A DNA stretch of 64,000 nucleotides from Bryocella elongata. Its GTDB lineage: Bacteria; Acidobacteriota; Terriglobia; Terriglobales; Acidobacteriaceae. The notes below the pieces were generated by a model. The model was given only the letters and a program-made list of their open reading frames with translations. It was not told where the DNA came from and ran no database searches. Shown one piece after another: positions 1 to 64,000 of the stretch. The position numbers and the translations under genes are program-made. Each line of letters opens with the position of its first letter. Within the stretch, counting starts at the first letter, position 1. The stretch covers positions 186,001 to 250,000 of the forward strand of contig NZ_FNVA01000002.1 of NCBI RefSeq assembly GCF_900108185.1, read 5' to 3'.

Positions 1-1200
1 GTGCGCCTGGAACTTGTAATCAATCTGTCTGCGTTGCGCTGCGTAGGTCGAATCCTCCAGGCTGATGGTGCCCTCGAGTCGATCCTTCTTCTGGTAATAG
101 CCACGAACTCCCGCCAGCGCGTTGCTGGTCGTGTCGCGCGTCACCTTGGGGCGGCAGTGGGGCTGGAATGCGTGGGTGAGCAGTGAACAGTTCAGCTCGC
201 CTTTCTTGCGGAACTCCTCTTGCGTGATGCCCGCATCGGTGCCGTCGACGGCCACATCGCCGACACGCGCCTGCGGGCCCAGCGTCACCTTGAACGTCGC
301 GTTCACCTGCTGGCCCACGTCCGTCGCGGTGGTTGGGGCCACCGTCGACTGGTAGTACCCGTTCTGCTTCAGCGCGTCTGTGATGCCTTCGACCGCGGCC
401 GGAATCTCCGACTCGGTAAACGGTGTTCCCGGCTCAAGCTTGGTGGAGAACTCGAATAGGGACGACAGACGCTCATTCGGCACCCCGACGATCGTCACCC
501 GCCCCACGTAGTAGCGCGGCGTGCCCGTAAAGATCAGCGTCAACCCATCGCCATTGGGTTCGGCGTTCACGGCGAGATCCCGATAACGTCCGCTCGCGAA
601 GAGTCTTCGCAGATCCGCACGGACCTTCTCGGCATCCAGCGGCTGGTCCGCCTTCTGGGTAAGCTTCGCTGGCAGAGGATCGCCTGCGGGGAAGGTCACG
701 CCGTCGAACCGGATGTCCTTTACCATCATTCCCTGCCTGGACCAGACCGAGCTGGCCAGTGCCGGCAGGGGATTGCTTACCACTGGCGCGGGAGGTGGTG
801 CGTTCGCTGCCGCCGCGGCTGCCGCCGGGCTCTGCGAGTTCGGCCCGGGCAGAGCCTCGGGACTGGCAGCCTGCGCGGCCTTTGCCGAAGCGCCCGGGGA
901 CTGCACCGCGCCAGCCGCTCCGTTCGAGAGTGCCGGCGAGCTTGCGGCCTGTCCACTCAGTGTGGTCGTGGTCGGGGATGTTGCCGGTGCTGCGGTCTGA
1001 GCGACGCTCGAAACCGCGTAGAAAGCGAGCGCTGCGCTGGCCAGCAGGGCAACGGCGCTCGGGGCCTGCGGGGCCTGCGCCTGCACTGGCTGCCGCTTTC
1101 CCGCGCCCAAAGAACTGCCCTCGCGGGCCAAAGCCGTCTTCGGACCGCTCGACCGCGGTCCGCTCATGCTCTGCCGGTCTTCTCCTGCCGGACCCGTCAC
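1..1200 (-). CDS. POTRA-domain outer-membrane protein (BamA/TamA-like), 3' end outside the window
   Basis: The minus frame stays open from the window edge to position 1200, giving 400 residues with the C-terminus missing. A basic, Ala/Pro-rich N-terminus leads into a hydrophobic segment at about residues 48-68, probably a signal sequence or anchor. A low-complexity Ala/Pro/Thr linker follows, then two POTRA-like repeats (one opening VKDIRFDGVTF, the next RVTIVGVPNE), each with the beta-alpha-alpha-beta-beta character of the family. In BamA/TamA-type proteins such repeats precede an outer-membrane beta barrel, which would lie beyond the edge. I chose the GTG at 1200 because AAGGAAG sits 5-6 nt upstream; the ATG at 1167 is an alternative. 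The gene diverges from the ThiF-like gene. The POTRA assignment is good, but whether it is an assembly factor or a TonB-independent secretin is unknown. Confidence 0.75.
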   Translation of the reverse strand, partial: MTGPAGEDRQSMSGPRSSGPKTALAREGSSLGAGKRQPVQAQAPQAPSAVALLASAALAFYAVSSVAQTAAPATSPTTTTLSGQAASSPALSNGAAGAVQSPGASAKAAQAASPEALPGPNSQSPAAAAAAANAPPPAPVVSNPLPALASSVWSRQGMMVKDIRFDGVTFPAGDPLPAKLTQKADQPLDAEKVRADLRRLFASGRYRDLAVNAEPNGDGLTLIFTGTPRYYVGRVTIVGVPNERLSSLFEFSTKLEPGTPFTESEIPAAVEGITDALKQNGYYQSTVAPTTATDVGQQVNATFKVTLGPQARVGDVAVDGTDAGITQEEFRKKGELNCSLLTHAFQPHCRPKVTRDTTSNALAGVRGYYQKKDRLEGTISLEDSTYAAQRRQIDYKFQAH

Positions 1201-1396
1201 TGCCGCTTCCTTTGCGCCAAGTTGCCTGCTTCCACTTCGTATACCGGTATCGCTGGGATACCGTCGGCATCGGTCTCCGGGACACCGTGGGAAACCGGCT
1301 GGAGTGAAACCTCTGATTTCCCGTAGAGATGCAATCTGCGGGCGTGGGGTTCGCTCGCGGCCACAACTGGCCGGAAGCCTATACTTCTCATCAAAG

Positions 1397-2692
1397 ATGG
1401 AGCGTTTCCCAGTGTCTGCCTTTGCTGAAAACCCCGGGCCCGATCAATCGTCGCGCAATGGCACCCCTTCCGGGTTGGACGGCCCGGCGGGAAAGCCGCC
1501 TGCAAGTGCTTTAAGCCAACCGAATCAGTCTATTCAATCTGTGGACGACGGTGGTCTTGGCGAACGATATTCCCGTCAGATGCTCTTCCCGGGCATCGGC
1601 CTCAAGGGGCAGCAAGCTCTTGGACTGCGCCATGTCGCGATTGTGGGCGTGGGCGCGACCGGGGCGGTTACCGCCACGCTCCTCGCCCGCGCTGGCGTCG
1701 GGCTTCTGACCCTCATCGACCGCGACTTCGTCGAGCCCTCCAATTTGCAGCGACAGATCCTCTACGACGAGGAAGACGCCCGCAACGCTCTGCCCAAGGC
1801 CGAGGCCGCAAAGCAGCACCTCCGCCGCGTCAACTCCAGTGTCATGGTCGAAGCTCATGTCGCCGATTTGACCCCGGCCAACGTCGAAGCCCTGCTGGGG
1901 CCTGTGGACCTCGTGCTCGACTGCACCGACAACTACGAGACCCGCTACCTCATCAACGACCTCTGCGTTCGAGACGGCAAGGCGTGGATCTATGCCGCCG
2001 CCGTCGGAGCCTACGCCGCAGGAATGAATGTGCTGCCACAGGGCCCAGGGCCCAGGGTCCAGGGTCCAGAAGACGCTCCGCGGAGGATGGATTCGCAGTC
2101 TGGCCCCCGGGCCCTGAACCGTGATCCCTCGCCGTGGAAGCCAGAGGCTTCCACGGCCTGCCTGGCCTGCCTCTTTCCCGAACCGCCCACCGGGCCGGTC
2201 GAGACCTGCGACACCGCCGGAATCCTCTCACCGGCGGTCAACCTCGCGGCGTCCATCCAGGTCGCAGAGGGTCTCAAGTTCCTCAGCGGACAGCCTGAGC
2301 TGATGCGCCGCACCCTCGTAGGCTATGAGCTCTGGACCAACGCTCCTGACGGCCGTCAGGCCCGCTCAGAGCTCTCCACCTCCGCCCCGCGAACCGGCTG
2401 CGAGGTCTGCGGGCAACGCATCTTCCGGCACCTCGCCGGTGAGGGCCGCCCGACCATCACCCTCTGCGGCCGCAATTCCGTGCAGATTCACGAGCACCAG
2501 CGTCCGGTCGATCTCCACGCCCTCGCCAGGAAGCTCGAGTCCTCGGGCCGGGTCCGCACCAACGGCCACCTGCTCCGGTTCGATCGCCCTCCCCACTCGC
2601 TTACCGTCTTCCCGGACGGGCGCGCGCTGGTCCAGGGAACCACCGACATCGGCTTGGCGCGTTCGTTATATGCGCGATTTGTGGGCGCTTGA
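1397..2692 (+). CDS. ThiF/MoeB/HesA-family adenylyltransferase (E1-like)
   Basis: The product is 431 aa. After a poorly conserved N-terminus of about 55 residues comes the E1 core: ERYSRQMLFPGIG, then the nucleotide-binding loop GVGATGAV, then LIDRDFVEPSNLQRQ and DCTDNYETRYLIND. Two CxxC pairs (CLAC and CEVC) would hold the structural zinc. Members adenylate the C-terminal glycine of ThiS/MoaD-type sulfur carriers for thiamin, molybdopterin or thiouridine synthesis. The carrier here is not adjacent, so the pathway is unknown. The C-terminal part (LCGRNSVQI, FPDGRALVQGT) is typical of the family. Residues 214-245 are encoded by a palindromic repeat (separate entry) and are absent from the normal fold. 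The ATG at 1397 is the first reasonable start, but no strong Shine-Dalgarno is visible. Confidence 0.85.
   Translation: MERFPVSAFAENPGPDQSSRNGTPSGLDGPAGKPPASALSQPNQSIQSVDDGGLGERYSRQMLFPGIGLKGQQALGLRHVAIVGVGATGAVTATLLARAGVGLLTLIDRDFVEPSNLQRQILYDEEDARNALPKAEAAKQHLRRVNSSVMVEAHVADLTPANVEALLGPVDLVLDCTDNYETRYLINDLCVRDGKAWIYAAAVGAYAAGMNVLPQGPGPRVQGPEDAPRRMDSQSGPRALNRDPSPWKPEASTACLACLFPEPPTGPVETCDTAGILSPAVNLAASIQVAEGLKFLSGQPELMRRTLVGYELWTNAPDGRQARSELSTSAPRTGCEVCGQRIFRHLAGEGRPTITLCGRNSVQIHEHQRPVDLHALARKLESSGRVRTNGHLLRFDRPPHSLTVFPDGRALVQGTTDIGLARSLYARFVGA
2037..2131 (+). repeat. GGGTCCAGGG-type palindromic element inside the ThiF-like gene
   Basis: The left arm is made of reiterated CAGGGCCCAGGG/CAGGGTCCAGGG words. 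The right arm, GGCCCCCGGGCCCTGAACC through GATCCCTCG, is its imperfect reverse complement. A central GACGCTCCGCGGAGGATG segment separates them. The insert is in frame and adds about 32 Gly/Pro/Arg-rich residues between the MNVLPQ strand and the first zinc CxxC of the enzyme. Confidence 0.85.
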
Positions 2693-2823
2693 AGGGCCGG
2701 ACAACCCCAACCGGCTCCTACGCTTCCAACCCCACTGAAACCATTTGGAGATCCAGTGCGTTAGCCTCAGGACAGGCGCTTTGCCGGTTCGAGCCAAATC
2801 TGGACTCCCACGGACCAAAGCAG

Positions 2824-3492
2824 ATGGCAGCTCAAGGCACAATCACGATGCAGACAAAACCGACCCCCGGGTTGTTTAAGCGCAACCCACCGATCGCCGG
2901 AGAGGCCGAAGCCATTGAGCGCGCGAAAGCGGGCGATGCGGACTCATTCTCGAAGCTCTACGCCCTGCACAAGCGGCGCGTCTACACGCTCTGCCTGCGC
3001 ATGCTCGGCAACGTCTCCGAAGCCGAAGACATGACGCAGGAGGCATTCCTCCACCTCTACCGTAAGCTGGGCAGCTTCCGGGGCGAAAGCGCTTTCTCCA
3101 CCTGGCTGCACCGGCTGACGGTGAACCTCGTCCTGATGCACCTCCGCAAGAAGGGCCTCCAGCTTGTTTCGCTCGAGGAGACCATCAATCCGAGTGAAGA
3201 TGACGCTCCGAAGCGCGACTTTGGTGCCCGCGACCCCCAGCTTTCGGGCTCCGTGGACCGCGTCACCCTCGAGCGTGCCGTCGCTGCTCTGCCTCCGGGC
3301 TATCGCATGGTGTTTGTGCTGCACGATGTCGAAGGTTTCGAGCACAATGAGATTGCCGCTATGCTCGAATGCTCGACAGGAAACTCCAAGTCCCAGCTCC
3401 ACAAGGCGCGTCTTAAGCTGCGCGAACTGCTGCGTCAGCCCGAACAGCTTCGCCCCACTCCCGCTGAGGGTGCGAAGGAGGTCACGCAGTGA
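2824..3492 (+). CDS. ECF-type RNA polymerase sigma factor
   Basis: The product is 222 aa. Region 2 is seen as AGDADSFSKLYALHKRRVYTL followed by EAEDMTQEAFLHLYRKL and FSTWLHRLTVNLVLMHLRKK. Region 4 is seen as LPPGYRMVFVLHDVEGFEHNEIAAMLECSTGNSKSQLHKARLKLRELL, a helix-turn-helix that would read the -35 element. ECF factors direct core polymerase to stress or envelope regulons and are usually held by a cognate anti-sigma factor. The next gene overlaps its stop codon by 4 nt and is the candidate partner. The start could be the ATG at 2824 or at 2848; the upstream residues carry no domain. Confidence 0.88.
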   Translation: MAAQGTITMQTKPTPGLFKRNPPIAGEAEAIERAKAGDADSFSKLYALHKRRVYTLCLRMLGNVSEAEDMTQEAFLHLYRKLGSFRGESAFSTWLHRLTVNLVLMHLRKKGLQLVSLEETINPSEDDAPKRDFGARDPQLSGSVDRVTLERAVAALPPGYRMVFVLHDVEGFEHNEIAAMLECSTGNSKSQLHKARLKLRELLRQPEQLRPTPAEGAKEVTQ

Positions 3493-3767
3493 AAGACCTC
3501 TCCACGTTGAACTTCGACACCATGACCACGACCGAGTTCTCGGATCTCCTGCCCGAGCTCATGTCCTCTTCCGAGGGCACGCTCTCCGACGATCCGCGTC
3601 TCCAGAAATTCTTCGACACGCATCCCGATGCTGCGGCTCTCGTACGTGACCTCGAGGCCATCGCAGAGGCCGCCAAGGGCCTCTTCGAAGCCGATGAAGA
3701 AGCGGAGCCTGCCGACACGCTATGGGACAAGATCGCCGGGAAGCTCCAGACTGAACCGGCGGAGTAG
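3489..3767 (+). CDS. Small acidic protein, candidate anti-sigma factor
   Basis: The product is 92 aa and starts at a GTG whose last two bases begin the TGA of the preceding sigma gene, so the two are probably translationally coupled. The sequence is acidic (ADEEAEPADTLWDKIAGKL), has no cysteine or histidine cluster and no membrane segment. It is therefore neither a ZAS-type zinc anti-sigma factor nor membrane bound. The role rests on position only: short partners of this kind commonly follow ECF genes. No family was recognised from the sequence itself. Confidence 0.7.
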   Translation: MKDLSTLNFDTMTTTEFSDLLPELMSSSEGTLSDDPRLQKFFDTHPDAAALVRDLEAIAEAAKGLFEADEEAEPADTLWDKIAGKLQTEPAE

Positions 3768-3825
3768 CTGTCCCGAAACTTTCCACTTGCAACGACGCCA
3801 AGACCAAGAGTAGGCTCTGACTTCG

Positions 3826-3909
3826 ATGAACGACATCCGCATCTCCGCTCGATTTAGCAGCTGGTGGTACTACCGACCAGCGGCCGGGCGGTCTTGCGTG
3901 CTTCCGTAA
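3826..3909 (+). CDS. Possible aromatic-amino-acid leader peptide upstream of aroK
   Basis: This short frame of 27 codons begins ATG AAC GAC and ends with TAA. It contains Phe-Ser-Ser followed by consecutive Trp-Trp-Tyr-Tyr codons at 3862-3873. A small hairpin (CTGGTGGT with ACC-G-ACCAG, 3860-3879) covers those codons. About 30 nt after the stop lies an intrinsic terminator, then shikimate kinase. This is the layout of a transcription-attenuation leader sensing charged tRNA-Trp/Tyr. The Shine-Dalgarno is weak and I could not define a clear antiterminator, so the call is an inference. Confidence 0.4.
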   Translation: MNDIRISARFSSWWYYRPAAGRSCVLP

Positions 3910-3940
3910 CAGCGAAGCCAGAATCAAGAATCCATCTGAG

Positions 3941-3973
3941 CCGCAGCCTGAAAAGGTTGCGGTTTTTGCTTTT
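3941..3973 (+). terminator. Intrinsic terminator ahead of aroK (possible attenuator)
   Basis: The stem CCGCAGCC / GGTTGCGG with loop TGAAAA is followed by TTTTTGCTTTT. It lies 60 nt before the aroK start, downstream of the WWYY leader frame. It could end the sigma/anti-sigma transcript, act as an attenuator for aroK, or do both. Confidence 0.7.
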
Positions 3974-4032
3974 GGCGGGAATCTCGCCGGTTTCCCTCAC
4001 CGGTTCGCAAGCTCGAATGAATGGAGACGACA

Positions 4033-4629
4033 ATGGCAGCAGCAGCCCTGATCGAAGTTTCGATGGAAAAGACGATGAGTTCCCAATCAGCCCGCCTCGC
4101 GCCCGCCCCCGCAGCCTTCGACCGCCTGGTGCTGACCGGCTTCATGGGCTCCGGGAAGACCACCATCGGCGCTCTCCTGGCGAAGCACCTCGGCTGGACC
4201 TTCCTCGATCTCGACCACGAGATCGAACGCCGAACCGGCCAGACCGTCCCCGGCCTCTTCGCTCAGCACGGCGAGTCGCACTTCCGCCGCCTCGAGTCGT
4301 CCGCGCTGGCCTCGGTCCTGGGCCGCAGGCACGTAGTCATCGCTCTTGGGGGCGGCGTTCCGGAGGAGCTTGGCAACCGGCTCCTGCTGGAGCAGACACC
4401 CCGAACAGCCGTCGTCTACCTCGAAGCTCCCTTCGAAGAGCTCCTGGAGCGCTGCCTCCGACAGCCCAACGCCACCGAGCGCCCCAACCTGGCCGACACC
4501 GTCCTGGCGGCGCAGCGCTTCGCTCGCCGCCAGCGCCACTACGAGCATCTCGCCCGCTTCCGCGTCGTCACGACAGGCCGAACGGCGCTCGAGACGCTGG
4601 ACGATGTCCTCGCTGTCGCGCTTCGGTAG
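4033..4629 (+). CDS. aroK: Shikimate kinase
   Basis: The product is 198 aa. It phosphorylates shikimate at the 3-hydroxyl using ATP, the fifth step of the shikimate pathway to Phe, Tyr and Trp, in the cytoplasm. The Walker A loop GFMGSGKTT is at about residues 36-44. The substrate Asp motif DLDHEIE follows, then GESHFRRLE and the glycine-rich VIALGGGVP of the shikimate pocket. The lid carries NATERPNL. I chose the ATG at 4033 because GGAG lies 6 nt upstream; ATGs at 4021, 4063 and 4075 are alternatives and the first 30 residues are not conserved. The terminator and WWYY leader upstream suggest regulation by aromatic amino-acid supply. Confidence 0.92.
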   Translation: MAAAALIEVSMEKTMSSQSARLAPAPAAFDRLVLTGFMGSGKTTIGALLAKHLGWTFLDLDHEIERRTGQTVPGLFAQHGESHFRRLESSALASVLGRRHVVIALGGGVPEELGNRLLLEQTPRTAVVYLEAPFEELLERCLRQPNATERPNLADTVLAAQRFARRQRHYEHLARFRVVTTGRTALETLDDVLAVALR

Positions 4630-4771
4630 CCCGGAGAACGACGGCTGAAGCGATTCTTTCGGCAACCGGCATGAGGCAAGGGCCAGCAATTGCATCACAA
4701 TAGGGACGTCGCTGCCCCAGGCTGCTTCGACCAACGCTTCAGGAGAGTGTCCGCTGTCCGCCCAGTCCCCA

Positions 4772-5863
4772 TTGGTTCCATCGCCCACTCCTTCCCGGCA
4801 GCCCCCCTCCGAGTCCCGGCAGGTCCGCGGCCACATCCTGTTCGCCGTGGGAGTGGTGCTTGCGCTCCTGCTGGCGTGGCAGCTGCGTCAGGTGCTGGAA
4901 CTGGTCTACGTCAGCGCGCTCTTTGCCGTGGTGCTGATGCCGGTCGTGCAGCGGGTGATGGGGATCTCCATCCGTGGCTGGCACCCCACGCGCGGCATTG
5001 CCGTGGTCACGCTGGTGCTGTCCGTGGGCCTGGCGCTTGCGATGCTCTTCACCTTCGCTCTGCCGCCCGTGCTGCATGACGTGAAGCGCTTCTCTGACGA
5101 CCTTCCGGCCAAGGTGCCTGAACTTGTCGCCCGGATGCACCGGCTTCCCATGGCGGACAAGCTCGGCGTCGACAGCATGGCGCAGAAGGCAGAGAATGCG
5201 GCGGCCTCCTTCGCCAGCTATGTGCTCAACTCCATGCCTGTCTGGATCGGCCGCATCCTCGATCTGATTACGGCGCTTATCCTCTGCATTTACTTCATGC
5301 TGGAAGGCGAGTTCGCTTACTTCTACTTCCTCTCCTTCTTCCAGCCGGAGACCCGGGAGCGCCTCGCTCGCACCCTCCTCGTCGCCGAGACGCGCATGAG
5401 CAAGTGGCTGCTCGGCCAGGGCGCGCTCATGCTCACCCTCGGCGTCACCAGCACCATCGTCTTCGCGGCACTGCACGTCCGTTACTTCTTCCTGCTGGGC
5501 GTGCTGATGGGGTTGTTCAACTTGATCCCGGTCGCCGGGGGCGTCATCACGATCGTGCTTGCCTCCGGCGTGGCTGCGCTCGATTCCTGGACCAAGATGG
5601 CGGGGGTTCTGATCTTCTACGCCATCTACGTGCAGTTAGAGAACGGCTTCCTGACGCCCCGGATCATGCGCACCAGCGTCAACCTGATGGGCCTCAGCGT
5701 CCTGATCGCCCTGCTCGCCGGCGCCAAGCTCGCCGGGGTCGTCGGTGCGATGGTTGCCGTGCCCACCGCAGCGCTCGTGGCTGTGCTGATCGACGAGTAC
5801 ATCGTTCAGAAGGATCCCGCGGCCGCGGAACAGGTGCGTAAGGCTCACCAGGCCCAGAGCTGA
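4772..5863 (+). CDS. AI-2E family (PerM/YdiK-type) transporter
   Basis: The product is 363 aa with about seven membrane segments: two near the N-terminus (ILFAVGVVLALLLAW, YVSALFAVVLMPVV), one around residues 78-98, and a C-terminal bundle. The signature FNLIPVAGGVITIVLA and the late ENGFLTPRIMRTSVNLMGLSVL are characteristic of the UPF0118/AI-2E family. Members have been linked to autoinducer-2 export or Na+(Li+)/H+ antiport, so the substrate cannot be assigned. The frame has no ATG near its beginning. The listed start is TTG at 4772, while an AGGAGA at 4741 would better serve a CTG at 4754, so the N-terminus is uncertain. Confidence 0.85.
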   Translation: MVPSPTPSRQPPSESRQVRGHILFAVGVVLALLLAWQLRQVLELVYVSALFAVVLMPVVQRVMGISIRGWHPTRGIAVVTLVLSVGLALAMLFTFALPPVLHDVKRFSDDLPAKVPELVARMHRLPMADKLGVDSMAQKAENAAASFASYVLNSMPVWIGRILDLITALILCIYFMLEGEFAYFYFLSFFQPETRERLARTLLVAETRMSKWLLGQGALMLTLGVTSTIVFAALHVRYFFLLGVLMGLFNLIPVAGGVITIVLASGVAALDSWTKMAGVLIFYAIYVQLENGFLTPRIMRTSVNLMGLSVLIALLAGAKLAGVVGAMVAVPTAALVAVLIDEYIVQKDPAAAEQVRKAHQAQS

Positions 5864-6000
5864 AGCCCCGGCGGGACGCGGCGAGACGCTTTGGAGTTGC
5901 CTCTGGCGCGCTCCTAGAGCAAAATTGCCTGACGCGGGTGTAACCCCCGGGCTCTTTCCAGCCCGTCTTGGGTTGTATGCAGCTCGCACTCGAAGCCACG

Positions 6001-6600
6001 ATGACAACCGCCGAAGCACCCGCCAGGATCGCGACCGAGCTCGACGATATCGACACGCTTGTCCGCACCTACCGGCCACGCCTGCTCCGTTTCGTGTCCT
6101 TTTCCATCGGCGACCCCGACATGGCGGAGTCGATCGTGCAGGACTGCTTCGTAAAGGCCTACAACGGCCGTGCCAACTTCCGTGGCGACTGTTCGGTGAA
6201 TACCTGGCTCACGGGCATCGCTCTGAATCTGGTTCGCGATCAGCAGCGCCTTCAGAAGTTCCGCTTCTGGCGACAGGCCCGCGCTACTGCCATCGACGTC
6301 ACCGAGGCGGCCAACTTCCTGCCCAGCCACGAGAGCTCGCCCGAGGCCCGCGTCCTGGCCCGGGAGCAGACCCTGCAGGTGCAGGCCGCCCTGCAGAACC
6401 TCTCGCCCAACCAGCGCACCATCTTCCTCATGCGCTTCGGCGAGGACATGAGCCTGGCCGAGATCGCCGAGTCCATCAGCATGCCGATCAACACCGTGAA
6501 GACCCACCTGCATCGCGCGCTCAAGGCCGTGCGCGCCCAGGCTGGCCCCCACACCCCAACCCGGGCGGCCGCACCGAGACCCGGAGGAGCAGCGCGATGA
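6001..6600 (+). CDS. ECF-type RNA polymerase sigma factor
   Basis: The product is 199 aa. Region 2 runs from DIDTLVRTYRPRLLRFVSF through MAESIVQDCFVKAYNG and VNTWLTGIALNLVRDQ. Region 4 is LSPNQRTIFLMRFGEDMSLAEIAESISMPINTVKTHLHRALKAV. The stop overlaps the ATG of the next gene (ATGA), a cysteine-pair protein that is its likely anti-sigma factor, and a Spy-like periplasmic protein follows. The cassette would suit an envelope-stress circuit. The ATG at 6001 is chosen because conservation begins just after it; ATG 5977 and TTG 5968 are possible. Confidence 0.88.
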   Translation: MTTAEAPARIATELDDIDTLVRTYRPRLLRFVSFSIGDPDMAESIVQDCFVKAYNGRANFRGDCSVNTWLTGIALNLVRDQQRLQKFRFWRQARATAIDVTEAANFLPSHESSPEARVLAREQTLQVQAALQNLSPNQRTIFLMRFGEDMSLAEIAESISMPINTVKTHLHRALKAVRAQAGPHTPTRAAAPRPGGAAR

Positions 6601-7520
6601 GTCCTGACGCCACTCTCAAGAATCCGAATCCCGTGGAGCATCTGACCGAATTCGTGCTCGACGAGATCCTGATGGGCGAAGCTTCGCCCGAGGCTCTCGA
6701 CCATCTCGCCACCTGCGACGAGTGCAACGCCCGCATGGACGCCATCGCGCAGCCTATCGCCAGCTTCCGCGAGGTCACGCTCGCGTGGGCCGAACAGCGT
6801 TCGGCCGCCATGCCGGTCCCGGCCTTAGCCGCTCAGGCACTCGCACCGGTGGCAGCGGAACAGGCCGTCCCCGCAGAATCTCTTGCAGAGTATCTCTCCG
6901 GCCACCTATCCGACGCCCAGCTCGACGCCGTGCTCATCGAAGGCGCATCCCCTGCGGCCGCCGCCCATCTTGCCGACTGCCATCCCTGCGCAGCCCGGCT
7001 CGACGCCGTGGCGCAGCCGGTTGCCAGCTTCCAGGCTGTATCCCTCGCATGGAGCGAGCGTCGCTCTGCGACGTTGCCGCTGCGCGAAGAGAGCTTTGGC
7101 CGTGCCACCTCACGCAACTGGGGACGCCGCTACGGCTGGGTTGCTGCAACCGCCGCTGTAGTCGCCGTGTTGCTGGCTGTACCAATGCACCGCGGCCATG
7201 ACCAACCTGCAGGGCCGGTCGCAGCGAACGGCACCCCGATAGTGAGCGCCGGGACCGCTCAGCCCGTCGAGACAGCCTCCACGTCCAAACCGGCGCCTTC
7301 GACCTCGGTACAGACTGCGACCGCGCTACCGCCCCTGACCTCCGTACCGGCCACGAAGGATCAGCTTCGTCGCCAACGGCAGATCGATGCCGATAACCAG
7401 ATGCTGGCCGCGATCGACCACGAACTCGACGCTTCGCAGGCGACGCTGGCAGCGTACGGCGTGACGGTCTCCACGTCCCCGGCGCCTTCGCGCAGCCGGA
7501 CTGCGGTCGCGCAGGACTAA
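6597..7520 (+). CDS. Membrane anti-sigma-like protein with a duplicated cysteine-pair module
   Basis: The product is 307 aa and its ATG overlaps the sigma stop. The N-terminal half holds two copies of one module: HLATCDECNARMDAIAQPIA with SFREVTLAWAEQRSAAMP (about residues 40-77), and HLADCHPCAARLDAVAQPVA with SFQAVSLAWSERRSATLP (about residues 122-159). Each has a C-x2-C pair preceded by a His, resembling half of a zinc anti-sigma (ZAS/putative zinc-finger) domain. One membrane helix follows (VAATAAVVAVLLAVP), then a Ser/Thr/Pro-rich extracytoplasmic tail ending in a short coiled segment (RRQRQIDADNQMLAAIDHEL). It probably sequesters the upstream sigma factor at the membrane. The duplication is unusual for this class. 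Confidence 0.75.
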   Translation: MSPDATLKNPNPVEHLTEFVLDEILMGEASPEALDHLATCDECNARMDAIAQPIASFREVTLAWAEQRSAAMPVPALAAQALAPVAAEQAVPAESLAEYLSGHLSDAQLDAVLIEGASPAAAAHLADCHPCAARLDAVAQPVASFQAVSLAWSERRSATLPLREESFGRATSRNWGRRYGWVAATAAVVAVLLAVPMHRGHDQPAGPVAANGTPIVSAGTAQPVETASTSKPAPSTSVQTATALPPLTSVPATKDQLRRQRQIDADNQMLAAIDHELDASQATLAAYGVTVSTSPAPSRSRTAVAQD

Positions 7521-7642
7521 CCCGGCCCGGACGGGCGACGATTTGTTGTACGAGTACGCGGATCAGGATCGAGACGAGTCCGCGCCTCGCCGAAGAAAAG
7601 TTTTTAGGCCTGATACGAGTGGTTCTAGACTGAAGGACAACC

Positions 7643-8266
7643 GTGACGCTCTGTTTCCCAATCCGTTCTGTACGCCAGGCAGCGCTTTGTGTAGCGCTCG
7701 CGGCCTTCGCCCCGCTGGCAATCGCTGCCCAGCACGGTGGTGGTGGCGCGCCCGGCGGTGGCGGCGCCTCGGGCGGTATGCAGCAGGGCGGCGGCCAGAT
7801 GGGTGGTCAGGCCGGCGGCGCCCAGATGGGCGGAGACCGTGGGATGAGCCCCGCCATGGCCGGAACGCCCGGAACCTCGATGCGTGGCAACGGCGAGGCC
7901 GGGGCTATGTCTTCAATCCGCAGTGGACCGCAGATCGCGATCCCCGGCCGCTTCTGGAACGACACTTCGATGGTTCGCACGCTGCGCCTTCGGCCCGAGC
8001 AGCAGCGCCGCATGGACCAGGTCTTCGACGCCAACCGCTCCACGCTGCAGACGCTCTTCCAGAACCTGCAGCGCGAAGAGGCGAAGCTCAGCGCGATCTC
8101 GCCCAAGAATACGCAGGACCAGACCAAGGTCTTCTCCGCCATCGATCGCGTAGCGCAGGCTCGTGCCGATCTCGAGAAGGAAAAGACCCAGCTTGCCGAT
8201 GCCCTCCGCAAGGAGATGGATCCCGAGCAGGTTCAGCAGCTCAACGCGATCTCGACCGCCCACTAA
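7643..8266 (+). CDS. Secreted Spy/CpxP-like (LTXXQ-type) protein
   Basis: The product is 207 aa and starts at GTG with AAGGA 5 nt upstream. The signal peptide (ALCVALAAFAPLAIAAQ) is followed by a Gly/Gln/Met-rich low-complexity stretch of about 55 residues. A helical C-terminal domain (LRLRPEQQRRMDQVFDANRS, LQREEAKLSAI, ADLEKEKTQLADALRKEMDP) resembles Spy/CpxP/ZraP periplasmic chaperones or metal sensors. It follows the sigma and anti-sigma genes in the same direction with a 122-nt gap and is likely under that sigma factor. The family call is from helical pattern and context, not from a clear LTxxQ motif. Confidence 0.7.
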   Translation: MTLCFPIRSVRQAALCVALAAFAPLAIAAQHGGGGAPGGGGASGGMQQGGGQMGGQAGGAQMGGDRGMSPAMAGTPGTSMRGNGEAGAMSSIRSGPQIAIPGRFWNDTSMVRTLRLRPEQQRRMDQVFDANRSTLQTLFQNLQREEAKLSAISPKNTQDQTKVFSAIDRVAQARADLEKEKTQLADALRKEMDPEQVQQLNAISTAH

Positions 8267-8282
8267 CCTCTCCAGACAAGGT

Positions 8283-8308
8283 AAAGGCGCGGCTTCGGCC
8301 GCGCCTTT
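8283..8308 (+). terminator. Perfect 11-bp terminator hairpin with TTCG loop
   Basis: AAAGGCGCGGC-TTCG-GCCGCGCCTTT lies between the convergent Spy-like and galM genes and can work in both directions. Confidence 0.85.
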
Positions 8309-8326
8309 GCCCTGTCTGCCACTCTC

Positions 8327-9385
8327 TTATCGCACCGACAACGTCCAGGTCGTCACACTGGCGTACACCTCGCCGGGCCGCAACACCACGCTGGGAAAGT
8401 TCGGGTGATTGATTGCGTCCGGGAACCCCTGCGTCTCAAGGCACATGCCGCAGCGCTGCCCATAGGGCCGCCCCGACTGCCCGATCACGCTGCCGTCGAG
8501 GAAGTTGCCGCTATAGAACTGCACACCCGGCTCGGTCGACGCCACCTCCAGCTCGCGTCCGCTGGTGGGCTCGTAGACCGTCGCCACTGGCCGCAGGGAA
8601 CCCGCGTCGCCGCGCACCACGAAGTTGTGGTCGTAGCCCGCTCCGTGGCTGATCTGCTCGTCCTGCGCGTCGATCTGCTCGCCGATCCGACGCGGCTCAC
8701 GGAAGTCGAAGGCGCTCCCTGCCACATCGCGGATCTCACCCGTGGGGATCTGCGTGGCATTCAGCGGCGTAAAGGCGTCTGCCTCGATCTGCAGCTGATG
8801 ATCCAGCACGCTGGGCGTGCCCTCGCCCGCCAGGTTGAAGTAAGTATGGTTCGCCAGGCTCACGATCGTTGGTGCATCGGTGGTGGCTCGTGTTTCGATC
8901 CACACCGTGTTGCCCTCCAGCACGTAGCTCACGCTCGCATGAAGCTCGCCCGGAAAGCCCTCTTCGCCGTCCTCGCTGAAGTACGAGAACCGCACGCCGT
9001 TTTCGATCGTGTGCGGCTCCCAGTTGCGTGTGTCGAAGCCGCCGGGGCCGCCGTGCAGCGTGTTCTCGCCGTTGTTGATTGGCAGCTGATACTCGTGGCC
9101 GTCCAGCGTGAAGCGTCCCCGCGCAATGCGGTTGGCGACCCGCCCCACGATCGCCCCGAAGTAGAAGTTCTTCTGCGTGACATACGGTGGCAGGGTGGTG
9201 TAACCCAGTGCGATGTTCGCCATCGCACCATCGCGGTCGCGGCTCTCCAGCGCCACCACCCTGGCTCCGTAGGTGGAGAGGTGCAGCGTCAGGTGTTCGT
9301 TACGGAGGAGGTAGAGCTCCACGCGCGAACGGTCAGGCATCTTGCCCATCGGCTCGCAGGCGACATCGGTAAAGCTTCGCGGCAT
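8327..9385 (-). CDS. galM: Aldose 1-epimerase (galactose mutarotase)
   Basis: The product is 352 aa, the usual length. It interconverts alpha and beta anomers of free aldoses such as galactose and glucose. The family signatures are visible: NNGENTLHGGPGGFD, the catalytic-His stretch SLANHTYFNLAGEG, the YDHNFVV strand, TEPGVQFYSGNFLDG, and CLETQGFPDAINHPNFPS carrying the catalytic Glu. No signal peptide is visible. It stands alone on the minus strand, divergent from the secreted SGNH hydrolase, in a neighbourhood rich in sugar enzymes. Confidence 0.93.
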   Translation of the reverse strand: MPRSFTDVACEPMGKMPDRSRVELYLLRNEHLTLHLSTYGARVVALESRDRDGAMANIALGYTTLPPYVTQKNFYFGAIVGRVANRIARGRFTLDGHEYQLPINNGENTLHGGPGGFDTRNWEPHTIENGVRFSYFSEDGEEGFPGELHASVSYVLEGNTVWIETRATTDAPTIVSLANHTYFNLAGEGTPSVLDHQLQIEADAFTPLNATQIPTGEIRDVAGSAFDFREPRRIGEQIDAQDEQISHGAGYDHNFVVRGDAGSLRPVATVYEPTSGRELEVASTEPGVQFYSGNFLDGSVIGQSGRPYGQRCGMCLETQGFPDAINHPNFPSVVLRPGEVYASVTTWTLSVR

Positions 9386-9520
9386 AGGAACAAGAAAACC
9401 ACAAACCGGGCCTTGCAGGCCACGTCCCAGCGAGGCAGCGCACTATCCTGCAAAACTTTCCGCGCCGTTGTCTCGCATGCCGCGACGCCGCGTTGCCAAA
9501 CCCCTGCCGCGAACGGCATC

Positions 9521-10762
9521 ATGGCTTCCATGCTGAAGACTCACGTCGCTGCTCGATTCACCGCGCTTGCTGCGTCTGCGCTCGCCCTGGCCCTTACTGC
9601 CTCCGCCGCCACGCCACCCGCTCCGCACTGGGTCGCAACATGGGCGACTTCGCCTGTGTTTGCTTCCAACACCACCGGCAAGTTCGATGCCGCCGCACCC
9701 GACGGCATCACCCTCCGCCAGATCGTGCATCTCTCGATCGGCGGCTCCAGCTTCCGCATTCAGTTCACCAATGAGTTCGGCACCGCCGACCTGAAGATTT
9801 CAGCGGCGTCTCTCGCCACGGTCGGTGCAGCGGGCGCACTCACCTCCACCGCGATGCCCGTCACCTTCGGCGGCCACGCCTCGGTCACCATCCCCGCTGG
9901 AGCGATGATGGTCAGCGATCCCGTCTCGCTCAAAGCCGCGCCCTTGTCGGATGTCGCCGTCAGCCTCTTCCTGCCGTCCCAGACCATCGACGCAATGACG
10001 CTGCATTCCTTTGCCGACACCACCAGCTACCGCGTCCCCGGCAACAGCGTCACGGCTCCAGCGCTGACCGACCCGAAGACCTTCACCACCTGGATGTTCC
10101 TCAAGGGCATCGCCGCCGATGCCCCTGCGAATGCGGCCTCCATCGTCACCCTTGGCGACAGCATCACGGACGGCGCGCTGAGCACCAGGGACACCAACCA
10201 CCGCTGGCCCGACGTCCTCGCCGCCCGCCTTCAGGCCAACGCCGCGACACGCAACCTCGGCATCGCCAACGAAGGCATCGGCGGCAACCGCGTGCTGCAT
10301 GACACCACCGGCCCCAACATGCTCGCGCGCTTCGATCGCGACGTCATCGCCCAACCCGGTGTGAAGTACCTCGTCGTCATGGAGGCCATCAACGACATCG
10401 GTCACTCCTTCGATCCCAGCAAGCCCTACGATCCCATCACCGCAGACGAGCTCATCGTCGGCTACAAGCAGCTGATCGAGCGCGCGCATGAGCACGGCAT
10501 CAAGGTCTTCGGCGCGACGCTGACGCCGTATGTCGGCGCAAAGTACCAGTCACCCGCGGGAGAAGCCGCCCGCCAGGCCGTGAACGAGTTCATCCGCCAC
10601 GGCGGTGCCTTCGATGGCGTCATCGACTTCGACCAGGTCACCCGCGATCCTGCGAACCCTGGCGCCTTCCTTCCGGCCTATGATTCGGGTGACCACCTCC
10701 ATCCGAAGGACGCCGGCTACAAGGCCATGGGCGAGTCCATCGATCTCAAACTCTTTCGTTGA
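9521..10762 (+). CDS. Secreted SGNH/GDSL hydrolase
   Basis: The product is 413 aa. The signal peptide (TALAASALALALTASAA) precedes an N-terminal beta domain (HWVATWATSPVFASN, IRFTNEFG-type strand). The SGNH core then has block I TLGDSITDG with the nucleophile Ser, block III GIGGNRVLHD, a block containing EAINDIG in place of the usual GxND, and the late D-x-x-H pair in DSGDHLHPKDAGY. Such enzymes deacylate polysaccharides or lipids outside the cytoplasm; the substrate is unknown. The frame extends about 370 codons further upstream, but that part is antisense to galM and is not real. A second ATG at 9530 is possible. Confidence 0.88.
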   Translation: MASMLKTHVAARFTALAASALALALTASAATPPAPHWVATWATSPVFASNTTGKFDAAAPDGITLRQIVHLSIGGSSFRIQFTNEFGTADLKISAASLATVGAAGALTSTAMPVTFGGHASVTIPAGAMMVSDPVSLKAAPLSDVAVSLFLPSQTIDAMTLHSFADTTSYRVPGNSVTAPALTDPKTFTTWMFLKGIAADAPANAASIVTLGDSITDGALSTRDTNHRWPDVLAARLQANAATRNLGIANEGIGGNRVLHDTTGPNMLARFDRDVIAQPGVKYLVVMEAINDIGHSFDPSKPYDPITADELIVGYKQLIERAHEHGIKVFGATLTPYVGAKYQSPAGEAARQAVNEFIRHGGAFDGVIDFDQVTRDPANPGAFLPAYDSGDHLHPKDAGYKAMGESIDLKLFR

Positions 10763-10784
10763 TCCCCACTTCCGCAAAAGGTAA

Positions 10785-10820
10785 CGTGGCGGCGCGGGCG
10801 TTCGCTCGCGCCGCCGCACG
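10785..10820. terminator. GC-rich hairpin downstream of the SGNH gene
   Basis: CGTGGCGGCGCG pairs with CGCGCCGCCGCACG (bulged) across a 10-nt loop. No T-tract follows, so termination strength is uncertain. Confidence 0.45.
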
Positions 10821-10841
10821 TTGACGAGCATCCAATCGCCT

Positions 10842-12629
10842 ATGTCCGACACGCAGTTTCCGGCGACGCAATGGTGGCAGACCGGCGTCATCTACCAGGT
10901 CTATCCCCGCAGCTTTCAAGACACCTCTGGCCCTCACGGCCAGCCCGACGGCGTCGGTGACCTGAACGGCATCACCGCGCGGCTGGACTACCTCGCCGCG
11001 CTCGGCGTGGCTGCCCTCTGGATCTCGCCGTTTTACCCGTCGCCCATGGCGGACTTCGGCTACGACGTAGCCGACTACACCGGCGTCGACCCTCTCTTTG
11101 GCACGCCGGAAGACTTCGACCATCTGCTCGCCGAAGCCCACAAGCGCAAGCTCCGCGTCATCCTGGACTTCGTTCCCAACCACAGCTCTGACCAGCATCC
11201 CTGGTTCCTCGAATCGCGTAGTTCACGGCAGAATCCGAAGCGCGACTGGTACCTGTGGCGCGATGCTAAACCCTCCGGCGACGACTGGACGCCAGCCCGC
11301 GAGCGCCTGCCCAACAACTGGATGTCGCACTTCGGCGGCCCTGCGTGGACCTGGGACGAAAAGACCGAGCAGTTCTACCTGCACTCCTTCCTGGCGCAGC
11401 AGCCTGACCTCAACTGGCGCAATCCCGAGGTCCGCGCAGCGATGTACGGCGCGATGCGCTTCTGGCTGGACCGCGGCGTCGACGGCTTCCGCATGGACGT
11501 CCTTTGGTTGCTCATCAAGGACGAATTCTTCCGCGACAACCCTCCCGACCCCGCCTTCGACGATGCGGCGCATGATCACACCCGCCACCTCGCCGTGCAC
11601 AACGCCGACCAGCCTGGCACCCACCAGATCGTCGCCGAGATGCGCGCGCTGCTCGACACCTATCCAGACACGCTCGCCGCGTCGCAAACTCGCCGTCTGG
11701 ACCCTGAGCCCTCCACCCTTGGCCCTCGCTCCAATCGTGTCCTCATCGGCGAGATCTACCTGCCGCTGCCCGAGCTCGTGCGCTACTACGGTTCGCCCAC
11801 GCTGAACCCATCGCCCAAAGAGATCGACTCCACCGCGCCCGCAACCAACCTCAGCGGAGCGAATCTGCCCTTCAACTTCCACCTCATCCAGACCCGGTGG
11901 GCTGCCGAGGCCATCGCGAACATCATTCGCACCTACGAGGAGCTATTGCCTCCCGGCGCGTGGCCCAACTATGTGCTGGGCAATCACGATCAGCCTCGCT
12001 TAGCTTCGCGCATCGGCCAGAAGCAAGCCCGCGTCGCCGCCATGTTGCTGCTCACCCTGCGCGGCACCCCCACGCTCTACTACGGTGATGAGCTCGGCAT
12101 CGAAGACGTGCCCATCGCGCCCGGCCAGGTGCAGGATCCCGCCGAGAAGAACGAGCCGGGCAAGGGCCGCGGCCGCGATCCCGAACGCTCGCCCATGCTC
12201 TGGGTCGACGCCCCCAACGCAGGCTTCACCACCGCCGACGCGCAGCCCTGGCTCCCCCTCGACGCGCGCTGGCCGGAGATCAACGCCGCCACCCAGTCCC
12301 GTAATCCCAAGTCGATCTTTTCTCTCTACCGCCACCTGCTTGCGCTGCGCCGCCAGCACGACACCCTGCACTCCGGCGGCATCGCTGACGTGCAGGCCGA
12401 AGGCAATCTCCTCCGCTATCGCCGCACCTCGCCGCCCGATGGCGACAGCACCGACTTCCAGGTCCTGCTCAACCTCGGCAACGACATGATCACCACCCAC
12501 TGCGCCGCAGGGACGGTGGTGCTCACGACCATGCTCGACGGCGTCGGCTCGATGGTAGGCAAAGAGGACGGCTCCCCGGGAGAGATCACGCTGGAAGCTG
12601 GCGAAGGTCTGCTGATCGCGCTCGACTGA
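10842..12629 (+). CDS. GH13 alpha-glucosidase / oligo-1,6-glucosidase-type enzyme
   Basis: The product is 595 aa. It is a retaining alpha-glucan hydrolase or transglycosidase of the alpha-amylase superfamily with no signal peptide, so probably cytoplasmic. Region I is VILDFVPNHSS. Region II is GFRMDV with nucleophile Asp at about residue 219. The acid/base Glu is IGEIYL at about 304. The transition-state Asp is LGNHDQPR at about 383. The QWWQTGVIYQVYPRSF opening and GVGDLNGITARLDYL match the alpha-glucosidase/trehalose-6-P hydrolase subgroup. Residues 286-298 come from a repeat arm (separate entry) just before the acid/base strand. I chose the ATG at 10842 over a TTG at 10821. Confidence 0.9.
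   Translation: MSDTQFPATQWWQTGVIYQVYPRSFQDTSGPHGQPDGVGDLNGITARLDYLAALGVAALWISPFYPSPMADFGYDVADYTGVDPLFGTPEDFDHLLAEAHKRKLRVILDFVPNHSSDQHPWFLESRSSRQNPKRDWYLWRDAKPSGDDWTPARERLPNNWMSHFGGPAWTWDEKTEQFYLHSFLAQQPDLNWRNPEVRAAMYGAMRFWLDRGVDGFRMDVLWLLIKDEFFRDNPPDPAFDDAAHDHTRHLAVHNADQPGTHQIVAEMRALLDTYPDTLAASQTRRLDPEPSTLGPRSNRVLIGEIYLPLPELVRYYGSPTLNPSPKEIDSTAPATNLSGANLPFNFHLIQTRWAAEAIANIIRTYEELLPPGAWPNYVLGNHDQPRLASRIGQKQARVAAMLLLTLRGTPTLYYGDELGIEDVPIAPGQVQDPAEKNEPGKGRGRDPERSPMLWVDAPNAGFTTADAQPWLPLDARWPEINAATQSRNPKSIFSLYRHLLALRRQHDTLHSGGIADVQAEGNLLRYRRTSPPDGDSTDFQVLLNLGNDMITTHCAAGTVVLTTMLDGVGSMVGKEDGSPGEITLEAGEGLLIALD
11697..11734 (+). repeat. Single repeat arm (GGACCCTGAGCCCT type) inside the GH13 gene
   Basis: The run CTGGACCCTGAGCCCTCC then CTTGGCCCTCGC matches the right arm of the palindromic family. 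No clear left arm precedes it. In frame it encodes about 13 residues (LDPEPSTLGPRS) immediately before the catalytic Glu strand. Confidence 0.65.
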
Positions 12630-12681
12630 TCTGGCCGGGGCGAAGCGAGGCGGTATCGACCGATTCAAGACCACCAGAAGA

Positions 12682-12739
12682 TGTGTCTTTTCGACCGGAG
12701 CGGGACAGTTTCATCGTCCCGCGTAGTGGAGAAACCTGC
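12682..12739 (+). repeat. 58-bp dispersed repeat (copy 1)
   Basis: The segment starting TGTGTCTTTTCGACCGGAGC matches 31658-31715 at 53 of 58 positions with no gaps. It lies in the 213-nt spacer after the GH13 gene. No other gene-like feature is visible in that spacer. Confidence 0.85.
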
Positions 12740-12842
12740 TTTGCTCCGGCAAAGGCGAAATGCTCTAGCGCTGCGGCAGCTTGTGTGAGCATGGCCCTCA
12801 CGCTTCCCAGTTGCCATCCCCTTGCTCTAGACTGACGCGACC

Positions 12843-13214
12843 ATGCATCCCGCTCTCAGCGCCGTTGCTATCGCCGCGATGGTTGGAGGCTTCCTCGGGG
12901 CGCCCATCCTCGTCATCTGGGAGTGGCTGCGCGTCCGCAGCGCGTCTGCTTCCAAAGAGCGCGCAGCCCGGGCCGGGCGCATCCTCGTGACCGCCTCCGT
13001 GCTCTGCGAAAACCTGTGGTGGATCCCATCGATCGCCTACGACCACACCGGCTCGGGGATCGCGATGGCCGCCTGGTACGCTGCGATTCCGCTGTCCTTC
13101 ATCGCCCTGGTGCTGTGGTTCAGCGTGAAGAACTTCATGGGGCAGCCCGGCTTCTGGGCGTGTTGGCTCAACATCGCGACCGTCGCCTTTCTGATCAGCA
13201 TCGCCGGGGACTAA
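12843..13214 (+). CDS. Small integral membrane protein of unknown function
   Basis: The product is 123 aa with three to four predicted membrane segments: AIAAMVGGFLGAPILVIWEWL, a central WYAAIPLSFIALVLWFSV, and ACWLNIATVAFLISIAG. A short basic loop (RVRSASASKERAARAGR) suggests a cytoplasmic turn. No catalytic motif or recognised family is apparent. It is flanked by a repeat-bearing spacer upstream and a secreted hypothetical downstream on the same strand. Confidence 0.65.
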   Translation: MHPALSAVAIAAMVGGFLGAPILVIWEWLRVRSASASKERAARAGRILVTASVLCENLWWIPSIAYDHTGSGIAMAAWYAAIPLSFIALVLWFSVKNFMGQPGFWACWLNIATVAFLISIAGD

Positions 13215-13271
13215 GAAACGTCAGACGACGAACCGCGCCTGGCTGCGTCTTATGGCTACGTCCATGGCAGG

Positions 13272-13802
13272 ATGAAGCAGCACTTGTCCGTCGAAAGGCA
13301 CCGCATGCGATCGCACTCTTCCCGGTGGGCTTCGGCCTGCCTGCTTCCACTCTTGTTTGCCACATCTGCAGTTCGCGCCCAGGCGTCCCACAGCCAGTCC
13401 CAGGCCCAGACCCAGACGGCCCCGGTGCCGGTTGCCGCACCTTCCAAAGACGATCTGCCCGCCAACGTCCTCGCGGGCATGGATGCGCTCCGCAGCGACG
13501 GCCCCGATGACGCGGTGAAGTTCTGGGTCAAGGGCAGCGTCCTCGAGTCCAGCAAGGACGCCCTCACGCAGGCCAACAACCTGCGGGACATCCAGGGCAC
13601 CTTCGGCCGCTTTCAGTACTTCGACCTCATCCGTCTGCAGGACCTCTCGTCACGTGTGCGGGTGGCCTACATGGTGATGAACTACGAACGCGGCCCGCTC
13701 TTCGCGCGCTTCGTGCTGTACCACGCAACGCCCGGCTGGGTTCCCGTCAGCTTCCAGTTCGATACTGACGACACGAAGATTCTTCCGCTCAGCCAGCAGT
13801 AG
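13272..13802 (+). CDS. Secreted hypothetical protein
   Basis: The product is 176 aa. A basic start and hydrophobic stretch (WASACLLPLLFATSAVRAQA) form a signal peptide. A Gln/Ser/Thr-rich linker (SHSQSQAQTQTAPVP) leads to a compact domain of about 110 residues. That domain has alternating helix and strand (VLAGMDALRSDGPDDAVKFWVKG, FGRFQYFDLIRLQDLSSRVRVAYMVMNYERGP, WVPVSFQFDTDD). The fold is reminiscent of NTF2/DUF3887-like secreted proteins, but I do not recognise a family. ATG 13272 or 13305 could be the start. Confidence 0.65.
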   Translation: MKQHLSVERHRMRSHSSRWASACLLPLLFATSAVRAQASHSQSQAQTQTAPVPVAAPSKDDLPANVLAGMDALRSDGPDDAVKFWVKGSVLESSKDALTQANNLRDIQGTFGRFQYFDLIRLQDLSSRVRVAYMVMNYERGPLFARFVLYHATPGWVPVSFQFDTDDTKILPLSQQ

Positions 13803-13809
13803 CCCGGGC

Positions 13810-14490
13810 CTACGCGGGAGGAAGCTGCTTCAGGATCTGCTTCGCTCTCCGGAACCACGGGCGCTCGCGCCGCTTCAGGTATCCGGGCATCGTGGGCTTT
13901 TTGTCGAGTACCTTCTGCGCCCACTCCCGCGCTTCGCCGTGCCGCCCCTGGCTCTGGAAGAACTCGGCGTAGTGCAGATAGGTCTCCGAGCGCGTCGAGG
14001 CCCGCGTCACGCTCTGGAACAACGCCTCCGCCCGTTCGGTCTGCCCGGTCAGCGCATACATGTGGGCCAGCAGGCCGCCCGCGCGGTAGAAGTCATAGTC
14101 CGGCTCCCTGTCGACCACGCGCTCAAAGTCAGGGAGCGCCACGGCAGGCTCGCCGAGCAGCATCGCGCAGATCCCACGCCTGTAGTACGCGTCCAACGAC
14201 GCCCCACGCGCGGCGATCGCCTTCTCGAACGCCTCGCGCGCCGGGCCTGGCTTGTTCTCCTCGAGGTACAGATCCCCCAGCTCCTCATAGTTGCCGGTCG
14301 AGGGATTGTCCTTCACGATCATCTGCAGTTCGCGGATGCGCTTCCGCCGGGGAAACGCGCGGAACCCATAGCCGGTCGATCCTGCATCGGGCAGCGCCTC
14401 GGCCAGCAGGTAGATCACCGCGCCGATCGGTCCCAGGAACAGGATGATGTACAGCCAATAGGTGTCTGGCCGTCGGCGAATGAAGTGCAC
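13810..14490 (-). CDS. Membrane-anchored TPR protein with PLDc_N-like N-terminus
   Basis: The listed GTG start gives 226 aa. The first helix (TYWLYIILFLGPIGAVIYLLAEALP) resembles the PLDc_N anchor. A basic linker (FPRRKRIRELQMIVKDNPS) follows, then four to five TPR units (YEELGDLYLEENKPGPAREAFEKAI, YYRRGICAMLLGEPAVALPDFERVV, LLAHMYALTGQTERAEALF, YLHYAEFFQSQGRHGEAREW). TPRs mediate protein contacts; the partner is unknown. The frame continues upstream without a stop and reads SFFGHFLYPWGFILQGLAIV, which looks like a genuine first membrane helix. The real start may therefore be a rare codon such as CTG at 14550, preceded by GAGGG. Confidence 0.72.
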   Translation of the reverse strand: MHFIRRRPDTYWLYIILFLGPIGAVIYLLAEALPDAGSTGYGFRAFPRRKRIRELQMIVKDNPSTGNYEELGDLYLEENKPGPAREAFEKAIAARGASLDAYYRRGICAMLLGEPAVALPDFERVVDREPDYDFYRAGGLLAHMYALTGQTERAEALFQSVTRASTRSETYLHYAEFFQSQGRHGEAREWAQKVLDKKPTMPGYLKRRERPWFRRAKQILKQLPPA

Positions 14491-14631
14491 GATCGCCAGC
14501 CCCTGGAGGATGAAGCCCCATGGGTACAGGAAGTGGCCGAAGAAGCTCAGGATGGCCCTCGCTGGAGGGAATTTGGATGCCTTCTGGGAGGGTAGCTGCC
14601 TTCTTGCAACCGCGCAATTCCTGGACCGCGG

Positions 14632-14859
14632 TTACTTCTTGCTGTAGAGCATCTCGCGGATCACACGCCGGCGCTCCGCGTCGGCCTCGCGCTGCACGCG
14701 GCGCTCGTCAGCCGTCATCGACTCCGGCTCGGCGGCCTTCTCTTCCTTTGGCGCATTGCATTCGATGCAGCGGTTGGCGTACCCCGGGTGGTTGGGGCGA
14801 AGCTCAAACTCCTCTTCACAGACGACACAGGTTTTGATCGGGAAACCCATAGCCTCCAT
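14632..14859 (-). CDS. Small zinc-ribbon protein
   Basis: The product is 75 aa. One zinc ribbon is visible as C-x2-C (KTCVVCEEEF) and C-x2-C (NRCIECNAP) separated by 16 residues. A charged helical tail rich in Arg/Glu follows (RRVQREADAERRRVIREML). It could bind zinc and nucleic acid or protein, and no more specific family was recognised. The ATG at 14859 or 14850 fits best; the frame runs 13 codons further upstream to 14898. It lies just upstream of the TPR gene on the same strand and the two may be co-transcribed. Confidence 0.7.
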   Translation of the reverse strand: MEAMGFPIKTCVVCEEEFELRPNHPGYANRCIECNAPKEEKAAEPESMTADERRVQREADAERRRVIREMLYSKK

Positions 14860-14972
14860 TCTACGAAGTCGGCGGCGGAGCGGGGAAGTCCCGGTCAAAA
14901 CCGTCCCTGACTGTCGCGTTTCAGTGTTCGGACTTCTCCATCAATCTGTCTGACTGCTATAGTTCACTCGCC

Positions 14973-16655
14973 ATGCCCCCATCATTTATGGATCGTCGCG
15001 ACCTTCTCAAGCTCTCCCCCCTCGCCGCCGCAGCCACGCTCACGACAGTGGGCCACAACGCCTTCGCCCAGGCCGCTGCGCCAGACGATCTGACGAAGAA
15101 CTCCGACGGCATCTTCAGCGTCCGCCACTACGGCGCCAAGGGGGACGGCAAGGCCGTCGACACTCCCGCCGTGCAGGCCGCCATCGATGCCGCTGCAGCA
15201 GCAGGTGGTGGGACCGTCGTCTTTCCGGCCGGCATCTACCTCTGCTTCACGATCCGCCTCAAGTCCCGGGTGGCGATCTACCTCGGCGCAGGGGCGACCA
15301 TCGAGGCCGCAGCTTCACCCAAGCCCGGCGAGACCACCGGCTACATGGGCGGCGCCTACGACGCCGCCGAGCCCAACGATCCCTGGATTCCCTACCAGGA
15401 CTACGGCCACAACCACTGGCAGAACTCTTTGCTCGTGGGCATCGATATCGAAGACGTCATGATCTACGGCATCGGCCTGATCCACGGCAAGGGGCTGAGC
15501 AACGGCACCAAGGGCATCCGCGGCGGCACCGGCGGCTTCGTCGCCGAGCAGCCCGGCGTGGGCAACAAGGCCATCGCGCTCAAGAACTGCCGCAACGTCG
15601 TCCTGCGCGACTTCGGCATCCTCAAGGGCGGTCACTTCGCCCTGCTCGCGACGGGCGTCGACAACATGACCCTCGACAACCTCGTCGTCGACACCGACCG
15701 CGACGGCTTCGACATCGACTGCTGCCGCAACGTCCGCGTCTCCAACTGCACCGTCAACTCGCCCTGGGACGACGCCATCTGCCCCAAGTCGAGCTACGCC
15801 CTGGGTTATGCGCGTTCGACGGACAACGTCACCATCGCCAACAACTACGTCACCGGCTGCTATGAGCTCGGCTCCGTCATCAGCTGCAAGTGGAAGCACT
15901 TCGACGAGACCGAGCATGTGCCTTACAACGGCCGCATCAAGTGCGGCACGGAGTCCAACGGCGGCTTCCGCAACCTCACCATCACCGGTAACGTCATCGA
16001 GGGCTGCAAGGGCATCTCGCTGGAGAGCTCCGACGGCGCGCTCATCGAGGACGTCGCCATCACTGGCAACACCCTCCGCGACATCTTCGACGCTCCGCTC
16101 TTCCTGCGCCTCAACCGCCGCAATCGCAATCCCAAGGAGACACTGCGGCCCGGAACCCTGCGCCGCGTGCTCATCTCCAACCTGGTCAGCTACAACTCCA
16201 ACGCGTCGACGTCCTCCATCTTCTCCGGCATCCCGGAGAACCTCATCGAGGACGTGAAGCTCAACAACTGCTTCTTCGGCCACAAAGCCATGCCCACCGA
16301 GATGCGCGCCGGCTGGGGCGAGCAGGTAAAGCCCATGCCGGACTGGAAGACCATCAAGGTCCCCGAGCTCGAGCCCGACTACCCCGAGCTGCTCCGCTTC
16401 GGCGCCACGCCCTCGAATGCGTTCTTCATCCGCCATCTCAAGAACCTGGAGATGAGCCACGTCGAGGTCGCACCCTCCGGCCCTGACCCTCGTCCCGCCT
16501 TCTGGCTCGAAGACGTTCACCGCGCCGACTTCTTCGCCGTCACCGCACCCCCGCAGCCCAACTTCGCGCTGCACAACGTCAGCGATCTGCGCATCTTCTG
16601 GTCGCGTGCAGGGAAGGACACTACGCTGGCGAAAGTCGACGAGCAGGTGGTGTAA
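14973..16655 (+). CDS. Tat-exported GH28-type glycoside hydrolase (polygalacturonase/rhamnogalacturonidase-like)
   Basis: The product is 560 aa. A twin-arginine signal (DRRDLLKLSPLAAAATL) indicates folded export. The start of the right-handed beta helix is FSVRHYGAKGDGKAVDTPAVQ, typical of pectin-active enzymes. Repeated coils follow, with NVVLRDFGILKGGHFALLATG, the Asp cluster DTDRDGFDIDCCRNV and SPWDDAICPKSS, which matches the GH28 catalytic D..DD arrangement. It likely attacks plant pectin or a related uronic-acid or rhamnose polymer outside the cell. Conserved Asp-rich turns support activity; the exact substrate is open. ATG 14988 is an alternative start. Confidence 0.85.
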   Translation: MPPSFMDRRDLLKLSPLAAAATLTTVGHNAFAQAAAPDDLTKNSDGIFSVRHYGAKGDGKAVDTPAVQAAIDAAAAAGGGTVVFPAGIYLCFTIRLKSRVAIYLGAGATIEAAASPKPGETTGYMGGAYDAAEPNDPWIPYQDYGHNHWQNSLLVGIDIEDVMIYGIGLIHGKGLSNGTKGIRGGTGGFVAEQPGVGNKAIALKNCRNVVLRDFGILKGGHFALLATGVDNMTLDNLVVDTDRDGFDIDCCRNVRVSNCTVNSPWDDAICPKSSYALGYARSTDNVTIANNYVTGCYELGSVISCKWKHFDETEHVPYNGRIKCGTESNGGFRNLTITGNVIEGCKGISLESSDGALIEDVAITGNTLRDIFDAPLFLRLNRRNRNPKETLRPGTLRRVLISNLVSYNSNASTSSIFSGIPENLIEDVKLNNCFFGHKAMPTEMRAGWGEQVKPMPDWKTIKVPELEPDYPELLRFGATPSNAFFIRHLKNLEMSHVEVAPSGPDPRPAFWLEDVHRADFFAVTAPPQPNFALHNVSDLRIFWSRAGKDTTLAKVDEQVV

Positions 16656-16674
16656 TCCGGGTTAAGATGTCGGG

Positions 16675-17154
16675 ATGACGATCTCATACTCCATGGTGCG
16701 GCGCGATGTCGCGCAGGCCTGTTCGGCGATGAGCACGAAGAGCCGTTGGTATTTGCTCGCCCTCTGGCTGTTTCTGGTTATCTTCACTGCCGGGCTCAAT
16801 GGCAGAGAGATCATGCATGGTTCTATGTCGGATCGTATTGCAGTGCTGGTGCCACTCATCGTCGCCGCGATGATCTTTGTGGCACTTTCCTGGTTTGCGC
16901 CTGTCCTACGTGCGCGGAAGATGATCCTCCGGGACGTCGTTTGGACATTTGGGGAAGATCGCGTCGAACAAATCACGGACGTTTCACAAGCACAGCTCAA
17001 GTGGACCGCTTTTCTCAAGTACCGTGAAACATCGAAGCTTTTCCTCCTCTACATCCAAAAGTCCCAGGCGCAGTTCATTCCCAAGCGCGTCCTATCTGAG
17101 GAGCAAATGACGGAACTTCGCGTCCTGCTATCTGCTCACGTCAAGAAGGCCTAA
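16675..17154 (+). CDS. YcxB-like membrane protein
   Basis: The product is 159 aa. Two hydrophobic helices (YLLALWLFLVIFTAGL and IAVLVPLIVAAMIFVALSWF) are followed by a soluble domain. That domain has VWTFGEDRVEQITDVSQAQLKW, FLLYIQKSQAQFIPKRVLSEEQ and a final helix, the pattern of the YcxB-like C-terminal domain (aromatic residue, then IPKR). The biochemical role of this family is unknown. It ends 14 nt before the next gene and may be co-transcribed with it. Confidence 0.75.
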   Translation: MTISYSMVRRDVAQACSAMSTKSRWYLLALWLFLVIFTAGLNGREIMHGSMSDRIAVLVPLIVAAMIFVALSWFAPVLRARKMILRDVVWTFGEDRVEQITDVSQAQLKWTAFLKYRETSKLFLLYIQKSQAQFIPKRVLSEEQMTELRVLLSAHVKKA

Positions 17155-17168
17155 CCTTCGAGGCCCCC

Positions 17169-17624
17169 ATGAACAAGCTCACTCCCTTCCTCTGGTTCAA
17201 CGACAACGCCGAAGACGCCGCCAACTTCTACCTCTCTATCTTTCCTGAATCGAAGAAGCTCTTCGAGCTGCGCTCCAGCGGCGTCGGCCCATGGCCCGCA
17301 GGGCACATCGCCACCATCCAGATCGAGCTCCTCGGCCAGCAGATGACCTTCCTCAACGGTGGTCCTGCGTACCAGTTCACGCCGGCTTTCTCCTACTCCG
17401 TCGCCTGCAAAGACCAGGCCGAGATCGACTTTTACTGGGACAAGCTCCTCGAAGGCGGCGGCAAGACCATGGCCTGTGGCTGGCTCACCGATCGCTTTGG
17501 TCTCTGCTGGCAGATCGTGCCCGAAAAGCTCGGCCAGCTGCTGAAGCACCCCAACGCGATGGCCGCGATGATGACGATGACCAAGTTCGACATCGCCACA
17601 CTCGAAGCCGCTGCCAACTCCTAG
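17169..17624 (+). CDS. VOC-fold PhnB/UbiG-like protein
   Basis: The product is 151 aa. It has two beta-alpha-beta-beta-beta modules: TPFLWFNDNAEDAANFYLSIFPESK through TIQIELLGQQMTFLNGGP, then AFSYSVACKDQAEIDFYWDKLLEGG through GWLTDRFGLCWQIVPEKL. This is the 3-demethylubiquinone-9 methyltransferase-like (PhnB) subgroup of the vicinal-oxygen-chelate fold. These proteins are not methyltransferases, and their substrates are mostly unknown. Length and motifs are complete. Confidence 0.85.
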   Translation: MNKLTPFLWFNDNAEDAANFYLSIFPESKKLFELRSSGVGPWPAGHIATIQIELLGQQMTFLNGGPAYQFTPAFSYSVACKDQAEIDFYWDKLLEGGGKTMACGWLTDRFGLCWQIVPEKLGQLLKHPNAMAAMMTMTKFDIATLEAAANS

Positions 17625-17636
17625 CACCCCGTCAGC

Positions 17637-17700
17637 CCGTCATCCTGAGCGAAGCAGGTCGCGGCGAAGCTGCGATCTGCGAAGTCGAAGGACCCGCCAC
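17637..17700 (+). repeat. Dispersed repeat of the TCATCCTGAGCGAAGC type
   Basis: CGTCATCCTGAGCGAAGC through GCGAAGTCGAAGGACCCGCC lies directly after the VOC gene. Its reverse complement matches the right half of the element at 31740-31765 (CCTCGACTTCGCTCGGGATGAC). The rest of the 233-nt spacer to the GYF_2 gene shows nothing else. Confidence 0.6.
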
Positions 17701-17857
17701 GCCGCCCTTCCCGGAACATGGTCAGGCGATTTCGGGCCAGAAGTGCCCGCCCACGCCTCCTTCGGTCCTGATATACCCCGGCGATGTTGTGACCTCCGTG
17801 TCCGCCTTTTAGCCCACGGGCAACGAACTCCCGGTAAGCTAGATCGAACCACTCACC

Positions 17858-18547
17858 ATGACCTATCGGATCGCACGCAACGGCCAGGTCTTCGGGCCCT
17901 ATACCGCGGCGGAGGTGCAGGCCTACCTCGCCGACGGGCACATCGTCCCCTCCGACCTCGCGCAGCTCGAAGGTGCGCAGGGTGAGGCGGCGCAGGTCTG
18001 GCTGCCTGTTGCGGAGCTCTTTCCCTCCGCGCCCACAGGCGTGGTGCCTCCACCCACGCCCGGCTACGCCGGTGGCCTTCCCCGGCTCTATCCCGATCCC
18101 CCGGACCTTCCGTGGTGGATGGCGCTCCTGCTGGGCATCTTCACCGCCGGCGCCTTCTTCGTCGTGTGGGACCTGGTGCTTTCCGCGTGGCTGCGCCGCA
18201 TCGACCGGAGCTCGAATGCGGTTGGCTTTTATGCCGCAGTCGCCGTCGTCTATCTGCTCAAGCTGCCGGACGAGTGGAGTACCTTCCGCTACAACATCGG
18301 GTACGACATCGCTCCTGAGCACGGCCACTTTCACTGGCTGCTCAGCCTTGCCGGACTGGTGCTGTTCTTCGCCTCCCGCTTCATCTTCCGCACGGAGCTT
18401 CTGCGCCACTTCAACAGCCTCGAGCCCATCGGCCTCCGCCTGGGGCCCATCATGACGCTGATCTTTGGCGGCATCTACTTCCAGTACCACTTCAACCGCA
18501 TCAACGAACTGAAGAGGGCGCTCCGGCTCAGCGTACCGGGAGTCTGA
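17858..18547 (+). CDS. GYF_2-domain multi-pass membrane protein
   Basis: The product is 229 aa. Residues 1-52 form a GYF_2 (DUF4339) module: YRIARNGQVFGPYTAAEVQAYL and the later VWLPVAELF. A Pro-rich linker follows, then four membrane helices starting at DLPWWMALLLGIFTAGAFFVVWDLVLSAW. GYF_2 domains are thought to bind Pro-rich peptides and are common fusions to bacterial membrane domains. The function is unknown. It converges on the bactofilin gene across a terminator. Confidence 0.8.
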   Translation: MTYRIARNGQVFGPYTAAEVQAYLADGHIVPSDLAQLEGAQGEAAQVWLPVAELFPSAPTGVVPPPTPGYAGGLPRLYPDPPDLPWWMALLLGIFTAGAFFVVWDLVLSAWLRRIDRSSNAVGFYAAVAVVYLLKLPDEWSTFRYNIGYDIAPEHGHFHWLLSLAGLVLFFASRFIFRTELLRHFNSLEPIGLRLGPIMTLIFGGIYFQYHFNRINELKRALRLSVPGV

Positions 18548-18580
18548 GCCGATCCAAACAATAGAGCTAGACACACAAAA

Positions 18581-18600
18581 GCCGCACCCGAGGGTGCGGC
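18581..18600. terminator. Bidirectional terminator between GYF_2 and bactofilin genes
   Basis: GCCGCACCC and GGGTGCGGC pair across a very short loop, preceded by AAAA and followed by CTTT. Confidence 0.75.
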
Positions 18601-18610
18601 CTTTGCTGTT

Positions 18611-18650
18611 GCTTTCTAAACGCTGGCCCCTAAACCCTGGACCCTACGCT
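18611..18650. repeat. Single repeat arm overlapping the bactofilin stop
   Basis: GCTTTCTAAACGCTGGCCCC then TAAACCCTGGACCCTACGC resembles the right arm at 21624-21660. Read on the minus strand it contains the bactofilin TAG stop inside CGTAGGGTCCAGGG. Confidence 0.7.
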
Positions 18651-19129
18651 TCTACAGCAGGAACCGGCTCACCGGCCTTGGCCTCAGCACCCGGCTTGCG
18701 GATGTCGATGCCGCCCTTGAAGAACGCGCCGTCCTCAATCGAGATACGAGCCGCGATGACGTCGCCCGTCAGCGAACCTTCGCTGCGGATGTCCACGCGG
18801 TCGGATGCCTGGCAGTTGCCACGAACCTTGCCCAGTACCACGATCTCGCGGGCGAGGATGTTTGCTGCGACCTGCCCATTACGGCCGACAGTCACACGGT
18901 TGCCGGGCAGGTTGATGGTGCCTTCCACCTTGCCATCGATATACAGCGACTCCGAGCCCGAGAGCTCGCCCTTGACCACCAGGCTCTTGCCGATGGTCGC
19001 CTGTTCGCTCGCCGTAGCCGTCCCCGCAGCCGCTGGACGGGCCTCATAGCCGCTTGCGGCGGGTGTTGCCGGACGCGCCGGCTCGGGAGTGGTAGGCGTC
19101 GAGCTGCCAGGCTGATTCGGTTTCCACAT
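18644..19129 (-). CDS. Bactofilin
   Basis: The product is 161 aa. A Pro/Ala/Thr-rich disordered N-terminus of about 40 residues precedes the bactofilin (DUF583) beta-helix core: ATIGKSLVVKGELSGSESLYIDGKVEGTI, then RVTVGRNGQVAANILAREIVVLGKVRG, then RVDIRSEGSLTGDVIAARISIEDGAFFKGGI. Bactofilins self-polymerise into nucleotide-free filaments that scaffold cell-wall enzymes or organise chromosomes and appendages. A short tail ends at a stop codon overlapped by a repeat arm. No peptidoglycan enzyme is adjacent, so its client is unknown. Confidence 0.92.
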   Translation of the reverse strand: MWKPNQPGSSTPTTPEPARPATPAASGYEARPAAAGTATASEQATIGKSLVVKGELSGSESLYIDGKVEGTINLPGNRVTVGRNGQVAANILAREIVVLGKVRGNCQASDRVDIRSEGSLTGDVIAARISIEDGAFFKGGIDIRKPGAEAKAGEPVPAVEA

Positions 19130-19456
19130 ACAATCTTTTCCTTTCCGGAATATCTCGGTGTAGCTGTCTCGGTACTTCGTTGGATAAGGAGAGCGAGCCC
19201 ACCTCGCGTCGAGCGCGCAGTCATCGCCGCTGGCGCTATGCTCCCGCGCTTGAGTTCACGATACTACTTTGGCAATACCCCGTGCGGGATCGGTCAATGG
19301 CAAATGCGCATGATTGGTAACCCTTTTTTCACGGACTTCCACAGGACTTCATACGACACAGCGCGCTGCTTCGCCGGTAGCCGCTGCGCGGATAGCGCCT
19401 CGCGGCAGCGAGTCCTCGACATGGCCGCCCGACTGGCTAACGCGAAGCGGCTGCCT
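19130..19456. other. 327-nt spacer with GCTAACGCGAAGCG-type repeat
   Basis: The spacer lies upstream of bactofilin and downstream of the minus-strand secreted gene. Its right part (19368-19456) holds TAGCCGCTGCGCGGATAGCG and GGCTAACGCGAAGCGGCTGCC, related to copies at 49518-49587 and 61318-61437. No coding region was credible. Confidence 0.55.
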
Positions 19457-20137
19457 TCAAGGCTCGTCCGTATCCTCCACGAGGGACGTCGTCCCCAGAA
19501 GGTCAAACGTCACCGCAGCAAGCCCCGTCGGATGCAGCGTCGCTCGAATCGGCGTCCGTTGCCACGTCGTGGCTGCGCAGACAGGATGGGGCAGGGGATT
19601 CAGCGGCCAGTTCGCCAGCTTCTGGCTCACCGCCGCCCGGCGAGCTCCCAGTTGGAAGACGATCGCCGTCAAGGTCGTGGAGCGAACCAGCACATGCAGC
19701 CCGCAATACGCGGCATAGTCCCGATACCAGATGGCCTCGGAGATCTGCGGATCGAAGTCTGGCAGATGCAGCGCTGTGATGTGGCCGGTCACCCGGTCCA
19801 CGGATAACCAGGGTCCCGGCTGCCAGCTCCACCTGGCCGCCTCGCCGGGCAGCGCATCGTTGATCCGCAAGGCCCGCCGGATCACGAAGGTGCGGTCGGT
19901 GACGTCGTGGAAGTCACCGACCGTCCACTCCTTCATTGCGCCGTCGACGGTCAGCGGACGAACCCGAAGCGTCGTAGCTTCTTCACTTCGGTTGTCGGCG
20001 TTGGCCTCGGGAGGAGTGTACGGAACCTTGCGGAGGGGACCCAGTGCGACGGTATGAGACTTGGGAGGAGCGGCCAGCGCTGTGAACGGGCACAGCACGG
20101 CCAGGAAGAGCAGCAAAACTCTGCGGATAGGCTGCAT
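19457..20137 (-). CDS. Secreted hypothetical protein
   Basis: The product is 226 aa. A clear signal peptide (RRVLLLFLAVLCPFTALAAP) is followed by a domain with several Trp-rich strands (MKEWTVGDFHDVTDRTFVIR, RWSWQPGPWLSVDRVTGHI, ISEAIWYRDYAAYCGLHVLV). It ends with ATLHPTGLAAVTFDLLGTTSLV. No known family was recognised. A repeat lies directly downstream of its stop. Confidence 0.65.
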   Translation of the reverse strand: MQPIRRVLLLFLAVLCPFTALAAPPKSHTVALGPLRKVPYTPPEANADNRSEEATTLRVRPLTVDGAMKEWTVGDFHDVTDRTFVIRRALRINDALPGEAARWSWQPGPWLSVDRVTGHITALHLPDFDPQISEAIWYRDYAAYCGLHVLVRSTTLTAIVFQLGARRAAVSQKLANWPLNPLPHPVCAATTWQRTPIRATLHPTGLAAVTFDLLGTTSLVEDTDEP

Positions 20138-20205
20138 GGCCGCAGGGTATCAGAGGAGAGTCATCGGCACCGGGACAAAGCCGACAGTCGTCCTTAAATG
20201 GAAAT

Positions 20206-20246
20206 CCCCGCGCTCGGGTCGCAAGAGATGCGGCCCGAACGCGGGG
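20206..20246. terminator. Imperfect long hairpin downstream of the 20.3-20.8 kb gene
   Basis: CCCCGCGCTCGGGT pairs with GCCCGAACGCGGGG across a loop of about 13 nt, with one internal mismatch. It lies 17 nt after the minus-strand stop at 20264. Confidence 0.6.
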
Positions 20247-20263
20247 CTGATTTCGAGTCGCCG

Positions 20264-20791
20264 TTAGATTGTGCGGACGATGGTCTGGAAGTCGATCGTC
20301 TTGCGGGCAGTAAAGTGCCTCACGTGGCGATCCGTCGAGTGCGTATATTTGCCGTCCGTCGTGAGGATCACGTAATACCCGCGTTTGCGCAGCTGGTCCC
20401 TCGAAAGGAACTCACGGATGCTGCTGGCCGTCACAGGCTTGCCGATCGCCACCAGGGGGGAGAGCAGCTTTTGCAGGCTGCGCTTGGCCACCGAAAGCCG
20501 ATCCGTGGAGTAGTGGCCGACCAGCATCCCCGTGAACATCGTGGCACTCTCGATCACATAGTTGGGGTACAGGTTCAGCCCCTGGTACATGGTCATCTGG
20601 TCTTTGGCGAACAGGAGCATGTAATCCGATCTGGCTTCGTGGAACTTCGTGAGGCGGTCCGAGGCAAAGCCTCCTCCGACGAGCGGCGACACGCGCACCA
20701 TGTTGGGGTCCGACAGGAGTTCATGAACGGCGGTGCCAATATGAACTCCGTTGAGATCCTGTATCGACAATGGAATCTGGAAGATACTCAC
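20264..20791 (-). CDS. Hypothetical cytoplasmic protein
   Basis: The product is 175 aa with no signal peptide or membrane segment. It begins MSIFQIPLSIQDLNGVHIG and ends in a basic region (YTHSTDRHVRHFTARKTIDF). Helical stretches (FASDRLTKFHEARSDYMLLF, LSVAKRSLQKLLSPLV) alternate with short strands. Codon use and a downstream hairpin support it as a gene. No family was recognised. It diverges from the ribosomal operon. Confidence 0.6.
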   Translation of the reverse strand: MSIFQIPLSIQDLNGVHIGTAVHELLSDPNMVRVSPLVGGGFASDRLTKFHEARSDYMLLFAKDQMTMYQGLNLYPNYVIESATMFTGMLVGHYSTDRLSVAKRSLQKLLSPLVAIGKPVTASSIREFLSRDQLRKRGYYVILTTDGKYTHSTDRHVRHFTARKTIDFQTIVRTI

Positions 20792-21162
20792 TTTTCAATC
20801 CTCTATGGCGCCCCGGACACACTCGTGCCTGGAGCGAAAGTAGCGTCGCAACGTTGGATTAGAGCTCGCGATGCTCGTTTGGTGGCCCGCAGCGCCCGGT
20901 GGGGAAGGCAGCGGTCAGTACACCACGCAGAAATAGCTCGGTCAAGGGACTTTAGCCTGCATCCTGGGCGTTTCGCTTCTCAAGGGGAGACTTTTCCTGT
21001 ACCATTGCAGATGGTGCGTGTCCCTTCCGCCGTATCGGTCTGCCTTCCAGGCGACTGAGTACAAGAAGCCCACGATACAGGACGTATAGGTCTGCGGGGA
21101 TTTCAAGCCCCGTAGCCACATGAGTGCGGACTCCTTACGGGGTTCCTCTCGAAGGAGATTGT
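20792..21162 (+). other. 371-nt leader/promoter region ahead of infA
   Basis: This is a divergent non-coding interval. It must carry the promoter of the infA-rplQ operon and contains GGGG-ATTTCAAG-CCCC, a short hairpin near 21099-21114. The Shine-Dalgarno AAGGAG lies at its end. I see no tRNA, riboswitch or ORF that I would defend here. Confidence 0.4.
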
Positions 21163-21381
21163 TTGTCGAAGGAAGATGCAATTGAGGTAATGGCGGTCGT
21201 CGTTGAGACGCTGCCCAACGCACTGTTCAAGGTGGAGCTCGAGAACAAGCATCAGGTTCTCGCGCACGTCTCGGGCCGTATGCGCAAGAACTTCATCCGC
21301 ATTCTTCCCGGAGACCGCGTCGCCATCGAGCTCAGCCCCTACGACCTGAATCGCGGACGCATCGTCTATCGCTACAAGTAA
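21163..21381 (+). CDS. infA: Translation initiation factor IF-1
   Basis: The product is 72 aa, the standard length: (M)[20 protein letters not shown] through [37 protein letters not shown] and [14 protein letters not shown]. It is an S1/OB-fold protein that binds the ribosomal A site with IF-2 and IF-3 during initiation. The start is TTG at 21163, giving the canonical SKED N-terminus, with AAGGAG about 5 nt upstream. An in-frame ATG further up would add 13 residues not found in IF-1. It heads the alpha-type operon here; secY, adk and map are not upstream. Confidence 0.96.
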
Positions 21382-21455
21382 CCCGTTGTACGTTTCAGGT
21401 TCTACGTTCTACGCGCAAGCATGGACGTACAACGTACAACGCACAACGTAGAACA
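21382..21455 (+). repeat. GTTGTACGTT-type palindromic element in the infA-rpmJ spacer
   Basis: The left arm (GTTGTACGTTTCAGG, then GTTCTACGTTCTACG) pairs with the right arm (CGTACAACGTACAACG, then CACAACGTAGAAC) at 22 of 29 positions. The arms are themselves tandem variants of a word of about 8-10 nt. Confidence 0.8.
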
Positions 21456-21465
21456 GAGGATTCTC

Positions 21466-21579
21466 ATGAAGGTCCGTGCATCCGTAAAGGCCATCTGCGA
21501 CAAGTGCAAGGTCATCCATCGCAAGGGTGTCGTTCGCGTCATCTGCGAGAACGCCAAGCACAAGCAGCGCCAGGGCTAA
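21466..21579 (+). CDS. rpmJ: Large-subunit ribosomal protein L36 (bL36)
   Basis: The product is 37 aa and too short for most ORF callers. It begins [19 protein letters not shown] and continues [18 protein letters not shown]. The Cys-x2-Cys, Cys and His zinc ligands mark the zinc-binding (C+) form. ATG 21466 follows AGAGGATTCTC. It is the second gene of the operon and lies between two palindromic elements. Confidence 0.96.
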
Positions 21580-21583
21580 GGAA

Positions 21584-21660
21584 CAAGGGTCCAGGCCTCA
21601 GGTTTCAGGGTCCAGAAAGCAGCGCTTTCTAATCCCTGGGCCCTAAGCCCTGATCCCTCG
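21584..21660 (+). repeat. GGGTCCAGGG-type palindromic element in the rpmJ-rpsM spacer
   Basis: The left arm, CAAGGGTCCAGGCCTCAGG then TTTCAGGGTCCAGAAAGC (21584-21620), is an imperfect 37-nt inverted copy of 21624-21660 (GCTTTCTAATCCCTGGGCCC then TAAGCCCTGATCCCTCG). The loop is only a few nucleotides. Confidence 0.88.
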
Positions 21661-21811
21661 CATTACCGGCCCCACCGGGCGAGTTCGCCGATGTCAAGGC
21701 GTGCGTTGAACCCGGAGGAGGCAGCAGTCAGAAGTCAAAGCTTTCTGCCAGCCGGAAACAAATCACCCCGCTCCTCTGCCATGCAGAATGAGCCCAGACG
21801 AAAGGCACACC

Positions 21812-22192
21812 ATGGCCCGTATCGCCGGCGTCGACCTGCCACCCAACAAGCAGGCTCGTATCGCCCTCACGTACATCTACGGCATCGGTAGCCCGCGCGC
21901 TCTCAAGATCCTTGAGAAGGCCGGCATCGATCCGCTCGCCAAGATGGCAACCCTCGACGAGGACCAGCTCAACAAGATCCGTTCCGTCATCGAGCAGGAA
22001 GGTCAGATCGAAGGCGATCTCCGCAAGGAAATCAGCCTGAACATCAAGCGCCTCGTCGAAATTCAGTCGTACCGTGGTCTTCGCCACCGCCGCAGCCTCC
22101 CGGTCCGCGGCCAGCGCACCCACACCAACGCTCGTACCCGCAAGGGCCCCCGTAAGGGCACCGTTGCCGGTAAGAAGAAAGTGACGAAGTAG
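21812..22192 (+). CDS. rpsM: Small-subunit ribosomal protein S13 (uS13)
   Basis: The product is 126 aa, the usual length. It starts [20 protein letters not shown] and contains [17 protein letters not shown] and [20 protein letters not shown], then a basic tail [14 protein letters not shown]. It sits in the 30S head and contacts tRNA and L5. The ATG at 21812 follows a weak purine-rich stretch (ACGAAAGGCACACC). It ends 3 nt before rpsK. Confidence 0.97.
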
Positions 22193-22195
22193 CCC

Positions 22196-22624
22196 ATGGC
22201 GACCAAACAGCAGCAGCAGAAGTCCAGCGGAGCCAAGGCGGGTAAGGGCAAGAAGTTCAAGAAGCGCGAACGCAAAAACGTTCCATTTGGACTCGTCTTC
22301 ATCCAGGCTTCGTTCAACAACACCATCGTCACCATCACCGACCAGCAGGGCAACACGCTGTCGTGGAAGAGCTCAGGTTCGCTCGGCTTCCGCGGTTCGC
22401 GTAAGGGCACCCCGTTCGCGGCGCAGCAGGCAGCGGTCAACGCCGCCAACTCTGCTCGCGAGCACGGTCTCCGCTCGGTCGATGTCCGTGTGGCAGGCCC
22501 CGGTTCGGGCCGTGAGAGCGCCATCCGCGCCCTCGCCGCCGCCGGTATCGAGGTCCGCTCCATCCGTGACGTCACGCCCATGCCGCACAACGGCTGCCGT
22601 CCGCCGAAGCGCCGCCGCGTGTAA
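22196..22624 (+). CDS. rpsK: Small-subunit ribosomal protein S11 (uS11)
   Basis: The product is 142 aa with a Gln/Lys-rich N-terminal extension ([20 protein letters not shown]). The core follows: [60 protein letters not shown] and the C-terminus [11 protein letters not shown]. It forms part of the 30S platform around the mRNA exit channel. A degenerate duplicate of its last 21 nt lies at 22717-22742, beyond a palindromic element. Confidence 0.97.
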
Positions 22625-22625
22625 C

Positions 22626-22703
22626 TTCAGGGGCCAGCGTTCAGGGCCCAGGGGGCAGAAGGCAAGAGCTTTCTGCCCCCTGAGCCCTGGACCCTGAACC
22701 CTT
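22626..22703 (+). repeat. GGGCCCAGGG-type palindromic element in the rpsK-rpsD spacer
   Basis: The left arm (CAGCGTTCAGGGCCCAGG then GGGCAGAAGGCA) and right arm (TTCTGCCCCCTGAGCCCTGG then ACCCTGAACCC) form a long hairpin around AAGAGC. It begins 2 nt after the rpsK stop. Confidence 0.88.
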
Positions 22704-22716
22704 TCACCACCGGATC

Positions 22717-22742
22717 CCGAAGAAGCGCCCGCCGCGTGTAAA
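22717..22742 (+). repeat. Degenerate duplicate of the rpsK 3' end
   Basis: CCGAAGAAGCGC then CCGCCGCGTGTAA repeats the rpsK terminus at 22604-22624 (CCGAAGCGC then CGCCGCGTGTAA), with four extra bases. The two copies flank the palindromic element, as a target duplication would. Confidence 0.7.
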
Positions 22743-22775
22743 CGGATCGACACCTGATTTAGGAGAAAGAATCAA

Positions 22776-23408
22776 ATGGCACGTTATACAGGACCCGTCT
22801 GCCGCCTTTGCCGCCGCGACGGTCAGAAGCTGTTCCTCAAGGGCGCAAAGTGCTTCACCGACAAGTGCGCCGTCGAAAAGCGCAACTTCCCCCCGGGACA
22901 GCACGGTCAGTCCAAGAAGATCAAGAAGGTTGTCGGCTACGGCCTGCAGCTGCGTGAGAAGCAGAAGGCCAAGCGCATCTACTTCACTCTCGAAGGCCAG
23001 TTCCGCGCCTACTACGAGAACGCTGCCCGCAAGACCGGCGTCACCGGCGACCTGCTCCTGCAGCAACTCGAGACCCGCCTCGACAACGTCTGCTACCGCC
23101 TCGGCTTCGCGATGAGCCGCCGCCAGTCGCGCCAGGTTGTTCGTCACGGACACATCCAGGTCAACGGTCGCAAGGTCAACATCCCGAGCTTCCAGTGCAA
23201 GGTTGGCGATGTCATCGCTATCCGCGAAGGTTCGCGCTCCATGGTCATCCTCGAGGAGTCGAAGAACTTCATCGGCGGCCAGAACCGCGTCACCTGGATC
23301 GATGCTCAGCCTGAGAACTTCAGCGGCAAGATCGTCTCGATGCCGAAGCGCGAAGAGATTCAGCTGCCGGTCAACGAGCAGCAGATCGTCGAACTTTACT
23401 CGAAGTAA
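22776..23408 (+). CDS. rpsD: Small-subunit ribosomal protein S4 (uS4)
   Basis: The product is 210 aa. It begins MARYTGPVCRLCRRDGQKL and has CFTDKCAVEKRNFPPGQHG, so the four-cysteine zinc-binding version (CxxC...C...C) is present. The S4 RNA-binding domain follows (LETRLDNVCYRLGFAMSRRQ, SRQVVRHGHIQVNGRKVNIP). It is a primary 16S rRNA-binding assembly protein and often the autogenous regulator of the alpha operon. TTAGGAGAAAGAATCAA precedes the ATG. Confidence 0.97.
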   Translation: MARYTGPVCRLCRRDGQKLFLKGAKCFTDKCAVEKRNFPPGQHGQSKKIKKVVGYGLQLREKQKAKRIYFTLEGQFRAYYENAARKTGVTGDLLLQQLETRLDNVCYRLGFAMSRRQSRQVVRHGHIQVNGRKVNIPSFQCKVGDVIAIREGSRSMVILEESKNFIGGQNRVTWIDAQPENFSGKIVSMPKREEIQLPVNEQQIVELYSK

Positions 23409-23409
23409 G

Positions 23410-23556
23410 TAACTAGCTGCTAGCCGCTGGCCTCTAACTCCCGTCTCACCCATGCCCGCACGATCGGCAGAGGGTCTTCGCAGGAGATAGGGGCCGGTGG
23501 CGATGCAAGCGGCCCAGCCTTTAGCTAGGAGCTACAAGCTAACAGCTAGAAGCTGC
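23410..23556 (+). repeat. TAGCTGCTAGC-type long-loop palindrome in the rpsD-rpoA spacer
   Basis: The left part (AACTAGCTGCTAGCCGCTGG, 23410-23440) and right part (TTAGCTAGGAGCTACAAGC then TAACAGCTAGAAGCTG, 23521-23556) are imperfect inverted copies built from a CTAGC/AGCTA word. They are separated by about 80 nt of unrelated sequence. Confidence 0.7.
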
Positions 23557-23623
23557 CTCACCGTACCAACCCTGAACTGACGCAGAGTGCTTCGCGTCGG
23601 CAGGAGAAAGGAAATACCGACCC

Positions 23624-24712
<1,089 letters not shown>

Positions 24713-24714
24713 GT

Positions 24715-24739
24715 ACAGGGATTAGGGAACAGGGATTAG
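24715..24739 (+). repeat. Half element after rpoA: direct repeat ACAGGGATTAG
   Basis: Two identical 11-mers (24715-24725 and 24729-24739) are separated by GGA and start 3 nt after the rpoA stop. They resemble one arm of the palindromic elements, with no complementary arm nearby. Confidence 0.75.
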
Positions 24740-24747
24740 ACAACATA

Positions 24748-24773
24748 GCGGGGCAGCAAGCATTGTGCCCCGC
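24748..24773 (+). terminator. Hairpin between rpoA and the four-helix gene
   Basis: GCGGGGCA pairs perfectly with TGCCCCGC across a 10-nt loop. The following GCCATTTCC is only weakly T-rich, so it may be an attenuating hairpin rather than a full terminator. Confidence 0.5.
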
Positions 24774-24802
24774 GCCATTTCCTCGCAGAGTGGTGAACAG
24801 GA

Positions 24803-25149
24803 ATGGTCACATCCTATAAAGATCTGAAGGTCTGGCAGCGCGGTATAGAGCTTTCGCTTGCTATCTACAAGCTGACAGCCAGTTTTCCTTCGGACGAACG
24901 GTTCGGTCTCATCAGCCAGTTTCAACGCGCTGTGGTCTCCGTTCCGAGCAACATCGCAGAAGGCTACGGCCGGGGCACACGGAAGGACTATAAACAGTTC
25001 CTCTCGATTGCCCGTGGTTCAACATTGGAAGTTCAGACGCAGCTACTCATCGCACGCGAATTAGGCTACGGGAACCCGGCGCTGTTTCAACGGGCTGAAT
25101 CCCTGAAGAGGAAAGTAAAATGCTCTACTCCCTCATTCGCAAGCTCTGA
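24803..25149 (+). pseudogene. Four-helix-bundle (23S rRNA intervening-sequence-type) protein, frameshifted near the 3' end
   Basis: The N-terminal ~100 residues are typical of the S23/four-helix-bundle family: YKDLKVWQRGIELSLAIYKL, FPSDERFGLISQFQRAVVSV, PSNIAEGYGRGTRKDYKQFL and STLEVQTQLLIARELGY. In the original frame the protein then runs into repeat sequence and ends at 25249. One missing A in the A-run at 25117-25120 would restore KMLYSLIRKL and a TGA at 25147-25149, the normal family C-terminus. I therefore give the intact reading to 25149. The family's role is unknown; genes occur inside 23S rRNA intervening sequences and elsewhere. Its place between rpoA and rplQ is unusual. Confidence 0.75.
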
Positions 25150-25152
25150 GCG

Positions 25153-25192
25153 GCTTTCTGGACCCTGGGCCCTGACCCCTGGACCCTCGCAC
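25153..25192 (+). repeat. Single repeat arm before rplQ
   Basis: CTTTCTGGACCCTGGGCCC then TGACCCCTGGACCCTCGC matches right arms elsewhere. It starts 4 nt after the expected stop of the four-helix gene and extends that gene's shifted frame. Confidence 0.8.
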
Positions 25193-25235
25193 AATTTCCG
25201 GTCAAGTGCAGAAGCACGGCCGAAGGAGACTCTCG

Positions 25236-25706
25236 ATGCGTCATCGTAAAGGCGGCTTTAAGCTCGGCCGCAACACCTCACACCGTCGCGCACTTCTGCG
25301 CAATCTCGTCACCAGCATCATCCTTCACGATCGCGTCGAGACGACGCTGACCAAGGCCAAGGCCTCGCGTCCCATCGTCGAGAAGATGATCACCCTCGGC
25401 AAGAACGGCAGCGTTCACGCCCGCCGCCAGGCTCTCGCGTACCTCATGACGCCGGAGTCGGTCGATCGCCTCTTCAAGACCGTGGCTCCCCGTTACGCGA
25501 CCCGCAACGGTGGCTACTCGCGCATCATCAAGGCCGGCCCCCGCAAGGGTGACTCCGCCGAGGTCGCTTTCATCGAGCTTCTCGACGCCGAGGCCGAGCT
25601 CGATGCCAAGGCAGCCAAGCGCGAGGAAGCTCGCAACCGCCGCCGCGAAGAGCTCCAGAAGCAGCTCGAAGCCAGCCAGGCTGGCGACGAAGGCGCTCAG
25701 TCCTAA
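25236..25706 (+). CDS. rplQ: Large-subunit ribosomal protein L17 (bL17)
   Basis: The product is 156 aa, longer than the roughly 120-aa minimal form because of a charged helical C-terminal extension (DAKAAKREEARNRRREELQK). The core is MRHRKGGFKLGRNTSHRRAL, LRNLVTSIILHDRVETTLTK and KAKASRPIVEKMITLGK. It binds near the polypeptide exit of the 50S subunit. GAAGGAG lies 8 nt before the ATG at 25236; the frame extends 10 codons upstream through non-conserved sequence. Confidence 0.97.
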   Translation: MRHRKGGFKLGRNTSHRRALLRNLVTSIILHDRVETTLTKAKASRPIVEKMITLGKNGSVHARRQALAYLMTPESVDRLFKTVAPRYATRNGGYSRIIKAGPRKGDSAEVAFIELLDAEAELDAKAAKREEARNRRREELQKQLEASQAGDEGAQS

Positions 25707-25742
25707 GACTCAGGACTCGAAGCTCACAACTCGAAACTCAAT
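25707..25742 (+). repeat. ACTCGAAGCTCA-type reiterated word after rplQ
   Basis: GACTCAGGACTCGAAGCTCA then CAACTCGAAACTCAATC is a tandem of about 9-nt variants beginning right after the rplQ stop. It looks like one arm of a word-based element. Confidence 0.6.
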
Positions 25743-25755
25743 CATTGATTTTCAA

Positions 25756-25793
25756 CACGAAGGGCGCGCCATCAGGCGCGCCCTTCGTGTTTC
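25756..25793 (+). terminator. Terminator of the ribosomal operon
   Basis: A perfect 15-bp stem (CACGAAGGGCGCGCC, loop ATCA, then its complement) is followed by TTTCC. Confidence 0.88.
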
Positions 25794-25881
25794 CTGGCAT
25801 CTGGCCAATTGGTGTCTGGCATCTGGTATGCCAAACTGCCCGGCGCCTGCCTCCTTCGCTGGCTGCGGTAGGATAGCTGGT

Positions 25882-26013
25882 GTGGCCCTCACATACTTGA
25901 GTGGAAGTTGGGCGCTGATCCTCTTGGATCTTGCGATGTATGCAATTGTTTTCGGCGTTCCGATCGCTCTGCTGATCTGGCTGCGCCGAAGGTCGAAGAA
26001 TCGTAGGAGTTAG
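25882..26013 (+). CDS. Possible small single-pass membrane protein
   Basis: A GTG at 25882 opens 43 codons ending at TAG 26013. The peptide contains one strong hydrophobic helix (WALILLDLAMYAIVFGVPIALL) and a basic tail (RRRSKNRR). A purine-rich GTAGGATAG lies upstream. It resembles small membrane proteins of unknown role, but length and lack of family recognition keep confidence low. The region upstream (25794-25881) has CTGGCATCTGG words and no other gene. Confidence 0.4.
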   Translation: MALTYLSGSWALILLDLAMYAIVFGVPIALLIWLRRRSKNRRS

Positions 26014-26060
26014 CCATAATAGTTGTTGCCATGGTGTAGGGAGGGGGCATAGCCCTCGCC

Positions 26061-29060
26061 TCACTTAATATCTCTCCAGTTGTCGCCCAGCCCAACCTCC
26101 GCAACGATCGGCACACTGAACTGCGCCGCTGACTCCATCTCGTACTTCACCAGCTCTTCCATCGCCGCGGCCTCCGCGGGCACTACGTCGAAGAGCAGTT
26201 CATCGTGTACCTGGAGCGTCATGCGGCTCTTGAGCTTCTGCTGCTTCATCGCCGCATCAATCCGCAACATCGCGATCTTGATAAGGTCAGCAGCTGTGCC
26301 CTGCAGCGGCGTATTGATGGCCGTGCGCTCAGCAAACCCTCGCTGGTTCGGGTTGCGCGACTGGATATCCGGGATCGGCCGGATGCGCCCGAACGCTGTC
26401 CGCACGATCTGCGTCTTGCGCACCTGCTCCAGCGTGCGTTCGATGAACGCCGCCACGCCCTGGTAGCGCTCAAAGTACCGCGCGATGTACTCCTTCGCCA
26501 CCGACTGTTCGATGTTGAGTTGCGCCGCCAGCCCGAACGGGCTGATGCCATAGACGATGCCGAAGTTCACCGCCTTCGCGCGCGCGCGAGTCTCCTTGTC
26601 CATCGTCTCCGGATCGACACCGAAGACCTCAGCCGCCGTGAGCGTGTGGATGTCCTTGCCCGTACGATACGCATCCACCAGCAACGGGTCGCCGGAGAAG
26701 TGCGCCATCAGTCGCAGCTCAATCTGCGAGTAATCCGCGCTCATCAGCTTGTTGCCCGGCGCTGCGATGAACGCCGCCCGAATCTCACGCCCAATTGCAG
26801 TGCGCACGGGAATGTTCTGCAGGTTCGGGTTCGTCGACGAGAGCCGTCCCGTCGCCGTGCCCACCTGGTTGAACGTTGAGTGGATGCGCCCCTCCGCATC
26901 GGCAAGTTGCGGCAACGCGTCCAGGTACGTGCCCTTCAGCTTCTGCAGCTGCCGGTGCTCCAGCACCTCGGCTGCAATCGGATGCGCCTGCGCGAGCTCT
27001 TCCAGCACATCTTGCGCGGTTGAAACCACCTTGCCCTTGCCATACTTCATCGGCTTCGGCAGGTCCATCTTGTTGAACAACACATCGCCCAGCTGCTTCG
27101 GCGAGTTGATGTTGAAGCGATGCCCCGAGGCCGCATAGATGCGCTCGGCAAGATCATCGATCTGCACCGCCAACCGCGACGACTGTTCGCGCAGCAGCGC
27201 GATGTCAACGCGGACGCCGACTTGCTCCATCTGCAGTAACACGGGCACCAGCGGCAGGTCGAGGTCCTCATACACGTCGGGCAGCGTGCTGCTCTCGGAC
27301 AGGGCCTGCGTTCCTTGCGCCTTGGAACCAAACAGCATCTCCGGCGTCACCGCTCCACCCAGCGCGGGATCGTCCTTGGGAATCTCCTGCGCCACATGCT
27401 CTTCAAGCATCTGCGCGGTCAGCGTCTCCGCCAGCTTGCTGATCGCTGACGCCGCCTCAGGAAGATGGTTTGGGTCCGATAGATTCGCTTTGCTCGGCTG
27501 ATGCTTCAACGCGCGCGATGTGGACCGCGCCGCAATGTCAGCCAGCGTGTGCGAAGCGTGCGTCGGGTTCAGCAGGTAGCTCTCCAGCATCACGTCAGTG
27601 ATAGGTCCACGCAGCGTAACTCCGTGCGACTCCAACGCCCGCAGCACCGCCTTGAGATCATGCACCAGCTTGGGCAGCGTGGCATCTTCCAGCGCCTCGC
27701 GCACGCCTGCAGCATCAAGCCCCACCAGCAACGCATGCTCCGAGTCCGCTGCGAAGCCCAGGGCACAAGCTACGTCCACGGCCTTCGCGTCCGCCGCTAC
27801 ACTCGCTGCGATCTCAGCAGCGGACGGTGGCGGCGCACCGAAGAGAGACATCGTCTCCGCCGGCGCAGGCTCAGCTTCTTCGATGACAGCCTCGTCCCCG
27901 CTCACCTCTTCAGCGATCGTCTGCGCCGTCGCTGCAATGGCGATCGAAAGCCCCACCGGAGAAGGACGCGAGGCACCGGAGCTCTTCACTGCAGGACGCG
28001 CGGCCTCGATCACCGCTGCGATCTCCTCGGCCTTGGGCGCAAGGTTGTAGGTCGTCGCCACGGCTTGCACATCCGGTGCAAGCTCCTTGAGGAGCGTCGT
28101 GAACTCCAGCTCGGTGAACAGCGCACGACACGCCGCGTTGTCCAGCGGCTTCGTTCGCATCGCCTCCAGGTCCAACTCGATCGGTACATTCGTGTGGATG
28201 GTGACGAGTTCCTTCGAAAGCAGGATGTTGTCGCGGTTGTTCGCCAGCGACTCGCGATACGTCTTGCGTTTGAAGGCTGCTGGCGTCGCCACGGCCGCAT
28301 CCATCGCGGCCTCCACGCTGCCGAACTGCTGGATGAGCTCGACAGAACCTTTGTCGCCAATGCCCGGAGCGCCGGGGATGTTGTCGATCGAATCGCCCCG
28401 CAGTGCCATCACGTCGATGACCTGCCGCGGCGGCACACCCAGCACGGACTCCACGCCAGCCGGGTCGAGCACCAGGTTGTCCTTGGTCGGGTTCAGGATG
28501 CGCACGTGCTCATTGACGAGTTGCATCATGTCCTTGTCCGGGGAGACGACGAAGACCTCATAGCCCTGTTCCGCGAGTCTGCAGCTCAGGGTCCCGATCA
28601 CATCGTCCGCTTCCATGCCCTCGAAGTACACGATGGGGATGCGAAAGGCCTCCAGCGCGCGCCGGATGTAGGGCTGCTGCTGGATCAGGTCGGGCGGAGT
28701 CTCGGCGCGATTGGCCTTGTAGCCTGCATACTCAACAGCCTCGAACTGCTGCGTCTTCATGTTGAACTTCTTCACGTCCTTCAACTGGTCAGCAAGTTCA
28801 TTGCGATGCACGGGAGCGCCAACGTCATACACTGCAGCCAGGTACTCAGGCTGGAAGTCCTTGCGTAGCTTGTTGAGCATGTTCACGAAGACATAGGTCG
28901 CCGCCGTGGGTACACCGGTGCGCGTAGTCATCGGGCGCGACCGTTGCATCGCGTGGTATGCGCGATAGATGAAGGCCATCGAGTCAAGCAGGTAGACAGG
29001 CGGCTTCTTGCCGGGCTGGGCGGCGGAGCTGAGGTTCGGGGTTTCGGTCGCGCTGGACAT
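26061..29060 (-). CDS. polA: DNA polymerase I
   Basis: The product is 999 aa. The 5'-nuclease domain (residues ~18-310) has YLLDSMAFIYRAYHAM, EADDVIGTLSCRL, VVSPDKDMMQLV and ALRGDSIDNIPGAPGIGDKG. The polymerase domain has motif A DYSQIELR, motif B RARAKAVNFGIVYGIS and motif C QVHDELLFDV. It fills gaps and removes RNA primers. The middle 3'-5' exonuclease-like domain lacks the DTE metal site and has HDLKAVLRAL where active enzymes carry a catalytic Asp, so proofreading is probably lost, as in Taq. An Ala/Glu/Pro-rich insert near residues 370-440 makes it longer than E. coli PolI. I use ATG 29060, which starts MSSATETPN. Confidence 0.97.
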   Translation of the reverse strand: MSSATETPNLSSAAQPGKKPPVYLLDSMAFIYRAYHAMQRSRPMTTRTGVPTAATYVFVNMLNKLRKDFQPEYLAAVYDVGAPVHRNELADQLKDVKKFNMKTQQFEAVEYAGYKANRAETPPDLIQQQPYIRRALEAFRIPIVYFEGMEADDVIGTLSCRLAEQGYEVFVVSPDKDMMQLVNEHVRILNPTKDNLVLDPAGVESVLGVPPRQVIDVMALRGDSIDNIPGAPGIGDKGSVELIQQFGSVEAAMDAAVATPAAFKRKTYRESLANNRDNILLSKELVTIHTNVPIELDLEAMRTKPLDNAACRALFTELEFTTLLKELAPDVQAVATTYNLAPKAEEIAAVIEAARPAVKSSGASRPSPVGLSIAIAATAQTIAEEVSGDEAVIEEAEPAPAETMSLFGAPPPSAAEIAASVAADAKAVDVACALGFAADSEHALLVGLDAAGVREALEDATLPKLVHDLKAVLRALESHGVTLRGPITDVMLESYLLNPTHASHTLADIAARSTSRALKHQPSKANLSDPNHLPEAASAISKLAETLTAQMLEEHVAQEIPKDDPALGGAVTPEMLFGSKAQGTQALSESSTLPDVYEDLDLPLVPVLLQMEQVGVRVDIALLREQSSRLAVQIDDLAERIYAASGHRFNINSPKQLGDVLFNKMDLPKPMKYGKGKVVSTAQDVLEELAQAHPIAAEVLEHRQLQKLKGTYLDALPQLADAEGRIHSTFNQVGTATGRLSSTNPNLQNIPVRTAIGREIRAAFIAAPGNKLMSADYSQIELRLMAHFSGDPLLVDAYRTGKDIHTLTAAEVFGVDPETMDKETRARAKAVNFGIVYGISPFGLAAQLNIEQSVAKEYIARYFERYQGVAAFIERTLEQVRKTQIVRTAFGRIRPIPDIQSRNPNQRGFAERTAINTPLQGTAADLIKIAMLRIDAAMKQQKLKSRMTLQVHDELLFDVVPAEAAAMEELVKYEMESAAQFSVPIVAEVGLGDNWRDIK

Positions 29061-29145
29061 AGTCCATTCGATGGTACGGCCCGTCACAGCAGCTTGGCGA
29101 ACTTGCTTGCTAACCTGTGCAAACAAGGTATTGCAGGAGAGGAAT

Positions 29146-29649
29146 ATGCGTATTCATTGGATGATGTCGGGGCTGATCGCCGTTTCCATGGCTCTGCCGG
29201 GTTTGGAGGGCGGAGCGCAGATCCCTGCCCCCTTCCCACGTATCGTTGCGATGTCCGCGGATCAGAATGCGGTCGTGAACGTAATGCGGACGATGTACCG
29301 CGCCGCCGCGACTGACGACGTCCGTAAGTTTCACGAGCTGATCGTGCCCGGGTTCTATGCCTTCGACGGTGGCAAGCGGTATGAGATGGAAGAGCTCATG
29401 GGCATGATCATGGACTACCACGCAAAGGGCATCAAGTTCGCGTGGAACGTCACCAGGCCCGACGTGCATGTGGCCGGAGATCAGGCCTGGATCACGTATA
29501 CAAATTCCGGTTCCATCACCATGGGTGCAGGGCAGGCGCCCATCCCGACGACATGGCTTGAATCCGCTCAGCTGGTGAAGAGGAACGGAGCCTGGAAGCT
29601 CCAATTTTTCCATTCCACGCGCGTGCCCGTATCGATGCCGACGAAGTAG
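29146..29649 (+). CDS. Secreted NTF2-like (SnoaL/DUF4440-type) protein
   Basis: The product is 167 aa. AGGAGAGGAAT precedes the ATG. The signal peptide is MMSGLIAVSMALPGLEGGAQ. The domain VVNVMRTMYRAAATDDVRKF through AYHAKGIKFAWNVTRPDVHV-like strands and AWITYTNSGSITM to LQFFHSTRVPV has the cone-like NTF2 pattern (helix, then long bent strands). Such domains bind small hydrophobic ligands or act as enzymes; nothing in the context defines a ligand. It diverges from polA. Confidence 0.75.
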   Translation: MRIHWMMSGLIAVSMALPGLEGGAQIPAPFPRIVAMSADQNAVVNVMRTMYRAAATDDVRKFHELIVPGFYAFDGGKRYEMEELMGMIMDYHAKGIKFAWNVTRPDVHVAGDQAWITYTNSGSITMGAGQAPIPTTWLESAQLVKRNGAWKLQFFHSTRVPVSMPTK

Positions 29650-29658
29650 TCAATCGAC

Positions 29659-30786
29659 TTACGTGATCAGCATGCAGTCGCCGTAGCTGAAGAAGCGGTA
29701 ACGCTCAGCGACCGCGTGCGCGTAGGCGCGTAACGCAGCCTGCCGTCCCCAATCTGATTCCTCGCTATGTGCATCGCCAAGAAACGCGCTAACGAGCATT
29801 AATAGCGTGGATTGCGGCAGATGGAAGTTCGTCAGCAGCCCGGCGACGAGCAGGAAGCGATCGTTGAGGCCGGGCGAGAGAAAGAGGCTGGTCGATCCGG
29901 AGTGCGCCGCGACGTTCTCGCCCGCAGGGGTGATGCGCGCAATGTGTTCCAGGGTGCGCGTCGTCGTAGTGCCTACAGCGACGATGCGCCGGCCTTCTCG
30001 CGTTGCCCTGTTGATCGCACAGGCGGTTGCTTCGGAGAGAGTGTACGGTTCTGCATGCAGGCGGATGTCTTCGGTGCGGTCCACACGCACCGGCTGAAAC
30101 GTGCCGAGGCCCACGTGAAGCGTGATGGTTGCCAGTTCGACTCCACGCGCGCGCAATGCCTCAAGCACCTCGGGCGTGAAGTGCAGTCCCGCAGTGGGCG
30201 CAGCGGCTGAGCCACGCTCACGTGCGAACACGGTCTGGTAGCGCTCGCGGTCTTCGCTGGTGTTGGGCGCGGCCTTGTCGCGATGGATATACGGTGGCAG
30301 CGGCAGATGCCCGATACGGTCGAGCCCCTCGTAGAACGCTGTGCCTGCGAGGTTGAAGCGTAGCGTACGCTCGCCAAACTCGCCGGCTGCGATCACCTGG
30401 GCACTCAACGTCTCATCGAAGCGCAATGTCTCGGCGGGCTGCACCTTCTTCGCGGGCTTTACCAGCGCGCGCCATTCGTTATGCCCTTCGGCGTTGGACA
30501 GGTGCTCGACGAGCAGGACCTCGATGTGGCCGCTGGGGGCCGGGGAGTTGTGCTGCGTCGTCAGCCCCGCGCGCGTCGCAAACAGCCGCGCGGGCAGCAC
30601 GCGCGAATCGTTCATTACCAGCAGGTCGCCGCGCTGGAGCAGCGACGGCAGATCAGTGAACTGGCGGTCTGCAAGAGCACCCGTTGCGCGATCGACCGCA
30701 AGCATGCGACTCGAACCGCGCACCGCCGGCGGCTGCTGCGCGATGAGCTCTTCAGGAAGATCGAAATGGAAGTCGGAGACAAGCAT
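29659..30786 (-). CDS. queA: S-adenosylmethionine:tRNA ribosyltransferase-isomerase
   Basis: The product is 375 aa. It transfers and isomerises the ribosyl group of SAM onto preQ1-tRNA to form epoxyqueuosine at wobble position 34. Family hallmarks are [75 protein letters not shown] and [20 protein letters not shown]. The gene follows the acyltransferase-like gene by 18 nt on the same strand, so they may share a transcript. No other queuosine gene is in the window. Confidence 0.96.
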
Positions 30787-30804
30787 GGAGAGAGACCGCA
30801 GAGG

Positions 30805-31494
30805 TTAGACAGTAGAGCGTAGAGACGAATCAATATCAGGGGACGACATGCTGACCGCTTGATCCAGTGCGTTCTGCACTGCGACGAGCGTGGCTTCTGG
30901 AGCAGCCTCATCCACCATGACATGCGCGGGCCAGCCAAAGGTGATCGTCGCGAAGGGCTTGGGGATCATAAAGCGGTCCCAGCTCTTCATCTCCCAGCGC
31001 TTATCAGGCTGTGCATGAAAGGCACCGATCCACGTAGCGCCGGAAAGCTGCGCGAGCTGCACCGGTCCCGCCTTGCAAACCATGTTGGGGCCGCGAGGAC
31101 CGTCCGCAGTGAAGGCGCAGCGATGACCTTCGCCGTAGGCCTGCGCCATCGCGCGAAGCCCCGCGGCTCCTCCGCGGGAGCTCGACCCACGTTGTGGATG
31201 GAAGCCAAGGTGCTCGACGGTGCGTGCGATCAACTCTCCATCGAATGAAGGGGAGATGAGGATCGCGATGTCCTTGTTCCTGAATCGATGCGCACACGTG
31301 AGCAGCGTTCGATGCCAGAAGGCAAAGACCACCGGCCCCGGAATCGTGATGCCGATGGGCACGGTCCTTCCATCTGCATCGGTGGCGTTCACGTCGCGAT
31401 AGCGCCATGTCATCCCCAGCAGGCGGATGAGCCCGGCGGCGAGCCATGGCACCACCGCCAGGATGAGCTTCTGCTTGAAGGTGAACCGCTGCAC
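30805..31494 (-). CDS. DUF374 lysophospholipid-acyltransferase-like protein
   Basis: The product is 229 aa. It opens with a membrane-associated helix (LILAVVPWLAAGLIRLLG) and then VFAFWHRTLLTCAHRF, ILISPSFDGELIARTVEHLG and AFTADGPRGPNMVCKAGPVQ, the hallmarks of DUF374. The fold is related to glycerol-3-phosphate and Kdo/lipid A acyltransferases, and it may acylate a lipid at the inner membrane. In other genomes DUF374 genes often neighbour kdtA or lpx genes; here they do not, so the substrate is open. Confidence 0.82.
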   Translation of the reverse strand: MQRFTFKQKLILAVVPWLAAGLIRLLGMTWRYRDVNATDADGRTVPIGITIPGPVVFAFWHRTLLTCAHRFRNKDIAILISPSFDGELIARTVEHLGFHPQRGSSSRGGAAGLRAMAQAYGEGHRCAFTADGPRGPNMVCKAGPVQLAQLSGATWIGAFHAQPDKRWEMKSWDRFMIPKPFATITFGWPAHVMVDEAAPEATLVAVQNALDQAVSMSSPDIDSSLRSTV

Positions 31495-31620
31495 GTCTTT
31501 CAGTTTACCTGCGTACGCGTACTGTCTGCCGCAAACAAGAACCCCACCTCCCTCGCGAGAGATGGGGCACCCAGACAGGTGGAAGGATGGTGCGAGACGT
31601 CGTAAAGATCAACGGATCGA

Positions 31621-31823
31621 AGCTAGGCTGTATCAACAAATTCGTAATTGCGAAAGCTGTGTCATTTCGACCGGAGCAGGACAGCTTCATCGTCCTGCGC
31701 AGTGGAGAAACCTGCAGTCCTGTGCCAGCACAAACTGCAGATCCCTCGACTTCGCTCGGGATGACACATCTTTCAGGACTATATAGATCCGTGGCTCGCC
31801 GAATTTGTCGATACAGCCTAGCT
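31621..31823. mobile_element. 203-bp MITE-like element with 24-bp terminal inverted repeats
   Basis: The left end begins AGCTAGGCTGTATCAACAAA (31621-31644). The right end (31800-31823) is its inverse with one mismatch in 24. The interior holds the 58-bp dispersed repeat (31658-31715) and a GACTTCGCTCGGGATGAC segment, with TGTGTCAT and ATGACACA as inner inverted ends. No transposase is encoded. The right end contains the permease stop codon. The rest of the 31495-31817 spacer holds a short CCCCACCTCCC...GATGGGG hairpin (31549-31567). Confidence 0.82.
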
Positions 31824-33047
31824 GTACCGCATCCAGCGCACGATCTCCGGCAGGCTGGGCTTCTTGCCATACATCAGGATGCCGACGCGGTAGACCCGCG
31901 CGCTGAAGGAGAGAATCGCCGCGATCGTCGCGGTCATCAACCCGATGGACAGCCAGATCTCCCATGCGGGCACATGCGTCAGCGAGATGCGAAAGTTCAT
32001 CAGCAGCGGGCTGCAGAAGGGAATCAGCGAAGCCACGCGGGCCAGCGTGGAATCCGGCGCACGCATGATCGGGAAGATCATCACCATGCAGAACACCAGT
32101 GGGATGACCAGGAACATGTTGAGCTGCTGCAGCTCCTGCTCGCTGTTCGTCATCGCTCCCAGCGCCGCGGCGATGGACGAGTAGATGAGGAAGCCGAAGA
32201 GGAAGTAGAGGATGAAGAAGCCGATCTGCGCGAGCGAGATGAGCGGATGACCGTGTGACATCATGCCCGGCGCAAGGCCCGAGCCCGCGAAGGCGAACGC
32301 CGCCAGCATCCATACGCTGATCTGCGTAAGCCCCACCGCGCCGACGCCGAGAATCTTGCCCGCCAGTAGTTGTTCGGGCTGGATCGTCGCGAGCAGCACC
32401 TCGAAGATGCGGCTGGTCTTCTCGTCGATGATCGAGCGAGCCGTGTTCATGCCGTAGAGCATGATGACCATGTACATCAGGAAGAAGAGCATGTACGCGG
32501 CAAGGAATGCCGCGCCGGAGTCGCCGCTGGCGCTGGTGTCGATCTTCACCGGAGCGGTCAGCTGATCGATGTCGCCGGTCGTAAGGCCATGCGCGGTAAG
32601 GCGCTCGCGCATCAGCACGGCGCGCAGGGCGTCCTGCAGAGCGTTCGCGGTAGCGATGTCGCCCGCCGAGCGTGCGCTGTAGGCCACGTTGGGGCGAGCC
32701 TCAGGCGTCTCTCCGGGAGTCACCCAGAGGTATCCGGCAAGCGTGGAGTCCTTGGCATGAAGCTGCGCCTCAAGCTGGCTGCGAACGGCATCCGAAGGTG
32801 CGAGCAGGTCCACCTTCATCTGCGCCTGCTGGCCGCCTTCGAGCTGCTGCTTCATCTCTGTGCCAAGGCTGTTGTTCGTCGTGACGATGGCCACGTGCGA
32901 CTGCGTCTTCGAGGTAACCATCAACAGCATGCTGCCGAAGATAAGCGTGCCCATGACCAGCGGGATAAGCACCGTCGCGAGCAGGAAGCCCTTGGTGCGG
33001 ACCCGCTCGAAGTACTCGCGGCGTGCGATGAGAAGGACGTTATGCAT
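31818..33047 (-). CDS. ABC-2 type (NatB-like) transporter permease
   Basis: The product is 409 aa. An N-terminal helix (KGFLLATVLIPLVMGTLIFG) is followed by an extracytoplasmic domain of about 150 residues, then five helices from FLAAYMLFFLMYMVIMLYGM. MNTARSIIDEKTSRIFEVLLATI is the ABC-2 permease signature. With the preceding ATPase it forms an exporter of the NatAB type (Na+, drug or antibiotic efflux). Its ATG overlaps the ATPase stop by 8 nt. The final Ser codon and stop come from a MITE-like terminal repeat, so the original 3' end may have been altered. Confidence 0.88.
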   Translation of the reverse strand: MHNVLLIARREYFERVRTKGFLLATVLIPLVMGTLIFGSMLLMVTSKTQSHVAIVTTNNSLGTEMKQQLEGGQQAQMKVDLLAPSDAVRSQLEAQLHAKDSTLAGYLWVTPGETPEARPNVAYSARSAGDIATANALQDALRAVLMRERLTAHGLTTGDIDQLTAPVKIDTSASGDSGAAFLAAYMLFFLMYMVIMLYGMNTARSIIDEKTSRIFEVLLATIQPEQLLAGKILGVGAVGLTQISVWMLAAFAFAGSGLAPGMMSHGHPLISLAQIGFFILYFLFGFLIYSSIAAALGAMTNSEQELQQLNMFLVIPLVFCMVMIFPIMRAPDSTLARVASLIPFCSPLLMNFRISLTHVPAWEIWLSIGLMTATIAAILSFSARVYRVGILMYGKKPSLPEIVRWMRYS

Positions 33048-33972
33048 CGACCGCACCCCCGTTGTCGGCATCGCCGAAGCTGGCCTTCACATGCTCGATG
33101 AAGATCTCCTCCAGCGTAGGTTCCATCACCTCGAACCGCACGATGTTGGTGCCATGCTCCAACGCATGACGAAGCACGCAGCGTGATTCCTTGCCTTCGT
33201 GCAGCTTCAGCTCGGCGCCATCCTCGTAGAGCCTGTAGGTCTCCACGGAAGGATGGTCGAGGAAGCTCTCATTGCCGGTGAAGATCATCTCCACACGGTT
33301 GCGCGGGTACTGGCTCTTGATCTCGCGCATGGAGCCGGAGAGCAGCAGCTTGCCGCGCGAGAGCAGCGCGATCGAATCGCAGAAGCGCTCCACCTGGTCC
33401 ATGCGGTGGGTCGAGAAGAGTATGGCCTTGCCCTGCGTGCGCTGGTCGATCAGGACGTCCATCAGCAGCTGAGCGTTCACCGGGTCGAGGCCGCTGAACG
33501 GCTCGTCCATAATGATGAGATCCGGATCATGCAGCAGTGCGGCAATAAACTGGATCTTCTGCTGCATGCCTTTGGAGAGCTCTTCGGTCTTCTTCTGCAG
33601 CGTGTCTGCGATCTGCAGTCGCTCGCACCAGGCAACCGAGCGTGACTTCGCGGTAGCGGCGTCGAGCCCATGCAACCGTCCGAGGAAGACAAGCTGGTCC
33701 AGCACCTTCATCTTCTTGTACAGGCCGCGCTCCTCCGGGAGGAAGCCCACGCGGGCGAGCTGCTTGCGAGAGAAGGGCTGGCCGAAGAGCGAGACTCCAC
33801 CGGAGTCAGGCACGGTCATGCCGATCATCATGCGGATGGTCGAAGTCTTGCCGGAGCCGTTAGGCCCCAGCAGGCCAAACATCGAGCCACGCTCAATGTT
33901 GAGGGACAATCCCTCTACGGCAACCTTCGAACCGTACTGTTTGCGAATTTGATCGAGCTGGACGATGGGCAT
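33040..33972 (-). CDS. ABC transporter ATP-binding protein (NatA-like)
   Basis: The product is 310 aa. It has Walker A GLLGPNGSGKTST, a Q-loop near VGFLPEERGLYKKM, the signature ELSKGMQQKIQF, Walker B LIIMDEPFSGLD and the switch His STHRM. FLPEERGLY is typical of the NatA/DUF4162-type subgroup, and the C-terminal ~80 residues form the extra domain of that group (NIVRFEVMEPTLEEIFIEHV). It energises the overlapping permease. ATG 33972 begins MPIVQLDQI. Confidence 0.92.
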   Translation of the reverse strand: MPIVQLDQIRKQYGSKVAVEGLSLNIERGSMFGLLGPNGSGKTSTIRMMIGMTVPDSGGVSLFGQPFSRKQLARVGFLPEERGLYKKMKVLDQLVFLGRLHGLDAATAKSRSVAWCERLQIADTLQKKTEELSKGMQQKIQFIAALLHDPDLIIMDEPFSGLDPVNAQLLMDVLIDQRTQGKAILFSTHRMDQVERFCDSIALLSRGKLLLSGSMREIKSQYPRNRVEMIFTGNESFLDHPSVETYRLYEDGAELKLHEGKESRCVLRHALEHGTNIVRFEVMEPTLEEIFIEHVKASFGDADNGGAVDA

Positions 33973-34053
33973 AGGTCGGTTGAATTGACGCAAGTGTACC
34001 GTCCGATATCAAAACCTCATCCCAACTTTTAGTACTGCAAAACCCAGCGTTTA

Positions 34054-34065
34054 GTAACACGTTAC
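34054..34065. promoter_or_regulatory. GTAAC-AC-GTTAC inverted repeat in the divergent promoter region
   Basis: A short dyad lies between the ABC pair (minus) and the diguanylate cyclase gene (plus), flanked by two AGTACT hexamers (34030s and 34070s). It could be an operator. There is no independent evidence. Confidence 0.25.
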
Positions 34066-34204
34066 GGGAGTACTGACCGAAGTACAGGGTGCGGGGCGCG
34101 GTGCCTGCGCCTTTTGCCCTACCTGTGGTGAAATAGCGCCATGGGCCCTTGTCATCGCAGAACTCCCAGGGTCGTTTCGTTCGAAAACAACCGGGAGGGC
34201 GAGC

Positions 34205-35275
34205 GTGATCGCTGAGCAACACTACGAGGCCAGGAGGCTGGAAGCATTGCATCGAACTGGGCTCCTGGATAGCCCCCGGGAGCCGGAGTTCGACGAGTTT
34301 GCCGCCACAGCTGCGGCGGTTTGCGGCACGGCCGTTGGTGTTGTCTGCCTCATCGACGAGACGCGGCAGTTCTTCAAGGCAGCCGTAGGCCTCAACCACC
34401 GCGAAGATCCGCGCGAGATTGCCTTCTGCGACTACGCCATCCGCCAGGAAGAGATGATGCTGGTCGAGGATGCGACCGCCGATGAGCGCTTCCGGAATAA
34501 TCCGCTGGTCACCGTCGAAGGTGGCATTCGCTTCTATGCCGGCGTGCCGCTGCGCAATCCTGAAGGCTACGCCCTGGGCACACTGTGCGTCTTCGCTCCC
34601 CATCCCAGGACCCTCAACGATGCGCAGGCGAAGGCGTTGAAGAGTCTCGCCGAGCAGGTGAATGCCCGTATCGAGCTGCGTGTGCAGCGACTGGAGCTGG
34701 AGCGCGCCCTGGCCGAACTGAAGCAGGCCAACCGAAAGCTGGAGCAGCTGGCATCAACCGACGGTCTTACCGGGCTCGCCAATCGTCGCACGCTGGATGA
34801 GCGCCTTGCGTGGGAGATCGCCCAGCGCCGCCGCAACCAGCGGCCGCTCGCGATGTTGATGTTCGACCTCGACAACTTCAAGCTGCGCAACGACACCTTC
34901 GGTCACGAGGACGGCGACGAGGTGCTGCGGCAGTTCGCCCGGGTACTGCACAGTACCGTTCGCGAGAGCGACCTGGCGGCCCGGTATGGTGGCGAGGAGT
35001 TCGCCATCCTGATGCCCGAAACCGACGAGGTGAAGGCGCTGAACCTGGCGCATCGCATCATCGAGCGCGTCCATGCCACGGAGTGGCGGCACCGTCCCGT
35101 CACGGTGAGCGTGGGAGCGGCAGCGATCACCGTGCCCGGCGAGCAGTCGGCGGAACTGGTGCGGTTGGCCGACGCCGCCTTGTACGCGGCCAAGGACGCA
35201 GGCAAGGACAGGGTCGTCGCGGCGAGCGGCCTCGAGATGCCGGCCACCTCTGACACGCACGCCGCGGTCAACTAG
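34205..35275 (+). CDS. GAF-GGDEF diguanylate cyclase
   Basis: The product is 356 aa and starts at GTG with GGGAGGGCGAGC upstream. A GAF sensor domain occupies residues ~15-160 (PEFDEFAATAAAVCGTAVGV, CLIDETRQFFKAAVGL, FYAGVPLRNPEGYALGTLCV). A coiled linker (LRVQRLELERALAELKQANR) joins it to a GGDEF domain with DGLTGLANRRTLDE, FDLDNFKLRNDTFGH and the active site RYGGEEFAIL. An RxxD inhibitory site (RESD) lies just upstream of that motif. It makes cyclic di-GMP from two GTP. The neighbouring gene has a similar GAF domain but no cyclase. Confidence 0.95.
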   Translation: MIAEQHYEARRLEALHRTGLLDSPREPEFDEFAATAAAVCGTAVGVVCLIDETRQFFKAAVGLNHREDPREIAFCDYAIRQEEMMLVEDATADERFRNNPLVTVEGGIRFYAGVPLRNPEGYALGTLCVFAPHPRTLNDAQAKALKSLAEQVNARIELRVQRLELERALAELKQANRKLEQLASTDGLTGLANRRTLDERLAWEIAQRRRNQRPLAMLMFDLDNFKLRNDTFGHEDGDEVLRQFARVLHSTVRESDLAARYGGEEFAILMPETDEVKALNLAHRIIERVHATEWRHRPVTVSVGAAAITVPGEQSAELVRLADAALYAAKDAGKDRVVAASGLEMPATSDTHAAVN

Positions 35276-35417
35276 AGAGGATTCAGGTTGTCGAAGTGTT
35301 CCTGCCGGTGGGCATCCACTTCGCCAATACGTACCTGAGTTGGAACCTCACAAACGGCTCTCCGCTGCCTATGCTCAGTACATTCGCGGGCTCTGCGTCC
35401 GCCGGAGGTGCTGTTCT

Positions 35418-36494
35418 ATGGACCGTGCGATGAACCAATCGCTGACGCACAAAGAGGCCAGCCGCCTGGAGGCGCTCGCACGTCTGCGTCTGTTGGATAC
35501 ACCCGCCGAGCCGGAGTTCGACGAGCTGGCAGGGCTCGCAGCCAGCATCAGCGATGTGCCCATCAGCGCGATCACGCTGATCGATGAGCGGAGGCAGTGG
35601 TTCAAGGCCGTCGTCGGCATGGACTCGCACGGTAGTGACCGTGAATCGGCCTTCTGCTCGTACACCATCCAGCAGGATGAGATCTTCGTTGTGGAGGATG
35701 CCACGGCTGATCAGCGCTTCCAGCGCAATCCGCTGGTGCTTGGCGACCCGCATATCCGCTTCTACGCGGGCATGCCCATCAGCGGACCCACTGGCGAACA
35801 CGTAGGCGCGCTCTGCGTGTTTGACCGCCAGCCCCGTCAGCTGACTGGTGCTCAGCGTACCGCGCTCGAGGTGCTCGCGCGGCAGGTAAACGCGCGCATG
35901 GAGCTTCGCATGCGCCGCATGGAGCTTCGCATGCGCCGCATCGAGCAGGAGCAGATGCTCGTCGAGCAGGATCGCCTCAATCGCGAGTTGCTCGCAGCCC
36001 AGCAGCGCTTCCAGTCCTTCATGGACGAGAGCCCCTTCCTGAGCTTCGTGAAGAGCGTGGATGGCAGGATGCTGTACTACAACCGCCGCTTCGCCGAGCG
36101 CTTCGGCATTACGATGAGCGCGTGGCTCGGCAAGACGGACTTCGATCTCTTCCCGGCGGAAGATGCTCAGGCCTATCGTGACAACGACCTTGCGGTACTG
36201 CGGAGCGGTCAGCTGCAGGTGCTGGAGGAGCGCAGCCGCGAGTCGGACGGAAGCGCATCGCTTTGGCACATCTACAAGTTCCCTTGCGGTAGCGGCGAAG
36301 GCGTGACGACGCTTGGCGGAATCGCGGTCGACATCACAGAGACGACCATGCGCGAAGAGAAGATCGCTCGCATGCGGCGCGAGATCAGCGAACTCCGCGA
36401 CCAGGTCGAACTGGCGCAGGTGATGGCCCTGCAGCAGGAGCGGTCCGAGATGATGAGCGACCGCAAAATGGAGATGGCACTGGTCGGGCTATAA
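35418..36494 (+). CDS. GAF-PAS sensory protein without an output domain
   Basis: The product is 358 aa. The GAF domain (PEFDELAGLAASISDVPISA, TLIDERRQWFKAVVGMDSHG, FYAGMPISGPTGEHVGALCV) is clearly related to that of the upstream cyclase. A heptad-like linker has a perfectly duplicated MELRMRR unit. A PAS domain follows (FMDESPFLSFVKSVDGRMLY, AERFGITMSAWLGKTDFDLF, IAVDITETTMREEK), then a short coiled coil. No kinase, GGDEF or EAL module exists, so it may pair with another protein through the coiled coil. GGAGG precedes ATG 35418. Confidence 0.85.
   Translation: MDRAMNQSLTHKEASRLEALARLRLLDTPAEPEFDELAGLAASISDVPISAITLIDERRQWFKAVVGMDSHGSDRESAFCSYTIQQDEIFVVEDATADQRFQRNPLVLGDPHIRFYAGMPISGPTGEHVGALCVFDRQPRQLTGAQRTALEVLARQVNARMELRMRRMELRMRRIEQEQMLVEQDRLNRELLAAQQRFQSFMDESPFLSFVKSVDGRMLYYNRRFAERFGITMSAWLGKTDFDLFPAEDAQAYRDNDLAVLRSGQLQVLEERSRESDGSASLWHIYKFPCGSGEGVTTLGGIAVDITETTMREEKIARMRREISELRDQVELAQVMALQQERSEMMSDRKMEMALVGL
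35898..35939 (+). repeat. Perfect 21-bp tandem duplication in the GAF-PAS gene
   Basis: ATGGAGCTTCGCATGCGCCG(C) occurs twice head to tail and encodes MELRMRR twice in the linker helix. Confidence 0.97.
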
Positions 36495-36515
36495 CGCGGT
36501 TGCAAAGATCGGATT

Positions 36516-36543
36516 CCCCGGGGGCCGCAACTTTGGCCCCGGG
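36516..36543. terminator. Bidirectional terminator between GAF-PAS and glmM genes
   Basis: CCCCGGGGGCC pairs with GGCCCCGGG across GCAACTTT. It lies between convergent genes. Confidence 0.75.
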
Positions 36544-36554
36544 CTCCCCATTTG

Positions 36555-37907
36555 CTACACGCCAATCTCGGTGCGAATAGCCCCTGCGATGGCCTCGGCG
36601 TGGCGGCGCATCGCCTCTTCGCTCTCAGCCTCGATCATCACGCGCGCCAGGGCCTCCGTGCCGGAGTAGCGAATCACCACGCGGCCCGTGTCCTTCAGCT
36701 CCACCTCTGCAGCGTGGATCGTCTCCACGACTGCGGGAATCGTTTCGAGCGGCTTCTTCTCACGCACCTTCACGTTCAGGATCACCTGCGGATAGTTCTT
36801 CAGGTCCGCGATGAGCTGCCCCAGCGTCTTGCCGGAACGATGCACCACATCCAGCACCACCAGGGCGGTCAGCAGGCCATCGCCGGTCGTCGCAAGCGCA
36901 GGGAAGAGGATGTGGCCGGACTGCTCGCCGCCCAGCGAAGCGCCGGACTTCTTCATCTCCTCCAGCACGTACTTGTCGCCCACCGGAGCGCGCAGCATGG
37001 TGATGCCTGAGCGCTTGAACGCCGCTTCCAGGCCCATGTTGGACATGGTGGTTGCAACGACGGTGTCCTTCGTCAGCAGGCCGCGCTGCTGCAGGTCGCG
37101 CGCGCACACGAGCATCACGGCATCGCCGTTGACGACGTTGCCATGCTCATCGGCGAACAGTGCGCGGTCGGCATCGCCGTCGAACGTGAAGCCCATTGAC
37201 GCGTGGAGTGTCTTCACTTCGGCTGCCACGATCTCGGGATGCAGTGCACCGCATTTCAGGTTGATGTTGCGGCCGTCGGGAGAAGCATGGGTGACCTCGA
37301 CCGTACCGCCAAGCTCCGCAAAGAGCTGCGGCGCGATCGTCGAAGCTGCGCCGTTCGCGCAGTCGATGACCACCTTGTGATTGTCCAGCGAGATGTCAGG
37401 CACGGTCGAGAGCAGGAACTCGATGTACTCGCGCCGGAAGGCCTCGTTGACCTCGGGCAGCTGGCCTTCTGAGCCCTGGGCTCTCAACGCAGAACCCTCC
37501 AGTGCCCTTTCGATCTCCGCCTCAATGCCCATCTCCACTTCGTCGGGCAGCTTGTAGCCGTCGCCGCCGAAGATCTTGATGCCGTTGTCTTCCCACGGAT
37601 TGTGCGAGGCCGAGATGACCACCCCCGCAGCGAAGCCGTGCTTGCGCGCCAGGTAGGCCACGGCCGGCGTCGTAATGACGCCCGCGAACTCTACATGCGC
37701 TCCCACGCCGTTCAGGCCGGCGATCAGCGTTCGTGCGATCCATGGGCCGCTCTCGCGCGTGTCCATGCCCATCACAACGCGCACGTCTTTTCCGGGTGCA
37801 CCAAGCGTGACACCCAGCGCGACGCCGACGGCGTGCACCGTCTTCTCATCCAGCGGAGCCTGACCGGCAACCGCGCGAATTCCGTCTGTTCCAAACAACT
37901 TCCGCAT
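36555..37907 (-). CDS. glmM: Phosphoglucosamine mutase
   Basis: The product is 450 aa. It converts glucosamine-6-phosphate to glucosamine-1-phosphate for UDP-GlcNAc and peptidoglycan synthesis. It opens MRKLFGTDGIRAVAGQAPLD. The phosphoserine loop is VVISASHNPWEDNGIKIFG, the metal site FDGDADRALF, the sugar loop GEQSGHILFP and the phosphate site VIRYSGTEALARVM. Residues ~135-147 are encoded by a repeat arm (37466-37504) and lie in a surface region between conserved blocks. No glmU or glmS is nearby. Confidence 0.96.
   Translation of the reverse strand: MRKLFGTDGIRAVAGQAPLDEKTVHAVGVALGVTLGAPGKDVRVVMGMDTRESGPWIARTLIAGLNGVGAHVEFAGVITTPAVAYLARKHGFAAGVVISASHNPWEDNGIKIFGGDGYKLPDEVEMGIEAEIERALEGSALRAQGSEGQLPEVNEAFRREYIEFLLSTVPDISLDNHKVVIDCANGAASTIAPQLFAELGGTVEVTHASPDGRNINLKCGALHPEIVAAEVKTLHASMGFTFDGDADRALFADEHGNVVNGDAVMLVCARDLQQRGLLTKDTVVATTMSNMGLEAAFKRSGITMLRAPVGDKYVLEEMKKSGASLGGEQSGHILFPALATTGDGLLTALVVLDVVHRSGKTLGQLIADLKNYPQVILNVKVREKKPLETIPAVVETIHAAEVELKDTGRVVIRYSGTEALARVMIEAESEEAMRRHAEAIAGAIRTEIGV
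37466..37504. repeat. Repeat arm inside glmM
   Basis: CTTCTGAGCCCTGGGCTCTC then AACGCAGAACCCTCC resembles right arms of the GGGTCCAGGG family. It encodes a Gly/Ser/Ala/Gln-rich stretch in frame. Confidence 0.6.
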
Positions 37908-37989
37908 CTCTACAGCCTACCTTCTCAGGGTGTTGCAGCGCTGTTGACGCTTGCGACACGTTTCTTGAGATGCGAAATCGGCGGCGGCG

Positions 37990-39609
37990 CTAGGACTTGC
38001 TGGACTCCAGGACACTCGCCCGGAGCCGCCCATTGGAGAGCCGCGCCGTGATGGTATCCCCGGGGCTGGCGGCGTCACTCGAGCGAAGCAGCCGGCCATC
38101 CGCGCCGTAGACCAGGGCATAGCCACGCTCGAGCACCTTCACCGGGCTCAGCGCGTCGAGGCGGCTGGTCAGCTGCTCCAACCGCAGGTTGCGGGCACGC
38201 GTGACCGCGAAGGATGTAGCCTCCAGCCGCGTCCGCAAGACCGCCGCCCGCCGCTCATCCGCAGCGAGCCGCCGCCGGACATCCTGCCGCGCCAGCCGCG
38301 AGCCCAGCTGCGAGATCGTCGCATCGGCGCGCGTAAGTCGGCGGCGCATCGCGGCCTCGACCCGAAAGCCCAGCTCGTCAATCTTCTGCGCCCGCTGGCC
38401 GAGGGCATCGCTCACGCGGCGCAGCACCATCGCCGCGCTGAGACGCGCAAAACGCTGCCGCGCGCGAAGAAGCTCGTATTGCCCGGCGCGCCGAACGCGG
38501 GCATCGAGCCGGGCCAGCCGCTCACCCACCTGATGATGTGCGGCAGTGACGAGTTCTGCTGCTGCCGAAGGCGTCGGTGCCGCCACGTCGGCCGCCGCAT
38601 CAGCGATCGTCGTGTCGGTCGCGTGACCGATGCCGGAGATGACCGGCACGCTGCAGGCCGCAATCGCCCGCGCCACCAACTCGTCATCGAAGCCGTGAAG
38701 ATCTTCCCAGCTTCCGCCACCTCGCGCGACCAGCACAACGTCCGCAAGCTCGGGCCGAGCGGAGAACCAGTTCACTCCCGCGGCGACCTCACGCGCACAG
38801 TTGGGGCCCTGCACGGCGGCGGGGTAGATGAGCAGCCGCACGGCCGCATGACGTCGCCGGCAGACCTTGACGATGTCTCTCAGAGCGGCGCCTTGAGCGC
38901 TGGTGACCACTCCAATGCAGCGAGGAAACGGTGGCAGGGGACGCTTGCGGTCGAAGAGCCCTTCGCGCCGCAGCCTCTCCTTGAGCTCGCGCACCGCGGC
39001 CAGCAGCGCACCGAGGCCCAGGGGCTCCATGCTTTCCGCGACCATCTGCATCTGGCCGCGGCTCTCGTACAGGCTGAGCCCGCCCCGCACGCGAACTTTG
39101 TCGCCGTCCTTCGGCTTGAACCGGAGGCGCTGGGCGCGGTTGCGGAACATCACGATGGAGAGCTGTGCGGTCGGGTCCTTGATGGTGAAGTACACGTGTC
39201 CGCTCGCGGCGGGTCGCCAGTTGGAGATCTCGCCTTCCACCGTCACGCCACCAAAGCCGCGCTCGATCGCGTTGCGAACGTGACGCACCAGGTCGCTAAC
39301 ACTCCAGACACGGGTGGGGTCGGCGACGGGCAGTGACGGCGCATCGGTCGCGCGGCTCGGAACCGGCTCCCGAGCTGCTGCAACGGCAGGCTCCGGTCGG
39401 TGGACGGGGATGATCTCTTCTGTAGGGGACGGCGCTTCAGGGGCCGGAAAGCTGTCGAAGAGTCCGGGAGGGCCTGAGCTTACCCGCGATGCGGGAGCGC
39501 GACGTTTTGGGGATGTCCGCCCGCGCCGGAGCTCGGCCAACGTCGGGATTCCGCTGGGCTGGTCCACATCTGGATGGTTCCCGCTGAGCTTGTCATCGCT
39601 GGGCTTCAT
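37990..39609 (-). CDS. xseA: Exodeoxyribonuclease VII large subunit
   Basis: The product is 539 aa. A Pro/Arg-rich extension of about 100 residues precedes the usual start VWSVSDLVRHVRNAIERGFG and the OB fold (VEGEISNWRPAASGHVYFTI). The catalytic domain has FPRCIGVVTSAQGAALRDIV, VLVARGGGSWEDLHGFDDEL and GIGHATDTTIADAAADVAAP. A long coiled-coil region ends the protein. ExoVII degrades single-stranded DNA to oligonucleotides. Its small subunit gene xseB is not adjacent. The extension may be real or may reflect too early a start. Confidence 0.93.
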   Translation of the reverse strand: MKPSDDKLSGNHPDVDQPSGIPTLAELRRGRTSPKRRAPASRVSSGPPGLFDSFPAPEAPSPTEEIIPVHRPEPAVAAAREPVPSRATDAPSLPVADPTRVWSVSDLVRHVRNAIERGFGGVTVEGEISNWRPAASGHVYFTIKDPTAQLSIVMFRNRAQRLRFKPKDGDKVRVRGGLSLYESRGQMQMVAESMEPLGLGALLAAVRELKERLRREGLFDRKRPLPPFPRCIGVVTSAQGAALRDIVKVCRRRHAAVRLLIYPAAVQGPNCAREVAAGVNWFSARPELADVVLVARGGGSWEDLHGFDDELVARAIAACSVPVISGIGHATDTTIADAAADVAAPTPSAAAELVTAAHHQVGERLARLDARVRRAGQYELLRARQRFARLSAAMVLRRVSDALGQRAQKIDELGFRVEAAMRRRLTRADATISQLGSRLARQDVRRRLAADERRAAVLRTRLEATSFAVTRARNLRLEQLTSRLDALSPVKVLERGYALVYGADGRLLRSSDAASPGDTITARLSNGRLRASVLESSKS

Positions 39610-39676
39610 GCTCAGGTTGAGTGTACGCCGCGGCCCGGCGTGAATTTGGCGGCAGGCAGGCGCGACAGGTGTCGAT

Positions 39677-40048
39677 CTAGGCCAGCAGCAGCTCGTGAAC
39701 CTCGCGGATCAGTTCTTCCGGGCGGACAGGCTTGTAGAGCATGCGGATAGGTCGCCGGGTGCGCGCGGTATGCTTCTCGACGTGCGGCGTGTTGCTTTCG
39801 TAGGCCGTCAGCATCATGAGCTTGCAGTCAGGCATCTCACGGGCCACGGCATCCGCCAGGTCGAGACCGCTCTCACCGGGCATCGTCACGTCAGTGAGCA
39901 GGAGAGTCGGTGCGAAGCTCCGGGCAAGGTTCAAACCGTCGGCGGCGGAGTACCGCGCCTCGCTGTCAAAACCATTCAGGCGAAAGACCAGCGACAACGT
40001 ATCAGCTACAAGACGATCATCATCAACGATCAAGACCCGCTGCTTCAT
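39677..40048 (-). CDS. Stand-alone response regulator receiver protein
   Basis: The product is 123 aa. It starts MKQRVLIVDDDRLVADTLSL and has the phosphoacceptor Asp in PTLLLTDVTMPGESGLDLAD, a conserved Thr in MMLTAYES and the switch Lys in MLYKPVRPEEL. No output domain is attached, so it probably works by phosphotransfer or protein binding. No histidine kinase is adjacent. GAGGTGCGCC precedes the ATG at 40048. The frame extends 20 codons upstream, but those residues are not part of the fold. Confidence 0.9.
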   Translation of the reverse strand: MKQRVLIVDDDRLVADTLSLVFRLNGFDSEARYSAADGLNLARSFAPTLLLTDVTMPGESGLDLADAVAREMPDCKLMMLTAYESNTPHVEKHTARTRRPIRMLYKPVRPEELIREVHELLLA

Positions 40049-40308
40049 GGCGCACCTCGTTAGCGGCTGTACGGCGTTCATTTGGCCCGAAAGAAGGGCG
40101 CCCTTCACAAACCGACTCGACGTGGTCAGGGCTCTGGGTGTTTAGACCCGGGTCATGGCGAATTGACTCGAGCTCAACCCAAAAATCCCTAATCTGGTGC
40201 TGGCGCGACGCCGGGTTGCAAATCACACTAGATCAATCTGCGTGCGGACGCCACCCGTTGCGCGAGTTTTACGGGTACGAAGGTATTCACTCAATCAAAT
40301 TTGGAAGG

Positions 40309-41541
40309 ATGAAGGCTAAAGTCAACGGTATGCACAGGTTTGCGCTGATTCTCGGCTTCCTCACTCTGACACTCGCCCTGCTGGACGCGTTTCAGACGAT
40401 CATCCTTCCGCGCCGGCCTGTGGGGCGCTTCCGCATCACCCGGTTGTTCTTCCTGGCGACCTGGACGCCGTGGGTGCGTGTCGCCCGACTGATCCAGTCG
40501 TCTAAGGCGCGAGATCAGTTCTACAGCTTCTACGGGCCGCTCTCCCTGCTCCTGCTCTTTATCGTGTGGGCGACCCTCCTGGCCGGAGGCTATGGCCTGA
40601 TCTTCTTCGGGTTGCACACACCGTTCAGCGATCCATTCCATCCTGGCACCCTCGGCGGGGAGCTTCGTACTGCCCTGTATGTCAGTGGATCCACGATCTT
40701 TACACTGGGCCTCGGAGATGTGGTCCCGGCCACGCTGCTGGCCCGGGCGCTTGTCGTCCTCGAGGCCGGAACGGGCCTCGGCTTCGTCGCCCTGGTGATC
40801 GGTTACGTTCCGGTGCTCTATACAGCGTTCAGCCAGCGGGAGATCGCCGTCGCCCTGCTGGACGCCCGCGCCGGTTCGCCCCCGACGGCCTCCGAGTTGC
40901 TCGTCCGCCACAGCTTTACCGGTGGCAACGCCGCGCTCATCGAACTCCTCGCGGAGTGGGAGCGGTGGTGCGCAACGCTGCTGGAGACCCACATCTCCTA
41001 TCCGCTGCTCTGCTATTACCGCTCGCAGCACGACAATCAAAGCTGGCTCGCGGCTCTGACAGCGATCCTCGACACCTGCGCGCTGCTGATCACGACGGTG
41101 GAGGGGCCGGCGACCCGGCAGGCGCAGCTGACGTTCGCCGTCGGCAGGCATGTGCTGGTGGATATCGTGCACGTCTTCCGGCAGGAGTCGATGGAGATTG
41201 GCTTCCTGCAACAGCCCATGCAGCGCCTGGACGACGATGAGTTCGCCCGGCTCTGCGAAGTTCTCGGCGGAGCCGGCTTCGCTTTGTGCGGGGATATCGA
41301 GGCGCATGCCCGGCTGCAGTCGATTCGGAGGCTTTACGAGCCGTCCGCTTGTGCGATGGGGCACTTCCTGGCTCTTGGGCTGCCTCGCTGGGTCCCTCCG
41401 CCGCGCGACCCAAGCAAGCGCAAGGACAACTGGACGACGGTGGCGGATCTGCGCACACCCAGCGCGCTGGCGGACCGCCTCAGCACCCACCTCAGCCCAC
41501 TATCGACGGCCGATCACTTCGGAGAGGACGAGAGGCACTAG
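40309..41541 (+). CDS. Ion-channel (potassium-channel-like) membrane protein
   Basis: The product is 410 aa. Membrane helices lie at the N-terminus (FALILGFLTLTLALLDAFQT) and at ~80-105 and ~150-175. The pore loop and filter read LYVSGSTIFTLGLGDVVPAT, with TLGLGD in place of the usual TVGYGD, so selectivity may differ. A large soluble C-terminal part of about 230 residues with Cys and His (LLVRHSFTGGNAALIELLAE, SYPLLCYYRSQHDNQSWLAA) has no recognised domain. GGAAGG lies just before ATG 40309. It is flanked by a divergent response regulator. Confidence 0.8.
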   Translation: MKAKVNGMHRFALILGFLTLTLALLDAFQTIILPRRPVGRFRITRLFFLATWTPWVRVARLIQSSKARDQFYSFYGPLSLLLLFIVWATLLAGGYGLIFFGLHTPFSDPFHPGTLGGELRTALYVSGSTIFTLGLGDVVPATLLARALVVLEAGTGLGFVALVIGYVPVLYTAFSQREIAVALLDARAGSPPTASELLVRHSFTGGNAALIELLAEWERWCATLLETHISYPLLCYYRSQHDNQSWLAALTAILDTCALLITTVEGPATRQAQLTFAVGRHVLVDIVHVFRQESMEIGFLQQPMQRLDDDEFARLCEVLGGAGFALCGDIEAHARLQSIRRLYEPSACAMGHFLALGLPRWVPPPRDPSKRKDNWTTVADLRTPSALADRLSTHLSPLSTADHFGEDERH

Positions 41542-41577
41542 GCCTGGGGAAATCAATCACTTGCGGATTGGAAACAA

Positions 41578-41604
41578 GAAGGCCGCCCATCCCGGGCGGC
41601 CTTC
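41578..41604. terminator. Bidirectional terminator
   Basis: GAAGGCCGCCC and GGGCGGCCTTC pair perfectly (11 bp, loop ATCCC) between the convergent channel and TPR genes. Confidence 0.85.
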
Positions 41605-41635
41605 GTGCGGTTGAATCCATGCGTCCCGGTCAGTG

Positions 41636-42391
41636 TTACTGGAGCCCAGGACCCTGAGCCGCAGCCTGCGGGTTGAGCTTCTGGGTGGCGATCTCGGCGG
41701 CGACGCCCGGGTTGCCCTTGGAGTCCTTATCCTTATCCTTCAGCTGAGCGAGGATCTGGCGCGCCTGATCGGTCTTGCCCTCGGCGGTGTAGAGCTCCGA
41801 AAGCTGGATCTGGGCGAGGCCCGCAGGAACGGTGGTCGCGTTGGTCTTGGTGAGCTCGGTGTAGAGGCTCACCGCTTGTGAATCACGGCCGGTCTGCTGA
41901 TACAGCTGCGCGAGTGCCAGCTTGCTCAGCGCGGAGACGTTTCCGTCCCAGCTGGAGGCCGACTTCGACAGCGAAGCCTCCGCCGAGCTGTTCTGACCCT
42001 CTTCCATATACGTGAGCCCGGTGAAGTACACCGCGATGCGGCCGGCCGGCATCATGCCGTACTGGTCGGCGACGCTCTTGAACTCGGCGTTCGCCGCGCT
42101 GGCGCGGTCCTTCAGGGACGGGAAGCTCTTCATCCCGGCGGGGAGTTCCTGGCCAGGCGTGGCCACAGGGGTCTGGTAGGTCTGAATTGCTTCTCCCAGG
42201 GCTGCCGACGCTGCTGCCGAGCGGTGCTGGTAAAAGGACGCTCCTGCGAGCACCAGCACAACGATGCCGGCGATCGTGAGCCCGCGGGTGATAGCGGTGC
42301 CGCGGTTATGCTTCGCCCAGTCGATGCTGTTCTCGGTCAGGGCGACAAACTTGTCGGGCTGCTTCAGCGCTTGCTTTGTTGCGTTATCCAC
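41636..42391 (-). CDS. Single-pass membrane TPR protein (YfgM-like)
   Basis: The product is 251 aa. A cytoplasmic N-terminus (MDNATKQALKQPDKFVALTE) precedes one membrane helix (AITRGLTIAGIVVLVLAGAS) and a periplasmic part. That part has TPR-like helices: AEFKSVADQYGMMPAGRIAV, AEASLSKSASSWDGNVSALS, ALAQLYQQTGRDSQAVSLYT and LSELYTAEGKTDQARQILAQ. The arrangement matches YfgM/CpoB-type proteins linked to the Sec translocon and periplasmic chaperones. That function is an analogy. The last residues (AAAQGPGLQ) lie in GC-rich repeat-like sequence. Confidence 0.75.
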   Translation of the reverse strand: MDNATKQALKQPDKFVALTENSIDWAKHNRGTAITRGLTIAGIVVLVLAGASFYQHRSAAASAALGEAIQTYQTPVATPGQELPAGMKSFPSLKDRASAANAEFKSVADQYGMMPAGRIAVYFTGLTYMEEGQNSSAEASLSKSASSWDGNVSALSKLALAQLYQQTGRDSQAVSLYTELTKTNATTVPAGLAQIQLSELYTAEGKTDQARQILAQLKDKDKDSKGNPGVAAEIATQKLNPQAAAQGPGLQ

Positions 42392-42747
42392 TAGCGAATC
42401 CTTTGTCCAGAACCCCTGACGGAACAGGGAAGATCGTCGGGGCCCAGCGCCCGGACATCGCCTCAGTTTATCAGGATTACTGCCGGACGCATCGCGAAGA
42501 CGGGGAAGGTTTGGGGTCTGCGGGCGTTTCTGCGGGGTGTCGCGAGATGCTGCACTAAGGCTCGCGATTCGTTTACTTCCCGCTTGCCAACCGTTATTCG
42601 GACGGCATACTATCCGTCTCGCTATCGGTACAGTGCACTACAAAATGGGGCACGCGCCAGATGGAGGCAGTGCGTTCAAAAAGCAAAGCTGGACGACGAA
42701 AAAGCCGAAGGGGGTTCACCCCTCGGCGACCAGGAGCGACCCAAGTC
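42392..42747. other. 356-nt divergent spacer ahead of the GvpL/F gene
   Basis: It holds the promoters of the TPR gene (minus) and the GvpL/F gene (plus). A hairpin, CCGAAGGGG-GTTCA-CCCCTCGG (42705-42726), sits just before AGGAG of the GvpL/F gene. No ORF is convincing. I looked for a known riboswitch and did not find one. Confidence 0.4.
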
Positions 42748-43497
42748 ATGGCATGGTATGCCTACTGCATCACCGAACGGAACGCCTATCCCGAATTAGC
42801 CCGTCACCGCCGCCCAATGCCTCTGGAGGGGCTGACCGGGCTCTTTGGAAACCAGACCTTCTTCTTTCCCGCGGCGGACCTCGCCGTGATCGTCTCGGAG
42901 CACCAGCCTGAAGACACGGCTCGACTCTCCGGCCCGCAAGGGCAGTCTGCCGCTCGTGACCACGCCCGCGTGATCTCCAGCTGCTTCTCGAAGTCCACCG
43001 TTCTGCCTTTCCGCTTCGGCACCTGCTTTGAGGACGACGACGCTCTGCGCCGCTCGGTCCGTTCCAACCAGCGTCACTTCATGGCCAACGTCGAGCGTCT
43101 GCGCGGCAAGGCCGAGATGCACCTCAAGGTCGTCGTCGACGACATCTGCCCCGAGACCCGCGGCGAGTCCGTCACCGGCGCGGCCGGACAGGAGTATCTG
43201 TCCCACCTGCGTGAGTCCGCCAGCCGCCAGCGTGAGCGCCAGTCCCGCGCACGCGCACTGAGCCTCCAGATGCACCGCATGTTCCTCCCGCTGGCCGAGG
43301 AGATCACCTGCAAGCGCATGGAGTCCGGCAAGATGCTGCTCGACATCGCTCACCTGGTCGACAAGAAGACCGTGGAGCGCTACCAGAACAAGTACTCCAC
43401 CGCGACCAAGGAGATGAAGGACTGCGCCATGCAGCTCTCCGGACCGTGGCCGCCGTATCACTTCGTCCACCGCGAGCAGACCCGCACGCACGCGTAG
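42748..43497 (+). CDS. GvpL/GvpF-family gas-vesicle-type protein (orphan)
   Basis: The product is 249 aa. It begins MAWYAYCITERNAYPELARH and carries AARDHARVISSCFSKSTVLP, FRFGTCFEDDDALRRSVRSN, LRGKAEMHLKVVVDDI and the C-terminal LSGPWPPYHFVH, the pattern of GvpL/GvpF. In gas-vesicle clusters these proteins help nucleate or chaperone the GvpA shell. No gvpA or other gvp gene is in this window, so its role here is probably different. Start ATG 42748 follows AGGAG and a hairpin; an upstream in-frame extension lacks conservation. Confidence 0.85.
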   Translation: MAWYAYCITERNAYPELARHRRPMPLEGLTGLFGNQTFFFPAADLAVIVSEHQPEDTARLSGPQGQSAARDHARVISSCFSKSTVLPFRFGTCFEDDDALRRSVRSNQRHFMANVERLRGKAEMHLKVVVDDICPETRGESVTGAAGQEYLSHLRESASRQRERQSRARALSLQMHRMFLPLAEEITCKRMESGKMLLDIAHLVDKKTVERYQNKYSTATKEMKDCAMQLSGPWPPYHFVHREQTRTHA

Positions 43498-43511
43498 GAC
43501 CTATCCCGCTC

Positions 43512-43550
43512 AAGCAGAAAGCTCCAGCCTTTGGCTGGAGCTTTCTGCTT
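43512..43550. terminator. Perfect 18-bp bidirectional terminator
   Basis: AAGCAGAAAGCTCCAGCC and its exact complement enclose TTT. The hairpin lies between the GvpL/F and pgsA genes, which converge. Confidence 0.92.
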
Positions 43551-43585
43551 TTCGTCGTCGTCCTGAGAGGAGCGAAGGACGCCAC

Positions 43586-44356
43586 CTACGCCTTCTCGGG
43601 TACCGCCGTCTTCTTGCGGTTCAGAACCAGGCTGCGCTGGCGGGTCGCATCGCTGGCATGCTCGATCTTGCTCCAGAAACCGATGAAGTAGTCCACCGCG
43701 GAGATCACCGAAACGGCGGTCATCCAGTACGTGGCCATGATGGCCGTGAAGGCGACGGGAAACGGGTACCAGCCGATCTGCCAGTGGTCCCAGCGGTGGC
43801 TGAGGATGCAGGCGACGACCGCGACGATCTGCGTCACCGTCTTCAGTTTGCCCAGATCGCTTGCTGCGATGGTAAAGCCCTCGTTGGTCGCGATGGAGCG
43901 CAGGCCGCTGACAAGGAACTCCCGCCCGATGACCAGCACAACGATCCAGGGCTTCATGATGTGTGGGGTAAAGGCGACCAGCAGGATGAAGGCGGTCGTC
44001 ACCATCAGCTTGTCGGCCAGCGGATCCAGCAGCATGCCGAGGGTTGTGATCTGGCCGCGTTTTCGCGCCAGGTAGCCGTCGAGGCCATCCGTAATGGACG
44101 CCAGGATGAAGATGACCGAGGCGATGATCTCCTGCTCGCCGTGTGTTCCCTGCACAGGAAACTTCGGGCTCAGCACCCAGATGAGGACGGGCACCGTGGC
44201 GATCCGGCTGAGCGTAATGGAGTTTGGCAGGTTCACGTGGGCTGGGCGCACGCCGCGGCGCGCCGGGGCCGCACTCGCCGACCGGTGACTTACGTACTGG
44301 CCGGACCGACGTTGGGGCCCGGTGAGGGCCATGGTCGCTCCCTGCCATTCTGCCAC
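43586..44356 (-). CDS. pgsA: CDP-diacylglycerol-glycerol-3-phosphate 3-phosphatidyltransferase
   Basis: The product is 256 aa. It makes phosphatidylglycerol-phosphate from CDP-diacylglycerol and glycerol-3-phosphate at the inner membrane. The CDP-alcohol phosphatidyltransferase signature is complete: DGLDGYLARKRGQITTLGML then LDPLADK. NLPNSITLSRIATVPVLIWV marks the usual start of the fold, and four to five hydrophobic helices follow. The ~40-residue basic N-terminus before NLPN is not conserved, so the start (44356 or 44332) is uncertain. Confidence 0.93.
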   Translation of the reverse strand: MAEWQGATMALTGPQRRSGQYVSHRSASAAPARRGVRPAHVNLPNSITLSRIATVPVLIWVLSPKFPVQGTHGEQEIIASVIFILASITDGLDGYLARKRGQITTLGMLLDPLADKLMVTTAFILLVAFTPHIMKPWIVVLVIGREFLVSGLRSIATNEGFTIAASDLGKLKTVTQIVAVVACILSHRWDHWQIGWYPFPVAFTAIMATYWMTAVSVISAVDYFIGFWSKIEHASDATRQRSLVLNRKKTAVPEKA

Positions 44357-44465
44357 ACCCGGCGACCTGTTGCTCTGCGACCCGTATCACTTTACTTTGC
44401 ACCCGGTGAACCGTATCGTTCCTTGAGACCGTCCCAACATTTACTCAGGGCCCATCAGGACTGCC

Positions 44466-47400
44466 ATGCCGCTCCGCCGCCTTGCCGTGTCGCGCGCCGC
44501 TCGTTCGGCCGCATCTTCTCCTGCGATCTTTGCTGTGCTCCTCTTCTTCATAGGAGCGCTCTTCCCCTCGGCCATGCTGCGGGCGCAAACGCTCACGTTC
44601 ACGGGGCAGGTTTACTCGCCTCTCGGACCGGCGGTTACAGGTTCCACCGCAGCGCATGGCGACCCGATCCCGAACATCCTCGTCTTCGTGCAGGATCCCG
44701 CCAGTCCGCTGCCGGTCTTCTCGCAGGGCGTCACCGTGCCTGCTGCAGGGCAAAATGGCTGCGCGGTCCAACCCAACCTCGTGCCCGCGACGGTCCTCGG
44801 CAGCGCTCTCACTGACTATTCCGGGACCTACACCTTCAACGTCTCGGGAACGGTCAGCTACCCCATCAACGTCGTCATCCAGGCCGGCAAGTGGCGCAGG
44901 CAGTATCAATTTACGCAGGCCCAGGTCGCCAGTTACACCTCGGGTACGGTCGTCACGCTGCCGATCCTGTCGATGCCTTCCAACCAGTCCCAGGGTGACC
45001 TGCCGCATATCGCCGTCGTTACCGGTTCGGCGGACCAGATCGAGTGCATCTTCCCGCAGATCGGCGTCTCCGCCAGCGAGGTCACCGACCCCACCGGCAC
45101 CGGCAGCATCAACTTCTTCAGCGGCAACGCCAGCTCCGGCGAGATTGTCAGCTCCAGCACGCCCACGGAAACGCAGCTCGTGAACCCCGCTGCGAACGGC
45201 GCCATTCCGATCAGCAACTACGACATGGTCATCTTCGGTTGCCAGACCTGGAATGCTGGCATCGTTGACTCCGACGTCGCGCCCTACGCCAAGAATGTCG
45301 AAGCCTTCGCCAACGAAGGCGGTCGCGTCTTTGGAACGCACGGAGCGGCTACCTGGATCACAACGCCCTCCGACTGGAGCGGCATCGCGACCTTCGACTA
45401 CTCGGGCTCCGATTCAGAGGCCGCCTCGATCACCGGTCAGCTCAGCACCGCCTACACCGGGGAGCCAACGCTGGCGGCGTGGATGGGCTATATCGGCGCG
45501 CTGAATGCTCCCGTTGCGAATCTCCAGTTCACCCTGACGGATGTCTTTTACAACATCACCGCAGTGAACGCTCCGGGCCAGACCTGGGTCACGATTCCAA
45601 GTCACAGCAGCACCCCGGCCCAGTTCTCGTTCGACACTCCCGTGAACCAGACCGGATCGCCCAGTGCCGTCGTGAACTTCACCAACACGCAGACGAACTT
45701 CGATCTGGGGCAGACCGGCGACTCCATCGTCATCAACGTAACGGATAACAGCGCAACGGCTACTCTCTCCGGCCTTACGCTCACACTGCAGATTCCGTCT
45801 GGAATCACTCCCACCTCGCTGGTCGATTCCACTGGCGGGTCGTGGGTCTGTACGCTCACCACGCCGACCGCGATCTGCACCTTGCCCGCCCCACTCGCCG
45901 CCGGTGCTTCCGATGCCGTCACCTTGACCTTTGACATCCCAGCCACCACGACGCCGGGCTCCGTCACTCTCACCGGAACGCTCAGCAACGGCGGCATCAA
46001 CCAGTCCAACCAGTGCGGCCGCGTGCTCTACAACGACTACCACGTCGAAACCGCCGGTTCGAGGGTGGCGTGGAATAACGGCGGACGTTGCACCGTCGGA
46101 ACAACGCTGACCAACGCGCAGAAGTTCCTCGAGTACAGCCTCTACAACCTCTCCAACTTCGTCGCGCCCACCACCTCCGACACCATCGTCATCCAGGCGC
46201 CGTCCACCACCACCATCACCACCAATGGCCAGCCGGGCGTCACCACCCCCATCTACTACGGCCAGATCATCGGCGACACGAACAACGTGAACGCCATTGT
46301 GAGCACGACCGCTCCTGGCGGCACGAACAACGGCACGCTCACCGTCTCGGTCGATGGCACGACCGCCTGCACGCTGCAGAACTCGCTCACGCAAGGCACC
46401 TGCCCGAACGCCGGCTTCACCGGCCAGAACGCAGGAAGCCACACGGTGCAGGCCTCGTACTCCGGCGACTCGGAGTATCAGCCTTCGCAGTCCCCGGTCT
46501 ATAACATGACCATCCTGCCCGATCCAACCGCGACCGTCGTCACCACGTCAGGGACCCCGTCGATCTACGGCAACGCAGTCACCTTCACCGCCACCGTGAC
46601 CAATACCGCGCCCTTCACCGACGTCGCGCTTCCGGCTCCGGCTGGCACGGTCAACTTCTTCGACGGCGCCGCGCAGATCGGTACCGGCACGCTGAACAGC
46701 TCCGGCGTGGCCATCCTCTCGGTCACCTCGCTCGGCGTCGGCTCGCACACCATCAACGCCGTCTACGTTCCCACCGTCAACTTCACAGCTTCCACCAGCG
46801 TTGGCATTGCCCAGGTGGTGACGTTGCCGGTCTCCGCGACCAGCACGCGGCTGACCTCGACGGCGAACCCCGCCTACCAGGGCCAGAACATTGTCCTCAC
46901 GGCAACCGTCACGCAGCTTGCTTTCTCAGTAGCTGTGCCCTCTGGACTGACGAACCCGCTGCCGACCGGAACGGTGAGCTTCTACGATGGCACGACCCTG
47001 CTGGGAACCGCACCGCTCACCGCGGCTCTCACCGCAACGGTCTCCACCTCGACCCTCGCTGTCGGTACGCATGCCATCACGGCGGTCTATTCGGGCGACG
47101 CCGCGAACACGGGAAGCACCTCGCCGGTCCTGAACGAGGTCGTCCAGCCAAACACCTTCACACTGACCGTCAATCCGACGACGCTCAACCTGATCATCGG
47201 CCAGACGGCCGCGATTACCGTCACGATCACGGACAATGGCGACTTCAACGAGCCGGTTCAACTCTCCTGCGCGGGGCAGAGCGCGGAGACGATCTGCAGC
47301 TTTGCCACCGCCACGATCCCGGCAGGCGGCGGGACGACAACACTGACGGTGATGCCTGAGCCGCCGCACAACTGCTCAACAACGGCTTCGAACGAGCATC

Positions 47401-47654
47401 CCGGATCGAAGCTGCCCATCATGGCGGGTCTCGGAGTCATGCTGCTGGCGTTTCGCCGACGCAGGAAGCTGCTCGGTCTGGTGACGTTCGGCCTTCTGCT
47501 GGCAGCCCTGCCGATGCTGAGTGGCTGCAATACGACCGGCTGCACTGACTTCGGTGTCGAGCCCGGAACCTATACCTTCACCGTCACCGCAACCTCGGCC
47601 GCGCCCTACGCGCAGACGTCGAACCAGACAATGACGATGGTGGTCAAGCCTTAG
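44466..47654 (+). CDS. Large secreted Ig-like-repeat (Big_3_5-type) surface protein
   Basis: The product is 1062 aa. The signal peptide spans about residues 1-42 (SPAIFAVLLFFIGALFPSAM). The N-terminal part includes a carboxypeptidase-regulatory-like region (LTFTGQVYSPLG) and a ThuA-like stretch (YDMVIFGCQTWNAGIVDSDV). A DUF11-like module follows. At least three Ig-like repeats with the hallmark YSGDSEYQPS / NFFDGAAQIGTGTLNSSG / SFYDGTTLLGTAPL and HAITAVYSGDA follow. A membrane segment near the C-terminus (PIMAGLGVMLLAF, LLGLVTFGLLLAALPMLSGC) may anchor it. It is probably an adhesin-like or envelope protein. No catalytic site was identified. Confidence 0.82.
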   Translation: MPLRRLAVSRAARSAASSPAIFAVLLFFIGALFPSAMLRAQTLTFTGQVYSPLGPAVTGSTAAHGDPIPNILVFVQDPASPLPVFSQGVTVPAAGQNGCAVQPNLVPATVLGSALTDYSGTYTFNVSGTVSYPINVVIQAGKWRRQYQFTQAQVASYTSGTVVTLPILSMPSNQSQGDLPHIAVVTGSADQIECIFPQIGVSASEVTDPTGTGSINFFSGNASSGEIVSSSTPTETQLVNPAANGAIPISNYDMVIFGCQTWNAGIVDSDVAPYAKNVEAFANEGGRVFGTHGAATWITTPSDWSGIATFDYSGSDSEAASITGQLSTAYTGEPTLAAWMGYIGALNAPVANLQFTLTDVFYNITAVNAPGQTWVTIPSHSSTPAQFSFDTPVNQTGSPSAVVNFTNTQTNFDLGQTGDSIVINVTDNSATATLSGLTLTLQIPSGITPTSLVDSTGGSWVCTLTTPTAICTLPAPLAAGASDAVTLTFDIPATTTPGSVTLTGTLSNGGINQSNQCGRVLYNDYHVETAGSRVAWNNGGRCTVGTTLTNAQKFLEYSLYNLSNFVAPTTSDTIVIQAPSTTTITTNGQPGVTTPIYYGQIIGDTNNVNAIVSTTAPGGTNNGTLTVSVDGTTACTLQNSLTQGTCPNAGFTGQNAGSHTVQASYSGDSEYQPSQSPVYNMTILPDPTATVVTTSGTPSIYGNAVTFTATVTNTAPFTDVALPAPAGTVNFFDGAAQIGTGTLNSSGVAILSVTSLGVGSHTINAVYVPTVNFTASTSVGIAQVVTLPVSATSTRLTSTANPAYQGQNIVLTATVTQLAFSVAVPSGLTNPLPTGTVSFYDGTTLLGTAPLTAALTATVSTSTLAVGTHAITAVYSGDAANTGSTSPVLNEVVQPNTFTLTVNPTTLNLIIGQTAAITVTITDNGDFNEPVQLSCAGQSAETICSFATATIPAGGGTTTLTVMPEPPHNCSTTASNEHPGSKLPIMAGLGVMLLAFRRRRKLLGLVTFGLLLAALPMLSGCNTTGCTDFGVEPGTYTFTVTATSAAPYAQTSNQTMTMVVKP

Positions 47655-47754
47655 AAGCAGTGAGAAGTGGCAAGTGACAAGTACAAAGCAAAGGGCGCGA
47701 CTCCAGTCGCGCCCTTTGTCCTTACGTATCACTTGTCACTTACCACTGCTTCTA
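47653..47754. repeat. Stop-to-stop long palindrome between convergent genes
   Basis: The left arm (AGAAGCAGTGAGAAGTGGC, AAGTGACAAGTACAAAGC, AAAGGGCGCGACT) and the right arm (AGTCGCGCCCTTTGTCC, TTACGTATCACTTGTCAC, TTACCACTGCTTCT) are near-complete inverted copies of about 49 nt. Each end carries the TAGAAGCAGTG that provides the stop codon of one flanking gene. The inner AAAGGGCGCGACT stem would act as a terminator. Confidence 0.9.
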
Positions 47755-49197
47755 CGCATAGAAGCCCCGCTGCTTGGTCGTATACGCGACCCGGTCGACC
47801 GCGAGCATGTACGCTGCGATGCGATTGTTCACGCCGTGGGCGATGGAGTACTGCAGCACATCCTGGAAGCTGTCGGTCATGATGCGGTCAAGCCGCTCGT
47901 TCACTTCTTTCTCCGTCCAGAAGTAGCCCATGCGATCCTGCACCCACTCGAAGTAGCTCGTGGTCACGCCACCGGTGTTGGCCAGGATATCCGGAATCAC
48001 GAAGACGCCCTTGTCGGCGAGGATCTCGTCGGCGATGGGAGTTGTCGGGCCGTTGGCGCCTTCTACCAGCACACGGCAGCGCAGCTTCGCCGCATTGCGG
48101 CTGGTGATCACGTTCTCGGTCGCGGCTGGGATCAGCACATCGACCGCGGAGAGCAGAAGCTCGTCCTTGTCGTAGGCCTCGCCTTCCTTGAAGCCATGGA
48201 TCGTGCCGTTCTTTGCGCGGTACTCCAGCAGTTCGCTGATATCGAGACCGTTGGCGTTGTACAGGCCGCCGTCCCACTCCGCGATGCCGACCACCTTGTA
48301 GCCCTTCTTCCAGAGGAAGTGTGCCGTGTTCGAGCCCACGTTGCCGAAGCCCTGCACCACGACCTTCGTGTCCTCGGGACGCATGTTCAGGTGCTTCATA
48401 GCCTCGTCGGTCACCACGCTGACGCCGCGGCCTGTCGCTTCCTTGCGGCCGCGCGAACCCCCCAGGCTCACGGGCTTGCCCGTCACGACGCTCGTCATTG
48501 TCTGGCGCATGTGCATGGAATAGGTGTCCATGATCCATGCCATCGTCTGCTCGTCGGTGCCCATGTCCGGCGCGGGGACATCCTTTTCCGGTCCGAGGAA
48601 CTCGATCAACTCAGCGGTGTAGCGGCGCGTCATGCGCTCCAGCTCGCCCTGGCTCATCTTCTTGGGGTCGCAGATCACGCCACCCTTGGCGCCTCCGAAG
48701 GGGATGTTTACGACCGCGCACTTCCACGTCATCCAGCTGGCGAGGGCGCGAACCTCATCCAGGCTCACGTCCGGAGCGTATCGGATGCCGCCCTTGCATG
48801 GCCCCCGCGACGAGGAGTGCTGCACGCGGTAGCCGGTAAAGACTTCGATCGAGCCATCGTCCATGCCGACCGGGATGTGCACGATGATCTCGCGCGAAGG
48901 GTAGCGCAGGACCTTCCAGATTCCTGCATCAAGGTTCAAACGACGGGCAGCTTCGTCAAAGCGAAGCGACTGCGCCTCCCATGGATTCGTTTCCTGCTCC
49001 AGCGTGAGCGTTGCGATGCTGTTCGAATTGTCTGTTGCCTGCTTCATCCGGTCTTCCTTCGTCTCTGCGTGATCGCCGTTTTGCGACGCAGAGGCATTCC
49101 CAGCCGCGGCATTGTCGTGGCTGTGTTGCGGGTTACGGCCCAGGGTCGGCATTGCTGCGAGCGCCGGACCTTCGGGAATCAACGTCTCTCCGGCCAT
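47752..49197 (-). CDS. Glutamate dehydrogenase (Glu/Leu/Phe/Val dehydrogenase family)
   Basis: The product is 481 aa. It interconverts glutamate and 2-oxoglutarate plus ammonium with NAD(P). Key features are [20 protein letters not shown] with the catalytic-region Lys, [39 protein letters not shown] and the Rossmann loop [17 protein letters not shown], then [14 protein letters not shown]. The ~50-residue N-terminal extension before the fold (Ala/Asn-rich) is supported by a strong GAAGGAGG 6 nt before ATG 49197. The 5' UTR is long and hairpin-rich (separate entry). Its stop lies in a palindrome. Confidence 0.93.
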
Positions 49198-49594
49198 CGT
49201 CGATCCTCCTTCTACCCACCTGCATTAGACGCAGGTGAAAGACTCGGGAATCACACATTCGCTCTCGCGGAGATCGCCGTTGAGAAGATCCGGAGAGACG
49301 CCTGCGGTGGCCGGTACGGTCTCCGGCCAAACCGGGCGAGTCTACGCCCGGCCTGAGACGACCGGCAACCAAATCGTGTTCTGTTATCGGCACGGGGCAG
49401 CGCGAGATGAGTGCTTTCGGGAAGGATCTTTCGCTGGGGTAGCGGGCTGCGACCGGTGGCGGCTGACGCCGTTCGCGCTGCGCGTTAGCAACGACACGTC
49501 TCACCCTGGATTGACTTCGCTAACGGCGAAGCCGCTAACCGCGAAGCGGCTACCGGACGAAGCCCGCTAACGCGAAGCGCCGCTCCCAACTATC
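49198..49594. other. Divergent spacer with structured leader for the glutamate dehydrogenase gene
   Basis: On the minus strand three hairpins are visible. They are CCGGGCG-TAGACT-CGCCCGG (49332-49351), GGCCGG...CCGGCC (49309-49328) and CACCTGC-GTCTAAT-GCAGGTG (49217-49237), the last 6 nt upstream of the Shine-Dalgarno. The loops TAGAC and GTCTA are complementary. The right part (49518-49587) contains GCTAACGCGAAGCG-type repeats running up to trpE. Confidence 0.5.
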
Positions 49595-51259
49595 ATGTTC
49601 TTTATGCCGCGCAGCCTTACGACCCCCAGCCTCAAAGACTTCCAGAAGCTGGCCCGCACCCATTCGCTCGTTCCTGTCAGCCGCACAGTCGCGGCCGATC
49701 TCGAGACCCCCGTGTCGGCCTTCCTCAAGGTCGCCTCGGTCGAGCCCGAGGCCTTCCTGCTGGAGTCGGTCGAAGGCGGCGAGCATGTGGGCCGCTACAC
49801 CTTCATCGGCATCCGCCCCTACCGCACGCTCACGGCGCGGGGCGGCGAAGTCACACTCACCGAAGGCCGCCGCAAGAAGATCTACAAAGCCGACATCTTC
49901 ACCGAGCTCAAGCGCGCCCTCAGCGGCGAGACGCCTGCCCGCCTGCCCGGCCTGCCGCCCTTCACCGCCGGCGCCGTCGGCTTCTTCTCCTACGACGTCG
50001 TCCGCCTCATCGAGAAGCTGCCCACCCACGCCGTCGACGAGCTCCACGCACCCGACGCACATCTCATGTTCTTCGACGAGGTGCTGGCCTTCGACCACGT
50101 CCGCAAGCAGATTCACCTGATGGTGACCGCCGGCGCCCGCAAGCCGTTTGAGCTTCCGGGTGCCCCATCCGTACCGACAGGTTCATCGTCGGGACGGGTG
50201 GGTGCGAAAGACTACGCCTCCGCCAACCGCCGCCTCGATCGCCTGGAGAAGATGCTCAACGCGGCACTCCCCAAGCCGAAGCGCAAGCCCTCCGCGAAGC
50301 TCGGCGCGCTGAAGCTGACCGCGCGCACGAAGCCCGCGCAGTTCCTCAAGGCCGTCGAGAAGACCAAGAACTACATCACCGCCGGCGACATCTTCCAGTG
50401 CGTGCTCTCGCAGCGCTTCGACTGCACCCCTGGCGTCGACGCCTTCGACGTCTATCGTTCGCTCCGCATCGTGAACCCGAGCCCGTATCTGTACTTCCTG
50501 CGCTTCAATGTTCCGGGATCGGCTCGAGAACCGAATGCCAGCGCAAGGGTTCAGGGCTCAGGGTCCAGGGCGCAGAAGACGGTTCGTGGCAAGGCGCAGT
50601 CTGAACCCTTGGCCCTGAACCCTGGGCCCTTGCACATCGTTGGCTCCTCGCCCGAGATGCTCGTCCGCGTCTCTTCCAACGGCAAGATCGAGTACCGCCC
50701 CATCGCCGGCACGCGCCCGCGCGGTGCGGATGAGATGCTCGACCGAGAGATGGAGGCCGGGCTCCGCGCCGACGCCAAGGAGATCGCCGAGCACGTCATG
50801 CTGGTCGACCTCGGTCGCAACGACGTTGGCCGCGTCAGCGAGTACGGGTCGGTACGCGTGAAGGACCTGATGTTCGTCGAGCGCTACAGCCACGTCATGC
50901 ACCTGGTCTCCGCGCTCGAAGGCACGCTGCGCAAGGACCTCGCACCCATCGACGCCTTCAAGGCCTGCTTCCCCGCAGGCACGCTCTCCGGCGCACCCAA
51001 GATCCGCGCCATGGAGATCATCGACGAGCTCGAACCCGCCCGCCGCGGCGTCTACGGCGGAGCCATCTTCTACGCCGACTTCGCCGGAAACTTAGACAGC
51101 TGCATCGCCATCCGCACGCTCTTCATGGACGGCGAAGAAGGCCACATCCAGGCCGGCGCCGGCATCGTCGCCGACTCCGTGCCGCAGAAGGAACACGAAG
51201 AGTGCCGCAACAAGGCGGCGGCGGTAGTGAGAGCCATCGAACGCGCACGGGCGATGTAG
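49595..51259 (+). CDS. trpE: Anthranilate synthase component I
   Basis: The product is 554 aa. With TrpG it converts chorismate and glutamine to anthranilate, the first committed step to tryptophan. The N-terminal feedback region has ESVEGGEHVGRYTFIGIRP. The chorismate-binding domain has ITAGDIFQCVLSQRFD, HIVGSSPEMLVRVSS, IAGTRPRGADEMLDREM, LVDLGRNDVGRVSEYG, FPAGTLSGAPKIRAMEIIDE and GGAIFYADFAGNLDSCIAIR. Residues ~311-347 are an insert encoded by a palindromic repeat, in frame, just before HIVGSSPE. trpG is not adjacent. No good Shine-Dalgarno is visible; repeats abut the start, and ATG 49604 is an alternative. Confidence 0.95.
   Translation: MFFMPRSLTTPSLKDFQKLARTHSLVPVSRTVAADLETPVSAFLKVASVEPEAFLLESVEGGEHVGRYTFIGIRPYRTLTARGGEVTLTEGRRKKIYKADIFTELKRALSGETPARLPGLPPFTAGAVGFFSYDVVRLIEKLPTHAVDELHAPDAHLMFFDEVLAFDHVRKQIHLMVTAGARKPFELPGAPSVPTGSSSGRVGAKDYASANRRLDRLEKMLNAALPKPKRKPSAKLGALKLTARTKPAQFLKAVEKTKNYITAGDIFQCVLSQRFDCTPGVDAFDVYRSLRIVNPSPYLYFLRFNVPGSAREPNASARVQGSGSRAQKTVRGKAQSEPLALNPGPLHIVGSSPEMLVRVSSNGKIEYRPIAGTRPRGADEMLDREMEAGLRADAKEIAEHVMLVDLGRNDVGRVSEYGSVRVKDLMFVERYSHVMHLVSALEGTLRKDLAPIDAFKACFPAGTLSGAPKIRAMEIIDELEPARRGVYGGAIFYADFAGNLDSCIAIRTLFMDGEEGHIQAGAGIVADSVPQKEHEECRNKAAAVVRAIERARAM
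50541..50634 (+). repeat. GGGTTCAGGG-type palindromic element inside trpE
   Basis: The left arm (GCAAGGGTTCAGGGCTCAGG, GTCCAGGGCGCAGAAGAC) and right arm (GTCTGAACCCTTGGCCCTG, AACCCTGGGCCCTTGC) pair along about 36 nt. The element keeps the frame open in this position. Confidence 0.9.
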
Positions 51260-51284
51260 TCGGCAGACGAAGTATGATCCTCGG

Positions 51285-52061
51285 ATGACAGCTCGCTATC
51301 TCAGATATCTACCTTTGTGTGTTGCGATGGTGGCTCCGGCCCAGCATCTGACTCCCGACAAGCAGAAAATTGTGGAGGCTGCCCGTGCACACTATTACTC
51401 ATTGCCCGATCACGGCTTTGACGGTCTCAGCTGCTCCGTATCGTTCGATTGGTCAACTTTTCCCTGGGGTGGAAGCTCTCCGGAACAGCAGGCGAATCTC
51501 AAGCAGACGAAGTTCCTTGTCACCATTGACGGGCAGGGGCGCTCGCAGGTAACGGCGCAGCCACCTGACGGCCCGGCCACCGTGCAGCCTCAGGGAGCGG
51601 CAGGTTTGGCCCGGGCCCTTGTTGCCGGTGTGTTCCTAACTTGGCCGACAAAAGGCCTCTTCGGCCCAATACCTCCTTTCAATACCGAGGTGGGAGATGC
51701 GGCCGCAGTTCCTGAAGGCTTTCGATTCACCTTGGCGGTTCCAGGTGGGCCGGTTACGGTCATCACAGACAAGGACTACCTGGCCTCGGAGGTCAGGAGC
51801 TTTCACGACGAAGTCGATGAACATCCTGTCTACTCCGCTATGCCCGAGGGGCTGGTCTATACAGCGAATCAAGCGGTGACGAAGAACCCGGACGGAACGC
51901 AGTCGGAGATAGCGTTTGAGCTGAATACACAGGTTCTATCCGGGCTGCGCGTCCCTTCTTCCGTGCACCTTCGCATCAATCGGAGTATTGATGTGCACTA
52001 CTCGCTTGAGAATTGTGCCGTTAAGAAGACTGCGGTGGTGAAAGTGTTGCCTCCCAAATAG
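51285..52061 (+). CDS. Secreted hypothetical protein
   Basis: The product is 258 aa. The signal peptide is short (YLRYLPLCVAMVAPAQ). The mature part has helix KQKIVEAARAHYYSLPDHGF, then strands VSFDWSTFPWGGSS and KFLVTIDGQGRSQVTAQPPD, a region FLTWPTKGLFGPIPPFN, and VRLRINRSIDVHYSLENCAV-like strands at the end. Its base composition is a little lower in GC than its neighbours. No family was recognised; it may be a lipid- or envelope-related beta protein. Confidence 0.6.
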   Translation: MTARYLRYLPLCVAMVAPAQHLTPDKQKIVEAARAHYYSLPDHGFDGLSCSVSFDWSTFPWGGSSPEQQANLKQTKFLVTIDGQGRSQVTAQPPDGPATVQPQGAAGLARALVAGVFLTWPTKGLFGPIPPFNTEVGDAAAVPEGFRFTLAVPGGPVTVITDKDYLASEVRSFHDEVDEHPVYSAMPEGLVYTANQAVTKNPDGTQSEIAFELNTQVLSGLRVPSSVHLRINRSIDVHYSLENCAVKKTAVVKVLPPK

Positions 52062-52070
52062 GATTGCGGC

Positions 52071-52613
52071 CTAGGAAACCATAGCCTCAGCCGCCTGAGC
52101 TTTGTTCTTCCTCCGCAAAATCCCCGCCGACACCAGCGTCATCACCACCCCCACCGGCAGCGGCTCCAGGAACGTCATCAGCACGTTCATCACCGGGTTG
52201 CTGTAGAGCTGCTTCATCTTCTCCATCTCCGCCATCTTTGCCTGGATCTGCGCTGCCGTCTCGCCGGCGTCCTGCGCCTTCTTCAGCATGTAGGCGGCGT
52301 AGTCGTCCATGTAGTGCGGCATGAAGTTGTGGTAGATCACCTCCCACGTCGCCACGTAGAAGACGCAGGTGAACACCATGATGAGCCCGCCGATGGCCAC
52401 GCCGCGGCCAAAGCTGACCTCGCCTCCGCCTACCGTGTCCCGATAGCTCCGGATGCCGAAGTAGACCAGCAGGAACGACGCGACCATCGTGGCGTAGCCC
52501 ACGTACATCGCGTGGCCCTGGCCAATCTGTTTGCCAAACACCGTCGCGAGCGCCATCAGGCAGGCCATCACGCCGCCCGAGATCAGGCCATAGGTCAGAA
52601 CAATCTTTTTCAT
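52071..52613 (-). CDS. DUF4199 membrane protein
   Basis: The product is 180 aa. Four membrane helices are visible: YGLISGGVMACLMALATVF, MYVGYATMVASFLLVYFGIR, IGGLIMVFTCVFYVATWEV and LEPLPVGVVMTLVSAGILR. The signature YRDTVGGGEVSFGRGVAIGG and the Lys/Glu/Met-rich loop (AAQIQAKMAEMEKMKQLY) match DUF4199. The function is unknown. It lies just downstream of a membrane LuxR regulator on the same strand, a recurrent-looking pairing. Confidence 0.85.
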   Translation of the reverse strand: MKKIVLTYGLISGGVMACLMALATVFGKQIGQGHAMYVGYATMVASFLLVYFGIRSYRDTVGGGEVSFGRGVAIGGLIMVFTCVFYVATWEVIYHNFMPHYMDDYAAYMLKKAQDAGETAAQIQAKMAEMEKMKQLYSNPVMNVLMTFLEPLPVGVVMTLVSAGILRRKNKAQAAEAMVS

Positions 52614-52796
52614 CGGTGAAGCTCCTGTTGCGCGGCAAGCCCATCAAGGCAGCCTGCGCTTTGGGTGGAATGCCTCCACCATCGCGGCGCACCGCCCCGG
52701 ATGTCGTCATCCTTTCGCATGATTTTGCCCTGAAACAGTGACTAAGGCGAAGAAATCATCGTTTCGTATGACAGGATGGCGTCGCGCGAACGGGGA

Positions 52797-53276
52797 CTAT
52801 GGCAGCAGCCCCATCTCCTTGCCCATCTGCACGGCCTGCGTTCGCCGCTTGGCCCCGAGCTTGTCGAACGCCCGGCTGCAGTGCGTCTTCACGGTGTTCT
52901 CGCTCACGAACAGCCGCTCCGCGATCTCGCGATTGCTCAGCCCCTCGGCCACCAGTGCGAGGATCTCCATCTCGCGCGGCGTAATCGCCAGCGCCTCGCG
53001 CCGAGCCTCATCCATAACAAATGGGACGTTCGGTTCCGCAGCGACCATCACCTCACGCACCTCAATCTCGCGGACCACGACCTCCCGGACCACCGGCTTC
53101 GCTCTCGCTGTCAGCCGCTGGCCGAGCCAGATGCCGAAGGCCGCGAAGAGTGCAGCCACGACCGCGCCGTAGATCTCCACCGAGTGCTCGAGGACGAGGA
53201 AGTGGTACTCGCTCCACACCAGTGCCAGGACCAAAGCGCCGCCAATGAGCCCGAAGATGAGTACGTGACGCAGCAT
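52797..53276 (-). CDS. Membrane-anchored LuxR-type transcriptional regulator
   Basis: The product is 159 aa. Two membrane helices (VLIFGLIGGALVLALVWSEY and IYGAVVAALFAAFGIWLGQR) open the protein. A charged linker (REVVVREIEVREVMV) follows, then a LuxR/NarL helix-turn-helix: LAITPREMEILALVAEGLSN, REIAERLFVSENTVKTHCSR and AFDKLGAKRRTQAVQM. DNA binding at the membrane with no receiver domain is uncommon for this family. It probably controls the adjacent DUF4199 gene, though no operator was identified. Confidence 0.85.
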   Translation of the reverse strand: MLRHVLIFGLIGGALVLALVWSEYHFLVLEHSVEIYGAVVAALFAAFGIWLGQRLTARAKPVVREVVVREIEVREVMVAAEPNVPFVMDEARREALAITPREMEILALVAEGLSNREIAERLFVSENTVKTHCSRAFDKLGAKRRTQAVQMGKEMGLLP

Positions 53277-53540
53277 AGGATTGCCTGCAGCTTACCGGAT
53301 CGCCCGCCCTCCCATCGCGGCGGGACAGAATTCCTGCCGCGCTTTACCATCACAAGAGTTTCCCCAGGCCTCGCCGATGAGATTCTTCGTTGCTCAGGGC
53401 AGTACAGAGTTGGAAATACATTCCATATCTATTGAATGGACAACCGGTGGAAGTAAACACGATCATCACCGTGAACTTTAATATGACCCAGTCACTCTGA
53501 TCGGACTGCGATCCGGCAGACCTCTCCAGGAGAAGATTCG

Positions 53541-54608
53541 ATGAAGTCCTTCGGTTATGCAGCCCAGTCCAAGACCTCCGCTCTTGCCCCATGGCACTTC
53601 GAGCGTCGCGAGCCCAAGCCCGATGACGTCGTCGTGCAGATCGACTACTGTGGGATCTGTCATTCGGATATTCACCAGGCGCGTGGCGAGTGGGGCGCGG
53701 AGATCTTCCCCATGGTTCCGGGGCATGAGATCACCGGCCACGTGATCGCGGTCGGCTCGGACGTGACGCGCTTCAAGGTCGGCGATCGCGCGGCCGTGGG
53801 CGTCATCGTCGAGAGCTGCCTGCACTGCGAGAACTGCAAGGCGTCGCTCGAGAACTACTGCTCCGATGGTGGCCCGCGCGACACCTACAACGCGAAGCTG
53901 CGCGACGGCTCACCCACCTACGGTGGATACTCTGACATCATCGTGACGCCCGAGCACTTCGTGCACACGCTGCAGCCGCATGTCGATATGGCCGCGACCG
54001 CGCCGCTGCTCTGCGCAGGCATCACGACCTACTCACCGTTGCGGCATTGGCTCTTCAACTGCGCGAAGAAGGACGTCAAGGAGATGAAGGTCGGCGTCGT
54101 CGGTCTGGGCGGACTCGGTCACCTGGGCCTCAAGTTCTCGCACGCCTTCGGAGCGCATACGGTGCAGTTCACCACGTCTGAGAGCAAGGTTGAAGACGCG
54201 AAGAAGCTCGGAGCAGACGAGGTCATCATCACGAAGGACCCCGCGCAGATGGCGAAGCATGCCGGCAGCTTCGACTTCATCCTCGACTGCGTCTCCGCCC
54301 CGCACGATATGAACGCGTACCTGAGCCTCATCAAGCTGGACGGCACGCTGTGCCTGGTGGGCATCCCGGAGCAGCCGCTCTCGGTGCATCCGTTCTCGCT
54401 GCTCGCCAACCGCCGTTCGCTGGCTGGCTCGGGCATCGGCGGTATGAAGGAGACCCAGGAGATGCTCGACTTCTGCGCCGAAAAGGGCATTGGCGCAGAC
54501 ATCGAGATGACCACCTACGACCAGCTGAACGAAGCCTACGAGCGCGTGGTCAAGGGCGACGTGAAGTACCGTTTCGTGCTGGACAACACGGCGCTGCGGC
54601 AGGCGTAG
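53541..54608 (+). CDS. NAD(P)-dependent zinc alcohol dehydrogenase (YahK/cinnamyl-type)
   Basis: The product is 355 aa. Catalytic zinc ligands appear as DYCGICHSDIHQARGEWG and PGHEITGHV. The structural zinc loop reads CLHCENCKASLENYC. The cofactor loop is VGVVGLGGLGHLGLKFSHAF. The full length and SDGGPRDTYNAKLRDGSPTY match the YahK-like aldehyde reductase/cinnamyl-alcohol group. It likely reduces aldehydes using NADPH. The 264-nt upstream spacer is AT-rich by local standards (CATTCCATATCTATTGAATG) and carries CAGGAGAAG before the ATG. Confidence 0.95.
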   Translation: MKSFGYAAQSKTSALAPWHFERREPKPDDVVVQIDYCGICHSDIHQARGEWGAEIFPMVPGHEITGHVIAVGSDVTRFKVGDRAAVGVIVESCLHCENCKASLENYCSDGGPRDTYNAKLRDGSPTYGGYSDIIVTPEHFVHTLQPHVDMAATAPLLCAGITTYSPLRHWLFNCAKKDVKEMKVGVVGLGGLGHLGLKFSHAFGAHTVQFTTSESKVEDAKKLGADEVIITKDPAQMAKHAGSFDFILDCVSAPHDMNAYLSLIKLDGTLCLVGIPEQPLSVHPFSLLANRRSLAGSGIGGMKETQEMLDFCAEKGIGADIEMTTYDQLNEAYERVVKGDVKYRFVLDNTALRQA

Positions 54609-54612
54609 TGCG

Positions 54613-54894
54613 CTATGTGAGCGACCGGTCGTTGTGCTCCTCGCGCACGACGACCCGTTCGCCTACCTTCACGTAGCCCTTCTTGTGGAACCACTGCTCG
54701 ATCGCACACTCAAGGTGCTCGAGCGGCACGCGGTGCCCAACCTCCATCCGGCCGTCGCCCACCGGCAACGTATCGTCGAAGACCTTGTCGTTGGTGAAGT
54801 TGCGCATGGCGAAGGTGTCGATCCATGCGACCGGGGCTGGTGTGGATGTTCCGTTACTCGTGATGCACTCGACTGTGACCTTGCGGGCAAACAT
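54613..54894 (-). CDS. Small conserved-looking hypothetical protein
   Basis: The product is 93 aa from the ATG at 54894 (MFARKVTVECITSNGTST). It contains AWIDTFAMRNFTNDKVFDDT, PVGDGRMEVGHRVPLEHLEC and a Lys/Val-rich end (KKGYVKVGERVVVRE). The composition is acidic and beta-rich with no membrane segment. The gene converges on the alcohol dehydrogenase with a 4-nt gap. No family was recognised. Confidence 0.55.
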   Translation of the reverse strand: MFARKVTVECITSNGTSTPAPVAWIDTFAMRNFTNDKVFDDTLPVGDGRMEVGHRVPLEHLECAIEQWFHKKGYVKVGERVVVREEHNDRSLT

Positions 54895-54983
54895 AGGGGT
54901 ACCCTCGTCTTCCACGCTGCGAGACCCGTCCGGTGAGGGGTTAACTCAGCGATACCGCTCTTCGAAACCCAAAGCACGAACCT

Positions 54984-56180
54984 CTAGACCCAAAGCACAA
55001 ACATCGGCGTAGGAGCTGCGACGACACGTGGCGTCTCGCTCAGCTTTCCAGTGGCAGAATCCCGGTGATAGATCGATACCGTAGCCCCGGCTCCGCTGTC
55101 GGCTGCTCCCTGGTTGGTGCAGGCGAGCCACCGCTCTGTGGGGTCCAGGGCGAAGTACCGAGGTATCCGGCCTCCCGAGCTCACACGCTGCAGCTCGGTC
55201 AGATCGCCCTCCCGTCCGACGGCATACACAGTAATCTCATCCACGCCGCGTGAGCAAGCGTAGACGAAGCGGCCGTCCCGGCTCACCTGAATCTCGCAGC
55301 CACTGTTGCCTGCCAGTCCCGTTCCGGGCTTCAGCGTGAAGACGACGCTGCCCGGACGCAGCGTCGCTGTGGCCTTCCCTTCGGCGACCTTCCAGTCGTA
55401 GATGTCGAGGGTGCAGTCCAGCTCGTGAGCCACGTAAAACCACCTGCCCGAGGGATGAAACGCGATGTGGCGCGGTCCCGAGCCGGTTCTTGCGGCCACA
55501 CGCTGCGGTGTGCTGGTGATGGCGGCTCCGGAGTGGTGGAGCGGAAAGATCTCAATGGCGTCATCGCCCAGGTCGCAGACCAGGACGAAGTCGTTGCCCG
55601 GCGCGACCACCGCGCAGTGCAGGTGCGGAGCGTTCTGGCGATCTTTCACCGGACCCAGCGGGCCGCAGGCTGCCGCATCGACGCCCTGGCAGGCGAGCGT
55701 GCCGCCAACCGGGCCGATCTTGCCGTCGGCCTCAAGGTGATACGCCGCAAAGGCGCCGCCCCCGTAGTCGGCGACGAAGAGTTGCTTGCCGGTGTGATCG
55801 ATCCCCAGCGCGCAGGGCCCAGCCCCATGGGAGTCCACCCGGTTGATCGGCGTCAGCCCACCTTTGGCGGCGTCCAGGCGGAAGCTGGAGATACCGCCGA
55901 CCGGCGTGGTGGACTCGTTCACCGTGTAGACCACCGGCAGGTGCGGGTGGCGGACGAAGAAGTTGGGGCGCTCGGATTCCACTGCGAGCTCGATCGAGCC
56001 AAGTTCGCCCGTCGAGGCATTCCAGCTGGCGCGGTAGATCCCTTTGCCTGTATCGGTACCGAGAAGAACCCACTTTGGGGTCGGCCCAACCTGTAGACCC
56101 TTCGCCATGCCACGCATCGCCAGCGGCATCGCCGCCGCGCCGACCAGGAACTTCCGCCGTGTCCACATTTCAGTCTGCAT
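54984..56180 (-). CDS. Tat-exported lactonase-family beta-propeller protein
   Basis: The product is 398 aa. A twin-arginine signal (MWTRRKFLVGAAAMPLAM) opens it. The beta-propeller of the 6-phosphogluconolactonase/YbhE (lactonase) family follows, with repeated blades such as FFVRHPHLPVVYTVNE, GPCALGIDHTGKQLFVADYG, GPRHIAFHPSGRWFYVAHEL and IQVSRDGRFVYACSRG. Being exported, it is not the cytoplasmic phosphogluconolactonase and probably acts on another lactone or binds ligands. It lies alone between two short hypotheticals on the same strand. Confidence 0.88.
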   Translation of the reverse strand: MQTEMWTRRKFLVGAAAMPLAMRGMAKGLQVGPTPKWVLLGTDTGKGIYRASWNASTGELGSIELAVESERPNFFVRHPHLPVVYTVNESTTPVGGISSFRLDAAKGGLTPINRVDSHGAGPCALGIDHTGKQLFVADYGGGAFAAYHLEADGKIGPVGGTLACQGVDAAACGPLGPVKDRQNAPHLHCAVVAPGNDFVLVCDLGDDAIEIFPLHHSGAAITSTPQRVAARTGSGPRHIAFHPSGRWFYVAHELDCTLDIYDWKVAEGKATATLRPGSVVFTLKPGTGLAGNSGCEIQVSRDGRFVYACSRGVDEITVYAVGREGDLTELQRVSSGGRIPRYFALDPTERWLACTNQGAADSGAGATVSIYHRDSATGKLSETPRVVAAPTPMFVLWV

Positions 56181-56272
56181 ACGGGTGCCAGTCTACGGGA
56201 ACGGATGCGGTTGAAGAATGGCAACGGGCGGGAAATGGAATCCAGTGTCCAACCGCGTGCTTCGGGAGCACG

Positions 56273-57070
56273 TCAGTGCTGATGTGCGGTCGCCGACTGC
56301 TGGCGGATCCAGCGCATCGCGTCGGCGCGAACCCGCTCGTAGCTGGGCTCGGCTCCCATGTAGGGCCGGACGATCCCATGTGCCTGCCCTGTATACCAGT
56401 TGAGCGCGAAGTCGCGGATGGCCGGGGCTGCAGCGCCGGCCTGCGGCGTGTCAGGGCCGCCCGGGTGCCCGACCATCGCAGCGGCGGCCGATGCGGACTC
56501 CAGCGAAAGGAAGGCCTGGACCCGGCCATCGGGCGAGAAGCGTTCGAAGTTGTAACGCGTCAGCGAGCGTCCGGAGGGTTCGTCGTAGGCCCGCACAATC
56601 CAGTGCTGCCCTGCGACGTTGAAGCTGTCGATCACATCGCTCTCGCGGGCAGAGATACCCTCGGCTCCACGCTGTCGCGCGTCGTGCAGGATCGCGCGCT
56701 CGCGGTCGAACTCCTCCCACCGCCCCAGCGCAGCTTCAACGACGACGAGGTTCTTGTGCGCCAGCCACATCTGCGGCTGCTTCGCGACGATCGCCCGGTA
56801 GCCGACCTCGGCGTCATCGTATTCATGCAGCCCAAGCTCGGCATCGGCCTTGCCCAGCTGCGCCTCTACGCTCTCGGGATGTGCGGCGGCGAATGCAGAA
56901 AACTGCCGCTTCGCTTCGACAAAGTGCTTCTGTGCAAGCTGCTGGCGAGCCGCCTTCAGCAGCGGGTCAGTATTCACATGCGTGGGAAGCGACTGGGCCT
57001 GCGCAACGGTCGCCGCCGCAAGCACCACCATGGTTCGCCCCTGCGGCCAGAACGTCTTTCCTTCAAACAT
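56273..57070 (-). CDS. Secreted TPR-containing protein
   Basis: The product is 265 aa with a signal-like start (MVVLAAATVAQAQSLPTHVN). TPR units include LLKAARQQLAQKHFVEAKRQ, AQLGKADAELGLHEYDDAEV and QMWLAHKNLVVVEAALGRWE. The C-terminal half (VIDSFNVAGQHWIVRAYDEP, FERFSPDGRVQAFLSLESAS) is a beta-like domain. It is 3 nt downstream of the DUF3999-like gene, so the two are co-transcribed and likely work together at the envelope. Confidence 0.75.
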   Translation of the reverse strand: MFEGKTFWPQGRTMVVLAAATVAQAQSLPTHVNTDPLLKAARQQLAQKHFVEAKRQFSAFAAAHPESVEAQLGKADAELGLHEYDDAEVGYRAIVAKQPQMWLAHKNLVVVEAALGRWEEFDRERAILHDARQRGAEGISARESDVIDSFNVAGQHWIVRAYDEPSGRSLTRYNFERFSPDGRVQAFLSLESASAAAAMVGHPGGPDTPQAGAAAPAIRDFALNWYTGQAHGIVRPYMGAEPSYERVRADAMRWIRQQSATAHQH

Positions 57071-57073
57071 CCG

Positions 57074-58414
57074 CTACCGATCCCTCTTTCGTTTGACGCT
57101 TTCGAGCCCTGCAAGTCCTGCTGCCGCTATCAGGATGAGCACCCCCACGGACATCGCTTCGGGGTGCTGGCTGGCCATTTGTTGCGGTGCGGCGCGAGGA
57201 GCGAAGCTGGGGTTGGGCTGCTCCTGGTCCAGCTGGGCATACGCCGCGTGGGTCGAGGGAGCGAAGTGGCGAGCGTAGTCGTATGCCGCCGCCGCGATTG
57301 ATGCGTCTCCGTAAAACATCGTGTAGTGCTCGCCGGGAGAAGCGTCGAAGCACAAGCTCCGACGCCGCATCTCCAGCGCCACCGAGGCAATCGGAGGCGG
57401 TGCCTTCGAACCGTTGTGGATCCGCACCACGACTTGTGCCGAGGACCCCAGCGTCGCTCCCAGCGTAGCCGGAAAGTCCAGGGACTCGTAGTGAATCGCC
57501 GGGGCTTCCTCGACACCCGGTCGTTGCAGGAAGGCGATGCTGCCGCCCAGGCTCTCGTCCGCGCTTGGTTCGCCCTTGCTGTTTCCTGTTCCCGCTGCAG
57601 CCGTGAGAGTGACCGCCCGCAGAAAGCTGGCGTGCGCGCGCGGCTCCAGCATGAAGCGAACATGTTCGACGGGAACGTGCTCCGGGACTACAGGCAGCCG
57701 CAGCACCGTATCCTGCCCGTCCTGCTCCGGGGCACCGGACTGCGCGACCGTCGTGTAAAGCACCTGCGCCTCGCGGCTGGGAGGGACGTTCGCTCCCGCG
57801 ATCATCGCCGGAGTCACGCGAGGCATCAGATGGCCGTCCGGCTGAACCATGCGTATCGACACATGCAGCAGCGGATAGCTCGCTTCTGCGAGCGCAAGTG
57901 TGGTCGACCTTGGCAGTTGCTCCTTCGAGAGATCGAAGAGCAGGAAGCTGCCCAACGGGGTGCCGGGGTCCGAAGCACTGCGACGTCCCAGCACGTGAGC
58001 GATGCCCACGAACTCCGGGGCGTCGAGCTTCAGCGCGACCGCGGAGTAGGCGCGCGCGGGCATCGCAAGGTCGAAGCTCAGGTCGCTGCCGTGGACGGCG
58101 ACGTTGCCCACACCGGCGGTCGCGTCCTCGCCCGGCTGGGTGTCGCTTTCACTCATCGCGTAGGGCACCTCGCGGAGCGCGCCCAGGCTCGGAACAGCAG
58201 CGGCGCCTGCAAAGATCCGCACATCCCGGGCTGAGGACTCGGCGGCATGGGCGTAGACCGCCGCGTCCAGCACCAGGCACGCCTGCCCCTGCTCGCCCGC
58301 TGGAAGGGAGATCTCCCGCTCGAAGCGGAAGTGCGTGGGCGCCACCGTCGGCGCATGGTTGTTCGAGGCCATCTGCCAAACCAGCAACGTCGCCAGAAAC
58401 CGGGGCAGGCTCAC
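57074..58414 (-). CDS. DUF3999-like exported protein
   Basis: The product is 446 aa from the GTG at 58414, supported by GAGGAGG 5 nt upstream; the earlier in-frame ATG at 58450 lies before this signal. It has an N-terminal hydrophobic segment (LPRFLATLLVWQMASN). The beta-rich ectodomain has FRFEREISLPAGEQGQACLV, FVGIAHVLGRRSASDPGTPL and PAIHYESLDFPATLGATLGS. A C-terminal anchor (SVGVLILIAAAGLAGLESV) and basic tail (KRKRDR) end it. The arrangement matches DUF3999-type envelope proteins of unknown function. The next gene starts 3 nt after its stop. Confidence 0.72.
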   Translation of the reverse strand: MSLPRFLATLLVWQMASNNHAPTVAPTHFRFEREISLPAGEQGQACLVLDAAVYAHAAESSARDVRIFAGAAAVPSLGALREVPYAMSESDTQPGEDATAGVGNVAVHGSDLSFDLAMPARAYSAVALKLDAPEFVGIAHVLGRRSASDPGTPLGSFLLFDLSKEQLPRSTTLALAEASYPLLHVSIRMVQPDGHLMPRVTPAMIAGANVPPSREAQVLYTTVAQSGAPEQDGQDTVLRLPVVPEHVPVEHVRFMLEPRAHASFLRAVTLTAAAGTGNSKGEPSADESLGGSIAFLQRPGVEEAPAIHYESLDFPATLGATLGSSAQVVVRIHNGSKAPPPIASVALEMRRRSLCFDASPGEHYTMFYGDASIAAAAYDYARHFAPSTHAAYAQLDQEQPNPSFAPRAAPQQMASQHPEAMSVGVLILIAAAGLAGLESVKRKRDR

Positions 58415-58601
58415 GCGGTCCTCCTCGATCGAGGGGCCACGGCGTCGCAACTCGTCTGGCGCAGGCGGCGGGATACGGCCATCAGCCCAATCTACCGCCT
58501 TTCTGTGCTCCCCCGGATGCGGAAAGGGGTGATGCCGAAAGTACTGCCGCTGAGTCCCCGGACCAGTGTCCGGGACTCCCGTTTCTTATACCCTCAACAC
58601 C

Positions 58602-59411
58602 ATGGGGCAGGACACGGCGATCGCGGGGCTGCAGGTACTCATCATCGAGGATGATGTGGTGGTCCGCGAGCTGCTCGAGATGTTGCTGCCCATGGAAGGG
58701 CATTCCATCCTCTCCGCAGCAAGCGCAGCAGAAGGTCTGGCACTGCTTGAGCAGCACAAGACCGGGATCAACGTCGTTCTCTGCGACCTTCATCTTCCCG
58801 ATATGGGTCCGGCTGAGCTGGGCTCACGGCTGCGTGCAATATGTCCTCCGTCAGTGCTGCTCATCGGCATGAGCGCGACACAGGCCACGACGGTCGAGCT
58901 CCAGTCCTTCGACGATTTCCTGTTGAAGCCCTTTCAGCCCGGAGAATTGACTGCCGCTGTCGTCGCTGCAAAGGTGAGGGACGGATCTTCGGCACACCTG
59001 CCGCACGCGGCGGCCGATTCCGTGACGGGAGGCGCCTCAGTCTCCGAAGAGGTTGGCCTCGAAATAGAAGCCGCAGACCGCGCGGCAACTCCCGCGCTCG
59101 ATGAAGCGATCTTCGCGACGCTCTCGGCGACTTTGCCTGGCCCGCAGCTGCTCGAGCTCTACAACCTGACGGTGCAGGACGTTGCCCAGCGCGTGGAACG
59201 AATGAGCGCCGCGCGCGCTTCCGGAGACCTGGATCTCTATCGTCGCGAAGCCCACGCGATCAAGGGCGGCTGTGGCATGGTCGGTGCGGTCGAACTGCGC
59301 GATCTTGCGACACTTGCAGAAGGGGGTGCCCCGGAATGCACCCCTCCGATTGAGGATTTCATGCGAGCCTGCGCGCGGCTGCGGCGTATGCTGAACGTGA
59401 GATTGACCTGA
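58602..59411 (+). CDS. Receiver-Hpt hybrid signalling protein
   Basis: The product is 269 aa. The receiver domain (residues ~8-130) has VLIIEDDVVVRELLEMLLPM, the phospho-Asp in VVLCDLHLPDMGPAELGS, a Ser/Thr in IGMSATQ and the Lys in FLLKPFQPGEL. After a linker of about 55 residues comes an Hpt domain with the phospho-His in YRREAHAIKGGCGMVGAVEL. It can both receive and relay phosphate. No histidine kinase is near, and a NarL-type regulator follows 37 nt later as a probable partner. ATG 58602 begins MGQDTA. Confidence 0.9.
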   Translation: MGQDTAIAGLQVLIIEDDVVVRELLEMLLPMEGHSILSAASAAEGLALLEQHKTGINVVLCDLHLPDMGPAELGSRLRAICPPSVLLIGMSATQATTVELQSFDDFLLKPFQPGELTAAVVAAKVRDGSSAHLPHAAADSVTGGASVSEEVGLEIEAADRAATPALDEAIFATLSATLPGPQLLELYNLTVQDVAQRVERMSAARASGDLDLYRREAHAIKGGCGMVGAVELRDLATLAEGGAPECTPPIEDFMRACARLRRMLNVRLT

Positions 59412-59448
59412 TAGACAGGCCGTTTTCTGGGACGGAGAACCTCCACGA

Positions 59449-60189
59449 ATGGCGACAGATTTCCGTAAACCCGCTCCGCAGGCTGGTTCCGCCAGCAGCT
59501 CGACTCCGCCGATGATGCGTACCGCCGGAACCATCCGCATTGTCGTGGCCGACGATCACCCCGTCGTGCGCTTTGGCGTGAAGAACATGCTCCAGAGCGA
59601 GCCCGGCTTCGAGGTGGTAGGCGAGGCGGAAGATGGCGACGTCGCCATCACGCAGACGCTCGAGCTCGAGCCCGACATCCTTCTGCTGGACCTCGCGATG
59701 CCGCGCCTGCCGGGCCTGGAAGCGATGCGAGCCATCATGTCGCGCTCGCCGCGGGTGAAGATCATCCTGTTGACGAGCACGATCAGCACGCAGCAGGTCA
59801 TCGAGGCGCTGCAGATCGGCGCCCGCGGTATCGTGCTCAAGGACTCGGTCGCCGACGACCTGACGGAGTCGCTGAAGGCTGTGCTGTCCGGCGATTACTG
59901 GATCGGTGGACAGCGCGTCGCCAACCTTCTGGCTGCGCTGCATGAGTTGATGCAGCAGGCTGCTGCGGTGCCGGAGCGCAAGACCTATGGTCTGACGCCT
60001 CGCGAGCTCGAAGTCGTCACCTGTATCGTCGAGGGTTGCTCGAACAAGGACATTGCGAAGCAGTTCTCCATCTCGGAGGAGACGGTGAAGCGGCACCTGT
60101 CGAATGTGTTCGACAAGACGGGGGTCAGCACTCGCCTGGAGCTGGCGCTATTTGCGATCAGCCACAAGCTGGTGGACCTCGACGCGTAG
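59449..60189 (+). CDS. NarL/FixJ-type response regulator
   Basis: The product is 246 aa. After a disordered start (~27 residues) the receiver has IRIVVADDHPVVRFGVKNML, the phospho-Asp in ILLLDLAMPRLPGLEAMRAI, a Thr in ILLTSTIST and Lys in GIVLKDSVADDL. The C-terminal LuxR domain is LTPRELEVVTCIVEGCSNKD, IAKQFSISEETVKRHLSNVF and DKTGVSTRLELALFA. It likely binds DNA when phosphorylated, with phosphate possibly supplied through the upstream Hpt protein. A perfect hairpin terminator follows. Confidence 0.93.
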   Translation: MATDFRKPAPQAGSASSSTPPMMRTAGTIRIVVADDHPVVRFGVKNMLQSEPGFEVVGEAEDGDVAITQTLELEPDILLLDLAMPRLPGLEAMRAIMSRSPRVKIILLTSTISTQQVIEALQIGARGIVLKDSVADDLTESLKAVLSGDYWIGGQRVANLLAALHELMQQAAAVPERKTYGLTPRELEVVTCIVEGCSNKDIAKQFSISEETVKRHLSNVFDKTGVSTRLELALFAISHKLVDLDA

Positions 60190-60213
60190 CGATCAGTTTG
60201 CCTGCAAGCTTCA

Positions 60214-60243
60214 CACCAAGGCCGCCGCGAGGCGGCCTTGGTG
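60214..60243 (+). terminator. Perfect 13-bp terminator after the NarL-type gene
   Basis: CACCAAGGCCGCC-GCGA-GGCGGCCTTGGTG; the run after it is only weakly T-rich. Confidence 0.82.
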
Positions 60244-60276
60244 CTGTCTGGGTTACCGTCCCAATACAATGAAGGC

Positions 60277-61317
60277 ATGAGTGAAGTGATGCACGACGTC
60301 CTTGTGATCGGAGCCGGACCCACGGGGCTGGCCTGCGCGATCGATGCGCAGAATGTTGGCTGCAGCGTGGCGGTTGTGGACAAGGGATGTCTCACCAACT
60401 CGCTGTTTCACTATCCGGCGAACATGACGTTCTTCACCACGCCGGAGCTGCTGGAGATCGGCAACATTCCGTTTCCGTCACCGAACCAGAAGCCTTCGCG
60501 CGGCGAGGCGCTGGAGTACTACCGCAAGGTCGCGGAGCGCTATAAGCTCGAGCTGCACCTGTACGAGACGGTGAAGCGGGTGAGCGGTACGGATGGCGAC
60601 TTCACCGTGCACACCGAGGATGAGTTCGGCCGGGCGCGGGAGCATCGCGCGCGCAAACTCATCGTGACGACGGGCTACTACGACCTGCCGAATCCGCTCG
60701 ATGTGCCGGGGGAAGAGCTGTCCAAGGTGATGCACTACTACAACGAGCCGCATCCGTACTTTGGGCGCGATGTGCTGGTGGTGGGCGGCAAGAACTCGGC
60801 GGCGATCGCGGCGCTGGAGCTGTATCGGCATGGAGCGCGGGTGACCTTGGTGCATCGTGGAGCCGCGCTGCATCGGCACATCAAGTACTGGATCAAGCCG
60901 GACATTGAGAACCGCATCAAGAACGGCGAGGTTGCGGCGTACTTCAACACGACGGTCAAGTCGATTGGCTACGACGAGGTGGTGCTATCTACGCCCGATG
61001 GAGAGAAGACGATTGCGAATCAGCACGTCTTCGCGCTCACGGGATACAAGCCGGACTTCACCTTCATCGAGTCGATGGGGATCACGCTGGACCCGAACAA
61101 CTCGCGCTGCCCGATCTACAACACGGAGACGTTTGAGTCGAACGTGGCGGGGATTTATGTGGCGGGCGTTGTTGTCGCAGGTGAGCGGACGAACGAGGTG
61201 TTCATCGAGAACGGGCGCTTCCATGGCGCGGTGATCGCGAAGGACCTGGCGGACAAGCTGGGCAAGGCGAGCGTGGCGAAGCCGGTGAAGCCGGAGCATA
61301 CGTACGCGGCGGAGTGA
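60277..61317 (+). CDS. ypdA: YpdA-family bacillithiol-disulfide reductase
   Basis: The product is 346 aa. The FAD loop is VLVIGAGPTGLACAIDAQNV. NSLFHYPANMTFFTTPELLE and NQKPSRGEALEYYRKVAERY are characteristic of YpdA. The NADPH loop is VLVVGGKNSAAIAALELYRH. GLYVAGVVVAGERTNEVFIE-type C-terminus reads GIYVAGVVVAGERTNEVFIE. No redox-active CxxC pair exists, so it differs from thioredoxin reductase and fits a role in reducing bacillithiol disulfide. A short conserved Cys (KGCLTNSLF) follows the FAD loop. I chose ATG 60277; bsh biosynthesis genes are not in the window. Confidence 0.92.
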   Translation: MSEVMHDVLVIGAGPTGLACAIDAQNVGCSVAVVDKGCLTNSLFHYPANMTFFTTPELLEIGNIPFPSPNQKPSRGEALEYYRKVAERYKLELHLYETVKRVSGTDGDFTVHTEDEFGRAREHRARKLIVTTGYYDLPNPLDVPGEELSKVMHYYNEPHPYFGRDVLVVGGKNSAAIAALELYRHGARVTLVHRGAALHRHIKYWIKPDIENRIKNGEVAAYFNTTVKSIGYDEVVLSTPDGEKTIANQHVFALTGYKPDFTFIESMGITLDPNNSRCPIYNTETFESNVAGIYVAGVVVAGERTNEVFIENGRFHGAVIAKDLADKLGKASVAKPVKPEHTYAAE

Positions 61318-61437
61318 GCGCGCTGCTCGCGTTAGTGCCTGCGGCGTAAGCGAGGCTTGCGGAGACGTCCGCTAACGCCCAGCGCTAACGATGCAGTCGC
61401 TGCCGGCCGAAGGCCGCTGACGCGAAGCGCTGCCCTA
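61318..61437. repeat. GCTAACGCGAAGCG-type repeat cluster between convergent genes
   Basis: The spacer consists almost wholly of words such as CTCGCGTTAGTGCC, CCGCTAACGCCCAGCGCTAACG and CCGCTGACGCGAAGCGCTGCC. It supplies the TAG of the following minus-strand permease. Related copies lie at 19368-19456 and 49518-49587. Confidence 0.75.
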
Positions 61438-62281
61438 ACTGATTACTCTGCGCCGGAAGCCGTCGCAGCCGATCTTCAACAGCAGCGCTAAAAAGATGCA
61501 GAGCATCAGCAGGATGAGGCCCTGGTTCATGTGGCCGAGTGCGGGCGTCAGCGCGGCGCGTAGGCCCTCACTGATGTACACGATGGGGTTGATGAGCACG
61601 CCGTACTGCAGCACGGGGTTGAAGCGCAGGGCGATCCAAGGGTAGTAGACGCAGCCCAGGAAGGTGATGGGCATGACGACGACGCCGAAGATGAGGCCGA
61701 TCTGCTTGGGTGGGACGAGGGTGCCGATGGTGAGCCCCAGGGCACCGGAGAGCAGGCTGGCGAGCACCACTACTGCGATGAGGAAGGGCCAGCTGGTGAC
61801 GTGGGCTTCGACCTTGGTGGATGGCACGTAGTAGGCCATCGGGAAGACGACGCAGGCGGCGAAGATGGACTGCACCGCGCTGAAGATGACCTTCTCCAGG
61901 GCGACGGCGGTGACGGGCAGCGGGCACATGACGCGGTCGTCGATCTCGCGGGTGATGCCGAACTCCTGCGCGAGGGGAAGGGCGACGGCGGCGATGCCGG
62001 AGAACATGATGGCGACGGCGATGAGGCCGGGCAGCAGCACGGTGGAGAAGTTGGCGCCGGCGCCGGCGGCCATGCGGGCCGTGGGGTTGAGTGCGGCGCC
62101 TTCCATGTGCGGCATGATGTACGTGAAGACGAAGAGGAAGAGCAGCGGGTTCATGCAGACGCGGATGAGGAAGGGGCCGATCTCGCGGCGCAGGACGTAG
62201 AGATCGCGCAGGAGCAGGCCGCCGAAGGCGCGCGTGTAGCTGGTAAAGGGGGATACCGAATTCACAGGGGAAACGGTTGGG

Positions 62282-62289
<8 letters not shown>
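61435..62289 (-). CDS. ABC-2 type transporter permease (DrrB-like)
   Basis: The product is 284 aa. Six helices are visible, including PLLFLFVFTYIMPHM, STVLLPGLIAVAIMFSGIAA, VKVIFSAVQSIFAACVVFPM-type and FLIAVVVLASLLSGALGLTI. FGITREIDDRVMCPLPVTAV is the ABC-2 permease signature. It forms an export pair with the following ATPase gene product, whose coding region overlaps it by 8 nt. The substrate is unknown. Its stop is provided by a repeat cluster. Confidence 0.88.
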
Positions 62290-63232
<943 letters not shown>

Positions 63233-63316
63233 GGGAAGCCTCAGCGGTGATTATAGTGAGTCCGTCGATGTGCGCTGACGGCGCGGGTGTACGCTGAAAT
63301 CTCCAGGAGGTGTGTG

Positions 63317-63859
63317 ATGGCGACAGCAAACATGACTTCTGTGGACGTTCCCCTCGTAACCGTCGAAGAGTATCTGCATACGGTGTATTCGCCCGACGTC
63401 GACTATGTTGACGGCCGGCTTGAGGATAGAAACGTGGGTGAGTTCGATCATTCCAGTATCCAGTCGATCCTGATCGTGATCTTTGGAACGCATCAGAAGG
63501 ATTGGGGCGTTAAGGTCTTGCCAGAGCTCCGGACCCAGACGAACGAGGCACGTTATCGCGTTCCCGATCTGCTGATTATCCCGACAGGTATCCCGCGCGA
63601 ACAGATCATCCGCACTCCGCCACTTCTCTGCATTGAGATCCTCTCGCCTGAAGACCGGTGGAGCCGTCTCGAACGGAAGATCCAGGACTTTTTCACCATG
63701 GGCGTTCCTGTGGTTTGGGTCTTCGATCCCGAACAGCGGGTCGTTACGGTTCTGGAGCGCTCCGGGACGCGTCGAGAGTTGCGGGATGGGGTGCTGGGGC
63801 TGGAGGGAACGCCGGTGGCGGTTCCGGTTGTCGAAGTCTTTGCCGTGCTGGACGAGTAG
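63317..63859 (+). CDS. Uma2-family (PD-(D/E)XK-like) protein
   Basis: The product is 180 aa. CCAGGAGGTGTGTG precedes the ATG. The pattern VTVEEYLHTVYSPDVDYVDG, EFDHSSIQSILIVIFGTHQK, YRVPDLLIIPTG, LLCIEILSPEDRWSRLERKI and VPVVWVFDPEQRVVTVLERS is typical of Uma2 (DUF820). The putative nuclease site is D...E-x-L..K (PDLLII, IEILSPED, ERK). Such proteins are often multicopy and may be mobile or defence-related, but the cellular function is unproven. Confidence 0.85.
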   Translation: MATANMTSVDVPLVTVEEYLHTVYSPDVDYVDGRLEDRNVGEFDHSSIQSILIVIFGTHQKDWGVKVLPELRTQTNEARYRVPDLLIIPTGIPREQIIRTPPLLCIEILSPEDRWSRLERKIQDFFTMGVPVVWVFDPEQRVVTVLERSGTRRELRDGVLGLEGTPVAVPVVEVFAVLDE

Positions 63860-63953
63860 CGCTTTTCGCTGAAGACCGAATTGACCGAACATCGATCCGG
63901 CAGGCTGCGCGGCGACTACACGGGCGTACACGTGCGGGCCTATCATGTTGGGC

Positions 63954-64000
63954 ATGACGACGATTCAGCAGGACGACCTGATCGAGAGCATTCGCGCGGC
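63954..64000 (+). CDS. Start of a probable class I fumarate hydratase, truncated by the window
   Basis: Only 15 complete codons are present: MTTIQQDDLIESIRA. This opening resembles the N-terminus of iron-sulfur class I fumarases (MTTIxxxDLIxS), which convert fumarate to malate. The call rests on this short stretch only; no active-site residue is within reach. An ATG at 63945 lies in the same frame (MLGMTTIQQ) and would add three residues. Confidence 0.4.
   Translation, partial: MTTIQQDDLIESIRA

Follow-up and report, generated by a model that had tools for sequence, protein, structure and literature searches.

A widespread class of intergenic elements that share an AG rhythm rather than a sequence, with S23 rings as possible readers

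Introduction

Why should the spacers of one ribosomal operon carry hairpins or arms built from short repeated words, with a different word from spacer to spacer? The operon lies in a 64,000-nt stretch of the Bryocella elongata genome, hereafter the window (G000:C6:186001-250000, in a genome of 5.67 Mb). Its genes run infA, rpmJ (named by position), rpsM, rpsK, rpsD, rpoA, a gene for an S23/23S intervening-sequence protein (PF05635) and rplQ.

Known systems offer points of comparison. REP and REPIN families consist of many short palindromes with a conserved sequence among the REPs and a gene-bearing partner, the RAYT transposase. STRR are among the heptamer repeats of cyanobacteria. In Leptospira, the 23S rRNA carries an intervening sequence (IVS) with an S23 ORF. 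The TRAP ring binds spaced GAG/UAG targets. We know of no target or function for the widespread S23/IVS proteins. Heptad repeats were known piecemeal, as single words or from single genera, and without a protein partner. A literature search, whose reach excluded most subscription papers, found no paper tying S23 genes to heptad arms.

Results

Heptad arrays in the ribosomal operon

A preliminary description of this DNA placed word arrays after infA, rpmJ, rpsK, rpsD, rpoA, the four-helix gene and rplQ. All seven spacers do carry them. Twelve tandem arrays were detected there, every one of period 7, while 1000 dinucleotide-preserving shuffles gave a mean of 0.08 arrays and a maximum of 2. Periods 4-6 and 8-13 yielded no array in the same spacers, and the rpsM/rpsK spacer had none. 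The repeat unit is 7 nt everywhere, and the words of 10-12 nt quoted earlier do not stand. Nearly all window arms fit one grammar, (AG-N5)x4-AG over 30 nt, opposite a CT arm, with words that differ. Five of the spacers have one or more 30-nt arms in which AG (or CT) recurs exactly five times, every 7 nt. The earlier view of a shared architecture with differing words thus holds, in the form of one 7-nt pitch and an AG grammar with locus-specific words. Absent from that description were the common pitch, the grammar, the count of five and the membership of the S23 gene in the system.

The arms are given here on the forward (+) strand. Between infA and rpmJ, a left arm of ACGTTNT heptads (21384..21413) and an inverted right arm (21425..21454; score 17) form a predicted RNA hairpin (z -2.5). 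These arms keep the 7-nt pitch, with AC in place of most AG. Between rpmJ and rpsM, a 30-nt arm with five AG, (AGN5)4AG (21586..21615; array 21592-21615), faces a 30-nt arm with five CT (21629..21658; array 21634-21658) in a predicted hairpin with z -4.9. A weak array at 21716-21737 (score 9) has no facing partner. Another predicted hairpin (z -7.7) lies between rpsK and rpsD, where (AGN5)4AG with five AG (22629..22658) faces five CT (22673..22702), 30 nt each and both called as arrays. Between rpsD and rpoA, the arms are inverted words: an array of degenerate AGCTNCT heptads (23413..23435) and a 30-nt arm with five CT (23525..23554; array 23523-23554). In the best fold there (z -4.5), the right arm folds back on itself, and the left arm pairs with sequence lying between the two.

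rpoA and the four-helix gene are each followed by one arm; both arms are called as arrays, and they face each other across the four-helix gene. The upstream arm has AGGGATT heptads with four AG (24717..24739), the S23 gene follows (24803..25249; PF05635, E 1.5e-35), and the downstream arm, 30 nt with five CT (25158..25187), lies beyond the S23 core. By eye, the S23 frame in the window extends beyond the position at which its relatives stop. A solo 30-nt arm with five CT follows rplQ (25709..25738; array 25707-25739), with neither a partner nor a predicted fold in that spacer (z +0.4). The claim of a palindrome or arm in each spacer therefore stands as hairpins after infA, rpmJ and rpsK; the rpsD fold is not arm-to-arm, and single arms follow rpoA, the four-helix gene and rplQ.

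Arrays across the genome

The class is also present outside the ribosomal operon. Contig C6 (698,657 nt) contains 94 period-7 arrays, 25 of which have an inverted partner no more than 200 nt away. Inverted pairs numbered 0-2 for periods 4-6, 8-13, 15 and 18, and 12 for period 21, which is three times 7. The preliminary description had named words no more frequent than chance as a possible refutation; period-7 arrays and inverted pairs far exceed other periods in 0.7 Mb.

AG-type arrays numbered 90 in 1,577,212 sampled bases of the 5.67 Mb. Their distribution is uneven. The number of AG in the chain peaked at five (3:17, 4:14, 5:39, 6:8). The sample includes six of the seven S23 genes, and four of the 90 arrays lie within 300 nt of one. 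For the remaining 86, a stricter count confined to the array still had its mode at five (3:17, 4:21, 5:31, 6:5).

S23 genes framed by arms

In complete elements the arms enclose an S23 (PF05635) gene; the rest occur as solo hairpins or as one arm alone. Seven PF05635 genes are present in this genome. By eye, five of the seven have arms with their own word, one at pitch 8 and another with arrays in both direct and inverted orientation, and the other two have a hairpin on the upstream side only.

The framing recurs across many phyla. A first set of 109 loci was drawn from the best 80 of 584 confirmed stretches and 30 among those listed. Of the 109 loci, 86 had period-7 arrays in the upstream flank and 70 in the downstream flank, versus 9 of 201 stretches further away. 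A further 44 loci, from 26 genomes already represented, had arrays in 32 upstream and 29 downstream flanks (control, 1/87); these were what remained of 70 (30 from listed S23 places and 40 more in list order) after removal of 26 whose protein was identical to one already used. In the combined set, whose 188 loci were picked by protein and not by flank, 6 were left out for short flanks. Arrays of pitch 7 or 8 stood on both sides of 125 of the 182 full-flank loci, on one side of 47 and on neither side of 10, with arrays in 18 of 293 control stretches. Periods 5, 10 and 11 occurred on both sides in none of the 182 at the same threshold.

The two arms of a locus tend to share their word. Four of the 109 loci had flanks too short for this comparison; among the other 105, the arm match reached at least the 95th percentile of cross-locus pairs in 76 and at least the 99th in 56. 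The 95th percentile was also reached at 21 of 35 loci from congeners and this genome. The match in heptad order between arms was weak: of 54 pairs, 27 exceeded the permuted mean and 18 fell short of it (P 0.012). The S23 frame is near-constant in length, at 109-132 aa from match start to stop (5th-95th percentile, combined set), and an internal stop is present in 5 of the 55 S23 matches listed for the genus.

An S23-family ORF within inverted-repeat arms, in the window and around most S23 genes, is a feature of the 23S rRNA IVS. Insertion in 23S rRNA was not found: the window copy lies between rpoA and rplQ, with no Rfam match in the window, and rRNA was absent from 20 S23 loci chosen for weak arms.

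The AG grammar and the count of five

Phase alignment of one arm per locus (94 loci) revealed two conserved adjacent columns, A (0.81) and G (0.87). The information of the arm alignment was 2.62, versus at most 1.87 in 40 column-permuted sets. Neighbouring copies agreed at 0.93 for G, 0.87 for A and 0.85 for the column after G, and at 0.70-0.78 for the other four.

A typical arm is (AG-N5)x4-AG, 30 nt long, sometimes at pitch 8 and often facing an inverted arm of the same locus-specific word. AG chains at pitch 7 could be counted in 223 of 257 arms (3:32, 4:49, 5:85, 6:16) and those at pitch 8 in 42 of 49 (3:9, 4:9, 5:13, 6:1). In the same arms the AG column pair peaks at five and all six other column pairs peak at four, so an arm typically starts and finishes with AG. 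The 44-locus set alone gave 3:13, 4:13, 5:13 and 6:3, a sharp drop past five without a peak there. The entries of two solved S23 relatives, 2gsc and 2rld, each contain five chains, and five four-helix bundles are mentioned in the 2gsc paper's title, as given in a reference list.

We also asked whether the S23 clade sets the pitch, and rejected this. For 23 rows, mapping the pitch-8 label onto the tree takes 17 changes, a weak clustering (shuffled mean 21.8; none of 500 shuffles as low). If an S23 ring reads the arms, the protein would thus tolerate pitch 7 or 8.

Turnover between relatives

The preliminary description would have been contradicted by spacers identical and conserved across distant relatives; the same spacers differ between congeners. 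In 20 relatives and the window, with not every spacer available per genome and rpmJ spacer starts excluded, the ribosomal spacers hold different words, no array or an S23 element. Elements in the examined spacers mostly begin directly behind stop codons. For the four kinds of spacer used in this test, the first array lay at most 10 nt from the stop codon in 23 of 30 array-bearing spacers, where uniform placing expects 7.3. Conserved leaders ahead of the next gene may confine arrays to this position.

Words at one site vary among close relatives, while AG and pitch stay constant. Genomes G002 and G023 are 91% identical over the aligned ribosomal stretch and have the infA spacer word in common. 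After rpmJ, the words of their right arms differ and the CT phase is conserved. Of 16 retrieved loci, three (L345-L347) were compared between genomes. At L346, where the flanks of G002 and G023 are 97% identical, the S23 element of G023 is framed by AGAGAGT arms; G002 has an AGGGATT hairpin without S23, G010 an AGAGATC hairpin and G016 nothing. At L345, the S23 element of G023 has AAGTGGT arms, G016 has nothing and G002 an unrelated insert. At L347, G002 and G023 have the same S23 copy, so turnover is not universal, and G010 has a palindrome without S23. A word change at one site may reflect either repeated insertion or rewriting in place, and target-site duplications were not readable at the compared sites, where the flanks had diverged too far or the spacers had been replaced.

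S23 genes and operon arrays compared across genomes

In the operon stretch examined (4-20 kb per genome), arrays were present in 14 of 16 S23-bearing genomes and in none of five S23-free ones (Spearman 0.62, uncorrected for kinship). Two S23-bearing genomes, G005 and G012, had no array in that stretch. Genome G022 (95% complete) has no S23 match, yet it has 21 overlapping matches of one word at 9 places. This speaks against S23 and arrays going together throughout the genus. The G022 word had zero matches in G041 and G019, which have 6 and 5 S23 genes. A reversed-pattern control for this word was uninformative, since reading the word backwards gives an identical cyclic repeat.

Discussion

The elements described here form a class with an AG grammar, a count of five, a link to S23 genes and turnover at their sites. 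We propose that the class is defined by its grammar and IVS-like, that an S23 pentamer reads the arms with one AG per subunit, and that the solo hairpins are versions lacking the gene. We regard this proposal as finely balanced, with binding and mobility as its conjectural parts. The pentamer would bind a single-stranded AG arm, of RNA or DNA, leaving a free linker of 5-6 nt between AGs. Under this proposal, the N5 letters drift because AG alone is read. Replication slippage would homogenise the N5 letters inside one arm, and hairpin-templated copying would make the two arms match. The element itself would be a selfish insertion tolerated between genes. Reading of the arms by S23 would spread or maintain it, with movement probably catalysed by a host function. 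G022, G005, G012, the AC of the infA arms and the weak matching of heptad order fit this model poorly.

The proposed reading resembles that of TRAP, with a ring on spaced triplets and one target per subunit. It differs in having 5 subunits and a pitch of 7-8 nt, and we claim no homology. As support for such a ring, the five chains of 2gsc and 2rld are suggestive only.

A different origin would be slippage with template-switch (quasipalindrome) copying, which could generate arrays wherever intergenic DNA permits, with S23 genes as passengers. Words do drift along long arrays (for example, C6:366334-366486), whole words are replaced at single sites, and G022 has arrays with no S23 match. Such copying leaves unexplained the two-sided framing of 125 of 182 S23 loci, the constancy of A and G across phyla and a mode of five. 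We consider it unlikely, though a serious contender. As to the generative or slippage-based element class suggested earlier, slippage alone does not account for the fixed AG, the five or the S23 link.

Rather improbable, in our judgement, is a mobile element that moves as single-stranded DNA with one replication strand favoured for insertion, as IS200/IS605 elements and RAYT-mobilised REPs do. Unpaired arrays in this genome do track local GC skew (52/67, P 6.5e-6), and the downstream arm of one S23 locus (31-33 nt) matches 12 other places in G002 at 84-100% identity. On C6, by eye, the strand of unpaired arrays is independent of that of neighbouring genes. Mutational skew could equally orient G-rich arrays, a conserved end sequence is absent, and we know of no nuclease in S23, a four-helix bundle. 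A conventional REP or MITE family was rejected, as the preliminary description had anticipated. REPs have a conserved sequence, whereas these elements have words that vary by locus, pitch and AG alone in common, and PF05635 as the enclosed gene.

It is very improbable that the repeats are kept because they form G-quadruplexes, an idea put forward for GGGNATC heptads (PMC4692102). Words of the AGGGNNN type contain GGG tracts, and passages of that paper describe a preference for four units and sites near stop codons, in Xanthomonas and Nostoc. Four GGG runs are present in just 25 of the 90 arrays of this genome and in 37 of the 261 S23 arms, which rules out quadruplexes as the general cause; they may apply to G-rich words. 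Least probable are ordinary ribosomal-operon leaders, attenuators or terminators: the predicted RNA hairpins are stable and the operon is known for regulation, but the window has no Rfam match, the class occurs outside the operon and the congener spacers differ, which excludes leaders as the origin while leaving co-opted effects possible.

Returning to the proposed S23-read element, one close relative in form is the 23S rRNA IVS. In passages of PMC4990558, the Coxiella IVS has an S23-family ORF inside a 28-bp inverted-repeat stem, is termed selfish and is excised from rRNA by RNase III. The ORF flanked by inverted repeats is common to both. The elements here differ in lying in protein-gene spacers, in their AG-heptad arms with locus-specific words, and in their multiplicity, with several copies per genome alongside many solo hairpins.

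Heptad repeats of other genomes share other features. The GGGNATC repeats are also 7-nt tandem units near stop codons, and PMC4692102 gives, in the passages available, 70 and 75 convergent pairs for two Xanthomonas genomes. They are G-rich words interpreted as G-quadruplexes, whereas here there are many words, an AG grammar and a link to S23. Intergenic tandem 7-nt units, the STRR-type feature, are present here too. Passages of PMC4679880 describe TAACTGA heptamers of cyanobacteria and Beggiatoaceae as intergenic, ribosomal operons included, and as direct repeats of one word with one inverted case. By our reading of these, the opposite strand has AG at a 7-nt pitch. S23 is unmentioned in the text of either heptamer paper (PMC4692102, PMC4679880). 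The P6b stem of the Nostoc tRNA-Leu intron, in passages of PMC4476775, consists of 7-nt repeats and their complements, with one repeat class replacing another at a fixed site. Unlike the elements here, that stem is confined to one intron. Avd, an S23 relative, is described in part of PMC10053308 as essential to retrohoming in diversity-generating retroelements.

Slightly more tentatively, we suggest a mobile-element class of many phyla that is specified by the rhythm (AGN5)4AG and read by a five-fold S23 ring, one AG per subunit, in which each locus may invent its own word because the other letters are free. Repeat finders would then miss these elements, since they have a grammar and not a sequence in common. 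The arms are an explicit candidate target for S23, and their count of five equals the five chains of the solved relatives. If the model is true, S23 proteins gain a target, and rRNA intervening sequences, STRR heptamers, G-rich heptads and intron heptad stems would be united.

AG-heptad arrays outside the ribosomal operon

Arrays or hairpins of the ribosomal operon's AG-heptad class also occur elsewhere in the window, at positions 2039-2069, 47656-47747 and 50546-50575. In the Bryocella elongata genome, arrays are dense in the first 0.5 Mb of contig C4 and in contig C6 past 360 kb. Between 0.56 and 1.54 Mb of C4, 13 sampled stretches of 20 kb each held only 3 arrays, although one array was located at 873.7 kb of this contig by a separate word search.

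Other repeats were seen at ribosomal genes. A perfect 17-bp inverted repeat with a 4-nt loop lies 3' of rplQ (25754-25791) and is possibly a transcription terminator. In the matching ribosomal spacers of relatives, sequence-conserved palindromes (CCCACTCATCGC... and GCGCAGCGGAG...) were found repeatedly (loci L032, L036, L038, L045 and L047); these look like ordinary REP-type repeats.

Arrays at S23 genes

Pitch-8 arrays of many copies (GGAACAGC) lie on either side of an S23 gene (PF05635) at another locus of the B. elongata genome, L002. At one site where the relative G023 has an S23 element, a second relative, G002, carries an insert (L364, about 2575-3340) that, judged by eye, looks like a HigB/HigA-type pair. 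The window's own S23 gene (24803-25249) has a different C-terminus because its frame continues beyond the end point in relatives and runs through the downstream arm to the rplQ start.
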